This document shows, piece by piece, positions 1 through 64,000 of a stretch of DNA of 64,000 nt. A model generated the notes under the pieces. It saw only the letters and a program-made list of their open reading frames with translations. It was not told where the DNA came from and searched no databases. The DNA is from Thermosipho japonicus (lineage in GTDB: Bacteria; Thermotogota; Thermotogae; Thermotogales; Fervidobacteriaceae). Made by a program: the position numbers and the translations under genes. Within the stretch, counting starts at the first letter, position 1. The number at the start of each line of letters is the position of its first letter. The stretch lies in the NCBI RefSeq assembly GCF_014201655.1, contig NZ_JACHEX010000001.1, positions 186,001 through 250,000 of the forward strand. The letters run 5' to 3'.

Positions 1-5
1 AGAAG

Positions 6-455
6 ATGAGAGCCGTAGTACAAAGGGTTAAAAATGCAAAAGTTGAAGTAGAAGGAAAAACAGTTGGAAAAATAGAAAACGGACTTTTAGTATTGCTAGG
101 AGTTGGAAAAGATGACGATAAAAAAGACATCAAGTATCTTTCCGAAAAAATAATTAATTTGAGAATTTTTGATGACGAAAATGGAAAAATGAACCTTTCA
201 TTACTTGATATAAAAGGTGAGCTCCTTATAGTATCTCAATTCACTTTATATGGTGATTGCAGAAAGGGTAGAAGACCTTCTTATTCTGAATCAGCATCTC
301 CTGATATCGCCAAAAAACTTTATGAAGAATTTGTAAATATCTGTAAGAATTATAATTTAAAAGTTGAAACTGGTGAATTTGGTGCACACATGCAAGTATC
401 TTTAGTAAATGATGGACCTGTAACTTTATTACTTGATTCAAAGAAGGTGTTTTAA
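6..455 (+). CDS. dtd: D-aminoacyl-tRNA deacylase
   Basis: Hydrolyses D-amino acids wrongly loaded onto tRNA, in the cytoplasm. The 149-residue product has the normal length of the bacterial DTD family. The catalytic SQFTL motif lies at residues 77-81 and is followed by [12 protein letters not shown]; the C-terminal GP motif that excludes L-amino acids is seen in NDGPVT at about 135-140. The ATG is near the window edge, so the upstream signals are only partly visible. Its stop is directly followed by the TTG start of queH, so the two are translationally coupled. Confidence 0.95.
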
Positions 456-1247
456 TTGCTTCTTCACGTATGTTGTGCGCCAGATTTGGTGCCTGCATAC
501 TTTCATATGAAAGAAAAAATAAAATACATTTATTTTTACAATCCAAATATCCATCCAAAATCTGAATATGAAAAAAGATTCAATGAAGTTTTGAAACTTG
601 CAAAGATGTGGAATTTAGAAATTATTGAAAGCAGATATGAACCCGAAGTTTACTTTAGATATGTGAAAGGTCTTGAAAATCTTGGTATTAACAGTCCACG
701 GTGCGATAAATGTATATATCTTCTTTTAAAAAATACAGCAATTACAGCTAAAATAAACAATTTTAATTCTTTTGCAACTACTCTAACTTCCTCTCCAAGA
801 AAAGTTTTGGAAAAAATAAATAAAATTGGTAAAATAATAGAGCAGGAAGTTAAAGTAAAATATATCGAAACATATTTCAGGAAAGGAAAGGAATACCAAG
901 AAGCTTTAAAATTTATCAAAGAACAAAATATTTACCGTCAGACATATTGCGGTTGTATATTTTCAAAGATTGAACTTGAAAATAAAAGAAAAGAAAAAAT
1001 CGAAAAATCAAAAAGAGTTCTAAAAGAATACGGAATAACTGATATCCCAGTTTTACCTGAAAAATTAGTAATAACAAAAGAAAATTTTGAAATATTCTCA
1101 AAAAACTTTATTGAGATAATTAAAGCTATTCAACCAAAAATCTTATACGTTGACAATTTTGTTAAAGAAAAATACAATTTAAAAGAAGGTTGGAATAAAT
1201 TTGGAAATTATAATCAAAAAATACAAATTTTAAAGGGGAATGGATAA
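456..1247 (+). CDS. queH: Epoxyqueuosine reductase, QueH type
   Basis: Catalyses the last step of queuosine synthesis, reducing epoxyqueuosine in tRNA. This is the QueH (DUF208) family, not the cobalamin-dependent QueG. The family cysteines are visible: an adjacent pair at C6-C7 (HVCCAPD), a CxxC at C83-C86 (PRCDKC) and C165/C167 (YCGC), as expected for an iron-sulfur plus extra metal centre. The TTG start directly abuts the dtd stop and the GGTG upstream serves as ribosome binding site. Its C-terminal tail of roughly 90 residues beyond the last cysteines is longer than the core. queD, another queuosine gene, is in this window near 53.1 kb. Confidence 0.9.
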   Translation: MLLHVCCAPDLVPAYFHMKEKIKYIYFYNPNIHPKSEYEKRFNEVLKLAKMWNLEIIESRYEPEVYFRYVKGLENLGINSPRCDKCIYLLLKNTAITAKINNFNSFATTLTSSPRKVLEKINKIGKIIEQEVKVKYIETYFRKGKEYQEALKFIKEQNIYRQTYCGCIFSKIELENKRKEKIEKSKRVLKEYGITDIPVLPEKLVITKENFEIFSKNFIEIIKAIQPKILYVDNFVKEKYNLKEGWNKFGNYNQKIQILKGNG

Positions 1248-1654
1248 TGGATATAATTTCAATTACTTTTCTCTCAAAAAGTGAAAATATTAAAATCGCA
1301 AGAAGTGTAGTACAAAAATTTTTATCTCAAAAATCAGTTAATGAGCAAGATATATTTGATACTGAACTTGCAGTTAATGAAGCAATCGCAAATATAATAG
1401 AGCATACATACAAATTCGAAAAAGATAAAATTATTAAAATGACGTTAAAATGGACTGAACCTAATATTCTAGAAATCTATCTTAGAGATTTTGGACCCAA
1501 AGTTGATCCATCAAAAGTTAAGCCAAGACCTCTAGAAGAAGTTAGGCCAGGAGGATTAGGAGTATATATAATCCAAAAAATATTTGATGTTATGGAATTT
1601 AAAGATGTAAGTTGTGGAAATCTTTTACTTCTTAAAAAAGAATACAATATATAG
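1247..1654 (+). CDS. RsbW/SpoIIAB-like serine kinase (anti-sigma factor type ATPase)
   Basis: A 135-residue single-domain GHKL ATPase of the HATPase_c_2 group. The N-box is ELAVNEAIANIIEH (about 40-53), G1 is DFGP at 81-84 and G2 is PGGLGVYII at 101-109. Proteins of this type act in partner switching by binding a sigma factor or phosphorylating an STAS-domain antagonist; no partner is encoded nearby, so the target is unknown. The ATG overlaps the queH stop by one base (TAATG). Confidence 0.82.
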   Translation: MDIISITFLSKSENIKIARSVVQKFLSQKSVNEQDIFDTELAVNEAIANIIEHTYKFEKDKIIKMTLKWTEPNILEIYLRDFGPKVDPSKVKPRPLEEVRPGGLGVYIIQKIFDVMEFKDVSCGNLLLLKKEYNI

Positions 1655-1666
1655 AGGTGTAAATAT

Positions 1667-2011
1667 ATGCTCCAATTATTATCAAATAAAGCATTATTAG
1701 CTGCTTTCTTTGCATTTTTAAGTGCTCAAATATTAAAGGTGATAATATATAGAGATATTAAAAGTTTTGGAAGATACGGCGGAATGCCGAGTGCACACGT
1801 TGCAACAACAGCAGCTTTGGCTTGGGAAGTTGCAAGGCTAACAGGTTATAATTCGCCAGAAACTGCAATAGCAGCAATTTTTTTATCAATAGTTGCTTCT
1901 GATGCAGTTGGTTTAAGAAGAAAAGTAGATCCAAATAGTGGACATACATTAATTGAAGCCATACTAGGATTTATTCTTGGAACAATCATTGCATTTATAA
2001 TTCCAAAGTAG
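1667..2011 (+). CDS. Divergent PAP2 family (DUF212) membrane protein
   Basis: A 114-residue integral membrane protein with the GGMPSAH signature at residues 38-44 and a conserved later histidine region (SGHT, about 91-94). This matches the small DUF212 family related to acid phosphatase/vanadium haloperoxidase enzymes. The substrate is unknown; lipid phosphatase activity is only a family-level guess. Hydrophobic stretches cover roughly 8-27, 62-78 and 95-112. It has a GAGG ribosome binding site and lies in the operon with the next genes. Confidence 0.78.
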   Translation: MLQLLSNKALLAAFFAFLSAQILKVIIYRDIKSFGRYGGMPSAHVATTAALAWEVARLTGYNSPETAIAAIFLSIVASDAVGLRRKVDPNSGHTLIEAILGFILGTIIAFIIPK

Positions 2012-2021
2012 GAGGAAAAAT

Positions 2022-2558
2022 ATGAAAAAACATTTTCTTATCTTTTTACTAATAATCCTGACAATTTCAACATTTGCTCTACCTGGAAAATGGTTTAGAG
2101 ATATGATAAAGTACTATAGAGAAGCATATGATCTCCCAAGCGATGAGGATTTAATTCAAGATATTGAAGATGCAATTTTAGATGCTTCCAAAGAAACAGG
2201 AATAGATCCACTTTTAATAACTTCAATAATAGTTGTGGAAACTGAGTTTAGAAATGTAATTGGAATGCATGGCGAACTTGGAATGATGCAAATAAAACCG
2301 GAAACTGCAGAATTTGTAGCAAATTTATATAAAATTCAAACTCCACAAGAAGGTTGGAATAGAATATTGTGGGATTTTAAACTAAATATAAAAATTGGTA
2401 GTTACTATCTAAAATATTTGTACGACAAATTCCATAATATAACTGATGCAGTAAAACACTATAATGGAGGAACATATAAAGAGCAATATGCACAGAAAAT
2501 CCTTGCAAAGTACAAAGAAATGTTAAAGGTGGCAAGTGTCAATGAAAGAAATTCTTAA
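2022..2558 (+). CDS. Exported lytic transglycosylase, SLT domain
   Basis: Predicted to cleave the peptidoglycan glycan strand to a 1,6-anhydro product in the periplasm. Residues 1-19 are a signal peptide (MKKHFLIFLLIILTIS). The SLT domain has its catalytic Glu at about E73 (VVETEF), the GMMQIKPETA motif at 87-96 and HYNGG at 146-150, all in the expected order for Slt70/MltE-like enzymes. Length (178) is that of a minimal single-domain enzyme. The ABC ATPase that follows overlaps its end. Confidence 0.88.
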   Translation: MKKHFLIFLLIILTISTFALPGKWFRDMIKYYREAYDLPSDEDLIQDIEDAILDASKETGIDPLLITSIIVVETEFRNVIGMHGELGMMQIKPETAEFVANLYKIQTPQEGWNRILWDFKLNIKIGSYYLKYLYDKFHNITDAVKHYNGGTYKEQYAQKILAKYKEMLKVASVNERNS

Positions 2559-3306
2559 AGTAATAGATTTAAATTTTTCATACGGAAATTTTGGAATTAG
2601 AAATTTGAATTTAAAAATAAAAGGGGGGCAATTTGTAGGGATAATTGGTCCAAATGGTGCTGGAAAATCAACAACCCTCAATCTTATAGCTGGTTTGTTA
2701 AAACCATATTCTGGAAAAATATTACTTTATGATAAGGATATTAGAAAACTTTCAAGAAAGTATATTGCGTCAAAAATTTCCTTTGTTCGTCAGGAATTTA
2801 ACCCTACATTTGAATTTAAAGTAAAAGATATAATTGAAATGGGAGCACTACACAAGAAAACTAGCTTTTTTAATACCTTCGAAGATTCAACAAAAATAAA
2901 AGAATGTCTTTCAATGGTAGAACTCTCAGGTTATGAAGATAGATACTTTTCCACATTAAGTGGCGGAGAGCAGAGAAGAGTTCTAATAGCAAGGAGTATT
3001 TATCAAGAAACCCCTGTAATAATTGTTGATGAGCTAACGGCCCATTTAGATATCTCACATGCAATTCAAATAGTTGAAATATTAAAAAAACTTACTTTAA
3101 ATGGAAAAACTGTACTATCAGCTTTCCACAACATCAATGTTGCCTCAAAATATTGTGACTATATATATGCATTAAAAGACGGAAAAGTTGTCTTTGAAGG
3201 TGTGCCTTCAAAAGTTATAAATAAAGAAAACATTAAAAAGCTCTATGAAAAGGAATTCTATATTATTAATCATCCTGTACATAATTATCCCGTGGTTACT
3301 TTTTAA
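2542..3306 (+). CDS. ABC transporter ATP-binding protein (FecE/BtuD-like)
   Basis: ATPase subunit of an ABC importer, most like the iron-siderophore/cobalamin group. Walker A is GPNGAGKST at about 36-44, the signature is LSGGEQRR and Walker B is VDELTAHLD, where Leu replaces the usual Pro of DEPT. The ATG at 2542 is chosen over a GTG at 2536 because AAAGGTGG lies about 9 bases before it. No permease or binding protein is adjacent, so this is an orphan ATPase and the substrate is unknown. It ends tail-to-tail with the next gene, overlapping by 4 bases. Confidence 0.85.
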   Translation: MKEILKVIDLNFSYGNFGIRNLNLKIKGGQFVGIIGPNGAGKSTTLNLIAGLLKPYSGKILLYDKDIRKLSRKYIASKISFVRQEFNPTFEFKVKDIIEMGALHKKTSFFNTFEDSTKIKECLSMVELSGYEDRYFSTLSGGEQRRVLIARSIYQETPVIIVDELTAHLDISHAIQIVEILKKLTLNGKTVLSAFHNINVASKYCDYIYALKDGKVVFEGVPSKVINKENIKKLYEKEFYIINHPVHNYPVVTF

Positions 3307-4271
3307 AGATTTACTAAAAGTTTTTCAAGCTTTTCATACATTTCTTCAGCATCTTCTTTCATCTTTTTATATATATTTGGATTTACTAGCTCTTTAACTT
3401 TCAAACTTGCATCAAATAAATCATGTGCAAAATGGCTTTTGCTACTAGAATATCTGTTAAAAAATCTTCTGAATTTTTCATCGTTAATTGAAATGAAAGT
3501 CTTACCTAAAAATGCTGATATTAGCGATCCATGGAACCTTTCACTGACAATAATCTTACTACTTGATATCTCTTCTATGATAAGGTTTGAAAACCTTGAA
3601 TTTAATCCTTTAATTGAAATATTCGATAATCTTTTAGCAAGTACCTCATCTTGCGGAGAAAATGGAACATACACTACTTCATCTATTCCCTGGCTTTTTA
3701 ATGTTAATAAAAGTGGGACATAGTTTTTCACTCTCCTTGGAATTATTACTGCCTTATTACTTTCTTTACTACTTTCCACTTTTATGCTACCTAATTTTCT
3801 AATACCTGGGTCCGTACACAAAAAAGAATTTTTATTAAAATTTTTTGCATATCTATATGAAACCGGATCTCTTGCAAAAATATATAACTTCTTACTTTCC
3901 AATAAATTCTTCATTAAAATCCTTGATGTGTAATTATAAAAAGGCCCAAAACTATTTCCAAAAAATACCAAAGGTTTTCCAAACAAAAGGACTGTTTTAA
4001 AGAGAAGGTAATAATACATAAAGCTTTTAAAGCTTGTCTTGTCTTGTAAAACACCTCCCCCACCGCATATTACAACATTAGACTTCATAATAGCTCTTAT
4101 AATAGACAAAGGATTAAATCTATTATACTCATTCAACTTTTTTTTCTCTTTTGGTAATAATTCCATAACTCTATAATTTTTTTCACTCAAAAACTCCTTT
4201 ATACTTTGCCTCATCAGTTCGTCACCATAATTTCCATAGCCATAATATCCAATCAGCAAAACATCTTTCAA
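3303..4271 (-). CDS. csaB: Polysaccharide pyruvyl transferase family protein (CsaB-like)
   Basis: Belongs to the polysaccharide pyruvyl transferase family. CsaB adds pyruvate ketals to cell-wall glycans, which SLH-domain surface proteins bind. Supporting motifs are the N-terminal GYYGYGNYGDELM, the ICGGGGVLQD loop, a mid-protein YVPFSPQDE and the C-terminal SERFHGSLISAFLGK. The 322-residue length is normal. The start is a TTG preceded by AAGGAGGT at 8 bases. It stands alone on the minus strand between two plus-strand operons. The anchor function in this organism is inferred from the family. Confidence 0.85.
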   Translation of the reverse strand: MKDVLLIGYYGYGNYGDELMRQSIKEFLSEKNYRVMELLPKEKKKLNEYNRFNPLSIIRAIMKSNVVICGGGGVLQDKTSFKSFMYYYLLFKTVLLFGKPLVFFGNSFGPFYNYTSRILMKNLLESKKLYIFARDPVSYRYAKNFNKNSFLCTDPGIRKLGSIKVESSKESNKAVIIPRRVKNYVPLLLTLKSQGIDEVVYVPFSPQDEVLAKRLSNISIKGLNSRFSNLIIEEISSSKIIVSERFHGSLISAFLGKTFISINDEKFRRFFNRYSSSKSHFAHDLFDASLKVKELVNPNIYKKMKEDAEEMYEKLEKLLVNL

Positions 4272-4337
4272 GGAACATTACCTCCTTATAGAGAATAATT
4301 TCTATGAAAAGTATATCATAAACAGTGGGGGTATTTT

Positions 4338-5084
4338 ATGATAAAAAATATAAACAATAAGATTTATATCATTGAAAACGAATTAGCATCAAATAGCACT
4401 TTAATCATTGGAAAGAAAGGAAACATCTTAGTAGATACATCCTTATTTCCAAAAAAAGCTGAAAAAATCAAAGAGTTTTCAAAAGATATTTCTGGAAAAG
4501 AAATAATTCTTGTTATTAACACTCATTATCACCCCGATCATACATTTGGAAATTCTGCATTTGATTGCCCTATAGTTGGCCACTCACTAACAAGAAACCT
4601 AATGGAGCAGATAGATGAAAAATATTTAATACAACTTGAAGTTGAAAATGCAAAAATAGTTCCTCCAAACATTATATTTGATAATTTTTTTGAGTACGAG
4701 GATGGAATAAAATTAACTGTATATCATGGTCCGGGTCATACACCAGATTCATCATACATTGTCATAGAAAATGAAGATATTTTAATAGCCGGTGATACTG
4801 TTATAACTGATATTCATCCTGAAATTGTAAGTGATAGTAATTTAGATATTTGGATAAATACTCTTGAAAATCTTCCACAAGTTTCTAATATTGTTCCAGG
4901 TCATGGGAAAATTGGGAATTTCACAGATGTAAGGCTAATGAAAGAATATCTGCAAAAAATTAAAAATTTAAAAAATGGTACTATAAGTTCGACTAGTTTA
5001 GAAAACGATCCAAATTTTACAAACAGAAAATATCCAGAATTACTAAAATGGAGCCTTGAAAATTTACTAAAAAATACCCTCTAG
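4338..5084 (+). CDS. MBL-fold metallo-hydrolase
   Basis: A cytoplasmic metallo-beta-lactamase-fold hydrolase. The dinuclear metal motif THYHPDH is at residues 62-68, with further ligands in GPGHTPDS (about 133), AGDT and VPGHG. The fold is clear but the substrate is not; glyoxalase II-like, lactonase-like and other hydrolases share these motifs. A GTGGGGGT ribosome binding site precedes the ATG. It is transcribed divergently from the csaB-like gene and its stop codon lies inside a strong terminator. Confidence 0.82.
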   Translation: MIKNINNKIYIIENELASNSTLIIGKKGNILVDTSLFPKKAEKIKEFSKDISGKEIILVINTHYHPDHTFGNSAFDCPIVGHSLTRNLMEQIDEKYLIQLEVENAKIVPPNIIFDNFFEYEDGIKLTVYHGPGHTPDSSYIVIENEDILIAGDTVITDIHPEIVSDSNLDIWINTLENLPQVSNIVPGHGKIGNFTDVRLMKEYLQKIKNLKNGTISSTSLENDPNFTNRKYPELLKWSLENLLKNTL

Positions 5085-5106
5085 GCGAAACTAGAGGGTA
5101 TTTTTT
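5071..5106 (+). terminator. Rho-independent terminator after the metallo-hydrolase gene
   Basis: A 14-bp perfect stem (5071-5084 pairing with 5091-5104) closes a 6-base loop, GCGAAA, and runs into a T tract. The left arm contains the stop codon of the upstream gene. Confidence 0.9.
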
Positions 5107-5107
5107 A

Positions 5108-5116
5108 TGTTAAAAT
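5108..5116 (+). promoter_or_regulatory. Extended -10 promoter for the panB operon
   Basis: TGTTAAAAT matches an extended -10 element (TG-n-TAAAAT) directly after the terminator. It would start transcription near 5123, just ahead of the AAGGAG ribosome binding site. No convincing -35 is visible because the terminator occupies that space. Confidence 0.45.
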
Positions 5117-5140
5117 ATATTAATAAGGAGTGTGATTGAA

Positions 5141-5938
5141 ATGACAATACAAAAAATATTAAAAATGAAAAATAAAGAAAAAATTGTTATGGTTACTGCC
5201 TACGATGCACCAACGGCAAAAATTCTTGAAAAAGCAGGCGTTGATATAATCTTAGTTGGTGATTCTTTGGGAAATAACGTTCTTGGATATGATTCAACAA
5301 TTCCAGTTACTCTAGAAGAAATGATCATGCACCTTCAAGCAGTCAGAAGAGGTGCACCAAACTCTTTTATTGTAGCTGATCTTCCATTTTTGTCATATGG
5401 ATATAGCATAGAAGAATCTGTTAAAAATGCAGGATTACTAATTAAAAATGGGGCAAATGCTGTAAAAATTGAAGGTGGAGCACAAAACTGTGAAACAATC
5501 AAAAAATGTTTAAACATTGGTATTCCAGTTATGGGGCACCTTGGTTTTACTCCACAATCATTAAACATGTTTGGTGGATATAAAGTTCAAGGAAAAGAAG
5601 AAAGCGCAAAGAAAAAACTTTTAGATGATGCTCTTACCTTAGAAAATTGCGGAGTATTTTCAATTGTTCTTGAAATGGTAACTGAATCAATAGCGAAAGA
5701 AATTACAGAAAAACTCTCAATACCAACAATTGGAATAGGGGCAGGAAGATATTGTGATGGACAAGTTTTAGTGTTTCATGATATTGTTGGTTTAAATCCT
5801 GAATTTAAACCAAAATTTTCTAAAAAGTATGCAAACACCTTTGAAATTATGCTAAATGCAATCGAAAAATTCAAAACGGAAGTAAAAGAGAAAACTTTTC
5901 CATCAAAAGAAAACGTTTTTGAAGAAGGAGGAAAATAA
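5141..5938 (+). CDS. panB: 3-methyl-2-oxobutanoate hydroxymethyltransferase
   Basis: First committed step of pantothenate (vitamin B5/CoA) synthesis: adds a hydroxymethyl group from methylene-THF to ketoisovalerate. The protein shows MVTAYDAPTAKI near the N-terminus, VGDSLGN with the metal-binding Asp, KIEGG and the GHLGFTPQS motif, and IGIGAG near the C-terminus. Length is about 265 residues, normal for PanB. A GTG at 5132 is in frame but immediately follows AAGGAG; the ATG at 5141, 10 bases downstream, is the better start. coaBC, the next gene, acts later in the same pathway. Confidence 0.94.
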   Translation: MTIQKILKMKNKEKIVMVTAYDAPTAKILEKAGVDIILVGDSLGNNVLGYDSTIPVTLEEMIMHLQAVRRGAPNSFIVADLPFLSYGYSIEESVKNAGLLIKNGANAVKIEGGAQNCETIKKCLNIGIPVMGHLGFTPQSLNMFGGYKVQGKEESAKKKLLDDALTLENCGVFSIVLEMVTESIAKEITEKLSIPTIGIGAGRYCDGQVLVFHDIVGLNPEFKPKFSKKYANTFEIMLNAIEKFKTEVKEKTFPSKENVFEEGGK

Positions 5939-5939
5939 A

Positions 5940-7106
5940 TTGAACATAGTTGTTGGCGTTACAAGCGGAATTGCAATTTACAAAGCAGTTGATTTAGTTA
6001 GCAAACTTAGAAAAAATAAATTTGAAATTGATATAATAATGACTGAAAATGCAACTAAAATGGTTTCTCCGGTTGTTTTTTCAGCAGTTGGTAATTGTCC
6101 CGTATATACAGATACATTTAATGTTAAAAACGGATGGATTATACATACAGAACTTTCAAAAAAAGCTGATATATTTGTTCTTGCACCAGCTACAGCAAAT
6201 ACAATTGCTAAAATTTCTTCTGGAATTGCAGATAATCTACTTACAACAACAATATTGGCATTGCCTGAAAAAACTCCAAAAATTTTGATCCCAACTATGA
6301 ATACTCGAATGTATGAAAATAAATTTACTCAAGAAAACTTTGAAAAATTTAAAAAATTGGGTTGGTTTATTGTAGAACCTGAGAGTGGTCATTTAGCATG
6401 CGGTGATGTAGGTAAAGGAAGATACCCGGAAAATGAAAAAATTATTGAAGCAATATACTATATGCTTGAAGAAAAAAAGTTATCCAGTAAGAAAGTTTTA
6501 GTTACTGCAGGACCTACAAGAGAAGAAATAGATCCAATTAGATATATTTCAAACTATTCAAGTGGAAAAATGGGGTATGAAATCGCAAAAATCTCAAAAA
6601 GAATGGGTGCATATACAACTTTAATCTCAGGACCAACAAATTTGACTCCACCATATTTTATAGATGAATTTATAAAAGTTAAAACTGCTTACGATATGTA
6701 CACTCAGGTAATGAATAAATTTACAGATTACGACATTATAATAATGACTGCTGCTGTAGCTGATTACACTCCAAAAGTAAAATCGAAAGAAAAAATAAAA
6801 AAATCAAAAAATAATTTTGCTTTAGAGCTCGAAAGAACGAAAGATATTTTAAAAGAACTTGGAAGAAAAAAACGCAGCAATCAAATTATTATTGGATTTG
6901 CAGCTGAAACAAATAATATAATTGAATATGGTAAACAAAAATTGATTTCAAAAAATGCTGATTATATCATTGCAAATGATGCAAATAAAGTGATGGGAAG
7001 TGATTTTTCAAGTGCATTTTTAATTTCTAAAGATAAAGTAATACAACTTGAAGGGAGCAAAGAAAAAGTTGCAAAAGATATTCTTACTAATATTATTAAC
7101 AATTAA
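5940..7106 (+). CDS. coaBC: Bifunctional phosphopantothenoylcysteine synthetase/decarboxylase
   Basis: Makes 4-phosphopantetheine from phosphopantothenate and cysteine. The N-terminal flavoprotein (CoaC) half begins VGVTSGIAIYKA and contains the PTMNTRMYEN substrate motif and the CGDVGKG clamp. The C-terminal CoaB half begins near 180 with LVTAGPTREEIDPIRYISN and includes the TAAVADYTP motif. The TTG at 5940 is preferred over the upstream in-frame TTG at 5919 because GGAGG lies between them, 8 bases before 5940. Next to panB it forms a compact CoA-synthesis unit. Confidence 0.93.
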   Translation: MNIVVGVTSGIAIYKAVDLVSKLRKNKFEIDIIMTENATKMVSPVVFSAVGNCPVYTDTFNVKNGWIIHTELSKKADIFVLAPATANTIAKISSGIADNLLTTTILALPEKTPKILIPTMNTRMYENKFTQENFEKFKKLGWFIVEPESGHLACGDVGKGRYPENEKIIEAIYYMLEEKKLSSKKVLVTAGPTREEIDPIRYISNYSSGKMGYEIAKISKRMGAYTTLISGPTNLTPPYFIDEFIKVKTAYDMYTQVMNKFTDYDIIIMTAAVADYTPKVKSKEKIKKSKNNFALELERTKDILKELGRKKRSNQIIIGFAAETNNIIEYGKQKLISKNADYIIANDANKVMGSDFSSAFLISKDKVIQLEGSKEKVAKDILTNIINN

Positions 7107-8004
7107 TACTTTAATTTTCCCTTTTTATACAGGGTTAAAATACACATTTAGAAACACACAATTTGAAAACTATATCGTTTTAACAAGTTCTATAGAAAGA
7201 AAGGTATATATTTATGACTTAGAAACAAACAAATTAAAATATCTATTTAATAATGTTGGAGTTTATCCTGCAATATCTTATACAGACAAAAATAATTTAT
7301 TTATTGTTGATACTGTCGGAAAAGAAATAATCCTAATTGATTTAAAAAAACAAAAAAAATATATAAAAAGACTTGAGCATAGACCACTCTTCTATAATCG
7401 TATTAATGACATAATTTACATTCTTGATTCTGAGGGAAATTTATTTGGCTACGACTTTAATTTAAACTTAGTACACTATCACAAATTTGTCTCAAGACCA
7501 AATTATTTTTATTTTTACAAAAGTAAACCACTTGGATTATATATTTGGAATAACAATATAGATTTTGAATATCAAGGTAAAATTTATAATTATAACCTTG
7601 CTACACCTTCATTACTAGTAGAAAACTTTATAATAGATACAAGAGGGGGAAATATTTTAGAAATTGATAAAAAGAAAGTGTACAAATCAGAACCTTACAT
7701 ATCATTTGCAATAATTTGGAATAAAAAACTTTACTTTGGTTCAATGTTTAGTAATACAATTTACAACATAGAAAGTGGTAAAATAGAAGAAGTAGCAAGA
7801 TTAAATTATCAACCAACTTACGCAAAAGTTATAAACGATAAACTATACATTCTCTCTGCATCAAACAATAAGCTTATAATATTTGACAACAAAACAACAC
7901 AAGAATTTGAGACAGGTGATTTCCCCATTGAAATTTTTAGTTACAATGGCAAAATAGCCGTTGTCTGTGCCGAAAATGGAGAGATAAACATATTTGAATT
8001 CTAA
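7069..8004 (+). CDS. Exported hypothetical protein, beta-propeller-like
   Basis: No specific family recognised. The product starts with a signal-peptide-like segment (QKIFLLILLTINTLIFPF) and then shows repeated short strands of the kind found in beta propellers, such as KVYIYDLETNKLKYL, ILDSEGNLFGYD and KLIIFDNKTT. It lacks a lipobox cysteine. The signal peptide is encoded inside the 3' end of coaBC in another frame, an overlap of 38 bases. The start is uncertain: TTG at 7069 follows AAGGGAG at 11 bases, while TTG at 7048 gives a more basic N-terminus (KGAKKK) but has no ribosome binding site. Confidence 0.65.
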   Translation: MQKIFLLILLTINTLIFPFYTGLKYTFRNTQFENYIVLTSSIERKVYIYDLETNKLKYLFNNVGVYPAISYTDKNNLFIVDTVGKEIILIDLKKQKKYIKRLEHRPLFYNRINDIIYILDSEGNLFGYDFNLNLVHYHKFVSRPNYFYFYKSKPLGLYIWNNNIDFEYQGKIYNYNLATPSLLVENFIIDTRGGNILEIDKKKVYKSEPYISFAIIWNKKLYFGSMFSNTIYNIESGKIEEVARLNYQPTYAKVINDKLYILSASNNKLIIFDNKTTQEFETGDFPIEIFSYNGKIAVVCAENGEINIFEF

Positions 8005-8040
8005 AAAAATATTTACTTTGTAAAAAGAGGAGGTCAAAAT

Positions 8041-8643
8041 ATGAATGTAAAAAAATGGGTTTTACAACACTTTCCAACAGTAAAAAAAGACGAAGAAATA
8101 GGAAATGCTTTAAGAAAAATGAGAGAATTTTCCTGTGATTATTGTATAGTATTAGATGAAAACGATAAATTTGAAGGTGTTGTTTACAAATCAAGTATCA
8201 GAGATTCGGAACTCGATGAAAAAATCGATATGTATGTAACTTTCCCAGATTTTTATGTAGTTGAAGACTCAAATGTTGAAGAAGCAGCACTAATGTTAAT
8301 AGAAAACAAAGATCAAGTTCTCCCTGTTGTAAACAATAACGCAGAAGTTATTGGAGTTTTAACAGTCCAAGAAGTACTTGAAGCATTTATTGAACTTTCA
8401 GCAATGGATGAACAAGGAACAAGAATAATTTTAGAACTTGAAGATAAACCTGGTGAACTAAAAAGGGTAATAGACGTTCTTGCAAACAATAAAATGAACA
8501 TTTTATCTATTCTCACCCTTAAAGACGAGAATAAAAGACAGATTTCAATAAAAATTCAATGTGAAGATCCTGAATCAGTAGCAAACTTACTTGAAATCTA
8601 CAATATTAAATATATATCTATCATTGAAGAAGAAGGTTTTTAA
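8041..8643 (+). CDS. CBS-domain and ACT-domain protein
   Basis: A 200-residue regulatory protein. Residues 1-120 form a CBS pair (KDEEIGNALRKM, then VEEAALMLIENKDQVLPVV and VIGVLTVQEVLEAF). Residues about 133-198 form an ACT domain (RIILELEDKPGELKRVIDVL). CBS pairs bind adenosyl ligands and ACT domains usually bind amino acids; AcuB-like proteins share this order. The actual ligand and target are unknown. The AGGAGGTC ribosome binding site is strong and the stop overlaps the scpA start by one base. Confidence 0.82.
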   Translation: MNVKKWVLQHFPTVKKDEEIGNALRKMREFSCDYCIVLDENDKFEGVVYKSSIRDSELDEKIDMYVTFPDFYVVEDSNVEEAALMLIENKDQVLPVVNNNAEVIGVLTVQEVLEAFIELSAMDEQGTRIILELEDKPGELKRVIDVLANNKMNILSILTLKDENKRQISIKIQCEDPESVANLLEIYNIKYISIIEEEGF

Positions 8644-9296
8644 TGGAATTAGTATTTAAGTTTCAAGAGTTTGAAGGTCCATTAGATTTAATAATATATC
8701 TAGTAAAAAAGAAAAAGTTAAGTATTAGAGATATTCCTCTTTCTCAGCTTGCTGATGAGTTTTATGAGTATTTACAACAAATGAAGAATTTAAATCTTAA
8801 TATAACTTCTGAATTCATCGTCACTGCTTCTTATTTAATGGAGTTAAAATCAAAAAGTCTTCTACCAAGAAGCAGTGAGGATGAGTTTTTTAAAATATCA
8901 AAAGAAAAATTTTATTCTCAAGTTGAGCAATATGCAGCATTAAAAGATTTAGTCGAAAAAGTTAAAAATAACGAAAATCTAAATATTGAAAAAATACCAG
9001 TTTCTGTAAAAACTGTCTTTCCAAAAATCAACGAAAAAAAGTTAAAAAATATAATAAAAAATGCTATAAAAGAAGTTGAATTAAAACAAAAAGTCTACAA
9101 AATCAAAAAAGAAGAAATCACAATCGAAACCATAATGAGTAAAGTTCTAAATTCTAATATCAACAAAAACTTATATGAAATTCTTAAAAACTTAAATAGC
9201 AAGTACGAAATTATAATGTATTTTCTTGCTATACTAGAGTTAATTAAACTAAAAAAAATAACCCTAGATGAAGAATTTTACATTAGGAGTGTTTAG
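8643..9296 (+). CDS. scpA: Segregation and condensation protein A
   Basis: Kleisin subunit bridging SMC heads in the bacterial condensin. The N-terminal signature FKFQEFEGPLDLIIYLVKKKKLSI (positions 5-28) and the following LADEFYEYL and TASYLMELKSKSLLP are typical. The C-terminal winged helix is represented by FLAILELIKLKKITLDE. The protein is slightly short (217 residues) for the family. It is followed by scpB after 3 bases; smc is not in this window. Confidence 0.92.
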   Translation: MELVFKFQEFEGPLDLIIYLVKKKKLSIRDIPLSQLADEFYEYLQQMKNLNLNITSEFIVTASYLMELKSKSLLPRSSEDEFFKISKEKFYSQVEQYAALKDLVEKVKNNENLNIEKIPVSVKTVFPKINEKKLKNIIKNAIKEVELKQKVYKIKKEEITIETIMSKVLNSNINKNLYEILKNLNSKYEIIMYFLAILELIKLKKITLDEEFYIRSV

Positions 9297-9299
9297 TCT

Positions 9300-9845
9300 A
9301 TGGAAAAAGAAAAAATTGCACTAATCGAAGCAATTATATTTGCCTCAAAAGGAATATCAATGCAAAAAATAAACGAACTAACAAATATTAATCAAGATGA
9401 AATAAACAAAATTATAGAACATCTCTATTCAAAATACAACAATAATTCTGAATCTGGAATTGAATTAAAAAACATAGATGGATATTTGAAATTTTACACA
9501 AAAAAGCAGTATTCTTCACATATTGAAAAAGTTGTAAAAAGGCGTTCTCTAAGTACTCTCACCAATCAACAACTTGAAATTGTAATACTTCTTGCAACAA
9601 AGAAAGAAGCAACAAAAAAGGAGATAGACGGAATCCGTGGAAAAGATTCTACAAATATTTTAAAACAGCTACTCTATAGCGGTGTAATTAAAAGAAAAAA
9701 AAGTGGAAGAGCTTATATATACAGTTTAACTGAAACTTTTAAAGAAGAAACACTAATAGAAGAACTCATCGAAGAACTGGGAGGTGCTCAACTTGACACT
9801 TTTAGAAGCAAAAACTCTAGCTCGCAAAATAATGGAAAGCGGTGA
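9300..9845 (+). CDS. scpB: Segregation and condensation protein B
   Basis: Winged-helix dimer that binds ScpA in the SMC condensin. The start MEKEKIALIEAIIFASKGIS, the middle TNQQLEIVILLATKKEATKKEID and the loop IRGKDSTNILKQLLYSGVIKR match the ScpB core of two winged helices; the usual arrangement of RGVDS is seen as RGKDS. Its last 53 bases overlap the following ATPase gene. Confidence 0.9.
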   Translation: MEKEKIALIEAIIFASKGISMQKINELTNINQDEINKIIEHLYSKYNNNSESGIELKNIDGYLKFYTKKQYSSHIEKVVKRRSLSTLTNQQLEIVILLATKKEATKKEIDGIRGKDSTNILKQLLYSGVIKRKKSGRAYIYSLTETFKEETLIEELIEELGGAQLDTFRSKNSSSQNNGKR

Positions 9846-10818
9846 AATACCACTTTTAGTTGGTCATTTTGGTGTGGGTAAAACCGATATAATTAGAGAA
9901 ATTGCCCGTGAGACAAACAGAGAATTAATTATTTTAGTTCTTTCACAAATGGAACCTGGAGATTTAATAGGACTACCTTCAAGGCAAGAAGATAAAACAG
10001 TCTTTCTTGAACCTGATTGGTGGCCAAAAAATAATCAAACAATACTTTTCTTAGATGAAATTAATAGATCACATAGAAGTATTAGAAACGCTATTATGCA
10101 ACTTCTGGTTGACAAAAGAATTCATAATCACAAATTGCCAGAAGGCACTTGGATTGTCGCTTCTATGAATCCTCCTGATGAAGAATATGACCAAGTAGAT
10201 TTAATAACTGACCCAGCATTTTTGTCAAGATTCTTTATTCTTGAAATTACTCCTGATCTTAAAGAATGGTTAAATTGGGCACAAAAAAATGATATTCCAG
10301 ATGAAATAATAAAATTTATTGAAAAAAATCCTGAATTTTTATATTCATCAAATCATATATCATTAAAGACAACCATAAAACCAAGTCCAAGAAGCTGGCA
10401 TAAGCTTGGAAATGTATTCAAAAAACTTTCCGATGAAGAGAAAAAAATTTTTGGATATCAACTTGCTTCGGGAATCCTAGGACCAGAAGCAGCAAAAATA
10501 TTTACGGAAAACCTCTTTTTAAATATTCCTACAGCAAATCAATTGTTAATGGAAGGAATCATACCAGAAAAATTAGAACTCCATGAAGCTAATTCAATAA
10601 TTCTAAGAATAGTTGACTTTTTTTCAAATCTTGATGAAGAAAATTCAAAAAAATTATATGAAAAAGCAGAAGTAATTGCAGGAAATTTAATCAAATTTTC
10701 AAATTCTGTTCCAAAAGACAGCTTTTTCAGCCTAGTTAGATTACTAAGTGAGCTTTCAAATGAGGATGGTTATAAAGGAAAGTTATGCGATAAAATACTT
10801 GAAAAAATATCATATTAA
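9793..10818 (+). CDS. MoxR-type AAA ATPase
   Basis: An AAA ATPase of the MoxR/dynein-related group, often chaperones that load cofactors or assemble complexes with von Willebrand-factor A partner proteins. Walker A is GHFGVGKT at about 24-31, Walker B is LFLDEINRS near 80-88, and sensor-like SMNPP follows. No VWA-domain partner is encoded here. GTG at 9784 overlaps the GGGAGG ribosome binding site, so TTG at 9793 is the likelier start. A hairpin follows the stop. Confidence 0.82.
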   Translation: MTLLEAKTLARKIMESGEIPLLVGHFGVGKTDIIREIARETNRELIILVLSQMEPGDLIGLPSRQEDKTVFLEPDWWPKNNQTILFLDEINRSHRSIRNAIMQLLVDKRIHNHKLPEGTWIVASMNPPDEEYDQVDLITDPAFLSRFFILEITPDLKEWLNWAQKNDIPDEIIKFIEKNPEFLYSSNHISLKTTIKPSPRSWHKLGNVFKKLSDEEKKIFGYQLASGILGPEAAKIFTENLFLNIPTANQLLMEGIIPEKLELHEANSIILRIVDFFSNLDEENSKKLYEKAEVIAGNLIKFSNSVPKDSFFSLVRLLSELSNEDGYKGKLCDKILEKISY

Positions 10819-10850
10819 AAAAACTCCCTTCGTCACTGAAGGGAGTTATT
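10817..10850 (-). terminator. Bidirectional terminator between the MoxR gene and fliY
   Basis: A 10-bp perfect stem, AACTCCCTTC (10822-10831) with GAAGGGAGTT (10838-10847), encloses a 6-base loop. On the minus strand it is followed by a run of seven T, making it a strong terminator for the flagellar operon. On the plus strand the trailing T content is weak. Confidence 0.85.
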
Positions 10851-11952
10851 CTAGTGTATAAAATCTCTCCTGCGGTGTTACAATTTCTGTAATCCTTACT
10901 CCAAAATTTTCATCAATTACTACAACTTCACCACGGGCAATCAACTTGCCATTTACAATAATATCAACCGGTTCACCAGTAAGCTTATCCAGTTCAATTA
11001 AAGATCCTACTGATAATTCCATAACTTGTTTTAAAGTAAGTTTTGTCTTTCCAAGTTCAACTACAACATTAAGTGGAATATCAAGAAGTGCCTGTATTCT
11101 ATCAGGTATTTCTCCCGTTGATTTTACAGTTCCACCACTTTCAAAAGATTGAAATTGTGCTGGAGATACCGAAACAGGATTTTTCTCTACATTTTTTGTA
11201 GTTGAAGCAGGACGCTCAACATAATTTTGAGAAGGAGCAGTTGAGGAAGTCTCTACAGCACTTGGAGTTGCCTTTTCTTGTTTTTCACTTTCACTTTCAA
11301 AAAGCATGCTGTATAATTTTTTTACAAACTCCGGAGACATTGCTAAAAAGAAATCAGCTGGTTCTAAACCCTCTATTACAAGCTTAAAATTAACCTTAGC
11401 TACAACTGCATCATCACTAGTTACAATAGGCGGGAAATTAACGTTGTCCCCATCAAAATCGATTAGTTCAACAGTCGGTGGTGTAATATCAACCGGTTTT
11501 TTCAGCATATCAGACAGAGAAGTTGCTGCTGCTCCCATCATCTGATTCATGGCTTCTGACACTGCACTCAACGAAATTTCATCAACCTCATCGGTTTCAA
11601 CTTCCCCCGTACCTCCCATCATTATGTTTGCTATTTGTGCAACCAATATCTGCGGAATAATAAGAGCATTTAGACCTTCTATTGCACCTTTAAAATGTAT
11701 GGAAACTACTGCATTTTTTCCTGTAACTTCTTTTTTTATTTCTGATATTTTTTTCAAATCAACTGTTGGAACAGTAATATCAACTTTTCTTCCAAGCAAA
11801 GTCGAAAGCGCAGTAGTTCCACTTCCCATTATTATATTTCCTATTTCACCAAACATATCTTTTTCTATCTCAGTTAAATTCTCATCTTCATTTAATTGAT
11901 TAAGTAATGAATCTAATTCCTCCTGGGATAAAAATTGTTCATCACCCATCAT
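10846..11952 (-). CDS. fliY: Flagellar motor switch phosphatase FliY (CheC-FliN fusion)
   Basis: Switch-complex protein at the cytoplasmic C-ring that also removes phosphate from CheY-P in species of this type. An N-terminal FliM/FliY-like peptide (FLSQEELDSLL, about 5-15) is followed by a duplicated CheC-like region (EKDMFGEIGNIIMGSGTTALS and SEAMNQMMGAAATSL) and a C-terminal FliN/SpoA domain (about 285-360, IPLNVVVELGKTKLTLKQV). A low-complexity linker lies between (about 222-275). It overlaps fliM by 4 bases (ATGA) and is the last gene of the flagellar operon. Confidence 0.93.
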   Translation of the reverse strand: MMGDEQFLSQEELDSLLNQLNEDENLTEIEKDMFGEIGNIIMGSGTTALSTLLGRKVDITVPTVDLKKISEIKKEVTGKNAVVSIHFKGAIEGLNALIIPQILVAQIANIMMGGTGEVETDEVDEISLSAVSEAMNQMMGAAATSLSDMLKKPVDITPPTVELIDFDGDNVNFPPIVTSDDAVVAKVNFKLVIEGLEPADFFLAMSPEFVKKLYSMLFESESEKQEKATPSAVETSSTAPSQNYVERPASTTKNVEKNPVSVSPAQFQSFESGGTVKSTGEIPDRIQALLDIPLNVVVELGKTKLTLKQVMELSVGSLIELDKLTGEPVDIIVNGKLIARGEVVVIDENFGVRITEIVTPQERFYTLE

Positions 11953-12941
11953 TTTATCTCCTCCTCATCATCGAGAACCTCAACAATTTTTACCGCATAT
12001 TTTCCTTTAAATACTCCTGGAACACCTAAGAATTTATCTTTGCCATTTAATTTAATTTTTAAAGGATCTTCTTTAAAAGTATCTAATCTTATAACATCTC
12101 CAACCTCTAAGTTCAGTATATCCCAGAGTGTTAAATTAGTCTCACCAACAGCCACCGAAAGTTCAACAATTGTTCTCGCTAAATTTTCACGTAATGCCTT
12201 CATGTCCTCTTCAGAAACTATTTTTTGCTTGGTCTTAAACCAACTCTGAGTAGTTAATTTTTCACCAATTGGTTCAATCAAAGATGATGGCCAACAAATA
12301 TTAATATATCCTTCAATATTTCCTATCTTTAAAAACAATGTAATTACAAGAACCATTTCATTTGAAGCAACAATTTGGACAAATTGTGGATTTGTTTCAA
12401 TTGCTTCAATAACTGGCGTAAAAGAATAAACAGTGCTCCATGCCTGGGCCAAGTTAGTTAAGATATTTACTACTTCTTTTCTCATTACTTCAATTTCAGT
12501 ATCTGTTGGAGGCCTGCTTATTTCCGCATTCATACCAGGTCCTCCCAGTAATATTTCTAATACCCCAAAAAATATTTCTAAATCTATATCTAAAATTGCA
12601 CTCCCAACAAACTCTTTTGCAGAAAAAACAGCTATATATGACGGATTACGAATTGATTTTACAAATTCATCATAAGTCATCTGATCAAGTCCAACCAAAT
12701 CAACTGCTACAAAATTACGGAGACGCCCAGAAAAATAAGTTGAAAGGCTCCTTGCAAAATTCTCATGGAGCATTTGTAAAGTTCTCTCCTGCTCCTTTGA
12801 AAATTTTCTAGGTCTTAAAAAATCATATGTTCTTACTTTTTTTTCTTCCTCTTCCTTTTTTACTTCTTCAATTGATACTTCCCCTTGATTAACCGCTTGC
12901 AGTAATCGATCTATTTCTTCTTGGCTCAAAACATCAGACAT
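11949..12941 (-). CDS. fliM: Flagellar motor switch protein FliM
   Basis: C-ring protein that binds CheY-P. The N-terminal CheY-binding peptide is LSQEEIDRLL (residues 5-14), the middle CheC-like domain begins around TLQMLHENFARSL, and the C-terminal SpoA domain includes LTLWDILNLEVGDVIRLD. Length 330 is normal. It lies between fliL and fliY. Confidence 0.95.
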   Translation of the reverse strand: MSDVLSQEEIDRLLQAVNQGEVSIEEVKKEEEEKKVRTYDFLRPRKFSKEQERTLQMLHENFARSLSTYFSGRLRNFVAVDLVGLDQMTYDEFVKSIRNPSYIAVFSAKEFVGSAILDIDLEIFFGVLEILLGGPGMNAEISRPPTDTEIEVMRKEVVNILTNLAQAWSTVYSFTPVIEAIETNPQFVQIVASNEMVLVITLFLKIGNIEGYINICWPSSLIEPIGEKLTTQSWFKTKQKIVSEEDMKALRENLARTIVELSVAVGETNLTLWDILNLEVGDVIRLDTFKEDPLKIKLNGKDKFLGVPGVFKGKYAVKIVEVLDDEEEIK

Positions 12942-12954
12942 TTTATCACCTCAA

Positions 12955-13479
12955 TTATTGGACGGAACTAACGGCCTTTATATACAAATATACATCAATT
13001 ACCCCTTCCTTTTCTTTTTCACCTACAAAGCCGGTAATTTCGTTTACAGCGTTTTTAATTTGCTTTTTTAAAAGTTCAATTCCAGCTGGAGTATTTATTT
13101 CTGTTCTTTCTTTACTCAAAAATATCAACATTAATGCATCCATAATTTCATCATTTTTTTCAGCAATTAAACTTCTACATTGATCACTTCCAACTTTAAA
13201 AGATAGAGAATCAATTACAGCAACCTCTTTACCACCTTTTAACATAAATGTTTGGTAGGTTCCAGGTTGGATAACTACTGCTTTTATTGGAGTTACCGTT
13301 GTAGTTGTTGTGCTCGTTGTTTTCTCCGGCTGAACTTGAGTATTATTACCCAAAAACATTACCACTGCAACACTAACAACTAATGAAATCACAAGCGGTA
13401 TCAAAATAGGTCCTAATAACCCCATTATTCCCTTCTTTTTTTTAGGTTGCTGTTCTTCTTGGATTTCTTCTTCTGGCAT
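12955..13479 (-). CDS. fliL: Flagellar basal body-associated protein FliL
   Basis: Single-pass membrane protein that supports the stator. A basic N-terminus with KKKK is followed by one membrane helix (about 19-44, LLGPILIPLVISLVVSVAVVM), a Thr-rich linker (about 56-65) and a C-terminal FliL domain with VIDSLSFKVG and DVYLYIKAV. The position beside motB and fliM is the usual one. Confidence 0.9.
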   Translation of the reverse strand: MPEEEIQEEQQPKKKKGIMGLLGPILIPLVISLVVSVAVVMFLGNNTQVQPEKTTSTTTTTVTPIKAVVIQPGTYQTFMLKGGKEVAVIDSLSFKVGSDQCRSLIAEKNDEIMDALMLIFLSKERTEINTPAGIELLKKQIKNAVNEITGFVGEKEKEGVIDVYLYIKAVSSVQ

Positions 13480-13490
13480 TATAATCCCTC

Positions 13491-14357
13491 CTATTTTGCA
13501 AGTTCACGCTTTATTAAAATATCAATTCTTCTATACTTATCTCTTAATTGTCTTATCTTATTATCTGTTTCTTCAGTTTTTTGTGCTACAAAATTATTCC
13601 ATTCTTCTCTTGTAATTTCTCCAGCAACTAATTTTTTTCTCATCTCTTCAAGTTCAAATTCGTATAAATTTCTTAACGCTTTTATTTCCTTTTGAATTTC
13701 AATATCTCCTTTGCCAATTGGAAGAAATCTTTCAGCTGCATAATAGTAATCTGGATCAAATCTTCCCAATTGTATATCTGCAATTCTTTCAAGTGTCCTC
13801 TTTTGCTTTAGCTCTGTAGTAAAAAAGTAAACAACACTTGATGCCCTAGCTGCACTTAAATGCCAATTTGATTGGTAAATAGAATTTTCTGGTACAGGAA
13901 TTTCATTAGCATATCCATATACTTCTAGAACATTTGTCGTATGTTCAATAATTACTGCTCCTAATTTTTCCAATAGTTTTTTTGCTTCGGCTGTTAAACG
14001 CGCACTACCAGGATTAAATATATCCAAATCGCTAATTGTAATTAATGTACCTTCGTCTCTTTCCTCTACCGTTACTTTTCCTTTATACTCTTCTGAAATT
14101 TTCAATATTTCCTGATATACACCCGGGTTTTGAGATATCAAAGGCTCAGTTTGCAGAGATTTTCCTCCTGTAAGTACACTTGGTGGATTACCATTTAATG
14201 CTGATGTTAATCCAACTGCAACTTGTTGAAATTTTCCTGGACTAATACTTGACATTGCAAATAACAAAACAAAAAATGTAAGCAAAAGGGTCACCATATC
14301 TCCGTATGTTGTCATCCAAAGCGGAGCACCCTTAGGACATTCTTGTTTTTTAGCCAT
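13491..14357 (-). CDS. motB: Flagellar stator protein MotB
   Basis: Stator subunit anchoring the proton or sodium channel to peptidoglycan. The single N-terminal helix (about 19-38) carries the channel aspartate in TYGDMVTLLLTFFVLL (D20). The C-terminal OmpA-like domain includes NPGSARLTAEAKKLLEKLG, YGYANE and LSAARASSVVYFF. The tail after about 225 is a charged, probably coiled segment that is longer than in many MotB proteins. The gene starts 2 bases after motA. Confidence 0.93.
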   Translation of the reverse strand: MAKKQECPKGAPLWMTTYGDMVTLLLTFFVLLFAMSSISPGKFQQVAVGLTSALNGNPPSVLTGGKSLQTEPLISQNPGVYQEILKISEEYKGKVTVEERDEGTLITISDLDIFNPGSARLTAEAKKLLEKLGAVIIEHTTNVLEVYGYANEIPVPENSIYQSNWHLSAARASSVVYFFTTELKQKRTLERIADIQLGRFDPDYYYAAERFLPIGKGDIEIQKEIKALRNLYEFELEEMRKKLVAGEITREEWNNFVAQKTEETDNKIRQLRDKYRRIDILIKRELAK

Positions 14358-14359
14358 TA

Positions 14360-15148
14360 TTATGCGCCCGCCTCCTGAGTAGCTGCTTCATACTGAGCTT
14401 TTACAGCATCTGGTAAGAATGACTTTAATTTTTCTTCCAATATTCTTGGGTTTTCACCAGCTTGAATCGACAAAATCCCTTCTAAAATCATTGTTTTTTC
14501 CATTTCAAAACTTATTACCCTTTTTGCAATTTTTTCTGCTATAGGAAGTGCCATTGCATTTGCCATTATAGAACCATACAATGTTGTAATCAATGCAACC
14601 GCCATTGAAGGTCCTAATGAGTTAGGGTCATTAAGACTTTTAAGCATTTGTATCAACCCTATCAAAGTTCCTATCATTCCAAATGCAGGTGCATAAGCTC
14701 CAATTGCTTCAAAAAGCCCCTTCTTCAAATTCATTTCATTACTAGCAACCTCAACTTCTATTTCAAGCATTGACTTTAAAACTTCAGGTTCTGTACCATC
14801 AACTAAAAGTTGAAGCCCTTTTTTCATAAATGGATCATCAAGTTGCTCTATATTTTCCTCAAGTGATAAGAGACCTTCTCTTCTTGCCTTTTCTGACAAA
14901 GATACAAGTGTTTTTAACAAATTAACATAATCGGTTTTCGGCTCTTTTAAAGCTTCAAGGGCTATTTGAACAATTTTAAAACCTATATCTTTCGGATTTG
15001 CTGCAACTGCAGCTCCAATAGAACCCCCTATAACTATAACAATGGACGGAATATTAATAAACGCTGCAAAATCTCCACCACCCGAAACAATTCCAAAAAC
15101 AACCATAGCAAAAGCTATACCAATACCACCAATTAACGCTATATCCAT
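14360..15148 (-). CDS. motA: Flagellar stator protein MotA
   Basis: Channel subunit of the stator. Four membrane segments are visible (about 4-23, 31-50, 145-168 and 182-203). The region RREGLLSLEENIEQLDDPFMKKGL is typical of the MotA cytoplasmic loop and PAFGMIGTLIGLIQML is the family signature in helix 3. The start overlaps the flbD stop by one base. Confidence 0.95.
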   Translation of the reverse strand: MDIALIGGIGIAFAMVVFGIVSGGGDFAAFINIPSIVIVIGGSIGAAVAANPKDIGFKIVQIALEALKEPKTDYVNLLKTLVSLSEKARREGLLSLEENIEQLDDPFMKKGLQLLVDGTEPEVLKSMLEIEVEVASNEMNLKKGLFEAIGAYAPAFGMIGTLIGLIQMLKSLNDPNSLGPSMAVALITTLYGSIMANAMALPIAEKIAKRVISFEMEKTMILEGILSIQAGENPRILEEKLKSFLPDAVKAQYEAATQEAGA

Positions 15149-15369
15149 TACTCATCACCATCCTTAAATAAAGGAGGAATATTTAAAATTTTCTTTTTGT
15201 ATTCAATAATTCTTTCTATAACTGTTTTAGCATCTTCTGACACTATATATTTTTTACCGTTATACAAGGTTATTGTAGTGTCAGGAAGTTCTTCTATTTT
15301 TTCAATGTAGTCAGCATTTAAATAAAATTGCTGCCCTGATAATGAAGTAACCAAAATGATAAAAATCAC
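15148..15369 (-). CDS. flbD: Flagellar FlbD-family protein
   Basis: Small protein that commonly sits between flgE and motA in Firmicutes and Thermotogales; its role is unclear. The core FYLNADYIEKIEELPDTTITL and NGKKYIVSED match FlbD. The start is doubtful: the GTG at 15369 overlaps the GAGGAG ribosome binding site, while homologues would begin near the TTG at 15354, which lies 14 bases from it. Confidence 0.78.
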   Translation of the reverse strand: MIFIILVTSLSGQQFYLNADYIEKIEELPDTTITLYNGKKYIVSEDAKTVIERIIEYKKKILNIPPLFKDGDE

Positions 15370-15379
15370 TCCTCAATTA

Positions 15380-17494
15380 TTATCGTCTCAAATTAACAAC
15401 TTCTTGAAGAATTTGGTCAGCAGTTGTTACAACCCTAGCATTAGCCTGAAAACCTCTCTGCGCAATAATTAATTTTGTAAATTCTTCTGATAAATCTACA
15501 TTCGACATCTCTAGTGCACCTGATATTAGAGACCCTGATCCCCCAAAACCTGGTTGCCTAATTATAGCTCCTCCACTATTTGCACTTTCTGTATATAGTG
15601 AATTTCCTGCTTCCAACAAACCTGCTGGATTATTAAATATAGCAAGTGCTACTTTTCCCAATTTATCGGTAAGTCCATTACTAAATGTTCCAATTATATC
15701 TCCATTTTCAGCTATTGAGAAAGATTCTAAAGTTCCTTGAGCATTACCATTTTGTTCTGTAACATAAGCATCAGAAGTTGCTGCAAATTGAGTTATTCCA
15801 GTCAAATTTAACTTTATCTTTACTTCTCCATCTCCATTTTCACCAGCATCAAATTTTATAGCATCTATTGATTCACCTCTATTTACCTTACCGGTAGAAG
15901 GATCGAAAGCATAAATTCCAGTAAATCTTCCGCTTTCATCAAACGTTACAACACCAGCCGTCCCACTAGTAATTTCTTGGCCTGTTTCATAATTAGAAAG
16001 ATATTTAATATTTTCTCCACTTGCGTTTCTCACTCTAAAGGCCCAAGCATTTTTGAAAGTGTCTGTACCATCATAGTAATTTGCTGAAAGTTTTACAAAA
16101 TCTATATACAAGGTATAGGCATTTCCTAATGTATCATAAACTTGCACCGAAGTAGTGTAAAATGGAGAATTAAACTCAGAAACTGCAAAATTTGTTGGAT
16201 TATCTGCCTCATAAAATCTAGGTTCACCACTACCAGGTACTACTACACTATTAACAGTATCTTCTCTTACCACTTCTACTGTATATGCTCCACTTGCATT
16301 AAATACTCCTGATAAACTATATGAACTTCCATTTGTTATATTATCTAAGCTATACTCTCCTACTACATTTCCATCTCCATCCCTTACAAATACTTTTACA
16401 GGTGAAGTAGTAGTTGTTCCATTATACGTAAAGTCTATCTGGTTAGCTGCAACACTAGTTGGAGTTTCGGTTGATAATACATACCCAGGAGTTTGTAAGT
16501 CAACAACATCGTTTGCTATTTCTACGATATAATTTCCACCATTAACTATTTTTTCAGATGAAATTGTTGCATTACCGCTTGAAACACTCGAAGTTTGAAC
16601 GTCCAAAATATTTCCGTTTACATCTTTAATAATAAACGTATAATTCCCATCATCTTGTTGAATATTGTTTAAAGTTAAGCTTCCATCAGCCGTTGCTGTT
16701 GCAGAAAGTGATTGCTTTATCGCACCAGATTGAACTACATTTCCAAATTTATCAAATTTAATATAAATTTCTCCATCAACAGAATCATCACTTCCACTAT
16801 AAACCTTTGCTCTATAGATCTGGTAATCTGAGAATGGTTCTTGCAATGCTCCACTTTCACGGTCAAAAAGTATTTTTACATCTACAGAATTTCCTCCATA
16901 ACCAGAAAGTGTCATAACTGTTTTACTAGGCCCAACTCTTGCATCAAGATTATTAGCAACAGTCATATAAGATGTTTTTTTAGCAGCCATTGAAAGACCT
17001 GCAGAAATTTGAATATCTGAAATTGGCTTATTAGTATCAACAAATCTCTTTCCAGATTCTGGATCCGGTTCTGCAACCCATCCTTGTAATTTAAGCCCTG
17101 AAGATGCTTGTACTAATGTACCATTTACATCCAAATCAAAATTACCAGCCCTTGTATAATATGTCTTTCCTGAACCATCTTTTAAAATGAAAAAGCCATC
17201 TCCTTGAATTGCTAAATCAGTTTTCTTTCCAGTATTTTGAAAACTTCCTTGTGACATGATTTTATCAATAGATGCTACCTTAACACCATAACCTATCTGC
17301 TTTGGATTTGTACCTCCTGTTAATTCTGTAGCTCTTTTAGACAATTCTAATACTTGGGAAAAGGTTGTTGCATAAGTAACCCTAGAAGCTTTAAAGCCAA
17401 TTGTACTAACGTTTGCAATGTTATTTCCAACAACATCAATTGCTTGTTGAAATCCTTGCAATCCTGTAACACCACTATAAATTGACCTAATCAT
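15380..17494 (-). CDS. flgE: Flagellar hook protein FlgE, enlarged
   Basis: Forms the flagellar hook. The N-terminal rod-like motif SIYSGVTGLQGFQQAIDVVGN and the C-terminal ANARVVTTADQILQEVVNLRR are conserved in the family, as are the FQNTGKKTDLAIQGDGFF and LEMSNVDLSEEFTKLI motifs. At 704 residues it is far longer than the roughly 400 residues of enterobacterial FlgE. The extra part (about 265-420) holds two similar Ig-like segments, each with a D-x-x-GN and G-x-Y-x-VE pattern. It follows flgD in the operon. Confidence 0.93.
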   Translation of the reverse strand: MIRSIYSGVTGLQGFQQAIDVVGNNIANVSTIGFKASRVTYATTFSQVLELSKRATELTGGTNPKQIGYGVKVASIDKIMSQGSFQNTGKKTDLAIQGDGFFILKDGSGKTYYTRAGNFDLDVNGTLVQASSGLKLQGWVAEPDPESGKRFVDTNKPISDIQISAGLSMAAKKTSYMTVANNLDARVGPSKTVMTLSGYGGNSVDVKILFDRESGALQEPFSDYQIYRAKVYSGSDDSVDGEIYIKFDKFGNVVQSGAIKQSLSATATADGSLTLNNIQQDDGNYTFIIKDVNGNILDVQTSSVSSGNATISSEKIVNGGNYIVEIANDVVDLQTPGYVLSTETPTSVAANQIDFTYNGTTTTSPVKVFVRDGDGNVVGEYSLDNITNGSSYSLSGVFNASGAYTVEVVREDTVNSVVVPGSGEPRFYEADNPTNFAVSEFNSPFYTTSVQVYDTLGNAYTLYIDFVKLSANYYDGTDTFKNAWAFRVRNASGENIKYLSNYETGQEITSGTAGVVTFDESGRFTGIYAFDPSTGKVNRGESIDAIKFDAGENGDGEVKIKLNLTGITQFAATSDAYVTEQNGNAQGTLESFSIAENGDIIGTFSNGLTDKLGKVALAIFNNPAGLLEAGNSLYTESANSGGAIIRQPGFGGSGSLISGALEMSNVDLSEEFTKLIIAQRGFQANARVVTTADQILQEVVNLRR

Positions 17495-17499
17495 CTATT

Positions 17500-18168
17500 T
17501 CACCCCTCTTGCGAAATTTCTATTATTGAACTTATAGGATACAAATTCCCATTTACTAGAACATAAACATCGTTATCCCTAAATTGTACTGCTTCCACTT
17601 TTCCTCCATCCATAGCTGAGATTTCTTCTAAATTCCCGTCAGGTTGTACTGAATAAAGATTGAAGGTGTATTTCCCATCAGGAAGCATCACACCATCATC
17701 GTTTCTACCATCCCAAAGAAAGGTCTGCATTCCTTCACTCAAATTACCTAAATCTTCTTGACGAACCAATTTTCCACTTTCATCATAAATTTTCAAAATA
17801 ACATGCGATGGAGACTCTAATTTGAAAACTTGAGTCGATGTTGTCCCGCTTGATAACTCTAACACATTTGATTTTACAACTGCATACTTTCCAACCATGG
17901 AAGAAGCTTGAGCTCTGTACAACGAAGCAGAACTTTCAACAAACTTCTGTACAGACTCACTCATATTAGTAATCTGTTCTAATGTGGATAATTGTGTCAT
18001 CTGAGCAATAAATTCCCTATCTTTTAATGGTTCTAATGGATCTTGATTTTTTAATTGAGTTACTAAAAGTTCCAAAAACGCTTCTTTGTCTAATTCCTTT
18101 TTTATTTCTTGTTTTTTTGAATTTGTACTTAAATTGTATATATTATCCATCGAAACCCAATTCATCAT
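17500..18168 (-). CDS. flgD: Flagellar hook assembly protein FlgD
   Basis: Hook-cap scaffold. The N-terminal region has EAFLELLVTQLKNQDPLEP and FIAQMTQLSTLEQ, the FlgD signature; the middle is the FlgD-Ig domain with YDESGKLVRQEDLG and LWDGRNDDGVMLPDGKYTF. Length 222 is normal. The start overlaps the end of fliK by 26 bases, with AAGGTGGG upstream inside fliK. Confidence 0.92.
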   Translation of the reverse strand: MMNWVSMDNIYNLSTNSKKQEIKKELDKEAFLELLVTQLKNQDPLEPLKDREFIAQMTQLSTLEQITNMSESVQKFVESSASLYRAQASSMVGKYAVVKSNVLELSSGTTSTQVFKLESPSHVILKIYDESGKLVRQEDLGNLSEGMQTFLWDGRNDDGVMLPDGKYTFNLYSVQPDGNLEEISAMDGGKVEAVQFRDNDVYVLVNGNLYPISSIIEISQEG

Positions 18169-20404
18169 CCTGTTTCACCCACCTTTTTTGTCTTCGCTTT
18201 TGCTCTTGTTGTTGATCTTCATTAGATTGCTGATTTTCATCCTCATACCATTCTTGCTCTTCTTTAACTTCTAAATTAAATTCTTTTACCTCCAAACCTA
18301 CATTTAATAACCTTTCTCTTAAATTAATCAATCCCTTTTCTATAACTTCCTTTGAATCACTATTATCAAATACAAACTTTACAACTACTTCATCTTTTAT
18401 TTTTTCCAAATTTATCTCCATCTTTCCAAAAGCAGGGTGTTCTAAATTTATAACCGCTTTTTCTTTAATTATTTCCCCTTTAAAGTTGATCATTTCAACA
18501 ACTTTTTTATAAATATTCTCTATATTTCTATTTTGAGTTTCAATTTCCACCTTCTGATTTAAATCTAACTTCTCAGTTTGTATATCACCAGGCCTTACAA
18601 TATTTTCATCAATATGTGAAAGAGATTGGTAACTTTTTTTGGCATAAAATTCTTTTATATTATTAGACACTTTTGGCTTAATATCATTAAATTCACTTTT
18701 CAATTTTGAAATTTTATTTTCTCTTTCAACAACAAACCTTACACTTATCTCACTTTTATTATTCTTCAAAACACTTTCCATTTTCCTAATTAATCCATTT
18801 AAAGTTTCCACATTTTTCTTTATAGACTTTAAATCAATTTTTAAATGCTCACTGTTTTCTTTTTTCAACATCAGATTATCCAATTTTCTAATACTTTCAA
18901 AATTTTCTTGAGTGTCAAACATATTGACTATCATCGGTTGTAAAACAATAGCTTTTATGGTTCTATCATTTGAAAAAACACTATCAACATTAACCTTATT
19001 ATCCAATATCAAAAACTTTTTGCTTGAAATTTTTAACTTTATATTATCTTTTTCATTTAAACCTTTAAAATTATCTTTTAACTCATTGCTACCTTTTACA
19101 AAATCTTTTAAATTAGTTTTTAAAACTAAAGGAATTTTCTCTAATTTATTATTCCATGTAATTTTTCTTGAAGGTAAATTATTTCTCAAAACTTTTTTAT
19201 ATTCATATTTACTTCTTTTACTCTCTAAATTTAACAACTTACTGGGTTCTATTAGAATTATTAGTTTTTCACCTTTTTTTAGATTTATTTCTTTTTCATT
19301 AATAACAACAGCTTTTTTACTGTTATCTGGTATATTTAAAACTCTATGCACAAAATTCTTGCTAATTATTTTTTCTTCCTTCAAGACATCTTTAATTATT
19401 TTTTTACTTGCTAGATTATGAATTTTTTTATCACTTTTTTTCAAATAAAAATTTTGAGTATCATTTTCAGCTTTCTTTTCTTTTAAAGAAGTTCCATTTT
19501 CTACACCTAACTCACTCTTCATTTTTCGCTCTAAATCTTCAATAAATTGAATTTTTGACTTAAACTTATCTTCCAATTGAATTTTGTTTAAATCTTTATC
19601 TTCAACAACTACCTTGTCTTTGGTATCTTTTTGAATTAAATTTTTGACTTTTTTAGTCATTTCAACTTCCAAAATTTCTTTTTTTAATCTATCGTCCTTT
19701 ATTAATTTTCTTTCATTGACTATTAGCTTTTTTACCACATCTTTTTTTGGAACAATTTTAGTTTTAACTTTATTATCTTTAGAATTAGAAATTATTTTTA
19801 TTTCTTTTTTATTACTACTTTTCTTTATATCGATATTTTCAATACTTGAATCTAAATTTGTTTCAACTGATAAATTATTTTTACTTTCATCAACAATAAC
19901 CTTTTTGCTAATACTTTTAATTTCTTTTAAAATAAAATCTTGATCTTTTTTACTTATTTTGGTTTTGAATTCTTTATCACTTAGTTTAGAATTTTCTTCT
20001 AATTTTTTCAATGATAGAATTTTACTATTTTCAACAACTATTCTTTTCTCTGCATCCAGTACGTTTGTATTTTTTTCTATAACTTTGTTAGTATCATTCT
20101 TAATAATTGCATTTTTTCCACCTAACTTATTTAATTGCCCAACTCCATTTTGCTTATTCTTTGTCAATGACAAACTTTCTATAGCTTTCTTTAACTCCAT
20201 AGCAGGAGTTATTAATTCTTTTTTAATGTTACTAGATATTTCAAATACTCTTTTAGAAAGAAAATTAGCCATTACTTTCCTTTTTGTTTCAAGTAGCGCT
20301 TGCTCAAAGCCTTTAAAGTTTTGATTATCTGTTATTTTTTGACCACTTGCTAACTTTAAATTAGAATCTTTCTTTATATTAACAATTTGCATCAAAAAGT
20401 TCAT
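18143..20404 (-). CDS. fliK: Flagellar hook-length control protein FliK
   Basis: Molecular ruler that sets hook length and switches export. At 753 residues it is long, and the first 600 residues are Lys/Glu/Asn-rich and low in complexity, as in many FliK rulers. The C-terminal Flg_hook domain is recognisable in INLEHPAFGKMEINLEKI and LINLRERLLNVGLEVKEF (about 650-725), followed by a Gln-rich tail. Identification rests on this domain and on its place before flgD and flgE. The unusual length may reflect the long hook subunit. Confidence 0.87.
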   Translation of the reverse strand: MNFLMQIVNIKKDSNLKLASGQKITDNQNFKGFEQALLETKRKVMANFLSKRVFEISSNIKKELITPAMELKKAIESLSLTKNKQNGVGQLNKLGGKNAIIKNDTNKVIEKNTNVLDAEKRIVVENSKILSLKKLEENSKLSDKEFKTKISKKDQDFILKEIKSISKKVIVDESKNNLSVETNLDSSIENIDIKKSSNKKEIKIISNSKDNKVKTKIVPKKDVVKKLIVNERKLIKDDRLKKEILEVEMTKKVKNLIQKDTKDKVVVEDKDLNKIQLEDKFKSKIQFIEDLERKMKSELGVENGTSLKEKKAENDTQNFYLKKSDKKIHNLASKKIIKDVLKEEKIISKNFVHRVLNIPDNSKKAVVINEKEINLKKGEKLIILIEPSKLLNLESKRSKYEYKKVLRNNLPSRKITWNNKLEKIPLVLKTNLKDFVKGSNELKDNFKGLNEKDNIKLKISSKKFLILDNKVNVDSVFSNDRTIKAIVLQPMIVNMFDTQENFESIRKLDNLMLKKENSEHLKIDLKSIKKNVETLNGLIRKMESVLKNNKSEISVRFVVERENKISKLKSEFNDIKPKVSNNIKEFYAKKSYQSLSHIDENIVRPGDIQTEKLDLNQKVEIETQNRNIENIYKKVVEMINFKGEIIKEKAVINLEHPAFGKMEINLEKIKDEVVVKFVFDNSDSKEVIEKGLINLRERLLNVGLEVKEFNLEVKEEQEWYEDENQQSNEDQQQEQKRRQKRWVKQDDELGFDG

Positions 20405-21348
20405 TCGATCCCACCACCAAGTTTTATTATCTCAATAAATAATTTTTCATTATTTTCTTTCAACCATTTAAGTATATTCCTTGATTTGCCAGGTTCTAAA
20501 TTAGATAATAAATAGGCTACTATCTTTGGAGATTCTTGATATTGACTTATAAAAGCTTTTATTTCTTCTTCTGTTAAACTTAAAATATAACTTTTTATAG
20601 CTTTATTGAAACCTTCAAGTGATATTAATTGGCTTTCTCTTTCATACAATTTTGCGTAAAAATCTTCTAATTCCTTTATTTTACTATTAACTTCATTTAA
20701 AATTTCTTCAACATTGTATATTGTATTAACCACCGACGCAGCTTTTGTCGGATTTACCGAAGCTAAAGATTGTACCATTTCACTTCTTAAATCAGGTGAA
20801 AGTTTTTGAAATACAACAGCTAAAGTTTTCACATCAACTTTCTCGCTATTCATTAAAGGCAAAAGTTCTTTTGAATCACCATTTTTAAATATTTCAACTA
20901 AACTATCTAAATTTTCAACTTTCTTAATCACTTCAACTTTCGAAATTTCTTCTTTAATTTTTCTTTCTTTCCATTCATCTTCTATTGACTTTAATGTTTT
21001 ATATAATAATTCATTTTCTTGCTTTAATTTTTCTGCCTCTTTTAATTTTTCTTCGGATTGCTTTATCAATTCCTCAATATTTTTCTTGTAGCTTTCCAAA
21101 ACTTCTTCAAAATATTTTTTTGGCTCATTTATACTTAAAGGTTCATATTTAACGTATTTATTTACCAATGGTATTTTTGACAATAAATAAGCTGAATAAC
21201 TTTTAAAATTAGAAAAAATTCCCTCATCAATTCCATAAACTTGATTTAGCTGAAACCTAAAATAGGAAATAAATATTAAATTAGAAAAAAACAAAACAGC
21301 TATAGTAAACGCAATTAAAAATTTTAAAAATTTTCCTTTTTTTTCCAT
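20401..21348 (-). CDS. MotE-like flagellar protein with MgtE N-terminal-type domain
   Basis: First gene of the flagellar operon. It has one membrane helix near the N-terminus (about 8-28, FLIAFTIAVLFFSNLIF), a charged coiled coil (about 75-135) and an MgtE intracellular-N-like domain (LAVVFQKLSPDLRSEMVQSL, ANPTKAAS-type repeat). This order matches MotE, a chaperone for the stator protein MotC in rhizobia, and related YlxF-like proteins. The ATG at 21348 has GGAGGG close upstream; the longer in-frame N-terminus from 21402 would precede that ribosome binding site. Confidence 0.72.
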   Translation of the reverse strand: MEKKGKFLKFLIAFTIAVLFFSNLIFISYFRFQLNQVYGIDEGIFSNFKSYSAYLLSKIPLVNKYVKYEPLSINEPKKYFEEVLESYKKNIEELIKQSEEKLKEAEKLKQENELLYKTLKSIEDEWKERKIKEEISKVEVIKKVENLDSLVEIFKNGDSKELLPLMNSEKVDVKTLAVVFQKLSPDLRSEMVQSLASVNPTKAASVVNTIYNVEEILNEVNSKIKELEDFYAKLYERESQLISLEGFNKAIKSYILSLTEEEIKAFISQYQESPKIVAYLLSNLEPGKSRNILKWLKENNEKLFIEIIKLGGGIE

Positions 21349-21412
21349 ATCAACCCTCCAAGTTATACTTTGTCCATAGTATTTTTCTATAGAATCAAAC
21401 ACTTTTCCTTAA

Positions 21413-21444
21413 AAAAATGAGGCGCATAGTTGCGCCTCATTTTT
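21413..21444 (-). terminator. Terminator between the EF-G-like gene and the flagellar operon
   Basis: A perfect 14-bp stem, AAAAATGAGGCGCA with TGCGCCTCATTTTT, closes a TAGT loop and is flanked by A and T runs. It ends the upstream minus-strand operon and isolates the flagellar operon, whose own promoter must lie within 21349-21412. Confidence 0.92.
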
Positions 21445-21461
21445 ACTTACATATAAAAATT

Positions 21462-23519
21462 TTATTCTTGTTCTAATTCACGTTTTCTTTCTTGAATAAT
21501 TTTTTCTTGCACATTTGGTGGAACTATATCGTATTTTGAAAACTTCATTGTAAAGTATCCTCTACCGCTTGTGATTGAAGACAATCTTCCAGAAAAGTCT
21601 AACATTTCAGCAAGTGGAACTTCTGCGGTGATCTTTGTAATGCCTTTCCCTGCTGGCTCCATTCCATGAGGTCTTCCCCTTCTTGAGCTAATTTCTCCCA
21701 TTACATCACCAGCATTCTCATCTGGAACAAATACGGATACTTCCATAACTGGCTCCAATAATACAGGTTTTGCCTGCTCAAACGCTTTTCTAAATGCTTG
21801 AATTGCAGCTATTTGGAAAGAAATATCTGAAGAATCAACTTCATGATATGAACCATCAAACAATGTAACTCTAATATCAACAACTGGATATGCTGCAAGA
21901 GATCCTTTCTTCATCGCTTCTCTTATACCTTTTTCCACTGAAGGTATAAAGTTCTTTGGAATTACTCCTCCTACTATCTTATCAACAAATTCAAATCCTT
22001 TTCCTCTTTCAAGTGGCTCAATTTCTATCTTAACATGTCCATATTGTCCATGTCCACCTGTTTGTTTTTTGTGTTTATGCTCTCCAATAGCCTTTCCCAT
22101 TATTGTTTCTCTATAAGCAATTTTTGGCTTACCAACTTCAACATCAACACCAAAAATATTTTTAAGCTTTTCAACCATTACATCCAAATGAATATTTCCA
22201 ATTCCAGAAATAACTGTTTCAGAAGTTTCAGGATCAAATTCCCAACTAAATGTTGGATCAGAATCAGCAAGTCTTGCAAGACCGTTACTGATCTTATCAA
22301 TATCAGATTTGGATTTTGGATTTATACTCTTTGAAATCATTGGTTCTGGGAATTCTGGTGGTACTATCTTAAGTTTTCTATCTTTATGGGTCATTGTATC
22401 TCCAACTGAACTTTCTTTCAATTTAGGAATAACTATAATATCTCCACATGAAGCCTCTGAAACTTCGTTGGTATTCTTAAGAACAGGGAAATATAAATGT
22501 CCAATTTTTTCACTTGTTCCCTTATTCACATTTATAAGTGTATCCCCAGAAGTTAATTTTCCACTGATTATTTTTAAAAAGCTCAATTTTCCAACAAATT
22601 GATCAACAATTGCTTTAAAAGTATAAGCAACAATTGGTTCATCCTCAACTGGAGCTACTTCAACTTCATCGCCAGTTTCTAAAACAGCTTTGTAGGAATT
22701 ACCCTCAGATGGATTTACTCCTAAAATAGTCATTACTTTAAGAAATTGATCTACAGCAATATTTTTTTCAGCTGAACCACAAAATACAGGTACTATCTCC
22801 CCAGTTTTATATCCCTTTTTTAAAGTTTTTAATAATTCTTCAGCTGATATTTCTTCATCATTAAAATACCTTTCCATCAATTCTTCATCAAGAGAAACTA
22901 TATCTTCAATCATTGAAGATTTCAATTCTTCAATTTTGTCTTTTAATTCTGCTGGAACCTCAACTTCTTTTGCTTTACCATTTTCATAGACAAAAGCTTT
23001 TGAAGAAAAAATATCAACAATTCCTTTAAAATTATCTTCGGCCCCAATAGGATAAAAAATTGGAACAAAATTTTTCTCAAATCTTTCTTTTAAACTTTCA
23101 AGTGATTCTTCAAAATTTGCTCTTTCTTTATCCATTTGATTTATAAAAACAGCAATTGGTTTTTTCATTTCTTCTGCAAGCGCCCAAGTCCTCTCAGTTT
23201 GAATTTCAACACCAGCTGTAGCATTAACAACTGATACAATATTTTCCGTAACAAAGATCGCATTAATTACTTCTCCAACAAAATCACTAAAACCTGGAGT
23301 ATCTATAACCGTATATTGAGTACCCTCATAATTAAAAGAGGCAATATGTGAGGATATACTTGAACCTTTTTCACCCTCGATTGGATCATAATCAATATCT
23401 TTATTTCCTATTTTATCAAGTACTCCTGCATTAAAAAGCATACTAGACAATAACACACTTTTTCCTGATCCATTATGACCTATCAAAGAAATAGTTCTTT
23501 TTTTATCAACAGCACCCAT
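21462..23519 (-). CDS. Elongation factor G-like GTPase (EF-G paralogue)
   Basis: A 685-residue translational GTPase. G1 is GHNGSGKS (about 14-21), G3 is DTPGFSDF and G4 is NQMDKE, with the EF-G domains II to V following (KHKKQTGGHGQYGHV, SSRRGRPHGME). It belongs to the divergent EF-G-like group found beside true EF-G, in which G4 reads NQMD or NKLD; it is not the ribosomal-operon fusA. Its role is not established and could be in ribosome recycling or a special translocation state. It has its own extended -10 promoter and terminator. Confidence 0.87.
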   Translation of the reverse strand: MGAVDKKRTISLIGHNGSGKSVLLSSMLFNAGVLDKIGNKDIDYDPIEGEKGSSISSHIASFNYEGTQYTVIDTPGFSDFVGEVINAIFVTENIVSVVNATAGVEIQTERTWALAEEMKKPIAVFINQMDKERANFEESLESLKERFEKNFVPIFYPIGAEDNFKGIVDIFSSKAFVYENGKAKEVEVPAELKDKIEELKSSMIEDIVSLDEELMERYFNDEEISAEELLKTLKKGYKTGEIVPVFCGSAEKNIAVDQFLKVMTILGVNPSEGNSYKAVLETGDEVEVAPVEDEPIVAYTFKAIVDQFVGKLSFLKIISGKLTSGDTLINVNKGTSEKIGHLYFPVLKNTNEVSEASCGDIIVIPKLKESSVGDTMTHKDRKLKIVPPEFPEPMISKSINPKSKSDIDKISNGLARLADSDPTFSWEFDPETSETVISGIGNIHLDVMVEKLKNIFGVDVEVGKPKIAYRETIMGKAIGEHKHKKQTGGHGQYGHVKIEIEPLERGKGFEFVDKIVGGVIPKNFIPSVEKGIREAMKKGSLAAYPVVDIRVTLFDGSYHEVDSSDISFQIAAIQAFRKAFEQAKPVLLEPVMEVSVFVPDENAGDVMGEISSRRGRPHGMEPAGKGITKITAEVPLAEMLDFSGRLSSITSGRGYFTMKFSKYDIVPPNVQEKIIQERKRELEQE

Positions 23520-23554
23520 TCGCCCACCTCCAGTTTATATTTATTGCAAAAATT

Positions 23555-23563
23555 ATTATATCA
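23555..23563 (-). promoter_or_regulatory. Extended -10 promoter of the EF-G-like gene
   Basis: The minus strand reads TGATATAAT, an extended -10 with a perfect TATAAT, 35 bases before the ATG. No -35 box is visible at the right distance. Confidence 0.55.
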
Positions 23564-23568
23564 CAGCT

Positions 23569-23859
23569 TCAACCTCTTTTCTTTACAATCAAATCTAGCC
23601 CCACTTCTATCAATCCAGAACTAATTAAAATTACTATAAACTCCAAAACATCAAAATGAATTTTTCCAAATGCACTAGCAACAATAATACTTCCAACAAT
23701 TATGGCAGCGATACCTTTTGGAAAACTTCTTATTAATTTGTAAATTCCAAATCCAATTATCAGAAAACCAATTAGAAAAATAAAAGAATATGAAAAGGAA
23801 AAAAATACCGAAAATAATATTAAAATCCCCAACCCCAATAAAATGAAACCCATTAACAT
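23569..23859 (-). CDS. Small multi-pass membrane protein, unknown
   Basis: About 96 residues, almost wholly hydrophobic, with probably four membrane segments (two near the N-terminus, then about 49-65 and 72-90). No family recognised with confidence. The ATG at 23859 has GAGGTG 5 bases upstream; a GTG at 23865 overlaps that site. It follows another unknown gene in the capD operon. Confidence 0.6.
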   Translation of the reverse strand: MLMGFILLGLGILILFSVFFSFSYSFIFLIGFLIIGFGIYKLIRSFPKGIAAIIVGSIIVASAFGKIHFDVLEFIVILISSGLIEVGLDLIVKKRG

Positions 23860-23868
23860 AAACACACC

Positions 23869-24378
23869 TCACATGAAAAAGTCTGTAAGCTCAGCTTCAA
23901 TTTCTAATTCATAATCATCTTTTCTAAATTCTTCTTCGAAAATATCCTCAATTAAGTACTTTAAAACCAAGTATGAAATTTCATTATTAGTCATTTCTTT
24001 AGTTTGGTTTTCGTCCAAAATTACATAAACAACGTTATTGTCATAAATAAGGCCTTTTATAACGTTGTCAGAAACCTCAGACACAATCACATCAGAAACA
24101 AGACTATTATTCAATGAAAGCTTTTCTGAAAATACCCTTACTTCAGAAAATTCAAAATCATCAATATTTGAAAAAAATAAACCCTTAAATAAGACCAATT
24201 CACCATCTTTTGAAGTTTCATATAATTCTAACTTTATTCTACCAAAATTTTGATTAGATTTAATCTCACATTTTAGACCATTTTCATGATATTCAGAAAG
24301 ATTTTTCACGATTTTTGTTAAATAATCCTTCTTATTCTTTCTTACATATTTTACCGTAAAACTATCAATAAATCTCAT
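23869..24378 (-). CDS. Conserved-looking hypothetical protein
   Basis: A 169-residue acidic, soluble-looking protein with no signal peptide or membrane helix. No family recognised. It begins MRFIDSFTVKYVRKNKKDYL and is rich in beta-type segments such as GRIKLELYETSKDGE. The start overlaps the capD stop by 4 bases (ATGA) and has GAGGAGG upstream, so it is a genuine translated gene coupled to capD. Confidence 0.6.
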   Translation of the reverse strand: MRFIDSFTVKYVRKNKKDYLTKIVKNLSEYHENGLKCEIKSNQNFGRIKLELYETSKDGELVLFKGLFFSNIDDFEFSEVRVFSEKLSLNNSLVSDVIVSEVSDNVIKGLIYDNNVVYVILDENQTKEMTNNEISYLVLKYLIEDIFEEEFRKDDYELEIEAELTDFFM

Positions 24379-26159
24379 TCTATTCCTCCTCTAAATTTAA
24401 ATTCTGGAACCAATTTTCTTGCATATTTGCACGCTTTTTCAAAATTAAAACTCTTCAAATTTTCTAAAATTTCAAGAGAAATTTTCTTTATTTCTTCTTC
24501 ATTAAAAGGTTTATCATATCTCACACTAAAAATTTTTGGATGTTTGGTTCTATTTGCCGTTTCATATGGATAAAATAATTCTTCGTACAATTTTTCACCT
24601 TTGCGAATTCCCGTATAAACAATTTCTATATTGTCCCTCCCTAAGATCTTTCCAAGTTTTCTAGCAATCTCCTCAATTGGAATTTGCTCTCCCATATCTA
24701 AAACAAAAAGATTACCATTTAAAATTGTTGATTCCAAAACTAGTGAAACTGCTTCTGGAATACTCATAAAATAACGCCTCATATCAGGATGTGTTATAGT
24801 TACTGGCTTTCCCTGCTCGATTTGTTTTTTAAATTTCCAAAGTACACTGCCACGGCTTCCTATAACATTACCAAATCTTACAATTGAAAACCTTGTAGAA
24901 CATTTCTTAGATAATATATAAAGTTCAGCTATTCTTTTACTCAATCCCATAAATGACGTTGGATTAACTGCTTTGTCAGTTGAAATAAAAACAAATTTTT
25001 CTACATTAAACTTACACGATATATCTGCCAAATTTATTGTACCAAAGACATTTACTCTTATTGCTTCATAAGGATTTTCTTCCATCAAAGGTACATGCTT
25101 ATGAGCTGCTGCATGAAAAACTATATCTGGTTTGAACTTTTCGAAAATTTTTTCCATCCATTCTCTGTTTTCTACGTCACCAATTGCTCTAAAAATTCCA
25201 ACATCTGCGTATTTCTCATTCAATTCTTCAGAGATTTCATATATACTATTTTCTCCTCTACCTAGTAATATCAACCTCTTAGGTTTTTGAATGACAATTT
25301 GTCTACAAAGCTCACTCCCTATACTTCCGCCTGCCCCTGTAACTAAAACAACTTTATCTTTTAAATATTTACCAATTTCTTGCAAATTTACATCAATAGG
25401 TTTTCTTCCAATAATATCTTCAAGTGAAATATTCCTTATATCATCTATCTTTACTTTTTCACTAAGGATTTCCTCAAAAGAAGGAATAATTTTTACTTTT
25501 ACTTTACTCAAATCAACTAAATCTATTATTTGATTTACCTTATTACTAGTGATTCCAGGAATTGCTATTATTAATTCATCAAAGTCTATAACCTTTGAAA
25601 GTTCATCAATTTTAGAAATTGGACCATAGACTTTCTTACCCATAATAGTTCTTCCAATTTTAGATTTGTCATCATCTACAAAAGCTACTACTTCACCTAC
25701 TTTGTTTTTTTCAATATCTTCTGCCAAAGAAACCGCCATATTTTCAGTTCCTGCTATCAAAAATTTTCTTGTGTGATTTTTGGAAGTTTGCACAAAAAAT
25801 TGGTACAGAAGTCTTCCTGTTAATATAAACATAAATGAGCCAAGAAAAGTAATTATGCCAACAGACCTAGGCAAAACAATTGATCTATGAAAGTGAAAAA
25901 ACATAACTGTTAGTAGATAAGCAAAAAGTGTTCCTCTAAAAATAACCAAAAAATCTTTTTGATTAGCATATCTCCAAACTATCTTGTAATTTCCATTTAA
26001 AACATAAACAACTGCAGCTATAATAACGTAGAAATAGATAGACTCATTATACTTATCCATTTCAACAAAATCAAATCCAAACCTTATAAACAAAGCTGCT
26101 ATACCAGCAATAACGGTTGCAAAAACATCTAATACAAATAATAACAACTTTCTTTTCAA
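24375..26159 (-). CDS. capD: Membrane-bound nucleotide-sugar dehydratase/epimerase (CapD/WbpM family)
   Basis: Predicted to act on UDP-GlcNAc-type sugars, feeding surface polysaccharide synthesis. The first 120 residues carry about four membrane helices, followed by a CoA-binding-like domain and an SDR catalytic domain. The NAD motif is TGAGGSIGSELCRQI (about 274-288). The catalytic region reads STDKAVNPTSFMGLSKR, with Met in the position where short SDRs have Tyr, as usual for this family. It starts at TTG with GAGGTG upstream and follows murA. Confidence 0.9.
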   Translation of the reverse strand: MKRKLLLFVLDVFATVIAGIAALFIRFGFDFVEMDKYNESIYFYVIIAAVVYVLNGNYKIVWRYANQKDFLVIFRGTLFAYLLTVMFFHFHRSIVLPRSVGIITFLGSFMFILTGRLLYQFFVQTSKNHTRKFLIAGTENMAVSLAEDIEKNKVGEVVAFVDDDKSKIGRTIMGKKVYGPISKIDELSKVIDFDELIIAIPGITSNKVNQIIDLVDLSKVKVKIIPSFEEILSEKVKIDDIRNISLEDIIGRKPIDVNLQEIGKYLKDKVVLVTGAGGSIGSELCRQIVIQKPKRLILLGRGENSIYEISEELNEKYADVGIFRAIGDVENREWMEKIFEKFKPDIVFHAAAHKHVPLMEENPYEAIRVNVFGTINLADISCKFNVEKFVFISTDKAVNPTSFMGLSKRIAELYILSKKCSTRFSIVRFGNVIGSRGSVLWKFKKQIEQGKPVTITHPDMRRYFMSIPEAVSLVLESTILNGNLFVLDMGEQIPIEEIARKLGKILGRDNIEIVYTGIRKGEKLYEELFYPYETANRTKHPKIFSVRYDKPFNEEEIKKISLEILENLKSFNFEKACKYARKLVPEFKFRGGIE

Positions 26160-26170
26160 AGAAAATCACC

Positions 26171-27418
26171 TCAAACTATATGTTCAATTTCTCCATTTAA
26201 ATATCTAATTTTTTCAACAATATTTTCATAACCTCTTAAAACATGAAAATCATTATGAACCTCAGTGGTACCTTCGGCAACAAGACCAGCAATTATTAAA
26301 GCAGCAGTTGCCCTCAAATCTGTTCCTTCAACTTTGGTTCCACTTAATTTTTTTACTCCATTGACAATAGCTGTACCATCAACAACTCTTATGTCTGCTC
26401 CCATTCTAACAAGTTCATCAATATGGTGAAATCTATTTTTAAAAACATTTTCCACAACCATGCTAACACCATCAGCCAATGAAAGATAAACTAAGATTTG
26501 TGGTTGAAGATCGGTAGGAAAACCAGGATAAGGTTGAATATTTATATTTATCCCACTCTTTTTACCTTCTCCATCTACAAAAACTCTGTTTTTTTCAATG
26601 ATTACATTCGTACCTGTTTCTTTAAGAACTTCCCATAATATTTCCAAATGTTCTGGGATTATTTCCTCTATATAACCCTTTCCCCCAGTTGCAGCTATTG
26701 CAATAGCATACGTTCCTGCCTCAATTCTATCTGGCATCACTTTGTATCTTCCACCAATTAATGAATTAACCCCTTTAATTACTATTTTTCTACTTCCCGC
26801 TCCTTGAATTTTTGCGCCTAAAGAATTTAAAAAATTTTGAAGATCAACTATCTCTGGCTCCATAGCAGCATTTTCTATAACAGTAATTCCTTCCATTAAA
26901 GCTGCAGTTGTCATTAAATGCTCCGTTGCACCAACACTTGGAAATGGAAGATTAATAATTACTTCTTTTTCCTTTTTTCCCCTTTTTATGTATACTTCTC
27001 CATGGGCTATCTCAACTTCAAAACCCAATTTTTTAAATCCCATTATATGATAATCAACTGGTCTGACTCCTATAGCACAGCCTCCTGGAAGTGAAACTTT
27101 GCTTTCACCAAGAATAACAGCAAGCGGGCCTGCGACATTAAAAGAAGCTCTCATTTTTCTAACTAAATCATATGGAACAACATGATTTTCTACTGTTCCA
27201 TTTAAAGTAACTTTATTATTTTCAAATATTACTTCTTTTCCAATTTTTCTCAATATTTCTATCATTGTCTGAACATCTAAAAGATCTGGAACATTTTCAA
27301 TTTCTAATTTTTCTGAACTCAATATAGTAGCCGCTAAAATAGGTAATGCAGAATTTTTTGCACCAGAAATTCTTACATTTCCATTTAATATTGAATTTTT
27401 TACCTTAAAATATCCCAT
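26171..27418 (-). CDS. murA: UDP-N-acetylglucosamine 1-carboxyvinyltransferase
   Basis: First committed step of peptidoglycan synthesis: transfers enolpyruvate from PEP to UDP-GlcNAc. The N-terminal GAKNSALP contains the catalytic Lys-Asn pair. The active-site loop reads [15 protein letters not shown] and retains the Cys that fosfomycin alkylates. [15 protein letters not shown] near the C-terminus is the second EPSP-like repeat. Length 415 is normal. It sits among mreB, capD and other envelope genes. Confidence 0.95.
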
Positions 27419-27429
27419 TTTATCATCCT

Positions 27430-28023
27430 TTATGCTTTTACTATATTTAATAATTCTTCTAAACTTGTTGAATCATGTGGATAAACTGCCATTTTAATTT
27501 CAAATTTTACATCTGGAATTTTCAATTCAATAAGGTGTTCTATCCTATTTTTTACGGTTTCAGCATTTTCTTTTGTAATCTCTGTTAAAAGTACCAAGAA
27601 AGAGTCATAAGAATATCTTCCTATGCTATCAAGTGGCACTCTTACTGCTTCTCTAAGAACTTTACCTAATGTAATTATAATCTGTTCTTTTTCAAAGTCC
27701 TCTTTACTATTAATATCTAAAAGTTTGATCATCACTATCGCATATTCAAAATTCTCTTCAAATGCTTTTTGATGATAATAGCTTATCAATTTTAAAATGT
27801 GTTCTTTTGAATATACACGAGTAAGTGGATCAACCATTCTTTTCGTTCCAAGATCCTTAATAAAATCGTCAAAAGCTTCAAATTGCTTTTTCACTATCTC
27901 TGAATATTCATTTAAAAGTCCTTCAAGTTCATTTTGTCTCGATTTTAAAAACAAAACTTCATCTTCAAGTTCTTTAATTTTTGCTATCAACTCTTCTCTT
28001 GTCATTTTTTCGTATTCACTCAT
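27430..28023 (-). CDS. Degenerate GGDEF-domain protein
   Basis: About 197 residues: an N-terminal coiled coil (about 1-60, starting [20 protein letters not shown]) and a GGDEF-fold domain (about 75-195, starting at [14 protein letters not shown]). The signature GGDEF is replaced by YSYDSF, so diguanylate cyclase activity is unlikely. The remaining fold may bind c-di-GMP or act as a scaffold; that is inference. The ATG at 28023 has GGGAGGAG upstream, and it overlaps the end of the mreC-like gene. Confidence 0.72.
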
Positions 28024-28651
28024 CCCTATCTCCTCCCAAATTATTCTTAATATAATCATTTACAATAAAATAAATCCTCTTTGTTTTTATATCTGGTAAA
28101 TTCAACTTTAATACTCCATCCTTTATTTCAGCAAGATAAATTCCCATCTTAATAAGTGCCAAACCGTAAGGTGTATTTTTTGATAAAAATATTTTTGCAT
28201 TATTTATTTGAACATTATCAAAAACTTCAAGCTTTCCTTCTTTCAAAAATCCTTCTACTTCAAAATTATCAGTAACAACTGTTACTTCAACACTATCATA
28301 CCACCATTTTTTTACAAAAATAAACTTTCCTGTTTTTTTTGCTATTCCTAATATTTTTTTATCATCTGTCAATATTACTCCAGGAGATTCTATTCTATAG
28401 AAATATATTCCCTTTTCTGTGTAAGATAAAGGTAAAAGCTCATTCTTCGTTTCATTAAATATAATTACTTTACATTCATTTTTACTTTCAAAAGTATTCA
28501 CAAGTCTCATCTTTAATGAAAAAAAAGGTTTAGAAAAAACACTAAAATATTCCCCCGTAATTTCAACTACTTTACCATCCAAAATAAAATTTATGGAGAA
28601 TAAAAACAACGTAATTAGCAACGACACCAAAATTACTTCTACCTTATTCAT
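28016..28651 (-). CDS. mreC: MreC-like cell-shape protein
   Basis: A 211-residue protein with one N-terminal membrane helix (about 5-25) and a periplasmic beta-rich domain. It directly follows mreB with a 4-base ATGA overlap, the standard place for mreC, and its topology fits. Sequence similarity to MreC is weak by eye and it is shorter than usual (MreC is about 270-370), so the name rests largely on position. Confidence 0.6.
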
Positions 28652-29661
28652 TCATTCCTCCTCAATCTCGAAAGAATTGAAACTTTATCAAGGACCATAC
28701 CTGCTCCACGTGCTACACATGTCATTGGCTCATCTGCAACGATTGCATTTATTCCTGTTTCTTTTTCAATTAAAGTTGTTATTCCTCTCAAAAGCGAACC
28801 TCCACCTGCAACAACTATTCCACGTTCAGTTATATCTGCAACCAATTCTGGAGGAGTTTTTTCAAGTGTTGCTTTAGTTGAATCTATTATTTGCATTACT
28901 ATAGGTTTCAAAGCTTCTCTAATTTCTCCTCCCTTTAACACCAATTTCTTTGGAAGACCACTTGATAAATCTATTCCTGTTACTGATGTTTCAAGTTCAT
29001 CATATTCCTTGTCAGGGAAAACATTGCCTATTTCTATCTTAACTCTTTCAGCAGTTCTTTCACCTATAACCACCCTATACACTTCACGAACATATTGAAT
29101 AATAGCATCATCTAATTCATCTCCTGCAACTCTAATAGAAGTCCAAGTAACCAAGCTCCCAAGTGAAATTACTGCAATTTCAGTTGTACCTCCTCCAATA
29201 TCAACAACCATATTTCCAGTTGGTTCCTCTACATTTAAATTTGCTCCAATTGCTGTTGCCATAGGTTCCTCTATTAAAAAAACCCTTTTTGCACCAGCTT
29301 CATTTCCTGCTTCAAGTATTGCCCTACTTTCTACTTCAGTTATTCCAACTGGAACACCTACAACAACTAATGGCCTAAACAAAGAAAATCCGTTTTGTGC
29401 CCTATTAATAAAGTAGGAAAGCATTGCAAGTGCAACGTTGTAATCTGCAATTACTCCGTCCTTTAAAGGTCTAATTGCCTTTATATAAGCAGGCGTTTTA
29501 CCTATCATATTTTTCGCTTCATTCCCAACTTTTAAAACCTCATCTGTTTCTACATTTATAGCAACAACAGATGGTTCATTAACAACTATACCTTTATTTT
29601 TGACATAAACTAATGTATTTGCAGTACCCAAATCAATCCCCATGTCGTATCTTTTAAACAT
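28648..29661 (-). CDS. mreB: Rod shape-determining protein MreB
   Basis: Actin-like filament protein directing lateral wall synthesis. Phosphate-1 motif [12 protein letters not shown] at about 10-21, later [26 protein letters not shown] and GGGSLLRGI are all typical. Length 337 is normal. A GGGAG ribosome binding site precedes the ATG. It lies between alaS and the mreC-like gene. Confidence 0.97.
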
Positions 29662-29662
29662 G

Positions 29663-32242
29663 CTAACACTCCCTTAAAATTTCTTCAAGCTTTTTTATAG
29701 CTTCTTGCACTTTACCGAAATCTTTACCTCCGGCTTGTGCAAAGTCTGGCCTACCACCGCCTCCACCACCTAAAACCTTTGAAAGTTCTTTTGCAATATT
29801 TCCTGCATGTAACAACTGATTAGATTTTTTCTTCTTAACAATTAAAACAACTTTTTCTCCCACTTTATCAAATAATATTACAAGGTCTACTCCTTTATCA
29901 ACCAATCTGTCTGCTACATCCCTTAAAACATCAACTTCTAATCCTTCAAACTTCTCTACAATATACTCTACATTGTTAATAACCTTCTTATTCTTATAAA
30001 TACTGTCTATGTCAACCATCTTCTGTTTTAAGCTCTTTATCTCAGAATTTAACTTCTTTATCTCTTCTTTCATATTTTCAATTCTTCTAAAGACTTCGTT
30101 ATCATTAACTTCAAGAATATTTTTCACTTTAAACCAATTATTTTCTAATCTTTGCAAATACATTAAGCTATTTAAACCAGTAATTGCTTCAACCCTTCTA
30201 ATTCCAGCACTCACTGAACCTTCTGAAATTATCTTAAATAAACCTATCTCTCCAGTATTTTTCACGTGAGTACCACCACATAATTCCTCACTAAAATTGC
30301 CAACTTTTACTACTCTAACTTTATCTCCATATTTTTCTTCAAATAATGCAATTGCTCCCTCTTTAACTGCCTCATCGTAGTCCTTTTCTTCTACAATAAC
30401 GTCTATAGCTTCAAGAATAACATTATTTACCAGCTTTTCAACCTGTTCTATTTCATCGGAACTTAGTGCATTAAAATGTGTGAAATCAAATCTAAGCTTT
30501 TCACTTTCGACCAATGAACCAGCTTGTCTAACATGCGTACCTAAAACCTTTCTCAATGCCGCATGTAAAAGGTGTGTTGCTGTATGGTTTCTTGCAGTTG
30601 CTTTTCTCTTTTCTATATCAATTTTTGCATAAACTTTCTCACCTACTGATAATTTGCCTTTTAACTTTCCTCTGTGAACTATTATTCCCTCTGTTGGTGA
30701 ATAGACATATTCGACCAAAAATTCTCCATTTTCCCCCTTAATTATTCCGGTATCAGATACTTGCCCACCTTTTTCTGCATAAAATGGTGTTCTTTCTAAT
30801 ACAATTTCACAATCAGCGTCTTGTACCTCATTAACAAATTCAGATACTTTTATTGCAAGAACTTTAGAATATTCCTCATATTTTTCATAACCTACAAATT
30901 CACTTTTTAATTTCAAATCTTCATAACCTGTTCTTTTTGTAAATTCAATATCACCTGCAGCGTTCTTTGCAAGCAATCTCTGCTTTTCCATATACTCATT
31001 AAATCCTTGCTCATCAAGAACATATCCGTTTTCTTCTGCTAAATCTCTTAAAATATCTAGTGGGAATCCATAAGTATCATATAATTTGAAAGCCATTTCT
31101 CCACTTATCTTTCCATTATTTTCACGGACTATTTTTTCAACTAATTCTAAACCCTTATTTAGGTTCTGTAAAAATCTCTTTTCTTCACCTAAGATTATTT
31201 CTTTAGTAAAATCTTTCTTTTCAACAATTTCAGGATAAACTTTTCCCATTTTATTAACAACAGAATCTACCAATTTGTGTAAAAAAGGTGCATTTGCTCC
31301 CAACAATTTTCCATGTCTTGCAGCTCTTCTCAAAATTCTTCTTAGCACATATCCTCTACCTTCGTTAGAAGGAAATACCCCATCTGAAATTAAAAAGACT
31401 AAAGCTCTTATATGATCTGCAATAACCCTTATAGAAACATCTATCTTTTCATCTTTTTTATATTTCACATTCAATATATTACAAATTCCCTCAATTATAG
31501 GAGCAAATAAATCCGTATCAAAATTGTTATAAACTCCTTGCATCATAGCTGCCATTCTTTCAAGGCCTGCTCCAGTATCTATATTTTTTCTCTTCAAAGG
31601 AAGTAAATTACCATTTTCATCCTGATAAAATTCTGTAAACACCAGATTCCAAATTTCTACAAATCTACCTTCTGTGTTCGCTGGTGTTGGCTCTTTTCCA
31701 TCACTTGTAGGAACATCTCTTTGAGTATCATAAAAAATCTCAGTATCAGGTCCACAAGGCCCCGTAGGACCAGCAGGCCCCCAGAAATTATCTTCTTTTC
31801 CAAGTTTCAAAATTTTCGAAGAGGGAACACCAATTTTTCTCCAAATTTCATATGCTTCATTATCATCTTTATAGACAGAAACCCACAATCTTTCTTCAGG
31901 AATCTTCAAAACTTGAGTCACAAATTCCCATGCCCACTCAATAGCTTCTTCTTTAAAATAGTCACCAAATGAAAAATTACCAAGCATCTCAAAAAATGTA
32001 TGATGTCTTGGAGTTTTTCCAACATTTTCTATATCAGTAGTTCTCACACATTTCTGACAAGTTGCAATTCTAGTATAAACAGGATCAACCTTTCCCCAAA
32101 AAATAGGCTTAAAAGGAACCATTCCTGCAATAGTAAATAAAAGTTGAGGATCATCAGGTATCAAAGAGGCACTCGGCAGTATTTTATGTCCCTTTTTTTC
32201 AAAAAACTCTAGAAATAATCGTCTTATTTCATCGCTTCTCAT
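29663..32242 (-). CDS. alaS: Alanyl-tRNA synthetase
   Basis: Loads tRNA-Ala. The class II catalytic core is at the N-terminus ([15 protein letters not shown]). The editing domain contains HTATHLL and the metal-binding CGGTHV, and a C-terminal Ala-tRNA domain ends with [15 protein letters not shown]. Length 859 is normal. Confidence 0.97.
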
Positions 32243-32259
32243 GCAGCAACCTCCTTATT

Positions 32260-33072
32260 TTAACTAAATAGTTTTAAAAATATATAAATAACAGGTGCAA
32301 CAAACAATAATCCATCTATTCTATCCAACATTCCACCATGTCCAGGCATAAAACGCCCTATATTTTTTAATCCATACGCTCTCTTAATAGCTGATTCAAA
32401 AATATCACCAGCTGTATCCATTACCCCTGTAATTATTGCAAAAGCTATAGAATACCACAAAGGTATACTATAACTAGAAAAGTTATTTACAATCACAAAA
32501 TAAATAAGAGTATAAACAAATGTACCAAAAATTCCTCCCAATAACCCTTCATAACTCTTATTAGGACTATATACTTTTGAAAGCTTGTGCTTTCCAAAAC
32601 TTAATCCAAAAAAATATGCAAAGCTATCATAAGCCCAACTTAAAGTTAAAGTTAAAAGTGCAATAGCTGCCCCATAAAACTTATACAATGGAATAAAAAA
32701 TGAAAGATTCATTGATATATAAATAAATGAAATTGAATATACTCCAAAAAATTCCATTACAATTTCTTTATTTTTAACAACAAACAATGTAAATACAATT
32801 CCAATTATATATAGAACACTTAATAATTCCATAGGTTGCTCTAAAAACCAAATTCCAAAAAGCAAAGGAAATGCAGATAAAAGTGCAATGTAGACAACTA
32901 ATATTCCATTTTTTCTGTACTTCTTTAATGTTGCAAACAAAAGCTCAGAACTTGCAAGTAAGACAATTGCCGAAACAAGTCCTATCAAACTTTGGTACGA
33001 AATAAAACAAGCAACCACAAATGGTGCCACAATTAACGCTGAAATTAAACGAACTTTAGTTTCTTTAGTCAC
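32260..33072 (-). CDS. cdsA: Phosphatidate cytidylyltransferase
   Basis: Makes CDP-diacylglycerol for phospholipid synthesis in the membrane. Highly hydrophobic, about 8 membrane helices over 270 residues. The family signature near the C-terminus reads GHGGMLDRIDGLLFVAPVIY. It starts at GTG and overlaps uppS by 4 bases. Confidence 0.93.
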   Translation of the reverse strand: MTKETKVRLISALIVAPFVVACFISYQSLIGLVSAIVLLASSELLFATLKKYRKNGILVVYIALLSAFPLLFGIWFLEQPMELLSVLYIIGIVFTLFVVKNKEIVMEFFGVYSISFIYISMNLSFFIPLYKFYGAAIALLTLTLSWAYDSFAYFFGLSFGKHKLSKVYSPNKSYEGLLGGIFGTFVYTLIYFVIVNNFSSYSIPLWYSIAFAIITGVMDTAGDIFESAIKRAYGLKNIGRFMPGHGGMLDRIDGLLFVAPVIYIFLKLFS

Positions 33073-33746
33073 TTTATCCCCCCAAAACGTCTTTGCCTTT
33101 TATTAAAATCTTCAATAGCCCTATCTAAATCTTCCCTGGAAAAATCCGGCCATAAAACATCCGTAAAGTAAAGTTCACTATATGCCGATTGCCAAGTTAA
33201 AAAATTACTTAGTCTCATTTCACCAGATGTTCTAATAATTAAATCTGGATCTGGAATATCTGGAAAATACAAAAATTCTCTAAATTTTTCTTCATCTATA
33301 TCATTTATTTTAGAATCTATTATCTTTTTTATTGCATCTACTATTTCGGCTCTACCTCCATAGTTTAATGCCATATTGACAACTATTTTATCATTGTTTT
33401 TAGTTTTTTCCTGATATTCCATACAAATATTATATATTTTTTCACCTAATTCTTTTAATCTTCCACTAAAAACTAACCTTACACCTTCCTTATTCATTCT
33501 TTCATAAAATTCACCAATTTTACTTTGCAAAAGCCCAAAAATAAAATTTACTTCACCTTTTGGTCTTTTCCAATTCTCAGTTGAAAATGCATAAAAGGTG
33601 GTGTACTTTACACCATACTCAGCACACCACCTCACTACTTCCTCAATTTTATAAGCACCGGCATAGTGCCCATACATTCTAGGCTTGTTTTGCCTTTTTG
33701 CCCATCTTCCATTTCCATCCATTATAAAAGCTATATGATTCAACAT
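33069..33746 (-). CDS. uppS: Undecaprenyl diphosphate synthase
   Basis: cis-prenyltransferase making the C55 lipid carrier for peptidoglycan. The substrate motif IAFIMDGNGRWAKR at the N-terminus contains the catalytic Asp. Further motifs are TFYAFSTENWKRP and the C-terminal PDLIIRTSGEMRLSNFL. Length 225 is slightly short but normal for the family. Confidence 0.95.
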   Translation of the reverse strand: MLNHIAFIMDGNGRWAKRQNKPRMYGHYAGAYKIEEVVRWCAEYGVKYTTFYAFSTENWKRPKGEVNFIFGLLQSKIGEFYERMNKEGVRLVFSGRLKELGEKIYNICMEYQEKTKNNDKIVVNMALNYGGRAEIVDAIKKIIDSKINDIDEEKFREFLYFPDIPDPDLIIRTSGEMRLSNFLTWQSAYSELYFTDVLWPDFSREDLDRAIEDFNKRQRRFGGIK

Positions 33747-33748
33747 AA

Positions 33749-34306
33749 TTAAAACTCCATTATCTCCTTTTCTTTCTTTTCAAATAGCTTATCTAATTCC
33801 TCAATATATTTATCCGTTAAATTTTGAACTTCTTTTTCAAGTCTTTTTTCATCATCTTCTGAAATTTCACCGTTTTTTGTCATCTCTTTCAGTTCTTTAA
33901 TAACATCCCTTCTAATGTTTCTTATAGCAATTTTACCATGTTCAACAATTTCTTTTGTCTTTTTTACCCATTTTTGTCTTTGCTCAGTTGTAGGACTTGG
34001 GAAAACTAATCTTACAACATTTCCATCATTTGTCGGATTCAATCCAAGATCACTTGCTTGAATGGCCTTTTCAATAGCACTTAAAAGGTTCTTTTCCCAA
34101 GGTTTAATAATCAATGATCTTTCTTCTGTAACATTAATAGTTGCAACCTGATTTATAGGAGTAGGCACTCCATAATAATCAACCTTAATTTCTTCCAATA
34201 GAGCTGGTGATGGCCTTCCCGTCCTTAATTTTTTTAATTCCTCATCAATAGCTTCTACGCTTTTTTTCATCCTTAATTCTGCTTCCTTTAAAATAGGGTC
34301 CTTCAT
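33749..34306 (-). CDS. frr: Ribosome recycling factor
   Basis: Splits post-termination ribosomes together with EF-G. The motif [20 protein letters not shown] and the coiled-coil [21 protein letters not shown] are typical. Length 185 is exact for the family. It heads the frr-uppS-cdsA unit. An EF-G-like paralogue is encoded further down the same strand. Confidence 0.96.
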
Positions 34307-34345
34307 TAAAACACCTCCTATATTAATTTATCATTTCATTAAATA

Positions 34346-34354
34346 ATTATATCA
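34346..34354 (-). promoter_or_regulatory. Extended -10 promoter upstream of frr
   Basis: The minus strand reads TGATATAAT, an extended -10 with perfect TATAAT, about 40 bases before the frr ATG. A GTTAAC box lies roughly 16 bases upstream as a weak -35. Confidence 0.55.
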
Positions 34355-35494
34355 TGGAACTTGTAAAGTTAACACTTTAGATATTGTTTCTCCAGCATCA
34401 AGTTTAAATATTACATCATATTTTCCTGGAGCCGGAAATACTAAAGGTAAAGTAACCAAATTCAAACCTCCATATCTTCCAAGCAGGACCTTTACATTAC
34501 TTACCTCATAGGAATAATTTATTTTGGGAATAATTATAACGACTTTATTGAAATATAAATATCTCTCCTTCTCGCTATGATTTAAAATTTCGAAATTGAA
34601 GTTCACCTTTTTACCAGATACAACATACTCATCAGAATAAATGTTAAGATCTAGATCTTTTAAACTTTTTTCTGGAACTTCAATAACATTTATATTTTTA
34701 GAAATAGTTTCAATACCACTTTTAGAGTAAATTGTACATTTTAAATTATAACTTCCCTTTTTATTTATTTTGAAAATATTTGATGATTCAAAAAACATCT
34801 TTTCTCCTGGCTTTAAACTGTATTCTTGAGAAAATACATCCGTATAAGTTTTATTATTAAGTGTCCATTCAATTTTTGTTGGATTTAAAACAACAGTTGT
34901 TGCAGTTTTATTTTCAATAACTAACTGTGGAATAATATTTTCACCAATAGAATAATATGGGTCAGTAGTTATTTCTTTTAGAATCTCCTCCTTTACAGAG
35001 AAATTAAAAGTATTCTTTATCAATTTACCATCTAAATACATTTCTACACTTACTGTATAAACTCCAGATTTTAAGTTCTTTAAAGATACTTCACGAGAAA
35101 GGTCAAAAACTAAAATACTTTCTAATTTGTCTATGGTGGAACTTATTGTAGAATCATAATAGAAATTATACACTGGAGCATTCTCTCTTAAGATTTGAAA
35201 TTTGAATCTGTCAATCACAAAATTTCTTTTGTAATTTCTAGTATTTATCAAAAAAACTTTCGATTGGACTTCTTCGTCAGAATAAATTTCTGAAGGCATT
35301 TTAATAGCTATTTGATAACCATCTACAATTGTTGTATCTTTCCCCTTTATACTATTAAATAAAATGAACAACACAACAACTAAAAAAACATTGAAGAAAA
35401 GGATATAAACACTTCTTCGTCTATATGACTGTATTTCTTCTTTTAATTTTCTTTCTTTTTCTTCTATTTTCTTTCGATAATTTTCATTCTTCAT
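34352..35494 (-). CDS. Membrane-anchored extracytoplasmic hypothetical protein
   Basis: About 380 residues with a charged cytoplasmic N-terminus (KKIEEKERKLKEEIQSY), one membrane helix (about 29-48) and a long exported region made of repeated beta-sandwich-like segments (FNFEILNHSEKERYLYF, LKPGEKMFFESS, FPAPGKYDVIFKL). These look like CARDB/BsuPI-type domains but no family is certain. GTG at 35503 overlaps the GGTGG site, so the ATG at 35494 is preferred. It overlaps the pilB end, so a pilus or envelope role is possible but unproven. Confidence 0.65.
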   Translation of the reverse strand: MKNENYRKKIEEKERKLKEEIQSYRRRSVYILFFNVFLVVVLFILFNSIKGKDTTIVDGYQIAIKMPSEIYSDEEVQSKVFLINTRNYKRNFVIDRFKFQILRENAPVYNFYYDSTISSTIDKLESILVFDLSREVSLKNLKSGVYTVSVEMYLDGKLIKNTFNFSVKEEILKEITTDPYYSIGENIIPQLVIENKTATTVVLNPTKIEWTLNNKTYTDVFSQEYSLKPGEKMFFESSNIFKINKKGSYNLKCTIYSKSGIETISKNINVIEVPEKSLKDLDLNIYSDEYVVSGKKVNFNFEILNHSEKERYLYFNKVVIIIPKINYSYEVSNVKVLLGRYGGLNLVTLPLVFPAPGKYDVIFKLDAGETISKVLTLQVP

Positions 35495-37181
35495 TGCTAC
35501 CACCAGTTACTCTTAAAATTTCCTCAATAGTTGTTTCTCCTTTAAGAACCTTATACAATCCATCTTCAAATAGCGTTCTCATTCCATTATTTTTTGCAGC
35601 TTTAGTAATTTCTATAATTGATGCTCTGTTATTTATCAAATATCTTAATTCATCATTAACAATTAAAACTTCATTTATAGCAGTCCTACCTTTATAACCC
35701 GTACCATTACAAGCATCACAGCCAACTGCTTTGTACGCATATGGCTCTAATTCTGGAAAGAGTTTTCTAGCAATGCTTTCAAATTCAGGATCAAGTTTTT
35801 CCTTTTGTGCACATTTTGTACATACTTTTCTTACTAATCTCTGACCTATTACTCCAATTAACGCAGAACTTATTAAACTTGGATCAATTCCCATATTCAA
35901 CAAACGATCAACAGCACCCGATGCTGTATTTGTATGTAAAGTCGAAAGGACCAAATGCCCAGTAAGAGACGCTTCAATAGCAAGATTCGCAGTTTCCTTA
36001 TCTCTAATTTCTCCAACCATTATAATGTCAGGATCTTGCCTTAAAAATGCCCTTAAATACCTTGCAAAAGTCAAACCTATCTCCGGATTTACCTGACATT
36101 GAGTAACACCTTCAATAGTATATTCAACTGGATCTTCTGCTGTTACAATATTTACTCCCTCATGGTTTAGAGAATTTATTATTCCAACAAGCGTAGTACT
36201 CTTTCCACTACCTGTTGGCCCAGTTACCAAAATTATCCCATATGGATGTTTTATCAACTCACTAATTCTTTTAAAGTTATAATCACTATAACCTAATTCT
36301 TCCAATTTTTTATTTGATTGTGACACTCTTAAAATTCTTAAGACAACTTTTTCACCATTAACAGAAGGCATTGTAGAAACCCTAAAATCATACTGTTCAT
36401 TATTAATGTTCAAATAAAATTTTCCATCCTGAGGAATCCTTTTTTCAGTAATATCAAGGTTAGACATAATCTTAATTCTTGCAACTACTGAACCATGACT
36501 CGCTTTTGGATATTCTGTAACTTTTTTCAAAACTCCATCAATTCTATATCTGACTATCACATTTTTCCCTTTCATTGGCTCAATATGAATATCACTTGCT
36601 TCTAGTTCTATTGCATGATTTAAAATATTGTTAACCAACCTAACAACCGGCGTTTCTTCAGACTCTAATTCTTCTATTTTTATTTCCTCTTCCTCGTTAA
36701 CTTCTTCGCTATAAAGCTCTTCAGACACATCAAAATCAACTTTTTTTTCAGCATTCATATCCATTAATAGTTCATCAAATATGCTTGGAGCAACCAAAAA
36801 GACTTCTATATCTTTACTTAGCAAAAACTTTAATCTCCTTTTAATCAAAGAAAGATTATATACATTATCAGTAACAACTATTACCTTACCATTTTCTTCC
36901 TTAATTGGAATAACCCTCAATTCTTCTATTAACTCTTTCTTCAAATTTAGATTTAGTGCAGGATCTATAGTAGGTTTTTCAGAAAAAAAACCTACTTCAT
37001 ATTGTTCAGCTAAAGCTTTTACGATTTGCTGCCATGTACAAAATCCAAGTTCAACTAAAACTTCTCCAATAGGTTTCCTAGTTTCTTTTTGAACTTTAAG
37101 TGCATACTCTAAATCATCTTCAGTAATTATCCCCTTTTCAATTAAAATATCCCCCAATCTTTTATACTTTTTCTCCATCAT
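35484..37181 (-). CDS. pilB: Type IV pilus/type II secretion assembly ATPase
   Basis: Hexameric ATPase that drives pilus extension or type II secretion. Residues 1-140 form a GspE/MshE N-terminal domain (RLGDILIEKGIITEDDLEYAL). Walker A is GPTGSGKST, the Asp box contains DPDIIMVGEIRD, and a four-Cys zinc motif follows (CTKC and, about 30 residues later, CDAC), which marks extension ATPases and is absent from PilT. No pilins or PilC are nearby. It overlaps the ftsZ end. Confidence 0.92.
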   Translation of the reverse strand: MMEKKYKRLGDILIEKGIITEDDLEYALKVQKETRKPIGEVLVELGFCTWQQIVKALAEQYEVGFFSEKPTIDPALNLNLKKELIEELRVIPIKEENGKVIVVTDNVYNLSLIKRRLKFLLSKDIEVFLVAPSIFDELLMDMNAEKKVDFDVSEELYSEEVNEEEEIKIEELESEETPVVRLVNNILNHAIELEASDIHIEPMKGKNVIVRYRIDGVLKKVTEYPKASHGSVVARIKIMSNLDITEKRIPQDGKFYLNINNEQYDFRVSTMPSVNGEKVVLRILRVSQSNKKLEELGYSDYNFKRISELIKHPYGIILVTGPTGSGKSTTLVGIINSLNHEGVNIVTAEDPVEYTIEGVTQCQVNPEIGLTFARYLRAFLRQDPDIIMVGEIRDKETANLAIEASLTGHLVLSTLHTNTASGAVDRLLNMGIDPSLISSALIGVIGQRLVRKVCTKCAQKEKLDPEFESIARKLFPELEPYAYKAVGCDACNGTGYKGRTAINEVLIVNDELRYLINNRASIIEITKAAKNNGMRTLFEDGLYKVLKGETTIEEILRVTGGSNEE

Positions 37182-38217
37182 CCCCCATTACCTCCAAACC
37201 AAATTTGAATATAGCGGGAATATCATCATCGCTGTAAAGAAAATCTTCTTCTCTTTCAAGTCCTGTTGCTATAAGCGTGACTCTTAATTCATCTTCTGGA
37301 ATTTCTGGATCAACAATTATTCCAAGCTTTAAATCTGCATCTTCACTACATGTTTGCCTGATAATCGTTGCAGCCTCTTGCATTTCATGTAACTTAAAGG
37401 TTGTTGATGCTGTAATATTCATAATCAACTTGGTTGCATTTTCAATAGGATGTTCAACTAGTTTACTTTCAAGTGCTCTACGTGCAGCAACAGTTGCTCT
37501 ATTCTCACCCTTTGCAACACCAATACCAAGCATGGCTGCTCCTGCATTTCTCATTACCGATTCAATATCCGCAAAGTCAAGGTTAATAATTCCACGTTTG
37601 GTAATAAGTTCTGAAATACCTTTTATACCTTGATATAAGGTCTCATCAGCTTTCGCAAAAGCTTCTACAAAAGGAATATCCCATGATAATTCTTCAAGTA
37701 GCTTATTATTGCTTATTTTAATTAAAGTATCCACGTTTTTATGTATTTTCTTTACTCCTTCCATTGCAGCTTTCCATCTAGGTGCACCTTCAAAATAAAA
37801 TGGAGTAGTTACAACTGCTACGGTTAAAATACCTAGACTTTTGGCTATTTCAGCAATAACTGGTGCAGCTCCTGTGCCAGTTCCACCTCCAAAACCAGCT
37901 GCTATAAATAACATGTCAATTCCCCTTAACATTTCTTCCAGTTTCTTTTTATCTTCAAGTGCTGCCTCTTCACCAACTTTTGGGTTACCTCCTGCTCCTA
38001 ACCCCTTCGTTAACTTCTCACCAATCTGGACTATTTCATCAGCTTTGCTCACTTCCAACACCTGAGCATCGGTATTAACAGCAACAAAACTTACATCATC
38101 TATACCAAATTCAATCATACGGTTGATAGCATTACAACCTGCTCCACCAACACCTACAACTTTTATTTTTGGCATTATTTTGGAAAAAACTTCTTCCCTT
38201 TTTACCGAAAATCCCAT
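37162..38217 (-). CDS. ftsZ: Cell division protein FtsZ
   Basis: Tubulin homologue forming the division ring. The GTP-binding GGGTGTGA lies at about 110-117 and the T7 loop reads NLDFADIESVM. The C-terminal peptide, DIPAIFKFG, binds FtsA and other partners. Length 351 is normal. It follows ftsA by 3 bases. Confidence 0.97.
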   Translation of the reverse strand: MGFSVKREEVFSKIMPKIKVVGVGGAGCNAINRMIEFGIDDVSFVAVNTDAQVLEVSKADEIVQIGEKLTKGLGAGGNPKVGEEAALEDKKKLEEMLRGIDMLFIAAGFGGGTGTGAAPVIAEIAKSLGILTVAVVTTPFYFEGAPRWKAAMEGVKKIHKNVDTLIKISNNKLLEELSWDIPFVEAFAKADETLYQGIKGISELITKRGIINLDFADIESVMRNAGAAMLGIGVAKGENRATVAARRALESKLVEHPIENATKLIMNITASTTFKLHEMQEAATIIRQTCSEDADLKLGIIVDPEIPEDELRVTLIATGLEREEDFLYSDDDIPAIFKFGLEVMGDDGEKV

Positions 38218-38220
38218 ACA

Positions 38221-39483
38221 TTATTCCCCCTTAAATAATTTTCTCAGAAATTCTGAAAAAGCACTTGATGACTTATTTCTCGGTTTATTTAACGTATCTA
38301 TACCCTCTTCTTTTTCAAATTGTAGTATATTTCCAAAGGCTGCCGCAAACTGCGGATCAGACAAAATTTGCTCATTTTCCTCAATTATAAACTCTTCAGT
38401 ATTTATAAAACTTCCAACCCTTACGGAACATTTCATTACATCCGCAGCAACATCAGTTATTCTAGGTATTTTCGCACCACCGCCTGTTAAAACTATTCCA
38501 CCAGGAATCCCCAAATCTCTAAATTCTTTATAATCCATTGTTGCATCTCTATAAATTTTTCTAACATTTAAAAATATTTCTCTAAGTCTTGCATAAATTA
38601 TACGTGCAAGAAGTTCTCTGTTTGTTTCAAGCGTAGTTCTTCCATCAAGGGCCTTATATTCTATAATAGAAGGTTCTATATTTTGAAAAATTGCTATTCC
38701 ATATATCTTTAATAGCCTTTCTGCTTCATAAATTGAAGTTTTTAATATTTTTGCAATATCAAGAACAACATACTTCATAGATTTAGGTAATCTTACAAAT
38801 CTTATAGGAGCATTATTTAAAAATATGGTTACAACTGTAGAATAAAAACCTAAATCCACATGCATTACCCCGCTATCTTTTTCAAAACTAGTCAAAACAG
38901 CCTCAGCTGCTGAAATCGGAGAAATATAATAATCTGCTTCTCCCAAAGTCTCCCTAGTAGCATAATCAACTATGCTTCTGTGAATGCTATCCCCCATTAT
39001 GATGGAATATACTGCCTCTAATTTTTTTGCACTCATATCAACTGGATTAAATACTATTTTGTTTTCATCCAAAATATATTTCTTTATATATGAATGGTAT
39101 ACATAATTATTTTCGCCAAGTGCAGTATTCAAAACAAGTTCTTTAATTTCATCAACATGCTTTTCATTTACAGTTACTAAATTATCTCCTTCAGTCAAAA
39201 GTAATTCTTCTCTAATCTCTTGAAGTTTAAAATTTCCAACGCTTGAGGAAACCAAAAAATCACCTTTTAAAGTTTTACCAATTTGCTCTTCTAAATTCTC
39301 AATTATCTGATTCATTGCATCGTTCAAGGCGACCACATCTTTTATATCCCCGGACTCTATACCTTTAGATTTTAAATTTGAATAAGCAACAACTTCCTTT
39401 CCTTCATTAGAATAATTTACAACAACCCCCTTAATGCTGTCATTACCTATATCTATTGAAACTACTGGATCCCATTTTCCCAT
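38221..39483 (-). CDS. ftsA: Cell division protein FtsA
   Basis: Actin-like membrane tether for FtsZ. The phosphate-1 motif SIDIGNDSIKGVV is at the N-terminus; VMHVDLGFYSTVVTIF and GIVLTGGGAKIPRI are the later nucleotide motifs. The C-terminal SAFSEFLRKLFKG is the amphipathic membrane-targeting helix. The ATG at 39483 has GAGGTG 6 bases upstream; a GTG at 39492 overlaps that site. It overlaps the preceding gene unless started at 39483. Confidence 0.92.
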   Translation of the reverse strand: MGKWDPVVSIDIGNDSIKGVVVNYSNEGKEVVAYSNLKSKGIESGDIKDVVALNDAMNQIIENLEEQIGKTLKGDFLVSSSVGNFKLQEIREELLLTEGDNLVTVNEKHVDEIKELVLNTALGENNYVYHSYIKKYILDENKIVFNPVDMSAKKLEAVYSIIMGDSIHRSIVDYATRETLGEADYYISPISAAEAVLTSFEKDSGVMHVDLGFYSTVVTIFLNNAPIRFVRLPKSMKYVVLDIAKILKTSIYEAERLLKIYGIAIFQNIEPSIIEYKALDGRTTLETNRELLARIIYARLREIFLNVRKIYRDATMDYKEFRDLGIPGGIVLTGGGAKIPRITDVAADVMKCSVRVGSFINTEEFIIEENEQILSDPQFAAAFGNILQFEKEEGIDTLNKPRNKSSSAFSEFLRKLFKGE

Positions 39484-39488
39484 ACCTT

Positions 39489-39986
39489 TCACCTCGCTTT
39501 AACTAACATTTCATCCGAAATATAGTAAATTCCTAACGGTTCAATATAGTTATACACTATTTTCAATTTTTCAAAATACATTTGAAAATCAAAATTTTCA
39601 TTAAAATATATTTTGGCGTTATTATTCAAAACGATATAATTTTCATTAAAATTTATCTCATACACGAAATCTGGTATATTTTCTGGTATTTTTTTAAAAA
39701 AATTTTGCTTTATTTTTCCAGAATAGTCATCTACAAACTCTTCAGGAATAACTATTACCGGTAAACTTTTTAAAATCTTGTAGTCTTCAACAATATCAAC
39801 AATTTTTCCACTATTAGAAACTACCCATAAATCACCTTTATATGGTAAAATAAACTTGTAAGCAATTGAGTTTTTATGGCTAAAATCAATTGCACTTATT
39901 TTCTTAACATGAAAATCGTTATAAATTCCAATAAAAAGAATCAAAAACACAATAACCCAAAGAAAATAATATCTATAATTATCCAT
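39489..39986 (-). CDS. Single-pass membrane protein in the ftsQ position (FtsQ/DivIB-like)
   Basis: About 165 residues with one N-terminal membrane helix (FLWVIVFLILFIGIY) and an exported alpha/beta region. Its size, topology and place directly before ftsA-ftsZ suggest a divergent FtsQ/DivIB; no signature was recognised, so this is inference. The ATG at 39986 has no ribosome binding site and lies only 8 bases after a -10 box, so the mRNA may be leaderless. A GTG at 40004 would lie within the promoter. Confidence 0.5.
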   Translation of the reverse strand: MDNYRYYFLWVIVFLILFIGIYNDFHVKKISAIDFSHKNSIAYKFILPYKGDLWVVSNSGKIVDIVEDYKILKSLPVIVIPEEFVDDYSGKIKQNFFKKIPENIPDFVYEINFNENYIVLNNNAKIYFNENFDFQMYFEKLKIVYNYIEPLGIYYISDEMLVKAR

Positions 39987-39994
39987 CAAAGTAT

Positions 39995-40024
39995 ATTTTA
40001 TCACAAATAATATGTAATTATCAA
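39995..40024 (-). promoter_or_regulatory. Promoter of the ftsQ-position/ftsAZ operon
   Basis: The minus strand has TTGATA (40019-40024), an 18-base spacer and TAAAAT (39995-40000). Predicted transcription start is near 39988, within two bases of the ATG. It sits back-to-back with the RNase P RNA promoter. Confidence 0.55.
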
Positions 40025-40348
40025 ATGAGTGGAGCGAGGAGGCGCAGCTTTAAAGCTGAGGAAAGTCCGGACTCCGTGGGCAGGGTGCCGGATAACGTCC
40101 GGAGGGAGTGATCCCTGGACAGGGCCATAGAGAAGAAAACCACCACTGTGGTAAGGGTGGAACGGTGAGGTAAGAGCTCACCAGGTATGGAGTAATCCAT
40201 ACGCTTGGCAACCCCCACCCGGAGCAAGGTCAAGCAGGGTTTGGGTGGCCCGCCCTATAACCCGGGTAGACCGCTTGAGGAATTTGGTAACAAATTCCCA
40301 AGATAGATGCCTCCATAAACAGAATCCGGCTTACCGCTCCACTCATTT
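40023..40348 (+). ncRNA. rnpB: RNase P RNA, bacterial class A
   Basis: Catalytic RNA that trims tRNA 5' leaders. The 14-base P1 helix pairs 40023-40036 with 40335-40348. Universal blocks are visible: GAGGAAAGTCCGGACTCC early, GGCAACCCCC in the middle, AGATAGATG and ACAGAATCCGGCTTA near the 3' end. At about 326 bases it is a compact, GC-rich molecule in an AT-rich genome, as in Thermotoga. A short U run follows P1 and may aid termination. TAATAT at 40008-40013 is a plausible -10. Confidence 0.95.
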
Positions 40349-40357
40349 TACAAAAAA

Positions 40358-40366
40358 TGTTATAAT
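40358..40366 (+). promoter_or_regulatory. Extended -10 promoter of fba-ackA
   Basis: TGTTATAAT is an extended -10 with a perfect TATAAT, about 38 bases before the fba ATG and just after the RNase P RNA. No good -35 is seen. Confidence 0.55.
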
Positions 40367-40403
40367 TTTATTGAATAACTAAAATAGATAGGAGGTTGTT
40401 AAA

Positions 40404-41342
40404 ATGTATGTAAACACTAAAGATATTTTAGAAAAAGCTAGTAAAGAGTTTTATGCTGTTCCAGCATTTAATATTAATAACTTAGAGTTCCTTATCGCAA
40501 TTTTAGAAGGAGCAGTAGAAAAAAATGCACCTGTAATAATTGAAACAAGTGAAGGTGCGATAAAATATGCTGGAAATGGCGATCCAATTAGAGGAGCAAA
40601 ATTTTTTGTAAATCTAGTTAAAGGATATGCTGATACTTTAAACATTCCTGTTGCATTACACCTAGACCATGGTAAAAATCTAGAATACATTGCTGCAGCA
40701 ATTAAAGCTGGTTATTCTTCAGTAATGATCGATGCTTCACACGAACCATTTGAAGAAAATTTAAAAATTACTAAAGAAGTTGTTAAATGGGCTCATGCAG
40801 CTGGTGTCTCAGTTGAAGCAGAGTTAGGTCAACTTGCAGGTATTGAAGATAATGTTTCTGCTGAAGAAAATGTCCTTGTTGATCCACAGCAAGCAAAAAT
40901 ATTTGTTGAAGAAACAGGAGTAGACTTTCTTGCTCCAGCAATTGGAACAAGCCATGGAGCATTCAAATTCAAAGGTGAAGCTAAATTAGATTTTGAAAGG
41001 CTTGAAAAAGTTAAAAAACTAACAAATATCCCATTAGTATTACATGGGGCATCAAGTGTTCCTGCAAAATATGTTGAACTTGCTGAAAAATATGGTGCAG
41101 ATCTTGGTGGAGCTAAAGGCGTTCCAGCAGAAGAAATCAAAAAATGTGTAAAACTTGGTATTAATAAGGTAAATACTGATACAGATTTAAGAATAGCATT
41201 CCTTGCTGGCTTAAGAAAGAATCTAACTGAAAACGTTAAAGAATTTGATCCTAGAAAATACTTTAAAGAAGGAATGCAATTTGTAAAAGATGTTGTTATG
41301 GATAGATTAGAATTTTTAGGTGCTTCTGGTAAAGCTATATAA
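40404..41342 (+). CDS. fba: Class II fructose-bisphosphate aldolase
   Basis: Zinc-dependent cleavage of fructose-1,6-bisphosphate in glycolysis. The motifs VPAFNINNLEFLIAIL, LHLDHGKNLE (catalytic Asp and zinc His), VEAELGQLAGIED and NTDTDLRIAF are typical of class IIB aldolases. Length 312 is normal. Strong AGGAGG site. ackA follows, and gap-pgk-tpiA lie about 5.5 kb downstream on the same strand. Confidence 0.95.
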   Translation: MYVNTKDILEKASKEFYAVPAFNINNLEFLIAILEGAVEKNAPVIIETSEGAIKYAGNGDPIRGAKFFVNLVKGYADTLNIPVALHLDHGKNLEYIAAAIKAGYSSVMIDASHEPFEENLKITKEVVKWAHAAGVSVEAELGQLAGIEDNVSAEENVLVDPQQAKIFVEETGVDFLAPAIGTSHGAFKFKGEAKLDFERLEKVKKLTNIPLVLHGASSVPAKYVELAEKYGADLGGAKGVPAEEIKKCVKLGINKVNTDTDLRIAFLAGLRKNLTENVKEFDPRKYFKEGMQFVKDVVMDRLEFLGASGKAI

Positions 41343-41364
41343 AAAAAGAAAAGGAGGCAAAGTT

Positions 41365-42585
41365 ATGATTGTATTAGTTGTAAACAGTGGAAGTTCTTCT
41401 ATAAAATACCAACTATTGGATATGGATAACGAGAAAGTTCTTTGTAAAGGCTTAGCAGAAAGAATCGGAATCCCTGGAAGCAGAATAGTACATAAAAAAG
41501 ACGGCGAAAAATTTGTTATAGAACATCCAATGACAAATCATGATGAAGCATTACAGCTCGTTCTTCAAACACTAAAAGATGAAAAAATGGGTGCTATAAA
41601 AGACTTTAAAGAAATTGATGCAGTTGGGCACAGAGTTGTTCATGGTGGAGAAAAATTTTCCGGTTCTGTTTTAATAGATGATGAAGTTATAAATGCAATA
41701 GAAGAATTTTCATACCTTGCTCCACTACATAATCCACCAAATCTAATGGGAATTAAAGCAATTATGAAACTTTTACCTGGAGTGCCTAATGTAGCTGTAT
41801 TTGATACTGCTTTCCATGCTAAAATGCCTAAAAAAGCTTATCTATATGCTATTCCATATGAATATTACGAAAAATACAAAATTAGAAGGTACGGATTCCA
41901 CGGAACAAGCCACAGATATGTTTCAAGAAGAACTGCTGAAATACTCGGATTAGACTACAATAAATCAAAAATTATAACTGTTCACTTAGGAAACGGAGCA
42001 TCAATTGCAGCAGTAATGAATGGGAAAAGTGTAGATACATCTATGGGATTCACACCACTTGAAGGTTTAGTTATGGGAACTCGCTCTGGGGATCTAGATC
42101 CTTCAATTGTAACTTTCTTAATGGAAAAAGAAGGTTTGAGTGCTGAAGAAGTTTATACAATTTTAAACAAAAAAAGTGGTGTGTTAGGACTTACAAGCAA
42201 CTTTAGTTCAGACATGAGAGATATAGAAGACAAAGCTCTTGAAAATGATCCATTATGCAGGTTAGTACTAGATATTTACGAGTATAGAATTGCAAAATAT
42301 ATAGGCGCATATGTTGCGGCAATGAATGGAGTTGATGCTATATCATTTACAGCTGGAGTTGGAGAAAACTCACCAATTACACGTGAAGAAATTTGTGAAA
42401 ACTATTTGAGCTACCTTGGTATTAAGATAGATAAAGAGAAAAACAATGTCAAAGGTGAAGAAAGAGTAATTTCAACTCCTGACTCCAAGGTTAAAGTTCT
42501 TATTGTCCCAACCAATGAAGAATTAATGATTGCAAGAGATACTAAAGAAATAATTGAAAAAGGAATTAAAAAACTAGAATATTAA
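41365..42585 (+). CDS. ackA: Acetate kinase
   Basis: Forms ATP from acetyl phosphate in fermentation. The N-terminal VLVVNSGSSSIKY, middle RRYGFHGTSHRYVS, VHLGNGASIAA and TRSGDLDPS are diagnostic. The ATG at 41365 has AAAGGAGG upstream; earlier in-frame starts overlap the end of fba. Product about 406 residues. Confidence 0.96.
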   Translation: MIVLVVNSGSSSIKYQLLDMDNEKVLCKGLAERIGIPGSRIVHKKDGEKFVIEHPMTNHDEALQLVLQTLKDEKMGAIKDFKEIDAVGHRVVHGGEKFSGSVLIDDEVINAIEEFSYLAPLHNPPNLMGIKAIMKLLPGVPNVAVFDTAFHAKMPKKAYLYAIPYEYYEKYKIRRYGFHGTSHRYVSRRTAEILGLDYNKSKIITVHLGNGASIAAVMNGKSVDTSMGFTPLEGLVMGTRSGDLDPSIVTFLMEKEGLSAEEVYTILNKKSGVLGLTSNFSSDMRDIEDKALENDPLCRLVLDIYEYRIAKYIGAYVAAMNGVDAISFTAGVGENSPITREEICENYLSYLGIKIDKEKNNVKGEERVISTPDSKVKVLIVPTNEELMIARDTKEIIEKGIKKLEY

Positions 42586-42590
42586 TTATC

Positions 42591-42620
42591 TGGGCTGGTG
42601 CTTTTGCACCAGTCTCTTTT
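42591..42620 (+). terminator. Terminator after ackA
   Basis: GGGCTGGTGC pairs with GCACCAGTCTC (with a wobble) across a TTTT loop, followed by TTTT. The next ribosome binding site begins 3-4 bases later, so read-through into fliH is possible. Confidence 0.75.
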
Positions 42621-42635
42621 CAAGAGGTGTTAAAT

Positions 42636-43331
42636 ATGATCATAAAAAAAAGATACGTTTATATAGATACTCCTCAATTAATAAAGAGTGAAAATATTGA
42701 AGAAAATAAAAATTTATCAAGTGAATATAATAAAGAAATTCAAAAAGATATACTTCTTGAAGAAGCCAAAAAAGAGGCTATAAAAATTGTTAATGAGGCA
42801 AAAACAAACGCAAAAAATATTATTGAATCTGCAAAAAAAGAAGCCGAAGAAATAAAAAATAAAGCATTAGGCGAAATATCACAAATAAAAAATAAAGAAC
42901 TCGAAGAAATAAATCAGAAAATAAATGACCTTAATCAAAAAATCATTTCAATAAGCAATAATTTTGAAGAAAAGCTAGAAAAAAAAGTTAATGAATTAAG
43001 TAACGACATGTTATATTTAATAAAAACAATAATTCAAAAATTTTTAGAAAAAGAAATAGATGAAGAAGTAACAAAAAGAAAACTTGAAAAAGTTTTAATG
43101 CATATTATAGGAATGAAAAACGTAAAGCTTTACCTAAATCCAGAAGATATAAAGTTGCTCGATGAGGAAACTTTAAATCATTTACGTTACCGAGGAATAG
43201 AAATAATAGAAGACAATAATGTTCATTCAGGCGTTATAGCCGAAACAGAAAGCGGCACTATTAACACCAGCCTGAATTTTCAAATAAAATTAATAAATGA
43301 AATAATCGATGAGGTATTAAACAATGAATAG
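42636..43331 (+). CDS. fliH: Flagellar assembly protein FliH
   Basis: Regulator of the flagellar export ATPase FliI. About 231 residues, mostly charged coiled coil with an alanine/glutamate-rich repeat (EAKKEAIKIVNEAKTNAKNI) and a C-terminal V-ATPase E-like domain with LYLNPEDIKLLDEE. Position directly before fliI, with an 8-base overlap, supports the name. The ATG at 42636 is chosen because AGAGGTG covers the upstream GTG. Confidence 0.85.
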   Translation: MIIKKRYVYIDTPQLIKSENIEENKNLSSEYNKEIQKDILLEEAKKEAIKIVNEAKTNAKNIIESAKKEAEEIKNKALGEISQIKNKELEEINQKINDLNQKIISISNNFEEKLEKKVNELSNDMLYLIKTIIQKFLEKEIDEEVTKRKLEKVLMHIIGMKNVKLYLNPEDIKLLDEETLNHLRYRGIEIIEDNNVHSGVIAETESGTINTSLNFQIKLINEIIDEVLNNE

Positions 43332-44628
43332 ATTAGAACTTTTAAAAAAGAAAATTGAAAATTTTAATCCTTATCAAAAGATAGGATCAGTAAGTAAGAT
43401 TGTCGGATTAACTATAGAATCAAAAGGGCCAGATGCCTTTTTAGGTGAATTATGTAAAATTATCACCGACTACAAAAAGACCCTCGCTGAAGTAGTTGGT
43501 TTTAACGATAATGGAATAATATTAATGCCATTAGAAGACATAAGTGGTCTAAAAAAAGGTTGTCAAGTATTAAAAACAGGTGAATATGTTAGTGTACCTG
43601 TTTCTGAAGAGTTACTCGGAAAAGTTATAGATTCTCTTGGAAGACCGCTTGATGGTACAAAGATATACACAAAAGAAAAAATACCTATAGTAAGAGAAGC
43701 TCCTAATCCATTAATTAGAAAAAGAATTACTACTCCTATCTCTGTTGGAGTTAGAGCAATCGATGGTTTTTTAACATTAGGTTATGGTCAAAGAATCGGT
43801 ATCTTTGCAGGCAGTGGTGTTGGAAAAAGTACATTGCTTGGAATGATTGCCAGAAATACTTCTGCAGATATTAATGTTATTTCATTAATCGGTGAAAGAG
43901 GAAGAGAAGTTAGGGAATTTATTGAAAAAGATCTAAAAAAAGAAGGCTTAAAACGCTCAGTTGTTGTTGTATCTACCTCTGATCAACCCGCTCTCCTAAG
44001 AGTTAAGGCATTACTTACAGCAACTTCTATAGCAGAATATTTTAGGGACAAAGGTTATAACGTCCTCTTAATGGTTGACTCACTTACAAGATGGGCAATG
44101 GCACAAAGAGAAGTGGGACTTGCAACAGGCGAACCTCCTACAACGAGGGGATATCCACCAAGCGTCTTTGCAGGGTTACCAAAAATATTAGAAAGGGCTG
44201 GTAATTCTGATAAAGGAAGCATAACCGGTATATATACTGTTCTTGTTGAATCAGATGATTTTAACGAGCCTATATCGGATACTGTAAGGGGTATTGTTGA
44301 TGGTCATATAATATTATCCAGGAAACTTGCAGAATCTGCTCACTATCCAGCAATTGATATTTTAATGAGTGTAAGCAGGCTAATGAATGATATTACTAGA
44401 AAAGAACATAAAATTGCAGCATTGAAAATTAAAGATCTTCTTGCCACCTATTACGATGCAAAGGATTTAATAGATGTTGGAGCGTACAAAAAAGGTACGA
44501 ATCCAAAAATTGATAAAGCAATAGAATTAATTGATGAAATAAACAAATTTTTAAGGCAATCCGTTGATGAAAAAATGAACTTTGAAGATACTGTTGATTA
44601 TCTAATTTCAATTGCAAATAAAATCTAA
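43324..44628 (+). CDS. fliI: Flagellum-specific ATP synthase/export ATPase FliI
   Basis: Powers type III export of flagellar subunits. Walker A is GSGVGKST, and GERGREVREFIE and TRWAMAQREVGLATGEPPTTRGYPPSVF are F1-beta-like FliI motifs. Length 434 is normal. The rest of the flagellar genes are about 23 kb away on the other strand. Confidence 0.95.
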   Translation: MNRLELLKKKIENFNPYQKIGSVSKIVGLTIESKGPDAFLGELCKIITDYKKTLAEVVGFNDNGIILMPLEDISGLKKGCQVLKTGEYVSVPVSEELLGKVIDSLGRPLDGTKIYTKEKIPIVREAPNPLIRKRITTPISVGVRAIDGFLTLGYGQRIGIFAGSGVGKSTLLGMIARNTSADINVISLIGERGREVREFIEKDLKKEGLKRSVVVVSTSDQPALLRVKALLTATSIAEYFRDKGYNVLLMVDSLTRWAMAQREVGLATGEPPTTRGYPPSVFAGLPKILERAGNSDKGSITGIYTVLVESDDFNEPISDTVRGIVDGHIILSRKLAESAHYPAIDILMSVSRLMNDITRKEHKIAALKIKDLLATYYDAKDLIDVGAYKKGTNPKIDKAIELIDEINKFLRQSVDEKMNFEDTVDYLISIANKI

Positions 44629-44654
44629 AACTTTTTAAGAAAGAGGGGGCTAAA

Positions 44655-46019
44655 GTGAAAAAGCTTTTTCTAATATTTTTAATACTTACATCAACAATAT
44701 TTGCAACAACATTTTCATTAAGGTATGAAAATATAATATATACATCAGATACAAATAAGTACTTTTCAAATGTATTTACTCCTGCCATTAAATATCAAAA
44801 CGATAATTTTTCTTTTTTTGTAGAAATGACTTTTTCAAACGATGGAAAATTTCCAGTTTTTTACGAAGAATTCTACGGTGATTATTACATAAAATTTAAA
44901 AATTCCGGAGTAAGTTTAAACCTTAATAACGTAAAAATCTCATTTGGAAATTTAGAAAACTATGATATTGTTAACTCTCCGTATTCATTATTTATTTCGT
45001 CTCTTGGACATTCAAAGCCAACTATTTCTTTTAAGTTTGAAGATAATAATTTTAAGTATGAATCAAGATATATTTTAATTTCATATGATGATTTTGTGCC
45101 CCTAAATCTGTCAACAAAAAGTTCTATTGATAAGGGATTAAACTTAAAATATTATGCCATAAAGTATGGAAATTTTACATTTGGATATGAAGAAGCTTCA
45201 GTATATGTAAACAGGTTATTCGATTTTGAATATTTTTCTAATCCTTTACCAAACTTTTTTGTACAATACTACCATGAAAATGTTTCATACAATGGAATAA
45301 GAAGTTTTAATGACAATTCTTTAATGGGATTTTTTGCAACATATGAAGATTTTGAAAAATATTTATATGCACAAATACTCATAGATGATTTTAATGCAAA
45401 TAGATTTTTTAACCCGGATAATCCAACAGTTGATAAGATTGCATGGTCTTTTGGAGGAACATACAATTTAAATAATTATCTGAAAGCTAAAATATTCAGT
45501 GCTGGTGCAACAAAATACACATTTCAACCTTCAGCTGACTCAGGAAATCCTCTATATTATGGATATACTTACTTTGTAGTTGAAAAAATAAAAAATTGTA
45601 TAATAGACTATAAGGATAATTACATTGGATACAAATATGGTGAAAATAATCTTGCACTTTTATTAGGTCTTGAATATTCAAAGGATTTTAAATTAAGTGG
45701 AGTTCTTGAATTTATTCTTTCTGGGACAAAGTCGCCAATAAATCCTTGGACAGAGAAGAATAGTTCAACATATGAACGTGGATTTAATCTTTTAAATGAG
45801 GGGAAAATCGAAAAGACCTTCCTTTTATCTTTAAACTTATCAAAAAAATTTGGTATAATGGAATTAGGCGGATTCATTAAACTGGAAAAAATACTCAATG
45901 TTTTAAAATTAGTTGAAGAAGTAAACGATAATGTTAAAAAGCCATATTATGCTCCGTCAGATGAAAATAAAACAATATTTGACCTCTCAATATTTGTAAA
46001 AGTAAATTATAACCTATAA
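44655..46019 (+). CDS. Exported protein, outer-membrane-barrel-like, unknown
   Basis: A 454-residue product with a signal peptide (MKKLFLIFLILTSTIFA) and then a series of alternating aromatic beta strands, such as FSFFVEMTFSND and KFGIMELGGFIKLE. This pattern suggests an outer-membrane barrel or a surface beta protein; no family is recognised. It starts at GTG with AGAGGGGG upstream and follows fliI, with another exported protein next. Confidence 0.6.
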   Translation: MKKLFLIFLILTSTIFATTFSLRYENIIYTSDTNKYFSNVFTPAIKYQNDNFSFFVEMTFSNDGKFPVFYEEFYGDYYIKFKNSGVSLNLNNVKISFGNLENYDIVNSPYSLFISSLGHSKPTISFKFEDNNFKYESRYILISYDDFVPLNLSTKSSIDKGLNLKYYAIKYGNFTFGYEEASVYVNRLFDFEYFSNPLPNFFVQYYHENVSYNGIRSFNDNSLMGFFATYEDFEKYLYAQILIDDFNANRFFNPDNPTVDKIAWSFGGTYNLNNYLKAKIFSAGATKYTFQPSADSGNPLYYGYTYFVVEKIKNCIIDYKDNYIGYKYGENNLALLLGLEYSKDFKLSGVLEFILSGTKSPINPWTEKNSSTYERGFNLLNEGKIEKTFLLSLNLSKKFGIMELGGFIKLEKILNVLKLVEEVNDNVKKPYYAPSDENKTIFDLSIFVKVNYNL

Positions 46020-46035
46020 AGAAAAGGGGGATCAC

Positions 46036-46752
46036 ATGAAAAAGTTAATATTAATTCTTTTTGTAATTACCTCCTGTATTTTATTTTCTGATACGGTAGT
46101 ATTAAAAGATGGAAGCCAAATAAAAGGGGAAATTCAAACAATAAATTCTGGTGTTTTAAGTATTAAATCTCTAGTTGGCCAAATCGTTTCTTACACCGAT
46201 ATTGTAAAAGAAGTTTACTTTGACGAACAAGCTACACCAACTTCTGGGGTATGGATAGAACCTAATGAAGGTGAGTGGATAAGAATTCCTGGAAAATTAA
46301 CCAAATTTGATGGAAACTCCGGAACAGTTCTTTTACCAGATAGCGGAACTTTTGTATTTTCAAGTAGAGAGGCCATAAAATATATTAATTTCATTGAAAG
46401 TTCTACAGAACTAGATCTTTCACAAAACACATCTGTTGTTCCTGGAAAAACCGACAAATTAAAAGTAACTTTAAAAAATGGTGATACTTTTTCAGCTGTC
46501 TTTTCATCCAGGCTTGGTGATATAATAACATTTATCGTAGAACGTGGAATTATATCAATTCCAACTAACCTGATTGAAAAAGTGATTTTCCCTGAAAACT
46601 CAAAATATAATTCTCTTTTTACACTTAAAGATGGCGCAAAAATATATGCGAAAATTTTAAAATTTGAATCTAATAGCTTCTTAATTGAAACAGCAATAGG
46701 TGTTATATTTATTGATTTAAAGATGGTACATAATATAGAACTACTTTTTTAA
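46036..46752 (+). CDS. Exported hypothetical protein with beta repeats
   Basis: A 238-residue product with a signal peptide ending near residue 18. It contains three internal units of the form LKDGSQIKGEIQTINSGVLSIKS: compare LKNGDTFSAVFSSRLGDIITF and LKDGAKIYAKILKFESNSFLI. These resemble small SH3-like beta units, as in some envelope and Sm-like proteins. Function unknown. Paired with the preceding exported gene, 16 bases apart. Confidence 0.6.
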   Translation: MKKLILILFVITSCILFSDTVVLKDGSQIKGEIQTINSGVLSIKSLVGQIVSYTDIVKEVYFDEQATPTSGVWIEPNEGEWIRIPGKLTKFDGNSGTVLLPDSGTFVFSSREAIKYINFIESSTELDLSQNTSVVPGKTDKLKVTLKNGDTFSAVFSSRLGDIITFIVERGIISIPTNLIEKVIFPENSKYNSLFTLKDGAKIYAKILKFESNSFLIETAIGVIFIDLKMVHNIELLF

Positions 46753-46829
46753 CTGTAACAAAATTTTTATCAAAAATACTGATTGGTTGTTAAAAAAAGA
46801 TAGTAAAATTTTTCACGAGGACCATATAA

Positions 46830-47843
<1,014 letters not shown>

Positions 47844-47865
47844 AAACTAATAAACTTTTTCCATA

Positions 47866-47889
47866 AATGGGGGCCGTGTTGCCCCCATT
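47866..47889 (+). terminator. Hairpin between gap and pgk
   Basis: AATGGGGGC pairs perfectly with GCCCCCATT around CGTGTT. The following sequence is only mildly T-rich, so this may be a partial terminator or mRNA-processing/stability structure that sets gap and pgk levels apart. Confidence 0.55.
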
Positions 47890-47916
47890 ATTAAAATTAA
47901 CAGGGAGGGATAAAAT

Positions 47917-49125
47917 ATGGAAAAATTAACAATAAAAGATATAGATCTAAAAGGAAAACGAGTTATAATGAGAGTTGATTTTAACGTTCCTATGAAAGAT
48001 GGAGAAATTACTGATGATACAAGAATAGTTGAAGCACTTCCAACAATAAAACATGCTATTGAAAACGGTGCTATTGTGATTTTACTTTCACACCTTGGAA
48101 GACCAAAAGGCGAAAGAAAACCTGAGTTTTCTCTTGCACCTGTTGCCAAAAGGCTTAGCGAACTTCTTGGAAAAGAGGTTACATTCATTCCAGAACTTTA
48201 TGGAGAAATTGTAAATGAAAAAGTTAAAAATGCAAAAGAAGGAGATGTTATTTTACTTGAAAACACAAGATTTGACAAAGGTGAAACTAAAAATGATCCA
48301 GAACTTGCGAAAAAATGGGCTGAACTTGCCAATATACATGTAAACGATGCATTTGGAACAGCCCACAGAGCTCACGCAAGTAATGTTGGAATTGCACAGT
48401 ATATACCAAGTGTTGCTGGATTTTTAATGGAAAAAGAAATTAAATTCTTATCTAAAGCTACAACTAATCCTGAAAAACCATATGTTGTTGTATTAGGTGG
48501 TGCAAAAGTTTCAGACAAAATTGGGGTTATAACAAACCTTCTTGATAAAGCAGATAAAATTTTAATCGGCGGCGCTATGATGTTTACTTTCTTAAAATCT
48601 CTTGGATACAACGTTGGTTCATCACTAGTTGAAGATGATAAGTTAGATCTTGCAAAAAGAATTTTAGAACAAGCAAAAGAAAAGGGGACCGAAATAGTTC
48701 TTCCAGTTGATGCTGTATGTGCTCAAAAAATTGAAGCAGGAGTTGAAACAAAAACAATTGATATTAAAGATGGTATTCCTGAAGGTTGGATGGGGCTTGA
48801 TATTGGACCTAAAACAGTTGAACTCTTTAGAAATAGTATATCTGGTGCTAAAACAATAGTTTGGAATGGGCCAATGGGAGTTTTTGAAATAGAAGATTTC
48901 TCAAACGGAACTAAAGAAGTTGCAATTGCTATTGCTGAAGAAACATCAAAAGGAGCTATTACAATCATTGGTGGTGGAGATAGTGCAGCAGCAATCTCAA
49001 AATTTGGACTTAAAGACAAAGTATCACACGTTTCAACAGGTGGTGGAGCATCTCTCGAATTCCTAGAAGGAAAAGAATTACCTGGTATAGCATCAATTGC
49101 AAATAAAAAAAAAATAGAAAACTAA
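47917..49125 (+). CDS. pgk: Phosphoglycerate kinase
   Basis: Transfers phosphate from 1,3-bisphosphoglycerate to ADP. The N-terminal [26 protein letters not shown], nucleotide-binding [11 protein letters not shown] and GGGDSAAAI are diagnostic. At 402 residues it is a complete PGK. The last codons contain ten A in a row (49105-49114) and, by a -1 shift there, translation would continue into tpiA to give a PGK-TIM fusion (see tpiA and findings). Confidence 0.96.
49105..49114 (+). other. A10 slippery run for -1 frameshift between pgk and tpiA
   Basis: Ten consecutive A are read AAA-AAA-AAA in the pgk frame. In the -1 frame a TAA at 49104 blocks reading just before, but from 49107 the frame is open and reads [16 protein letters not shown] into tpiA. 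This is a textbook slippery site for ribosomes or for RNA polymerase. Confidence 0.8.
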
Positions 49126-49127
49126 TA

Positions 49128-49868
49128 TTGGCTGGAAACTGGAAAATGCACAAAACCCCAACTGAATCTGCACATTTTGCATCAATATTACTAAATGCAT
49201 TTCATGGTGAAAAAGAATTTGATATTATAGTCGCTCCTACTTTCATATCGATACCAGCAGTACACGAAATTCTAAGAGATTCTAATATTAAGGTTGCAGC
49301 ACAAAATATGTACTTTGAAGATGAAGGTGCATACACTGGAGAAATATCTTGGAAAATGTTAAAAGAATCTGGTGTTGAGTATGTAATAATAGGTCATAGT
49401 GAAAGACGAAACATCTTTGGAGAAACAGATGAAATGATTAACAAAAAGATAAAAAAAGCTATAGAAGTTGGTCTAACGCCTATTTTCTGTGTTGGAGAAA
49501 AACTTGAAGAAAGAGATGAAGGCCTTACATTTGCAGTAGTTGAAACTCAAATTAAAAAAGGATTAAAAAATATAGAGGACATTGAAAAAATAATTATAGC
49601 TTACGAGCCAGTCTGGGCTATTGGAACAGGAAAAGTTGCAACTCCAGCTCAAGCTCAGGAAGTTCATAGCTTTATAAGGTCACTTATTTCAAAAATGTAC
49701 TCAAAAGAAAGAGCCGAAAAAGTTAGAATACTTTACGGTGGTAGCATTAAACCAAATAACTTCTTTAGTTTAATAGTACAACCAGACATAGATGGTGGAC
49801 TAGTTGGAGGCGCAAGTCTTAAGGAAAGTTTCATAGAACTTGGAAAAATTTTAAAACAAGTGATATAA
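49128..49868 (+). CDS. tpiA: Triosephosphate isomerase (probably made as PGK-TIM fusion)
   Basis: Interconverts the two triose phosphates. The active-site Lys lies in GNWKMHKT, His in IIGHSERR and Glu in AYEPVWAIGTG; GGSIKPNNF binds phosphate. From the TTG at 49128 the protein lacks the first beta strand, and there is no ribosome binding site. The missing strand (RKLIL) is encoded just upstream in the same frame, reachable only by a -1 shift on the A10 run in pgk. T. maritima is known to make such a covalent PGK-TIM enzyme; the fusion here would be about 650 residues. Confidence 0.93.
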   Translation: MAGNWKMHKTPTESAHFASILLNAFHGEKEFDIIVAPTFISIPAVHEILRDSNIKVAAQNMYFEDEGAYTGEISWKMLKESGVEYVIIGHSERRNIFGETDEMINKKIKKAIEVGLTPIFCVGEKLEERDEGLTFAVVETQIKKGLKNIEDIEKIIIAYEPVWAIGTGKVATPAQAQEVHSFIRSLISKMYSKERAEKVRILYGGSIKPNNFFSLIVQPDIDGGLVGGASLKESFIELGKILKQVI

Positions 49869-49873
49869 TATAG

Positions 49874-49903
49874 AACTAGGGGGTGAGTCCCCCTAGTTTT
49901 TCT
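49874..49903 (+). terminator. Terminator after tpiA
   Basis: AACTAGGGGG (49874-49883) pairs with CCCCCTAGTT (49889-49898) across TGAGT, followed by a T-rich run. It ends the gap-pgk-tpiA unit. Confidence 0.88.
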
Positions 49904-49921
49904 TTTACAGGAGGTAATTAA

Positions 49922-50524
49922 ATGCCACACATTCTTATAATTGATGATGAAAGAAATGTAAGATTTTTAATTGAAAAATTTTTGGAAGAATTTTCTTATG
50001 ATTCTCTATCTACAGTTGAAGAAGCTTTAAAAAACATATTTGAAAAAAATATAAACTATGATCTTATAATTTCTGATTTAAAATTACCTGGAAAGTCTGG
50101 CATAGAACTTGTCAAAGCATTAAGGGAAAAAGCAATTGATACACCTATTTTAATTGTGTCAGCATATACAAAACCAGAAATTTTATCTGAATTATTCAAA
50201 TTCGAACGTGTTGATTTTCTTTCAAAACCTTTTACCAAAGAAGAATTACTTTCAAAGGTAAAAGAATTAATTGATGAACCTAAAGAATCTTTCGATAAAG
50301 CATTAAGAATGGCAAATGAATTTCTAAATTCTGGTGATCTAAATAAAGCAGAAAAACTTATTAAAAAAATGTTTAGTCTGTCACCTTCTTCACCAATACC
50401 ACATTACCTTATGTATGAATTACTTAAAAAACGCGGAAATATGGAACTTGCGAATAAACACTTGAATGCCGCAAAGTCTCTTGATGAAAACATTGAGGTG
50501 AAAAAAGATGAAGAAAACAAATGA
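49922..50524 (+). CDS. CheY-like response regulator with TPR-like tail
   Basis: A 200-residue protein. Residues 1-120 form a receiver domain with the acidic pair at D8-D9, phospho-acceptor Asp near 52 (LIISDLKLPG) and Lys in FLSKPFT. Residues about 125-195 resemble TPR helices (LNKAEKLIKKMFSLSP). There is no DNA-binding output domain and no histidine kinase nearby, so output is probably by protein contact. Its end overlaps the start of the first trkA gene. Confidence 0.82.
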   Translation: MPHILIIDDERNVRFLIEKFLEEFSYDSLSTVEEALKNIFEKNINYDLIISDLKLPGKSGIELVKALREKAIDTPILIVSAYTKPEILSELFKFERVDFLSKPFTKEELLSKVKELIDEPKESFDKALRMANEFLNSGDLNKAEKLIKKMFSLSPSSPIPHYLMYELLKKRGNMELANKHLNAAKSLDENIEVKKDEENK

Positions 50525-50933
50525 ATTTTTTATTGTTATTATAGGCTGTGGTAAGGTAGGCGGGAATATTGCCAGTATGGCATCATCCATCGGGCACAGT
50601 GTCGTTGTAATAGACAAAAATCAAGAGTCATTCGAGAATTTGTCACCTGAGTTTACTGGTTTTACAATTATTGGGGATGCTACTGAAAAAGATGTCCTCG
50701 AAAATGCCAAGGTTTCTAAAGCAGATTATGTATTTGTACTTACAGAAGATGATAATACAAATTTTTTAATCTCTCTACAATGTAAATATTATTTTGGAGC
50801 AAAAAATATAATTTCAAGAATTTATGATCCAGAAAATAGCGTTCTATTTTCAGAGTACAACATTGATGTTGTATCACCTACTATGCTTCTAATTGGTGAT
50901 TTAAAAAATATATTGGTTGGTGAAAGTTTATGA
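50508..50933 (+). CDS. trkA: TrkA-N domain potassium uptake regulator (short)
   Basis: A 141-residue RCK-type NAD-binding protein with VIIGCGKVGGNIASMA at the N-terminus and a VVVIDKNQESFENL strand. It lacks the C-terminal TrkA-C domain seen in the next gene. The two proteins and the TrkH channel that follow make up a Trk/Ktr-type potassium uptake system in which the cytoplasmic gating ring is divided between two polypeptides. Confidence 0.85.
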   Translation: MKKTNEFFIVIIGCGKVGGNIASMASSIGHSVVVIDKNQESFENLSPEFTGFTIIGDATEKDVLENAKVSKADYVFVLTEDDNTNFLISLQCKYYFGAKNIISRIYDPENSVLFSEYNIDVVSPTMLLIGDLKNILVGESL

Positions 50934-51589
50934 AAGTTGTCATAATCGGTGGTGAAAAAATTGCATATTTCCTTGCAAAATCGTTCTCAAGTAAAGGATA
51001 TAAAACTTATTTAGTAAACAAAGATCAAAAATTATGTGAGGATTTTGCAAGAGATCTAAAAGCTGTAGTAATCCATGGTGATGCTTCAAAGAAAAAGCTC
51101 CTAGAACAATTAGATATTGAAGAAGATGATATCATAGTTGTTCTTACAAACAAAGATAAAGAAAATCTTATTATCACACAATTTGCAAAAAAGATCTTTG
51201 GAGTAAAAAATATTGTGACACTGGTAAATAATCCAGACAATATAGAACTATTTGAAAAATTAGGAATTACAGCAGTTGTCAGTACTACCACAATGCTTCA
51301 AAAAGCTGTAGAAAATTTGTTATTTGGGGAAGAACTTCAACAGTTCTTATCTGTTGAAGAAGGAAAACTAACGTTCTTAAAAATAGACATACCTGAAAAC
51401 TCAAAAGCTGTTGGAAAATTATTAAAGGATTTAAACTTGCCTCATGAATGTGTTGTTGGTGGTATACTAAGGAAGGGAAAAGTTATAATTCCACATGGTA
51501 ATACTGAAATAAATGCTGGAGATAGATTATATATTGTAAGTTTACCAACTGCTCAAGAACAAATCCTAGATATATTAACGGGTGAATAA
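50930..51589 (+). CDS. trkA: Trk/Ktr potassium uptake regulator with RCK-N and RCK-C domains
   Basis: A 219-residue cytoplasmic gating protein. The N-terminal NAD/ATP-binding fold (VVIIGGEKIAYFLAKSF, with LVNKD) covers about 1-135, and the C-terminal TrkA-C domain starts near 145 and includes GKVIIPHGNTEINAGDRLYIV. The glycine-rich loop is atypical (GGEKIA). It overlaps the first trkA by 4 bases and is followed by trkH after 2. Confidence 0.88.
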   Translation: MKVVIIGGEKIAYFLAKSFSSKGYKTYLVNKDQKLCEDFARDLKAVVIHGDASKKKLLEQLDIEEDDIIVVLTNKDKENLIITQFAKKIFGVKNIVTLVNNPDNIELFEKLGITAVVSTTTMLQKAVENLLFGEELQQFLSVEEGKLTFLKIDIPENSKAVGKLLKDLNLPHECVVGGILRKGKVIIPHGNTEINAGDRLYIVSLPTAQEQILDILTGE

Positions 51590-51591
51590 GT

Positions 51592-53073
51592 ATGCCGAGA
51601 AAAAAAGAACAGTACAAACTAATTATTCATAACATAGGATTAGTTTTAATGTATTACACAATTATTATACTTTTTCCATTAGTATTTAATATATTCTATC
51701 CAAATGAATTAAAAAATTCTTATGCCTTTTTATTATCAGCCTTTTTGTCTTTTTTTATTGGGTACATTCTTTTTAAAGCTACAAAAGATGTTTCTTCAAC
51801 AACCGTTACAGTTCGTGAAGGAGCTGTTATTGTATTTTTCACATGGTTATTTGTTGTTTTAATAGGTTCTATCCCTTTTATACTAGTTGAAAACTTGACC
51901 TTTTCACAAGCAGTTTTTGAATCAACAAGTGGTTTTACTACGACTGGTTTGACAATGTTTACCGATGTTTCAAAAGTTTCAAAATTAATACTTGTTTGGA
52001 GAAGTCTAATGCAATTCATAGGTGGAGCTGGTTTTGCACTTATAATGATGGGCTCTGTCATTGGCCCCAAAGGATTTGGTCTATATCACGCTGAAGGTAG
52101 AGTAGATAACATTGCTCCAAACATAAAGCGTTCAGCAAGGATTATTACCCTCATTTATATAACTTATGCATTTTTAGGAACAGTACTACTTGATATAGTT
52201 GGAATGCCTTTGTTTGATGCCTTCAACCATTCATTAACTGCTCTTGCAACAGGTGGTTTTTCCGTAAAGAATGCAAGTATTGGAGAGTACAATAACTTAA
52301 GAGTTGAAATAGTTACAATCATTCTAATGTTTTTAGGTGGAACAGGTTTTGGAGTTCATTATACACTCTGGAAAGGAAACTTTAAGGCCTTCTTTAAAAA
52401 TGGTGAACCTTGGTTAATGCTCACAACAATATTTACTTTTTCTTTAATAATGGCCTTTAACGGTATTGGAAAAGTATTTTCTACCTTTTCACAGGGCTTT
52501 AGGGAGTCTTTATTTCAGACTACATCCGCACTAACTGGTACAGGTTTTTCAACAGTGGATTTAACAAATCCTTTATGGATCAATTTTGGCTTAGGAATGT
52601 TTATACTTACTTCATTGATGATGGCCGGTGGCGGTATGGATTCAACCGCTGGTGGATTAAAACAATATCGTATTTGGGTAACTATCAAGGTATTACTACA
52701 TTCTGTAAAGGAATTTCTTCTGCCATCAAAAAGTGTTACCAAAATATCTGCATGGAAAGGGCAAAATAAAAATTTCATTACGAATGAAGATATTAAAGAA
52801 ATTTTTCTAGTTTTTTCAATGTATTTTTTTACATTTTTCGTTGGAAGTTTAATACTAAGCTCATATGGTTATAACCTAACTCAATCTATGTTTGAATTTG
52901 CTTCTGCAATGAATGGCGTAGGGCTATCTTCTGGAATTACTTCACCAAATATGCCCCTTGGGGCAATGTGGACCCTTACTATTGCAATGTTTACTGGAAG
53001 ACTGGAATTTTTAGTTGTAATTTACGCTATTGCAAAACTAATTAATGATTTATCCGAAAGTATAAAAAAGTAG
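51592..53073 (+). CDS. trkH: TrkH/KtrB-type potassium channel subunit
   Basis: Integral membrane protein of 493 residues with about 10-12 helices and four pore repeats. Selectivity-like segments are TSGFTTTGLT, ALATGGFSVKN, SALTGTGFSTVD and SAMNGVGLSSGI, each with the conserved Gly. It imports potassium with the two RCK proteins encoded upstream. The name trkH is by family; KtrB is the alternative. Confidence 0.92.
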   Translation: MPRKKEQYKLIIHNIGLVLMYYTIIILFPLVFNIFYPNELKNSYAFLLSAFLSFFIGYILFKATKDVSSTTVTVREGAVIVFFTWLFVVLIGSIPFILVENLTFSQAVFESTSGFTTTGLTMFTDVSKVSKLILVWRSLMQFIGGAGFALIMMGSVIGPKGFGLYHAEGRVDNIAPNIKRSARIITLIYITYAFLGTVLLDIVGMPLFDAFNHSLTALATGGFSVKNASIGEYNNLRVEIVTIILMFLGGTGFGVHYTLWKGNFKAFFKNGEPWLMLTTIFTFSLIMAFNGIGKVFSTFSQGFRESLFQTTSALTGTGFSTVDLTNPLWINFGLGMFILTSLMMAGGGMDSTAGGLKQYRIWVTIKVLLHSVKEFLLPSKSVTKISAWKGQNKNFITNEDIKEIFLVFSMYFFTFFVGSLILSSYGYNLTQSMFEFASAMNGVGLSSGITSPNMPLGAMWTLTIAMFTGRLEFLVVIYAIAKLINDLSESIKK

Positions 53074-53074
53074 T

Positions 53075-53437
53075 TTACATCTTCTTTTTTAATGTTACGT
53101 AAGAGGTAGGCGTTTCATATACCTTTATTTCATATAGAAAATATCTTTCACTGTTTAATTCCGTCTCTAATTGTTTCCAAATCCACTCAGCAATATTTTC
53201 CGCACTTGGTTGTGGAATTATTTCGTTTATATAAGAATGATCTAATTTACTTAAAACTTTTTCTTTAACAATACGCTTTAGTTCTAAAAAATCTATAACC
53301 ATACCTTCCTCATCTTTTTCACCAGCAACGGTAACTACTAGTTTATATGTGTGCCCATGCAACTTTTCACACTTTCCATGATACTTTACAAGATTATGTG
53401 CTGCATCAAATGTAAACTCTTTTGAAACCAGTAACAT
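53075..53437 (-). CDS. queD: 6-carboxytetrahydropterin synthase
   Basis: Second step of queuosine/7-deazaguanine synthesis, a homologue of 6-pyruvoyltetrahydropterin synthase. The zinc ligands are visible as AAHNL (His near 15) and LHGHTYKL (two His near 27-29), with the catalytic Cys in GKCEKLHG. Length 120 is normal. It is cotranscribed with the SARP-like gene upstream, and queH lies at the start of the window. Confidence 0.92.
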   Translation of the reverse strand: MLLVSKEFTFDAAHNLVKYHGKCEKLHGHTYKLVVTVAGEKDEEGMVIDFLELKRIVKEKVLSKLDHSYINEIIPQPSAENIAEWIWKQLETELNSERYFLYEIKVYETPTSYVTLKKKM

Positions 53438-53458
53438 CTTAAATGATTCCTCCTTACT

Positions 53459-54298
53459 TTAAATAATTTCTACTTTTTTTATCTTTGCATTTTCATCTTT
53501 TAGTTTTGCTAAAAAAAGTTCTACATCTTTTTCTTTTGATAACTTCCAATTTCTCTCAATTAATATTTTATATGCTAAGGTATCTATTTTTAAAATAATA
53601 TCTCCTTTTCTTATATTATCCTCCAAAGGAAATTCTTTGTCAAAAATTATAACCATTCCTATATATGATGAAAATCTCATCAGCTTATTTTTCAACAATA
53701 CATAGTCAAAAAAATCCTCATAGACTAAATCAAATTCATATCTTTTTTCTATTTCCTCAACTATCAATTTTACCACGTTATAATCCAACCCCAAATCTAT
53801 CATCTTTTTTAAATACATCATTTCATTTGATACATTTGTTTCACTATAAACCAAGTATTTACCCACTTCAAAAAATGCTTGTCTATAATACATCCTTACT
53901 GATAAAGCCCAATCAGAGGAAACTGATGGTAAAAAATCTCCATTGTATATATCAAATGCTTTTTTTAAAGACTTTGTATCTTTTTTATCCAAAGAAACCA
54001 AAGATAATCTTTCAAAATTTCCAAAATCTGTTTCTATTTTATTAGACATAACAGAAACTATAGAATCTTTAGTATTTAATCTTGCAATATTTTTTAACTT
54101 TTTATTTATTTTAGAAAAAAATACTGTTATATCATTGCGGCATGGCATCTGATCAATCTCCCACACATTTTCTAATATATTTTCAACACTTACATGTTTT
54201 TTGTAAATAACAAAAGCAAGAATTTCTGACTCTTTAGGAGAAAAATGTGTGTTTTTCAACTCTGAAATTAAAAAATCTCCAAATGTAATAACTTTTAT
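53459..54298 (-). CDS. SARP-like transcriptional regulator
   Basis: About 279 residues with an N-terminal winged-helix part (ITFGDFLIS, FSPKESEILAFVIY, ILENVWEIDQ) and a central BTAD-like region, recognised by YNGDFLPSVSSDWALSVRMYY, in which GDFLP and W are typical. This is the layout of SARP/AfsR activators. Its start is uncertain: the upstream TTG at 54316 lies at the predicted transcription start, whereas ATA at 54298 follows AAGGTGAG. The gene is divergent from the secreted-protein/secretin locus and may control it (inference). Confidence 0.72.
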   Translation of the reverse strand: MKVITFGDFLISELKNTHFSPKESEILAFVIYKKHVSVENILENVWEIDQMPCRNDITVFFSKINKKLKNIARLNTKDSIVSVMSNKIETDFGNFERLSLVSLDKKDTKSLKKAFDIYNGDFLPSVSSDWALSVRMYYRQAFFEVGKYLVYSETNVSNEMMYLKKMIDLGLDYNVVKLIVEEIEKRYEFDLVYEDFFDYVLLKNKLMRFSSYIGMVIIFDKEFPLEDNIRKGDIILKIDTLAYKILIERNWKLSKEKDVELFLAKLKDENAKIKKVEII

Positions 54299-54320
54299 GC
54301 TCTCACCTTCTTTCAAGCTA

Positions 54321-54329
54321 ATTATATCA
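54321..54329 (-). promoter_or_regulatory. Extended -10 promoter of the SARP-like gene
   Basis: The minus strand reads TGATATAAT. A start about 7 bases downstream (near 54314) would fall on the TTG codon at 54314-54316, which bears on the choice of start for this gene. Confidence 0.55.
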
Positions 54330-54366
54330 CGTAAATTATATAATTAATTTTATATTGAGTGATAAT

Positions 54367-54396
54367 TTGATTACATCTCAGGTTTTAATTTATATT
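54367..54396 (+). promoter_or_regulatory. Candidate promoter of the secreted-protein/secretin locus
   Basis: TTGATT (54367-54372), an 18-base spacer and TATATT (54391-54396) form a moderate promoter. It would give a leader of roughly 125 bases before the first ATG. The 54317-54528 interval holds this, the SARP promoter and an isolated AAAGGAGG without a start codon. Confidence 0.4.
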
Positions 54397-54501
54397 AATG
54401 TAGTATTATCAATTTACAGAAGAAAAATAAAGACAAAAAAAGTGTTGTTGTTATGTAAATAATTTTTTAAGAAAGGAGGAAAGGTAAGATAATTCTATAA
54501 G

Positions 54502-54992
54502 AACCACAAAAACTAAGGAGGGGAAACTATGAGAAAGATGTTAATTACTTTATTAAGTTTATTTGCTTTATTTATTTTTGCCGATGCAACTTCTGTACAT
54601 GTACCTGGCTGTGATTGGGAAGAATATACTATTGATTCTTCTATTACAATCTATGTCCATCAATGGATGGATCTTGATTATGAATGGTTAATCGCTGATT
54701 TTGATATTTGTGACTATACTCAAACAGGTGATGTTGATGTATTAACTTTCACTCTTGACTCCAATGCTCCTGTTAATGTAATTCCATATGCAGATTACAA
54801 TGGACTTGATGCTTATATAGATGCAGATGTTTATGTCACAAAAGATGGTAACCCATTTGTCCCTACAAATCCTATTGATGATGGACTTTATGTTATAGGT
54901 TTCACCATTAATAGTATCGATCCTGATTTACCTGCTGGCGATTATCCTGTAGTTCTTAGCCTTACTTTTGTCCCTACCGTTTCTTTCTAGAG
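54502..54992 (+). repeat. 491-bp direct repeat, copy 1
   Basis: Identical to 56155-56645 except at one base (T at 54816, C at 56469). It spans the ribosome binding site, the whole coding region and 2 bases after the stop. Offset is 1653 bases. Confidence 0.98.
54529..54990 (+). CDS. Small exported subunit-like protein, copy 1
   Basis: A 153-residue product with a signal peptide ending near residue 20 (FIFADA) and a mature, very acidic beta-rich domain of about 133 residues. Two cysteines, in VPGCDWE and FDICDY, are shared with the third gene of the locus and may form a disulfide. The C-terminal segment PAGDYPVVLSLTFVPTVSF has the G-x-Y final-strand look of fimbrial and spore-coat-U-like subunits. 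No named family recognised. Encoded identically at 56182. Strong AAGGAGGGG site. Confidence 0.8.
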   Translation: MRKMLITLLSLFALFIFADATSVHVPGCDWEEYTIDSSITIYVHQWMDLDYEWLIADFDICDYTQTGDVDVLTFTLDSNAPVNVIPYADYNGLDAYIDADVYVTKDGNPFVPTNPIDDGLYVIGFTINSIDPDLPAGDYPVVLSLTFVPTVSF

Positions 54993-55005
54993 ATAACTAA
55001 AACAT

Positions 55006-55040
55006 ATCCAAGTAGTTTAAACTTTGACTACTTGGATTCT
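55006..55040 (+). terminator. Hairpin between the first two exported-subunit genes
   Basis: ATCCAAGTAGT (55006-55016) pairs perfectly with ACTACTTGGAT (55027-55037) around a 10-base loop. The T run after it is short, so it may be an attenuator that raises the first gene relative to those downstream. Confidence 0.55.
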
Positions 55041-55077
55041 TAAAATGATACTTTCTCCTTAAAAGAAAGGAGTTATC

Positions 55078-55548
55078 ATGAAAATACAAATTCTACTACT
55101 TATTTTTGTTTCATTACTTTCATTTTCAAATAACCATATTATCGGGAAAGTCAACATAAAAGTTCCTCCAGAAATAAATACCGAGATTAAAACTTTCAAA
55201 TATAATCTATGTAATACATATGAAGAAAGCAACTGCCAAAATAGTCTACTTCTAAAAATGACCTATTCATCAAACTACTTAGTATTTTTAGTAATTTCTT
55301 ATCCAAAAACAATAATAGATAATTTTATATTTGTATCAGTTAAATCCTACATCAACAATTTTCAAACAGCAAATTTTTGGTACACAGGTAGCAAATGTTA
55401 TAGTTCAGACAATTACGTTCTTACACCACTTTCAAACAATGGAATAGTCAAATTTCTCTTTAAAAATAGCAAAAAATCTAAAACTATACCCGCTGGAAAG
55501 TATACTATACCAATTGAGTTTAAATTCTATCCAATTGTAAAGTGGTGA
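55078..55548 (+). CDS. Small exported subunit-like protein, divergent paralogue
   Basis: A 156-residue product with a signal peptide (MKIQILLLIFVSLLSFS) and a basic, beta-rich mature domain. The C-terminus, PAGKYTIPIEFKFYPIVKW, matches those of its neighbours, but the N-terminal cysteine motif differs (NLCNTY and SNCQNS, plus SKCYSS). It appears to be a diverged member of the same family, perhaps a tip or adaptor subunit (speculative). AAAGGAG site 6 bases upstream. Confidence 0.75.
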   Translation: MKIQILLLIFVSLLSFSNNHIIGKVNIKVPPEINTEIKTFKYNLCNTYEESNCQNSLLLKMTYSSNYLVFLVISYPKTIIDNFIFVSVKSYINNFQTANFWYTGSKCYSSDNYVLTPLSNNGIVKFLFKNSKKSKTIPAGKYTIPIEFKFYPIVKW

Positions 55549-55574
55549 AATATCAGTGAAAGGAGGAGAATATT

Positions 55575-56156
55575 TTGAAAAAGATCATAATATTTATGTT
55601 AAGTTTGTTAGCAATAAGTTTACTTGCAACTACTCAAGGTAATTTTATCCATGTCTCTGGATGTACTTCTACCAGTACTGAGCTAAGTAATACTATAGAC
55701 GTTAGAGTTTATCAATGGATAGATTTAACATGGGATGCAACTCCTTACCATATCTGTGATAAAGAAACAAATGACCAGTATTTTGATGACGGTTTTGTAC
55801 TTTTGTCTGTTGAATACTTTTCAAATGCAGATGTTCAAGTTTCAGTAGATTTTCCTGATCCACATTTTAGAAATGAATTTTTAGAAATATTAGAAAACAT
55901 ATCAATCTATTTCTTTGTAAAATCGATTGATGCAGTATCTAATCAAGATAGTTATTTTCAATTTAATTATAACATGGGAGATTTAACAAGAATGGGTACA
56001 GACACTACAATACCTGTAAATCTACCACTTGTAAGTCAAGGCTCAATTTTATTCACAGTAAACACTGTAACTTCTGATCCTGGACCATATGAAACACCTG
56101 CTGGTGTCTATCATTTACCAGTAAGATTCACATTTAATCCTACAGTAAGTTGGTAA
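55575..56156 (+). CDS. Small exported subunit-like protein, long paralogue
   Basis: A 193-residue product with a signal peptide ending near residue 18. It shares VSGC, VYQWIDLTW, HICDKE and the C-terminal PAGVYHLPVRFTFNPTVSW with the 153-residue proteins on either side, with an insert of about 40 residues in the middle. It starts at TTG behind AAAGGAGGAG. Its stop lies within the first two bases of the second 491-bp repeat. Confidence 0.78.
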   Translation: MKKIIIFMLSLLAISLLATTQGNFIHVSGCTSTSTELSNTIDVRVYQWIDLTWDATPYHICDKETNDQYFDDGFVLLSVEYFSNADVQVSVDFPDPHFRNEFLEILENISIYFFVKSIDAVSNQDSYFQFNYNMGDLTRMGTDTTIPVNLPLVSQGSILFTVNTVTSDPGPYETPAGVYHLPVRFTFNPTVSW

Positions 56157-56645
56157 CCACAAAAACTAAGGAGGGGAAACTATGAGAAAGATGTTAATTA
56201 CTTTATTAAGTTTATTTGCTTTATTTATTTTTGCCGATGCAACTTCTGTACATGTACCTGGCTGTGATTGGGAAGAATATACTATTGATTCTTCTATTAC
56301 AATCTATGTCCATCAATGGATGGATCTTGATTATGAATGGTTAATCGCTGATTTTGATATTTGTGACTATACTCAAACAGGTGATGTTGATGTATTAACT
56401 TTCACTCTTGACTCCAATGCTCCTGTTAATGTAATTCCATATGCAGATTACAATGGACTTGATGCTTACATAGATGCAGATGTTTATGTCACAAAAGATG
56501 GTAACCCATTTGTCCCTACAAATCCTATTGATGATGGACTTTATGTTATAGGTTTCACCATTAATAGTATCGATCCTGATTTACCTGCTGGCGATTATCC
56601 TGTAGTTCTTAGCCTTACTTTTGTCCCTACCGTTTCTTTCTAGAG
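56155..56645 (+). repeat. 491-bp direct repeat, copy 2
   Basis: Second copy of 54502-54992 with a single silent T-to-C difference at 56469. The left border falls at the stop codon of the preceding gene. Confidence 0.98.
56182..56643 (+). CDS. Small exported subunit-like protein, copy 2
   Basis: Encodes exactly the same 153 residues as the gene at 54529; the only DNA change converts TAT to TAC, both Tyr. The near identity includes the ribosome binding site, so both copies should be translated alike. Two identical genes flanking two diverged paralogues suggest recent duplication or ongoing gene conversion, and high demand for this subunit. Confidence 0.8.
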   Translation: MRKMLITLLSLFALFIFADATSVHVPGCDWEEYTIDSSITIYVHQWMDLDYEWLIADFDICDYTQTGDVDVLTFTLDSNAPVNVIPYADYNGLDAYIDADVYVTKDGNPFVPTNPIDDGLYVIGFTINSIDPDLPAGDYPVVLSLTFVPTVSF

Positions 56646-56665
56646 GCAAATATCACCTAAATGTG

Positions 56666-56699
56666 AAATCCCATATACTTTGAGTATATGGGATTTTTT
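56666..56699 (+). terminator. Terminator after the exported-subunit genes
   Basis: A perfect 14-bp stem, AAATCCCATATACT with AGTATATGGGATTT, has a 3-base loop and ends in a T run. It separates the subunit genes from the chaperone-like and secretin genes. Confidence 0.88.
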
Positions 56700-56784
56700 G
56701 AACTTAATTTTGATTTAGAATTAACCGTGAAATTGATATAATTAATATATGATATATTCAAATAAAAACATAGGGGGCATTCAA

Positions 56785-58203
56785 ATGAAAAAAACACTTT
56801 TTACCATTTTAATCCTATTTGCTTTATTTTCTTCAATTGACTTTGCTGTAACTATTTATCCCTTAGTAAACAGGTTAAATGTTGAAGCAAATCAAAAAAC
56901 AATAGAGCTCACAATTAATGTTGCAAACAATAGTCCTAGTATAGCAGACGTTGACGTCGAAATATCAGATTTTGTAATAGAAGGCTCCAAATATCTCTAT
57001 GACATCCCAAATTATGCATTTAGTATTAAAGATTGGATTACAATTGAAAGCACACATTTAATTTTACAACCCGGTCAATCAATTGACTATCCAATAAAGA
57101 TAAATATTCCTTCAGGTTTTAAAGGAGCACAAGCATTTGGCGCAATACATTTTAAACAAAAGGGAAAGCAATCGGAAGTTTTTGAAACAATTTTTGACTA
57201 CATTTCACTTATAATATTAGATTTTCCAACTGTTAAAAATATCAAAGCACAAATTCAAGATGTGTCAATATACGATCTAACTACAACTGCTTCAAAAACT
57301 CTTATTGACAAGTATGGCAACTTTGGAACAGTTATTGATATCAATGTAAAAAATAATGGTAACGCAGTGTTAGCTCTTAATGGGGAAATGAGGCTTATCT
57401 CCAGAGAGATTAACAGAATCATCACTTCCATACCATTAAATAGTAATAATTTTGTTGTCTTTCCAGATAGGGCTAATAATTTTGAATTTTTTATTCCATA
57501 TGTATTGCCGAAAGGAGATTTTGAAATACAAATGGATGGTATATCTCAAAATGTACGTGTTACAGCTTTTAAAAAGCTAAAAATCGAAGGAAAATCTTCT
57601 GATAGAGTTGCAGTAATGATTGATCCTGAAATAATTTTAATAAATGTAAAAAGAACAATTGAAAATTTAAAAATAACAATTCAAAATCTTTCGCCTTTAT
57701 CAACTGAATTTGGTCTTTCTACAATTTCGAAAGCTTTAAATATATTACCTGGTAAAATTAGATTATCTCCTTATTCAAAAATAAACGGTTTTGTAAAATT
57801 TGATAGTAGACTTGAAAAACTTAAAGATGGTGATAATGTTTTTAAAATTAATATCGATAGTGAAAATGAAATTAGCCTTTTTAAAAATCCAAAAATAGTC
57901 TTAAGATATGGTAACTTAGAACCAAATATAGACTCATTAATTACAGATGTTTCAACAAATACGTTTGCTTTAAATGTAAAAAATACGGGAAATACAATAG
58001 TAACTTTTAAGGTCATAAGAACTGAAAAACTTCAATCAAATGATTTAACCAATGAAATTATACTATTTCCAGGTGAAATTAAAAAAGTTTTTCTTGAAAT
58101 ACCTTACAATGAAATCATCAAGAACAGTACTTTTATAATGTACAAAATTTATGGAGAAACTGATTATAAATATAAAAAAAATATAGGAGATGTTAGAAAA
58201 TGA
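56785..58203 (+). CDS. Periplasmic PapD/DUF916-like Ig-domain protein
   Basis: About 472 residues: signal peptide (KKTLFTILILFALFSS), then several Ig-like domains. The first (about 20-125) has the pattern of fimbrial chaperones and DUF916 proteins: IYPLVNRLNVEA, IELTINVANNSP, a tryptophan followed by LILQPGQSIDYPIKINIPSG, and GAIHFKQ. There is no membrane anchor at the C-terminus. A role in holding or capping the small subunits is inferred from fold and position. The ATG at 56785 has GGGGG upstream; the ORF extends to 56749. It overlaps the secretin gene by 4 bases. Confidence 0.65.
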   Translation: MKKTLFTILILFALFSSIDFAVTIYPLVNRLNVEANQKTIELTINVANNSPSIADVDVEISDFVIEGSKYLYDIPNYAFSIKDWITIESTHLILQPGQSIDYPIKINIPSGFKGAQAFGAIHFKQKGKQSEVFETIFDYISLIILDFPTVKNIKAQIQDVSIYDLTTTASKTLIDKYGNFGTVIDINVKNNGNAVLALNGEMRLISREINRIITSIPLNSNNFVVFPDRANNFEFFIPYVLPKGDFEIQMDGISQNVRVTAFKKLKIEGKSSDRVAVMIDPEIILINVKRTIENLKITIQNLSPLSTEFGLSTISKALNILPGKIRLSPYSKINGFVKFDSRLEKLKDGDNVFKINIDSENEISLFKNPKIVLRYGNLEPNIDSLITDVSTNTFALNVKNTGNTIVTFKVIRTEKLQSNDLTNEIILFPGEIKKVFLEIPYNEIIKNSTFIMYKIYGETDYKYKKNIGDVRK

Positions 58204-59306
58204 AAAAATATTTAGCAATCTTAATAATATCGTTAATTACATTAGCTTTTTCTGTTGATATCTATTTTTATCAAACAGATATAAGAGATGCTTTAAATCA
58301 ACTGGGAATGCAAGAAGGCGTTTCCATAATATATGATCCTTTAATATCTGGTTTCATAAGTGTTGAAGCTTACAATATAACTTTAGAAAAAGCTCTTGAT
58401 TTAATGTTATTACCTCTTGGATATTACTGGACCAAAATAGACAATGTATATTTTGTTGGTACTGCAAATCCTGATAGTCCTAATTTTGCACTAATTTCAA
58501 AAAAATATCTTTTAAATCTAAGATTTATAACCTTTGATGACCTCTACAATGCTTTACCAAAGGTAATGACAAATTATATATACAAAACACCCAATAAAAA
58601 TCAAGTCCTCATATATGCCCCTGCAAAAATAGCATCCCAAATTGCTGAAACAATAACTCTAATAGACAAACAAATACCTGTTGCAGAAATCCAAGTTAAA
58701 ATAATAGAAATAGATGAATCCGATTTTATAAAATTTGGTATATCTTGGAATAACGAAGAAAACAATATCACATCTTACAATAATGGCAATTTACAATTAT
58801 CTTTAAATCCTTTAAATGTAAACTTTAATATTATAATGGATACTTTGATAAGTTCTGGTAATGCAAAGGTTCTAGCAGAAGGAACACTAAAATTAAAATC
58901 AAATTCTACGGCACAAATTACAGGATATACAACTGTTGGTTTTACTCTTGGCAAAGATAACACTTATGTTGAAAAAAAGATCAACACTCAAATCATTATT
59001 TCTGGATATGTTTTTGCAGATCATGCAAATCTCACACTTAAATCCGTTGTGGAATCATTTATACAAAATTCTTCAACATTTACACCAGTTGGTGCCTCAG
59101 TTGAAACAAATTTAGATATAAAATACGAACAACCTTATTATATAGCTGGGCTATCTTTTGACTCAGTTACAAAACAAGATGGCGGAATCCCAGGTTTAAA
59201 AGATATTCCCATAATTGGTAATCTTTTTAAAAATAGTACATATACATCAAGAAAGAAAAATATAGTAATATTCATAAAAGCAAGATTGGCAGGTGAAAAT
59301 CTATGA
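58200..59306 (+). CDS. Short secretin-family protein
   Basis: A 368-residue exported protein. After the signal peptide comes an STN/N0-like domain (about 20-80, DIRDALNQLGMQEGVSIIYD), an N1-like domain (about 95-150, KNQVLIYAPAKIASQIAETI) and a C-terminal secretin core (about 155-365) that opens with AEIQVKIIEIDESD. The signature GGIPGLKDIPIIGNLFKN near 330-347 is that of GspD/PilQ outer-membrane gates. It is much shorter than GspD. It lies between the chaperone-like gene and a second secretin-like gene, overlapping both by 4 bases. Confidence 0.85.
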   Translation: MKKYLAILIISLITLAFSVDIYFYQTDIRDALNQLGMQEGVSIIYDPLISGFISVEAYNITLEKALDLMLLPLGYYWTKIDNVYFVGTANPDSPNFALISKKYLLNLRFITFDDLYNALPKVMTNYIYKTPNKNQVLIYAPAKIASQIAETITLIDKQIPVAEIQVKIIEIDESDFIKFGISWNNEENNITSYNNGNLQLSLNPLNVNFNIIMDTLISSGNAKVLAEGTLKLKSNSTAQITGYTTVGFTLGKDNTYVEKKINTQIIISGYVFADHANLTLKSVVESFIQNSSTFTPVGASVETNLDIKYEQPYYIAGLSFDSVTKQDGGIPGLKDIPIIGNLFKNSTYTSRKKNIVIFIKARLAGENL

Positions 59307-60619
59307 AAAAAATAATAATTGTTATATTAGCATTGTTCTTAACAATTTATGCTTTTTCAATAACTAAGAATGTTTATTTTGAAAATATGGATATAAAAGA
59401 TGCACTCATACAATTAGGAACCCTATATAATACATCAATAATTTTTCCTGAAAACTTGAATGGAAAAGTTACGGTAGAACTCTACAATGTTTCAATTGAA
59501 ACAGCATTAAATGTTATACTCTCAAATTTTAATTATACATTTGAAAAAATTAATGATGTCTATTTTATAATAACTGATCAATCGATACTATATTATAAAT
59601 CACATACATACACTCCAAAATTTAGATCTCCAGAAGAATTATCAAAACTAATTCCATTTAAAAACTATATTGTCGGAAACAACATCATTGTTTATTGCCC
59701 TGATGATTTGTGGAATAATTACAAAAACTTTTTAGAAAATATCGACAAAGGTGCGAAAAATAATACTATTATTTCTTATGCTATTTACTACATTAAAAAC
59801 TCAGAGTTAAAAAATTACAATATAGATACTAAAAAACTATTAGAAGCTCTTCCATATACAAGTAAATTTAATTACATATTGAATACATTTGGATTTTTTA
59901 CAGGAAATGATCCAAAAGTATTTGTTAATGGTTCAATAAAATTAAATGCAAGTGTTAATAATTCAGAAATAATTTTTGAAATTTCAACCGAAAATGATTC
60001 AGCAAGCACAAAATTTCCTGCTAATGAGGGAGAAATTAGAAAAATTTTAGAGGGAAAATTTGGAAAATTTATTGTTATAACAAATATCAAAAAGATAAAT
60101 TATGAATCTAGTGGTTATAAAATAGAAAAATTAAAACTCCCCCTTAAAAATTCCTTTAATTTAACATATTTCTCTAACCAAAACCTTTTAATGTCTATTT
60201 CAACTGAAAATTTATCAATGTTCTTTGAAAAAAACGCTTCTTCTTACTTAGGTGCAAAATTTAATCCTATTAACGATTTTTGGATAGGAGGAAAAATAAA
60301 TATTCAAAAAGCAACTGAAACAAATATCTTTTTTGAAGATAAATTTTCAATAAATCCACTTTATATAGAATTTAATATCGATAAACCGTTAAATCTAGAA
60401 AAAATGGAGTTGAATAATATTCTTTCAAATTTATACATGAAAATAGGAATTGGATTAAAGTATTACATTGACGAGAATGTATTCATAGATATATCAGCAT
60501 TTTATGATTCACTAGAAATTATTTCTGGAAGATTAAAACTTTTCCACAATAATTTTGGAGCTGTACTTTATATTGATCAAAATCTAAATTATGGTGGAGG
60601 TATATATATTAATTGGTAA
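59303..60619 (+). CDS. Secretin-like N-domain protein with barrel-like C-terminus
   Basis: A 438-residue exported protein. The N-terminal STN-like domain (about 20-75, DIKDALIQLGTLYNTSIIFP) and an N1-like segment (about 105-150) parallel the preceding secretin. The middle (about 150-270) may be a degenerate secretin region; the IPxxGxLF-type signature is absent. The last 150 residues alternate polar and aromatic residues and end in GGGIYINW, like an outer-membrane barrel with an aromatic last residue. This could be a partner or anchor of the short secretin. No family recognised for the whole. Confidence 0.65.
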   Translation: MKKIIIVILALFLTIYAFSITKNVYFENMDIKDALIQLGTLYNTSIIFPENLNGKVTVELYNVSIETALNVILSNFNYTFEKINDVYFIITDQSILYYKSHTYTPKFRSPEELSKLIPFKNYIVGNNIIVYCPDDLWNNYKNFLENIDKGAKNNTIISYAIYYIKNSELKNYNIDTKKLLEALPYTSKFNYILNTFGFFTGNDPKVFVNGSIKLNASVNNSEIIFEISTENDSASTKFPANEGEIRKILEGKFGKFIVITNIKKINYESSGYKIEKLKLPLKNSFNLTYFSNQNLLMSISTENLSMFFEKNASSYLGAKFNPINDFWIGGKINIQKATETNIFFEDKFSINPLYIEFNIDKPLNLEKMELNNILSNLYMKIGIGLKYYIDENVFIDISAFYDSLEIISGRLKLFHNNFGAVLYIDQNLNYGGGIYINW

Positions 60620-60624
60620 AACAA

Positions 60625-60650
60625 ATCCCCCAGCTAATTAGCTGGGGGAT
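60625..60650 (+). terminator. Bidirectional terminator between the secretin locus and desulfoferrodoxin
   Basis: A 26-base perfect palindrome, ATCCCCCAGCTAA followed by TTAGCTGGGGGAT, lies between convergent genes. T runs are modest on both sides (TTTC on plus, TTTGTTTT on minus). Confidence 0.82.
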
Positions 60651-60668
60651 AATTTCAATTTTTAAAAA

Positions 60669-61049
60669 CTATTTTTTCCACAGACCGTGAACATTACAAT
60701 ATTCTCTTGCATGTACTTCACTTCCTTTGGCCACTTTAAATTCAGCCTCGGGTTTGTCACCTGGATTTAAGAACTTTCTATAAACTACTCCATCCACAAT
60801 TAATTCTATCCATTCTATATAGTGTTTTTCTTCCATAGGATGAAGAGCATTTTCGCCAACTCTTACTCTATATCCATCTTCCACTTCTTCAATAAATGGT
60901 ACATGTTTTTCTGTTGATGTATCAGCTGTCTTTTCTTCAAGCAATTTCATGGGCTCTCCACAGCAAACCAAGGTTCCTGCACCTTCGTGAAGAACTTCTA
61001 CTATATTACCACATTTTTCACATTTATATACTTGAATTCTTTCAGTCAT
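60669..61049 (-). CDS. dfx: Desulfoferrodoxin (superoxide reductase)
   Basis: Reduces superoxide to peroxide without making oxygen. At 126 residues it is the two-domain class: a desulforedoxin domain with CEKCGN and CCGEP (four Cys) and a neelaredoxin domain with [22 protein letters not shown] and CNVHG ligands to the catalytic iron. The ATG at 61049 has GGAGGG upstream; longer in-frame versions run into the preceding gene. Last gene of the rubredoxin operon. Confidence 0.95.
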
Positions 61050-61051
61050 AC

Positions 61052-61231
61052 TTATCCCTCCTTTGGTGCATAATAACACCTTTTTGGACTTTCTATTTTT
61101 CCTTCTTTTTTAAGCTCACTAATGAGCTTACTAACTACTTTTGAATCTACTCCCAATTTCTCAGCAATTTCCCCTGTTTTCATCGGTTTACCTTCCTTTT
61201 TTAAAACCTCTAGTACTTTTTCTTTTTCCAT
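61052..61231 (-). CDS. Small winged-helix DNA-binding protein (59 residues)
   Basis: A 59-residue product starting [19 protein letters not shown], with helix-turn-helix [21 protein letters not shown] and a basic wing ([13 protein letters not shown]). It fits the MarR/TrmB-type winged-helix core reduced to one domain. GGAGGG lies 5-6 bases before the ATG and the end carries the ribosome binding site of desulfoferrodoxin. It may regulate its own operon, but the target is unknown. It lies one base downstream of the ferritin stop. Confidence 0.8.
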
Positions 61232-61232
61232 A

Positions 61233-61751
61233 TTATCCCTCCCTGTTCATGTTAAGAGGGACATATTGTCTTTGTGCTAATTCTCTATCAAGCATGAATA
61301 AAGCATTTTTATTATCTCCGACAAATTCCAATCTAGTAAGTATTTCTCTTGCATTTTCCTCTTCCTCAACTTGTTCATCAATATACCATTGTAAGAAATT
61401 AAATGTTGGCCTATCCTTTAACTCTTCGGCTATATCAACTAACTCATTAATTTTTCTTGTAATATGTTGCTCGTGTTTGAGTACCTCTTCAAATGTATTT
61501 TTTATACTTCCAAATTCAAATGGTGGCTCTTTTATTTCATACAATTTAACTCTTGCACCTTGATTTACTAAATAATTATATACCTTCATTGCATGATCTT
61601 TTTCTTCCATAGCTTGGACCTTCATCCAATTTGCAAAGCCCTTTAATCCCATATCTTCAAAATATGCTGACATTGATAAATACAAATATGCCGAATACAA
61701 TTCTTCATTAATTTGCTTATTTAATGCTTCTGCCATTTTATCTTTTAACAT
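61233..61751 (-). CDS. ftn: Ferritin
   Basis: Iron-storage cage protein of 172 residues. Ferroxidase ligands are visible as EELYSAYLYLSMSAYFED, AMEEKDHAMKVYNYL (Glu and His) and the later EHxxxxKINEL-like and WYIDEQVEEEE segments. It is the bacterial FtnA type without haem-binding Met of bacterioferritin. Lies in the oxygen-defence operon, where it would lock up iron that drives Fenton chemistry. Confidence 0.93.
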   Translation of the reverse strand: MLKDKMAEALNKQINEELYSAYLYLSMSAYFEDMGLKGFANWMKVQAMEEKDHAMKVYNYLVNQGARVKLYEIKEPPFEFGSIKNTFEEVLKHEQHITRKINELVDIAEELKDRPTFNFLQWYIDEQVEEEENAREILTRLEFVGDNKNALFMLDRELAQRQYVPLNMNREG

Positions 61752-61765
61752 ACCTATCTCCCCTT

Positions 61766-62932
61766 TTAATTTAAGTTTCTTTCAGCAATTTCTTTTGCCA
61801 AGTGTTCTAACTTTTCATATCCTTCACTATCAACCAAACCCTTAACCGTTACCGGTTCTAATAGTTCAGCCTTTAGATTTGATAACATCGACTTTATTTC
61901 ATCGATAAACTTTCCGCCCCAACCATATGAACCTACTATTGCAAGATATTTTGTTTTTGGTCTTAAAGCATTTACCAAATAAATCGCTCCTGCAGCAATC
62001 GGATGAACACCAGTTAAAACCATTGGAGTTCCAATAACAACTGTCGATGCTTCTACTAAATCAATTGCTATTTCTCCTATATCTGCATTTACAATGTTGT
62101 GCAATTTTACTTTTACACCTTTGTCCATCAAACTTTCAGATAAATATTCCACCATCTTTTTTGTGCTCTCATGCATTGAAACATACAATATAACTACCTC
62201 ATTTTCAACTTCATTACTTATCCACTTTTTATATGCCTCAATTATCAACTTAGGATTTTTATAGACAGGACCATGACTTGGTGCAATCTTTTCAATATCC
62301 AGCATTTCAACCTTTTCAATGTTTTTTTTCATTGGAACTCTAAATGGCATCATAATTTCTGCATAATACCTCTTGGCCATCTCAAGTAATTTCTCATCAC
62401 CCACTTGCTCAATTTCACTTGTTGCAAGGTGTGATCCAAATAAATCACAACTAAAAAGTATTTTATCCTCTTTTAAATAAGTAACCATAGTTTCAGGCCA
62501 ATGAGTCCATGGTGTAAATATAAACTTTAAAGTTTTATCACCCAATGATAACTCCTGACCATCTTCAATAGTTATCACATCTTCACCTTTAATATGAATG
62601 TGAGTTTTTAAAAAATCTGCACATTTTTTATTTGTAACAACCTTTGCACCAAATTTTTCCACAACTTTTCCAATTAATCCAGAATGATCTTGTTCTGCAT
62701 GGTTTGAAATTACATAGTCTATCTTTTGAATATTCAATTTTTTTAGATTATTCATAAATTCTTCTTCTTTTCTTGGCTCAACTGTATCAATTAGTGCTAT
62801 TTTTTCAGTCCCTTTTATTATGTAAGAATTATAAGTTGTCCCGTTAGGAAGAGGAACCAACTCATCAAAAAGCTCCCTGTCCCAATCAATTGCTCCAACA
62901 AAGTACACATTTTCTACTATTTTTCTAACCAT
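61766..62932 (-). CDS. fprA: Flavodiiron protein (FprA family)
   Basis: Reduces oxygen to water (or NO) using electrons from rubredoxin. The N-terminal metallo-beta-lactamase fold has the diiron motif SNHAEQDHSG (about 76-85) and further His/Asp ligands in TPWTHWPE, FSCDLFG and PSHGPVY. The C-terminal flavodoxin domain (about 245-388) starts with VVILYVSMHESTKKM. Length 388 is normal. It directly follows the rubredoxin gene, its expected electron donor. Confidence 0.95.
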   Translation of the reverse strand: MVRKIVENVYFVGAIDWDRELFDELVPLPNGTTYNSYIIKGTEKIALIDTVEPRKEEEFMNNLKKLNIQKIDYVISNHAEQDHSGLIGKVVEKFGAKVVTNKKCADFLKTHIHIKGEDVITIEDGQELSLGDKTLKFIFTPWTHWPETMVTYLKEDKILFSCDLFGSHLATSEIEQVGDEKLLEMAKRYYAEIMMPFRVPMKKNIEKVEMLDIEKIAPSHGPVYKNPKLIIEAYKKWISNEVENEVVILYVSMHESTKKMVEYLSESLMDKGVKVKLHNIVNADIGEIAIDLVEASTVVIGTPMVLTGVHPIAAGAIYLVNALRPKTKYLAIVGSYGWGGKFIDEIKSMLSNLKAELLEPVTVKGLVDSEGYEKLEHLAKEIAERNLN

Positions 62933-62935
62933 AAC

Positions 62936-63094
62936 TTATTCCTCCTCAAATTGATCCTTTGGCACCCCGCAAACTGGACATACCCAATCTTCTGGTAATT
63001 CTTCAAATGGTGTTCCTGGTTCTATTCCATTATCGGGATCTCCAACCTCTGGATCATAAACATACCCACAAACTGTACAAACGTACCTTTTCAT
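62936..63094 (-). CDS. rub: Rubredoxin
   Basis: A 52-residue electron carrier with one iron held by CTVCGY and CPVCGVPKD. The ATG at 63094 has GGAGGT 9 bases upstream and gives a standard rubredoxin; a longer in-frame version reaching 63157 has no support. It heads the operon with the flavodiiron protein, ferritin, the small winged-helix protein and desulfoferrodoxin, and can donate electrons to at least two of them. Confidence 0.96.
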
Positions 63095-63126
63095 AAATAT
63101 CCACCTCCAAAAATTCTCTAATTTAT

Positions 63127-63147
63127 GGAGCGGGAGACTCCCGCTCC
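63127..63147 (-). other. 5'-leader hairpin of the rubredoxin operon
   Basis: GGAGCGGGA pairs with TCCCGCTCC around a 3-base loop, about 10 bases after the predicted transcription start. It lacks a T run on either strand, so it looks more like an mRNA-stability or regulatory hairpin than a terminator. Confidence 0.6.
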
Positions 63148-63163
63148 TACAAGTCACACATAT

Positions 63164-63192
63164 ATTATACTATAATTTTACTTATTATTTAA
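63164..63192 (-). promoter_or_regulatory. Rubredoxin operon promoter with overlapping palindrome
   Basis: The minus strand has TTAAAT (63187-63192), a 17-base spacer and TATAAT (63164-63169). The -10 is one arm of a 13-bp palindrome, ATTATA-C-TATAAT (63164-63176), a plausible operator. A PerR/Fur-type regulator is encoded just upstream. Confidence 0.55.
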
Positions 63193-63822
63193 TTTTTTAT
63201 GACAGAACCACCAATCAAAACATTCGTACTCCTTTGTCCTTTGTTCTGCATCTTTAACTGTTGATGCTGGTGGCACAATAGCTTCATCATTAACCAATTC
63301 ATTATTTGGCCAATTTGCCGGTAAAGCTACTCCATTTTCGTCAATTACTTGGAAACCTTTCACCATTCTTAGTATTTCGTCCATATTTCTACCAAGTTCC
63401 TGAGGATAATATAAAACAGCTCTTAAAATACCTTTTGGATCAATTATAAAGACCGCTCTAACTGTATTAGTACCTTTTGCAGGATGAATCATACCAAGCA
63501 TTTCCGCAATCTTTCCTCTATCATCAGCAATAACAGGGAATTTAATTTCAACACCTAGCTTATCTTTTATCCATTCAACCCATTTGATATGAGAAAACAC
63601 CTGATCAATACTTAACCCGACCAATTCAGTATTTAATTTTTGAAATTCATCAAATCTTTTTTGAAATGCCACAAATTCAGTTGTACAAACAGGCGTAAAA
63701 TCTGCAGGATGGCTGAACAAAACAACCCATTTTCCCTTAAAATCATCTGGAAATTTAATAACTCCTTTCGTAGTAACTGCCTCAAATTCTGGAATCCTCT
63801 CACCAATCAATGGTATACCCAT
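63178..63822 (-). CDS. Peroxiredoxin, 1-Cys/archaeal Prx6-like group
   Basis: Reduces peroxides. The peroxidatic Cys lies in [13 protein letters not shown] (about 38-50), and a C-terminal pair, [13 protein letters not shown], matches the extra cysteines of archaeal-type peroxiredoxins. Length 214 fits this long form. It is directly downstream of the Fur-family gene with GGAGGTGAG upstream, and before the rubredoxin operon. Confidence 0.94.
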
Positions 63823-63824
63823 AA

Positions 63825-64000
63825 CTACTCACCTCCATTTAAACAATTTTTACATATTCCAACTAAACAATACTGAATATTCATTACTTTATGGCCCTCA
63901 ACTGAATCAATTTTCGGGACTTCTGGAAGAGCTTCAAAAACATCATAAACCTTCTTGCATTTGGTGCAATAAAAATGATGATGTTCTACAAATTCAAAAT
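63825..64000 (-). CDS. Fur/PerR-family metalloregulator, C-terminal part (runs off the window)
   Basis: The last 57 residues of a Fur-family repressor are visible. They contain [21 protein letters not shown], with the metal-binding HHH and the first structural CxxC, and a second CxxC in GICKNC. This is the Fur/PerR dimerisation domain. Its location before peroxiredoxin and the oxygen-defence genes favours PerR. The N-terminal DNA-binding part is outside the window, so PerR and Fur cannot be told apart. Confidence 0.88.

Follow-up and report, generated by a model that had tools for sequence, protein, structure and literature searches.

A candidate chaperone-assisted, secretin-gated locus for pilin-like β-sandwich subunits in Thermosipho japonicus

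What might four small exported paralogues be doing beside a multi-Ig periplasmic protein, a short secretin and a barrel-ended relative of that secretin in a bacterium of the phylum Thermotogota? The genes lie together in the window analysed here, a stretch of 64,000 nucleotides of the Thermosipho japonicus genome (contig NZ_JACHEX010000001.1, positions 186,001 to 250,000), and a preliminary description made from the letters of that window had recognised no described system in them. Our proposal for these genes is a chaperone-assisted, secretin-gated system by which pilin-like β-sandwich subunits reach the outer sheath (toga), a reading that we hold to be reasonably probable. Its central elements, namely the interaction, the transit through the secretin, the strand exchange and the surface location of the subunits, are ones that we infer.

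The features of the locus are collected in Table 1. All four of the small exported paralogues that had been described by their PAG-x-Y-x(6)-F-x-P-x-V-x-[WF] end are present, with Sec-type signal sequences, and the terminator placed after them was borne out: none of 200 shuffled sequences folded as well as the hairpin, which was not among the calls of a simple terminator scan. The coordinates also agree with the reported overlap of the last three genes, by 4 bp both between the chaperone-like and secretin genes and between the secretin gene and the third gene; an in-frame ATG is found upstream of the chaperone-like gene start, at 56749. The outer two subunit genes differ by a single silent nucleotide in 462 and have a 27-nucleotide leader in common, and this identity points to duplication or gene conversion in the very recent past. 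The locus is not a chance assembly: the gene set is met again throughout the phylum, and purifying selection acts on it, with a dN/dS of 0.11–0.16 between the locus and its closest relative.

Table 1. Features of the locus, with positions counted from the first nucleotide of the window
Feature	Coordinates	Strand	Basis
Divergent transcriptional regulator, OmpR/SARP-type N-terminal DNA-binding domain	53459..54316	-	Trans_reg_C 1.7e-4
Subunit sub1, Sec signal and pilin-like β-sandwich; VHQW, DSN and PAGxY motifs	54529..54990	+	Alignment, AF2, Foldseek
Subunit paralogue sub2, divergent; PAGxY...FxPxVxW kept, QW motif absent	55078..55548	+	hhalign to sub3 group 2e-9
Subunit paralogue sub3, longer; VYQW, SN and PAGxY motifs	55575..56156	+	hhalign of sub1 and sub3 groups 4e-20
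Second sub1 copy, same protein	56182..56643	+	Nucleotide comparison (461/462 nt and 27-nt leader identical)
Intrinsic-terminator-like hairpin between subunit genes and machinery genes	56667..56695	+	Fold -18.9 kcal/mol, z -5.1
DUF916/WxLIP-like periplasmic multi-Ig protein, proposed chaperone	56785..58203	+	Profile to EfmWxLIP1 3e-7
Minimal secretin: signal, STN/N0, N1-like, full secretin core	58200..59306	+	Secretin 3.2e-17, STN 3.6e-10
Secretin-derived N0-N1 protein with predicted 12-strand C-terminal β-barrel, final W	59303..60619	+	hhalign, AF2, Foldseek
Bidirectional terminator-like hairpin, end of locus	60625..60650		Terminator scan

Three motifs stand out in an alignment of 16 subunits: V-H-Q-W, which lies in a strand, D-S-N, and PAG-x-Y at the end. 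The QW...SN region is also found in small proteins of the Fervidobacterium and Thermotoga types (hhalign scores of 35.7 and 33.2; the best shuffled-column scores were 15.0 and 19.2, respectively); mature regions with column-shuffle controls were used here instead of iterated HMMs on unmasked small proteins, which drift on signal peptides. None of 243 background non-exported ORFs contains the QW motif, and exported proteins with the motif adjoin the chaperone gene in most loci that have enough flanking sequence. Searches of the small proteins against Pfam and NCBIfam gave no credible match, and the subunit profile found nothing by sequence in the PDB. The cysteines after VPG and in ICD co-occur or are jointly absent in most of the aligned subunits, a pairing that suggests a disulfide tethering the N-terminal segment of the subunit.

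The structure predicted for sub1 agrees with the idea that the small proteins are subunit-like sandwiches. The AlphaFold2 model of sub1 is a β-sandwich of six strands (pLDDT 87.5), and its N-terminal 26 residues lie outside the strands in the monomer. The top 50 Foldseek matches are mostly subunits of donor-strand fibres: CanA cannulae, CfaB (CFA/I), FimI/FimA (type 1) and Caf1, together with PapE, CsuE, PsaA, the Saci_0406 threads and TLP-1b. Each match is marginal when taken individually (best E 2.1e-3, none ≤ 0.001, TM below 0.5); it is their agreement with one another that argues for the likeness to fibre subunits.

The protein encoded immediately before the secretin had been called PapD/DUF916-like, of which we favour the second half and reject the first. 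PapD_N (PF00345) is absent from all 103 Thermotogota genomes searched (the E. coli control was positive), on which ground PapD homology of the 56785 product is rejected. This product taken alone matches DUF916 weakly (0.037, below the cut-off), WxLIP_PGBD is found in 8/21 members of its family (best 1.1e-7), and a profile of the family finds EfmWxLIP1 as the closest solved relative in the PDB. The hydropathy of the 56785 product peaks at 1.41 after residue 45, giving no C-terminal transmembrane helix, and the peak lies below 1.6 in most relatives (slightly or clearly above in four), as expected for a soluble periplasmic chaperone. A plasmid tblastn search with the chaperone gave no match. WxLIP itself has been predicted to complete the sandwich of WxL with a strand (PMC10599100).

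As WxLIP is believed to remain attached to WxL, and as each locus encodes several different subunits, the same relationship could also be read as a non-polymerising surface or periplasmic coat, in which the DUF916-like protein stays bound as in the Gram-positive WxL–WxLIP pairs and the secretin only releases the complex or other cargo. However, the 56785 product and most of its relatives lack the C-terminal transmembrane helix of WxLIP, the WxL domain (PF13731) is absent from the 103 Thermotogota genomes (the Lactococcus control was positive) and the subunit model resembles fibre subunits. We consider such a coat unlikely.

The chaperone-like protein was found by profile search in 60 of the 103 Thermotogota genomes. 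Its gene lies directly upstream of, and on the same strand as, 60 of 69 short secretins (52/103 genomes), several of the unpaired secretins being at contig ends, and so the gene set proved to be conserved together across the phylum. The trees of the chaperone, the secretin and the third gene are correlated (r 0.92–0.94, permutation p 0.0005). Four clades can be distinguished in which the subunits and the third gene differ and the order chaperone–secretin–third gene is kept. A contig search with the secretin returned one match, in a Thermosipho MAG already represented among the whole genomes. One genome of the same genus (G078) has no match to the chaperone-like protein, so the system is dispensable. 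Another carries a decayed second copy of the locus (L064, G080:C1:893000-908000) with a 96-aa chaperone remnant and short regulator ORFs. Two members of the genus encode, next to the second type of locus, a lipoprotein-like protein of 557–560 aa (L033:11093-12775 and L064:5194-6867), possibly an accessory surface protein.

The regulator had been described as SARP-type and divergently encoded, which fits what we find: its own OmpR/SARP-type DNA-binding match is weak, BTAD is clearly recognised in a relative from Thermotoga, and regulators related to it stand beside many of the other copies of the locus. The type of regulator varies by clade, with SARP/OmpR proteins in some and σ54 activators adjoining others; in one clade σ54 activators take the place of SARP-type regulators (L048:13387-14748 and L058:10875-12380).

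The subunits vary strongly between clades, and a survey that found no known secretion system in Thermotogae suggested that there may be toga-specific ones (PMC4793230); both points would suit a toga-adapted two-step secretion of soluble proteins, with the small sandwiches serving as periplasmic plugs, adaptors or tip factors instead of being the product. Against this, no conserved enzyme-like cargo is seen beside the loci, where it is the sandwiches that are conserved and often duplicated, and we find the idea improbable.

The 58200 product (368 aa) is complete and has the real secretin core that had been ascribed to it: it matches Pfam Secretin (PF00263) over model positions 2–167 of 169, has an STN domain and a weak N1-like match, and shows no S-domain. 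Its solved relatives include GspD (PDB match 3e-11) and PilQ. The third protein had been described as secretin-like with a barrel-like end, and here the N0–N1 part and a predicted 12-strand barrel are upheld but a second secretin pore is not, as the core is missing: Pfam finds STN (1.1e-7) and no Secretin match. Its group has only the N0–N1 part in common with its own secretin group (hhalign 1e-23), and no N0–N1 was detected by hhalign in the third proteins of clade T. In the model (pLDDT 81, pTM 0.45) the two N-domains precede a C-terminal meander of 12 strands with tryptophan at its end; Foldseek matches the first part to the N-domains of GspD/XcpQ/EscC and the second to porins or designed barrels. 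A barrel of 12 strands is too narrow for a folded sandwich (ushers have 24), so the secretin is the likely exit.

No ATPase is encoded among the ORFs of the locus, as had been noted; T2SSE-type ATPases are found elsewhere in the genome, as is a separate long secretin of the PilQ/GspD type (1322-aa frame). Most Thermotoga genomes in the sample likewise have one short and one long secretin. Both secretins of T. maritima, TM1117 and TM0088, are listed as pilQ (PMC5637354); given this pattern, TM1117 is probably the short secretin of the present system and its pilQ label is likely to be a misassignment. That the short secretin is an extra type IV pilus or type II secretion part, an additional PilQ/GspD that serves in DNA uptake or secretion, is very improbable: its core matches GspD/PilQ models and the T. 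maritima annotation is in keeping with them, but the locus has no pilin, cognate ATPase or platform gene among its ORFs, the long secretin and the T2SSE ATPases lie elsewhere, the conserved partner is a DUF916-like protein and the subunits have ordinary Sec signals with no prepilin-type leader noted.

The absence of a recognisable described system also held: the locus falls outside the chaperone–usher, WxL and T2SS/T4P systems on the defining tests of each, and resembles the first of these in logic. Like chaperone–usher pili (PapD/FimC–FimD, Caf1M–Caf1A, CFA/I, Csu), it has small Sec-exported subunits (sandwiches by prediction), a dedicated periplasmic Ig-like protein, no ATPase and a candidate outer-membrane exit in the same cluster. 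In contrast to them, its proposed chaperone is DUF916/WxLIP-like and not of the PapD family, no usher (PF00577) match above the cut-off was found in the 103 Thermotogota genomes (E. coli control positive), and the exit would be a secretin with an N0–N1 barrel protein. The WxL–WxLIP (DUF916–DUF3324) clusters of Firmicutes also place small exported proteins beside a DUF916-like protein, with strand complementation proposed there (PMC10599100) as it is here, whereas the present locus has no WxL domain, most of its DUF916-like proteins have no C-terminal transmembrane helix, a secretin and a barrel protein of the outer membrane are added and the hosts are diderm. The secretins of T2SS, T3SS, T4P and filamentous phage (pIV) are homologous to ours in N0 and core; here, however, the secretin is minimal, its conserved partner is DUF916-like and there is no inner-membrane platform or ATPase. 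CanA, Saci_0406 and TLP-1b are among the nearest folds to the subunit model, and we know of no chaperone–secretin cluster for donor-strand threads, cannulae or TasA-like fibres (Saci_0406, CanA, TasA). No earlier description of the system was found in the literature searched, for the most part outside subscription journals. Most probably, the locus specifies a chaperone–secretin route, so far undescribed, for pilin-like subunits.

In the route that we propose, the subunits would reach the periplasm by Sec, for which the signal sequences are seen. The DUF916/WxLIP-like protein would bind them there and complete the open sandwich with a strand, as suggested by its WxLIP relative and by the pilin-like subunit model. 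The subunits would then exit via the dedicated minimal secretin ring, presumably the one pore encoded here with room for a subunit that is already folded or in part assembled, and the third protein, a secretin-derived N0–N1 piece on a 12-strand barrel, may dock to or anchor this ring. Strand exchange through the free N-terminal segment would drive polymerisation into a fibre or coat, so that no ATPase would be needed.

We prefer this chaperone–secretin reading because the set is co-conserved with correlated trees and QW proteins adjoin the chaperone gene; because the subunit fold is nearest to donor-strand fibres and its first 26 residues are strand-free; because the chaperone is nearest to WxLIP and mostly without a transmembrane helix, with PapD and usher absent or below the cut-off; and because the long secretin and T2SSE ATPases are elsewhere and the third gene combines N0–N1 with a barrel. 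Counted against it are the Foldseek E values of sub1 (at least 2e-3), the missing QW motif of sub2, the clade-T third proteins without detectable N0–N1 and the missing chaperone of G078; furthermore, to our knowledge no secretin works without an inner-membrane partner. More tentatively, the locus may represent a new ATPase-free outer-membrane assembly system of donor-strand subunits and a WxLIP-type chaperone, in which a secretin ring and its N0–N1 barrel partner replace the usher, and which would be the main dedicated surface-export route of Thermotogota.

Outside Thermotogota, the secretin-linked set was found in two small phyla: in one locus (L082) the secretin is accompanied by subunits, chaperone and an STN protein of 600 aa, and in the other (L084) by the chaperone. 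Additional relatives of the chaperone were found as well. Many other phyla have two-domain chaperone relatives beside small exported proteins, often with an exported protein of 770–1010 aa. In L086, L087, L088, L091, L094 and L097 chaperone relatives of ∼270–400 aa stand beside such a large protein, which has an SdrD_B-like C-terminus; in L092 it is accompanied by small exported proteins alone. Pfam and the PDB give only SdrD_B-type C-termini for these large proteins, which are candidates, as yet unproven, for an usher-like exit.

Thermotogae have been described as the only diderm clade with none of the surveyed secretion systems, and toga-specific ones may exist (PMC4793230). The locus is a concrete and testable candidate for such a system, and half of the Thermotogota genomes sampled carry it. 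If the proposal is true, a secretin can work with no inner-membrane motor on folded subunits that a chaperone delivers, the WxLIP of Gram-positive bacteria would be linked to a chaperone role in diderms, and the Thermotoga gene listed as pilQ would merit reassignment.
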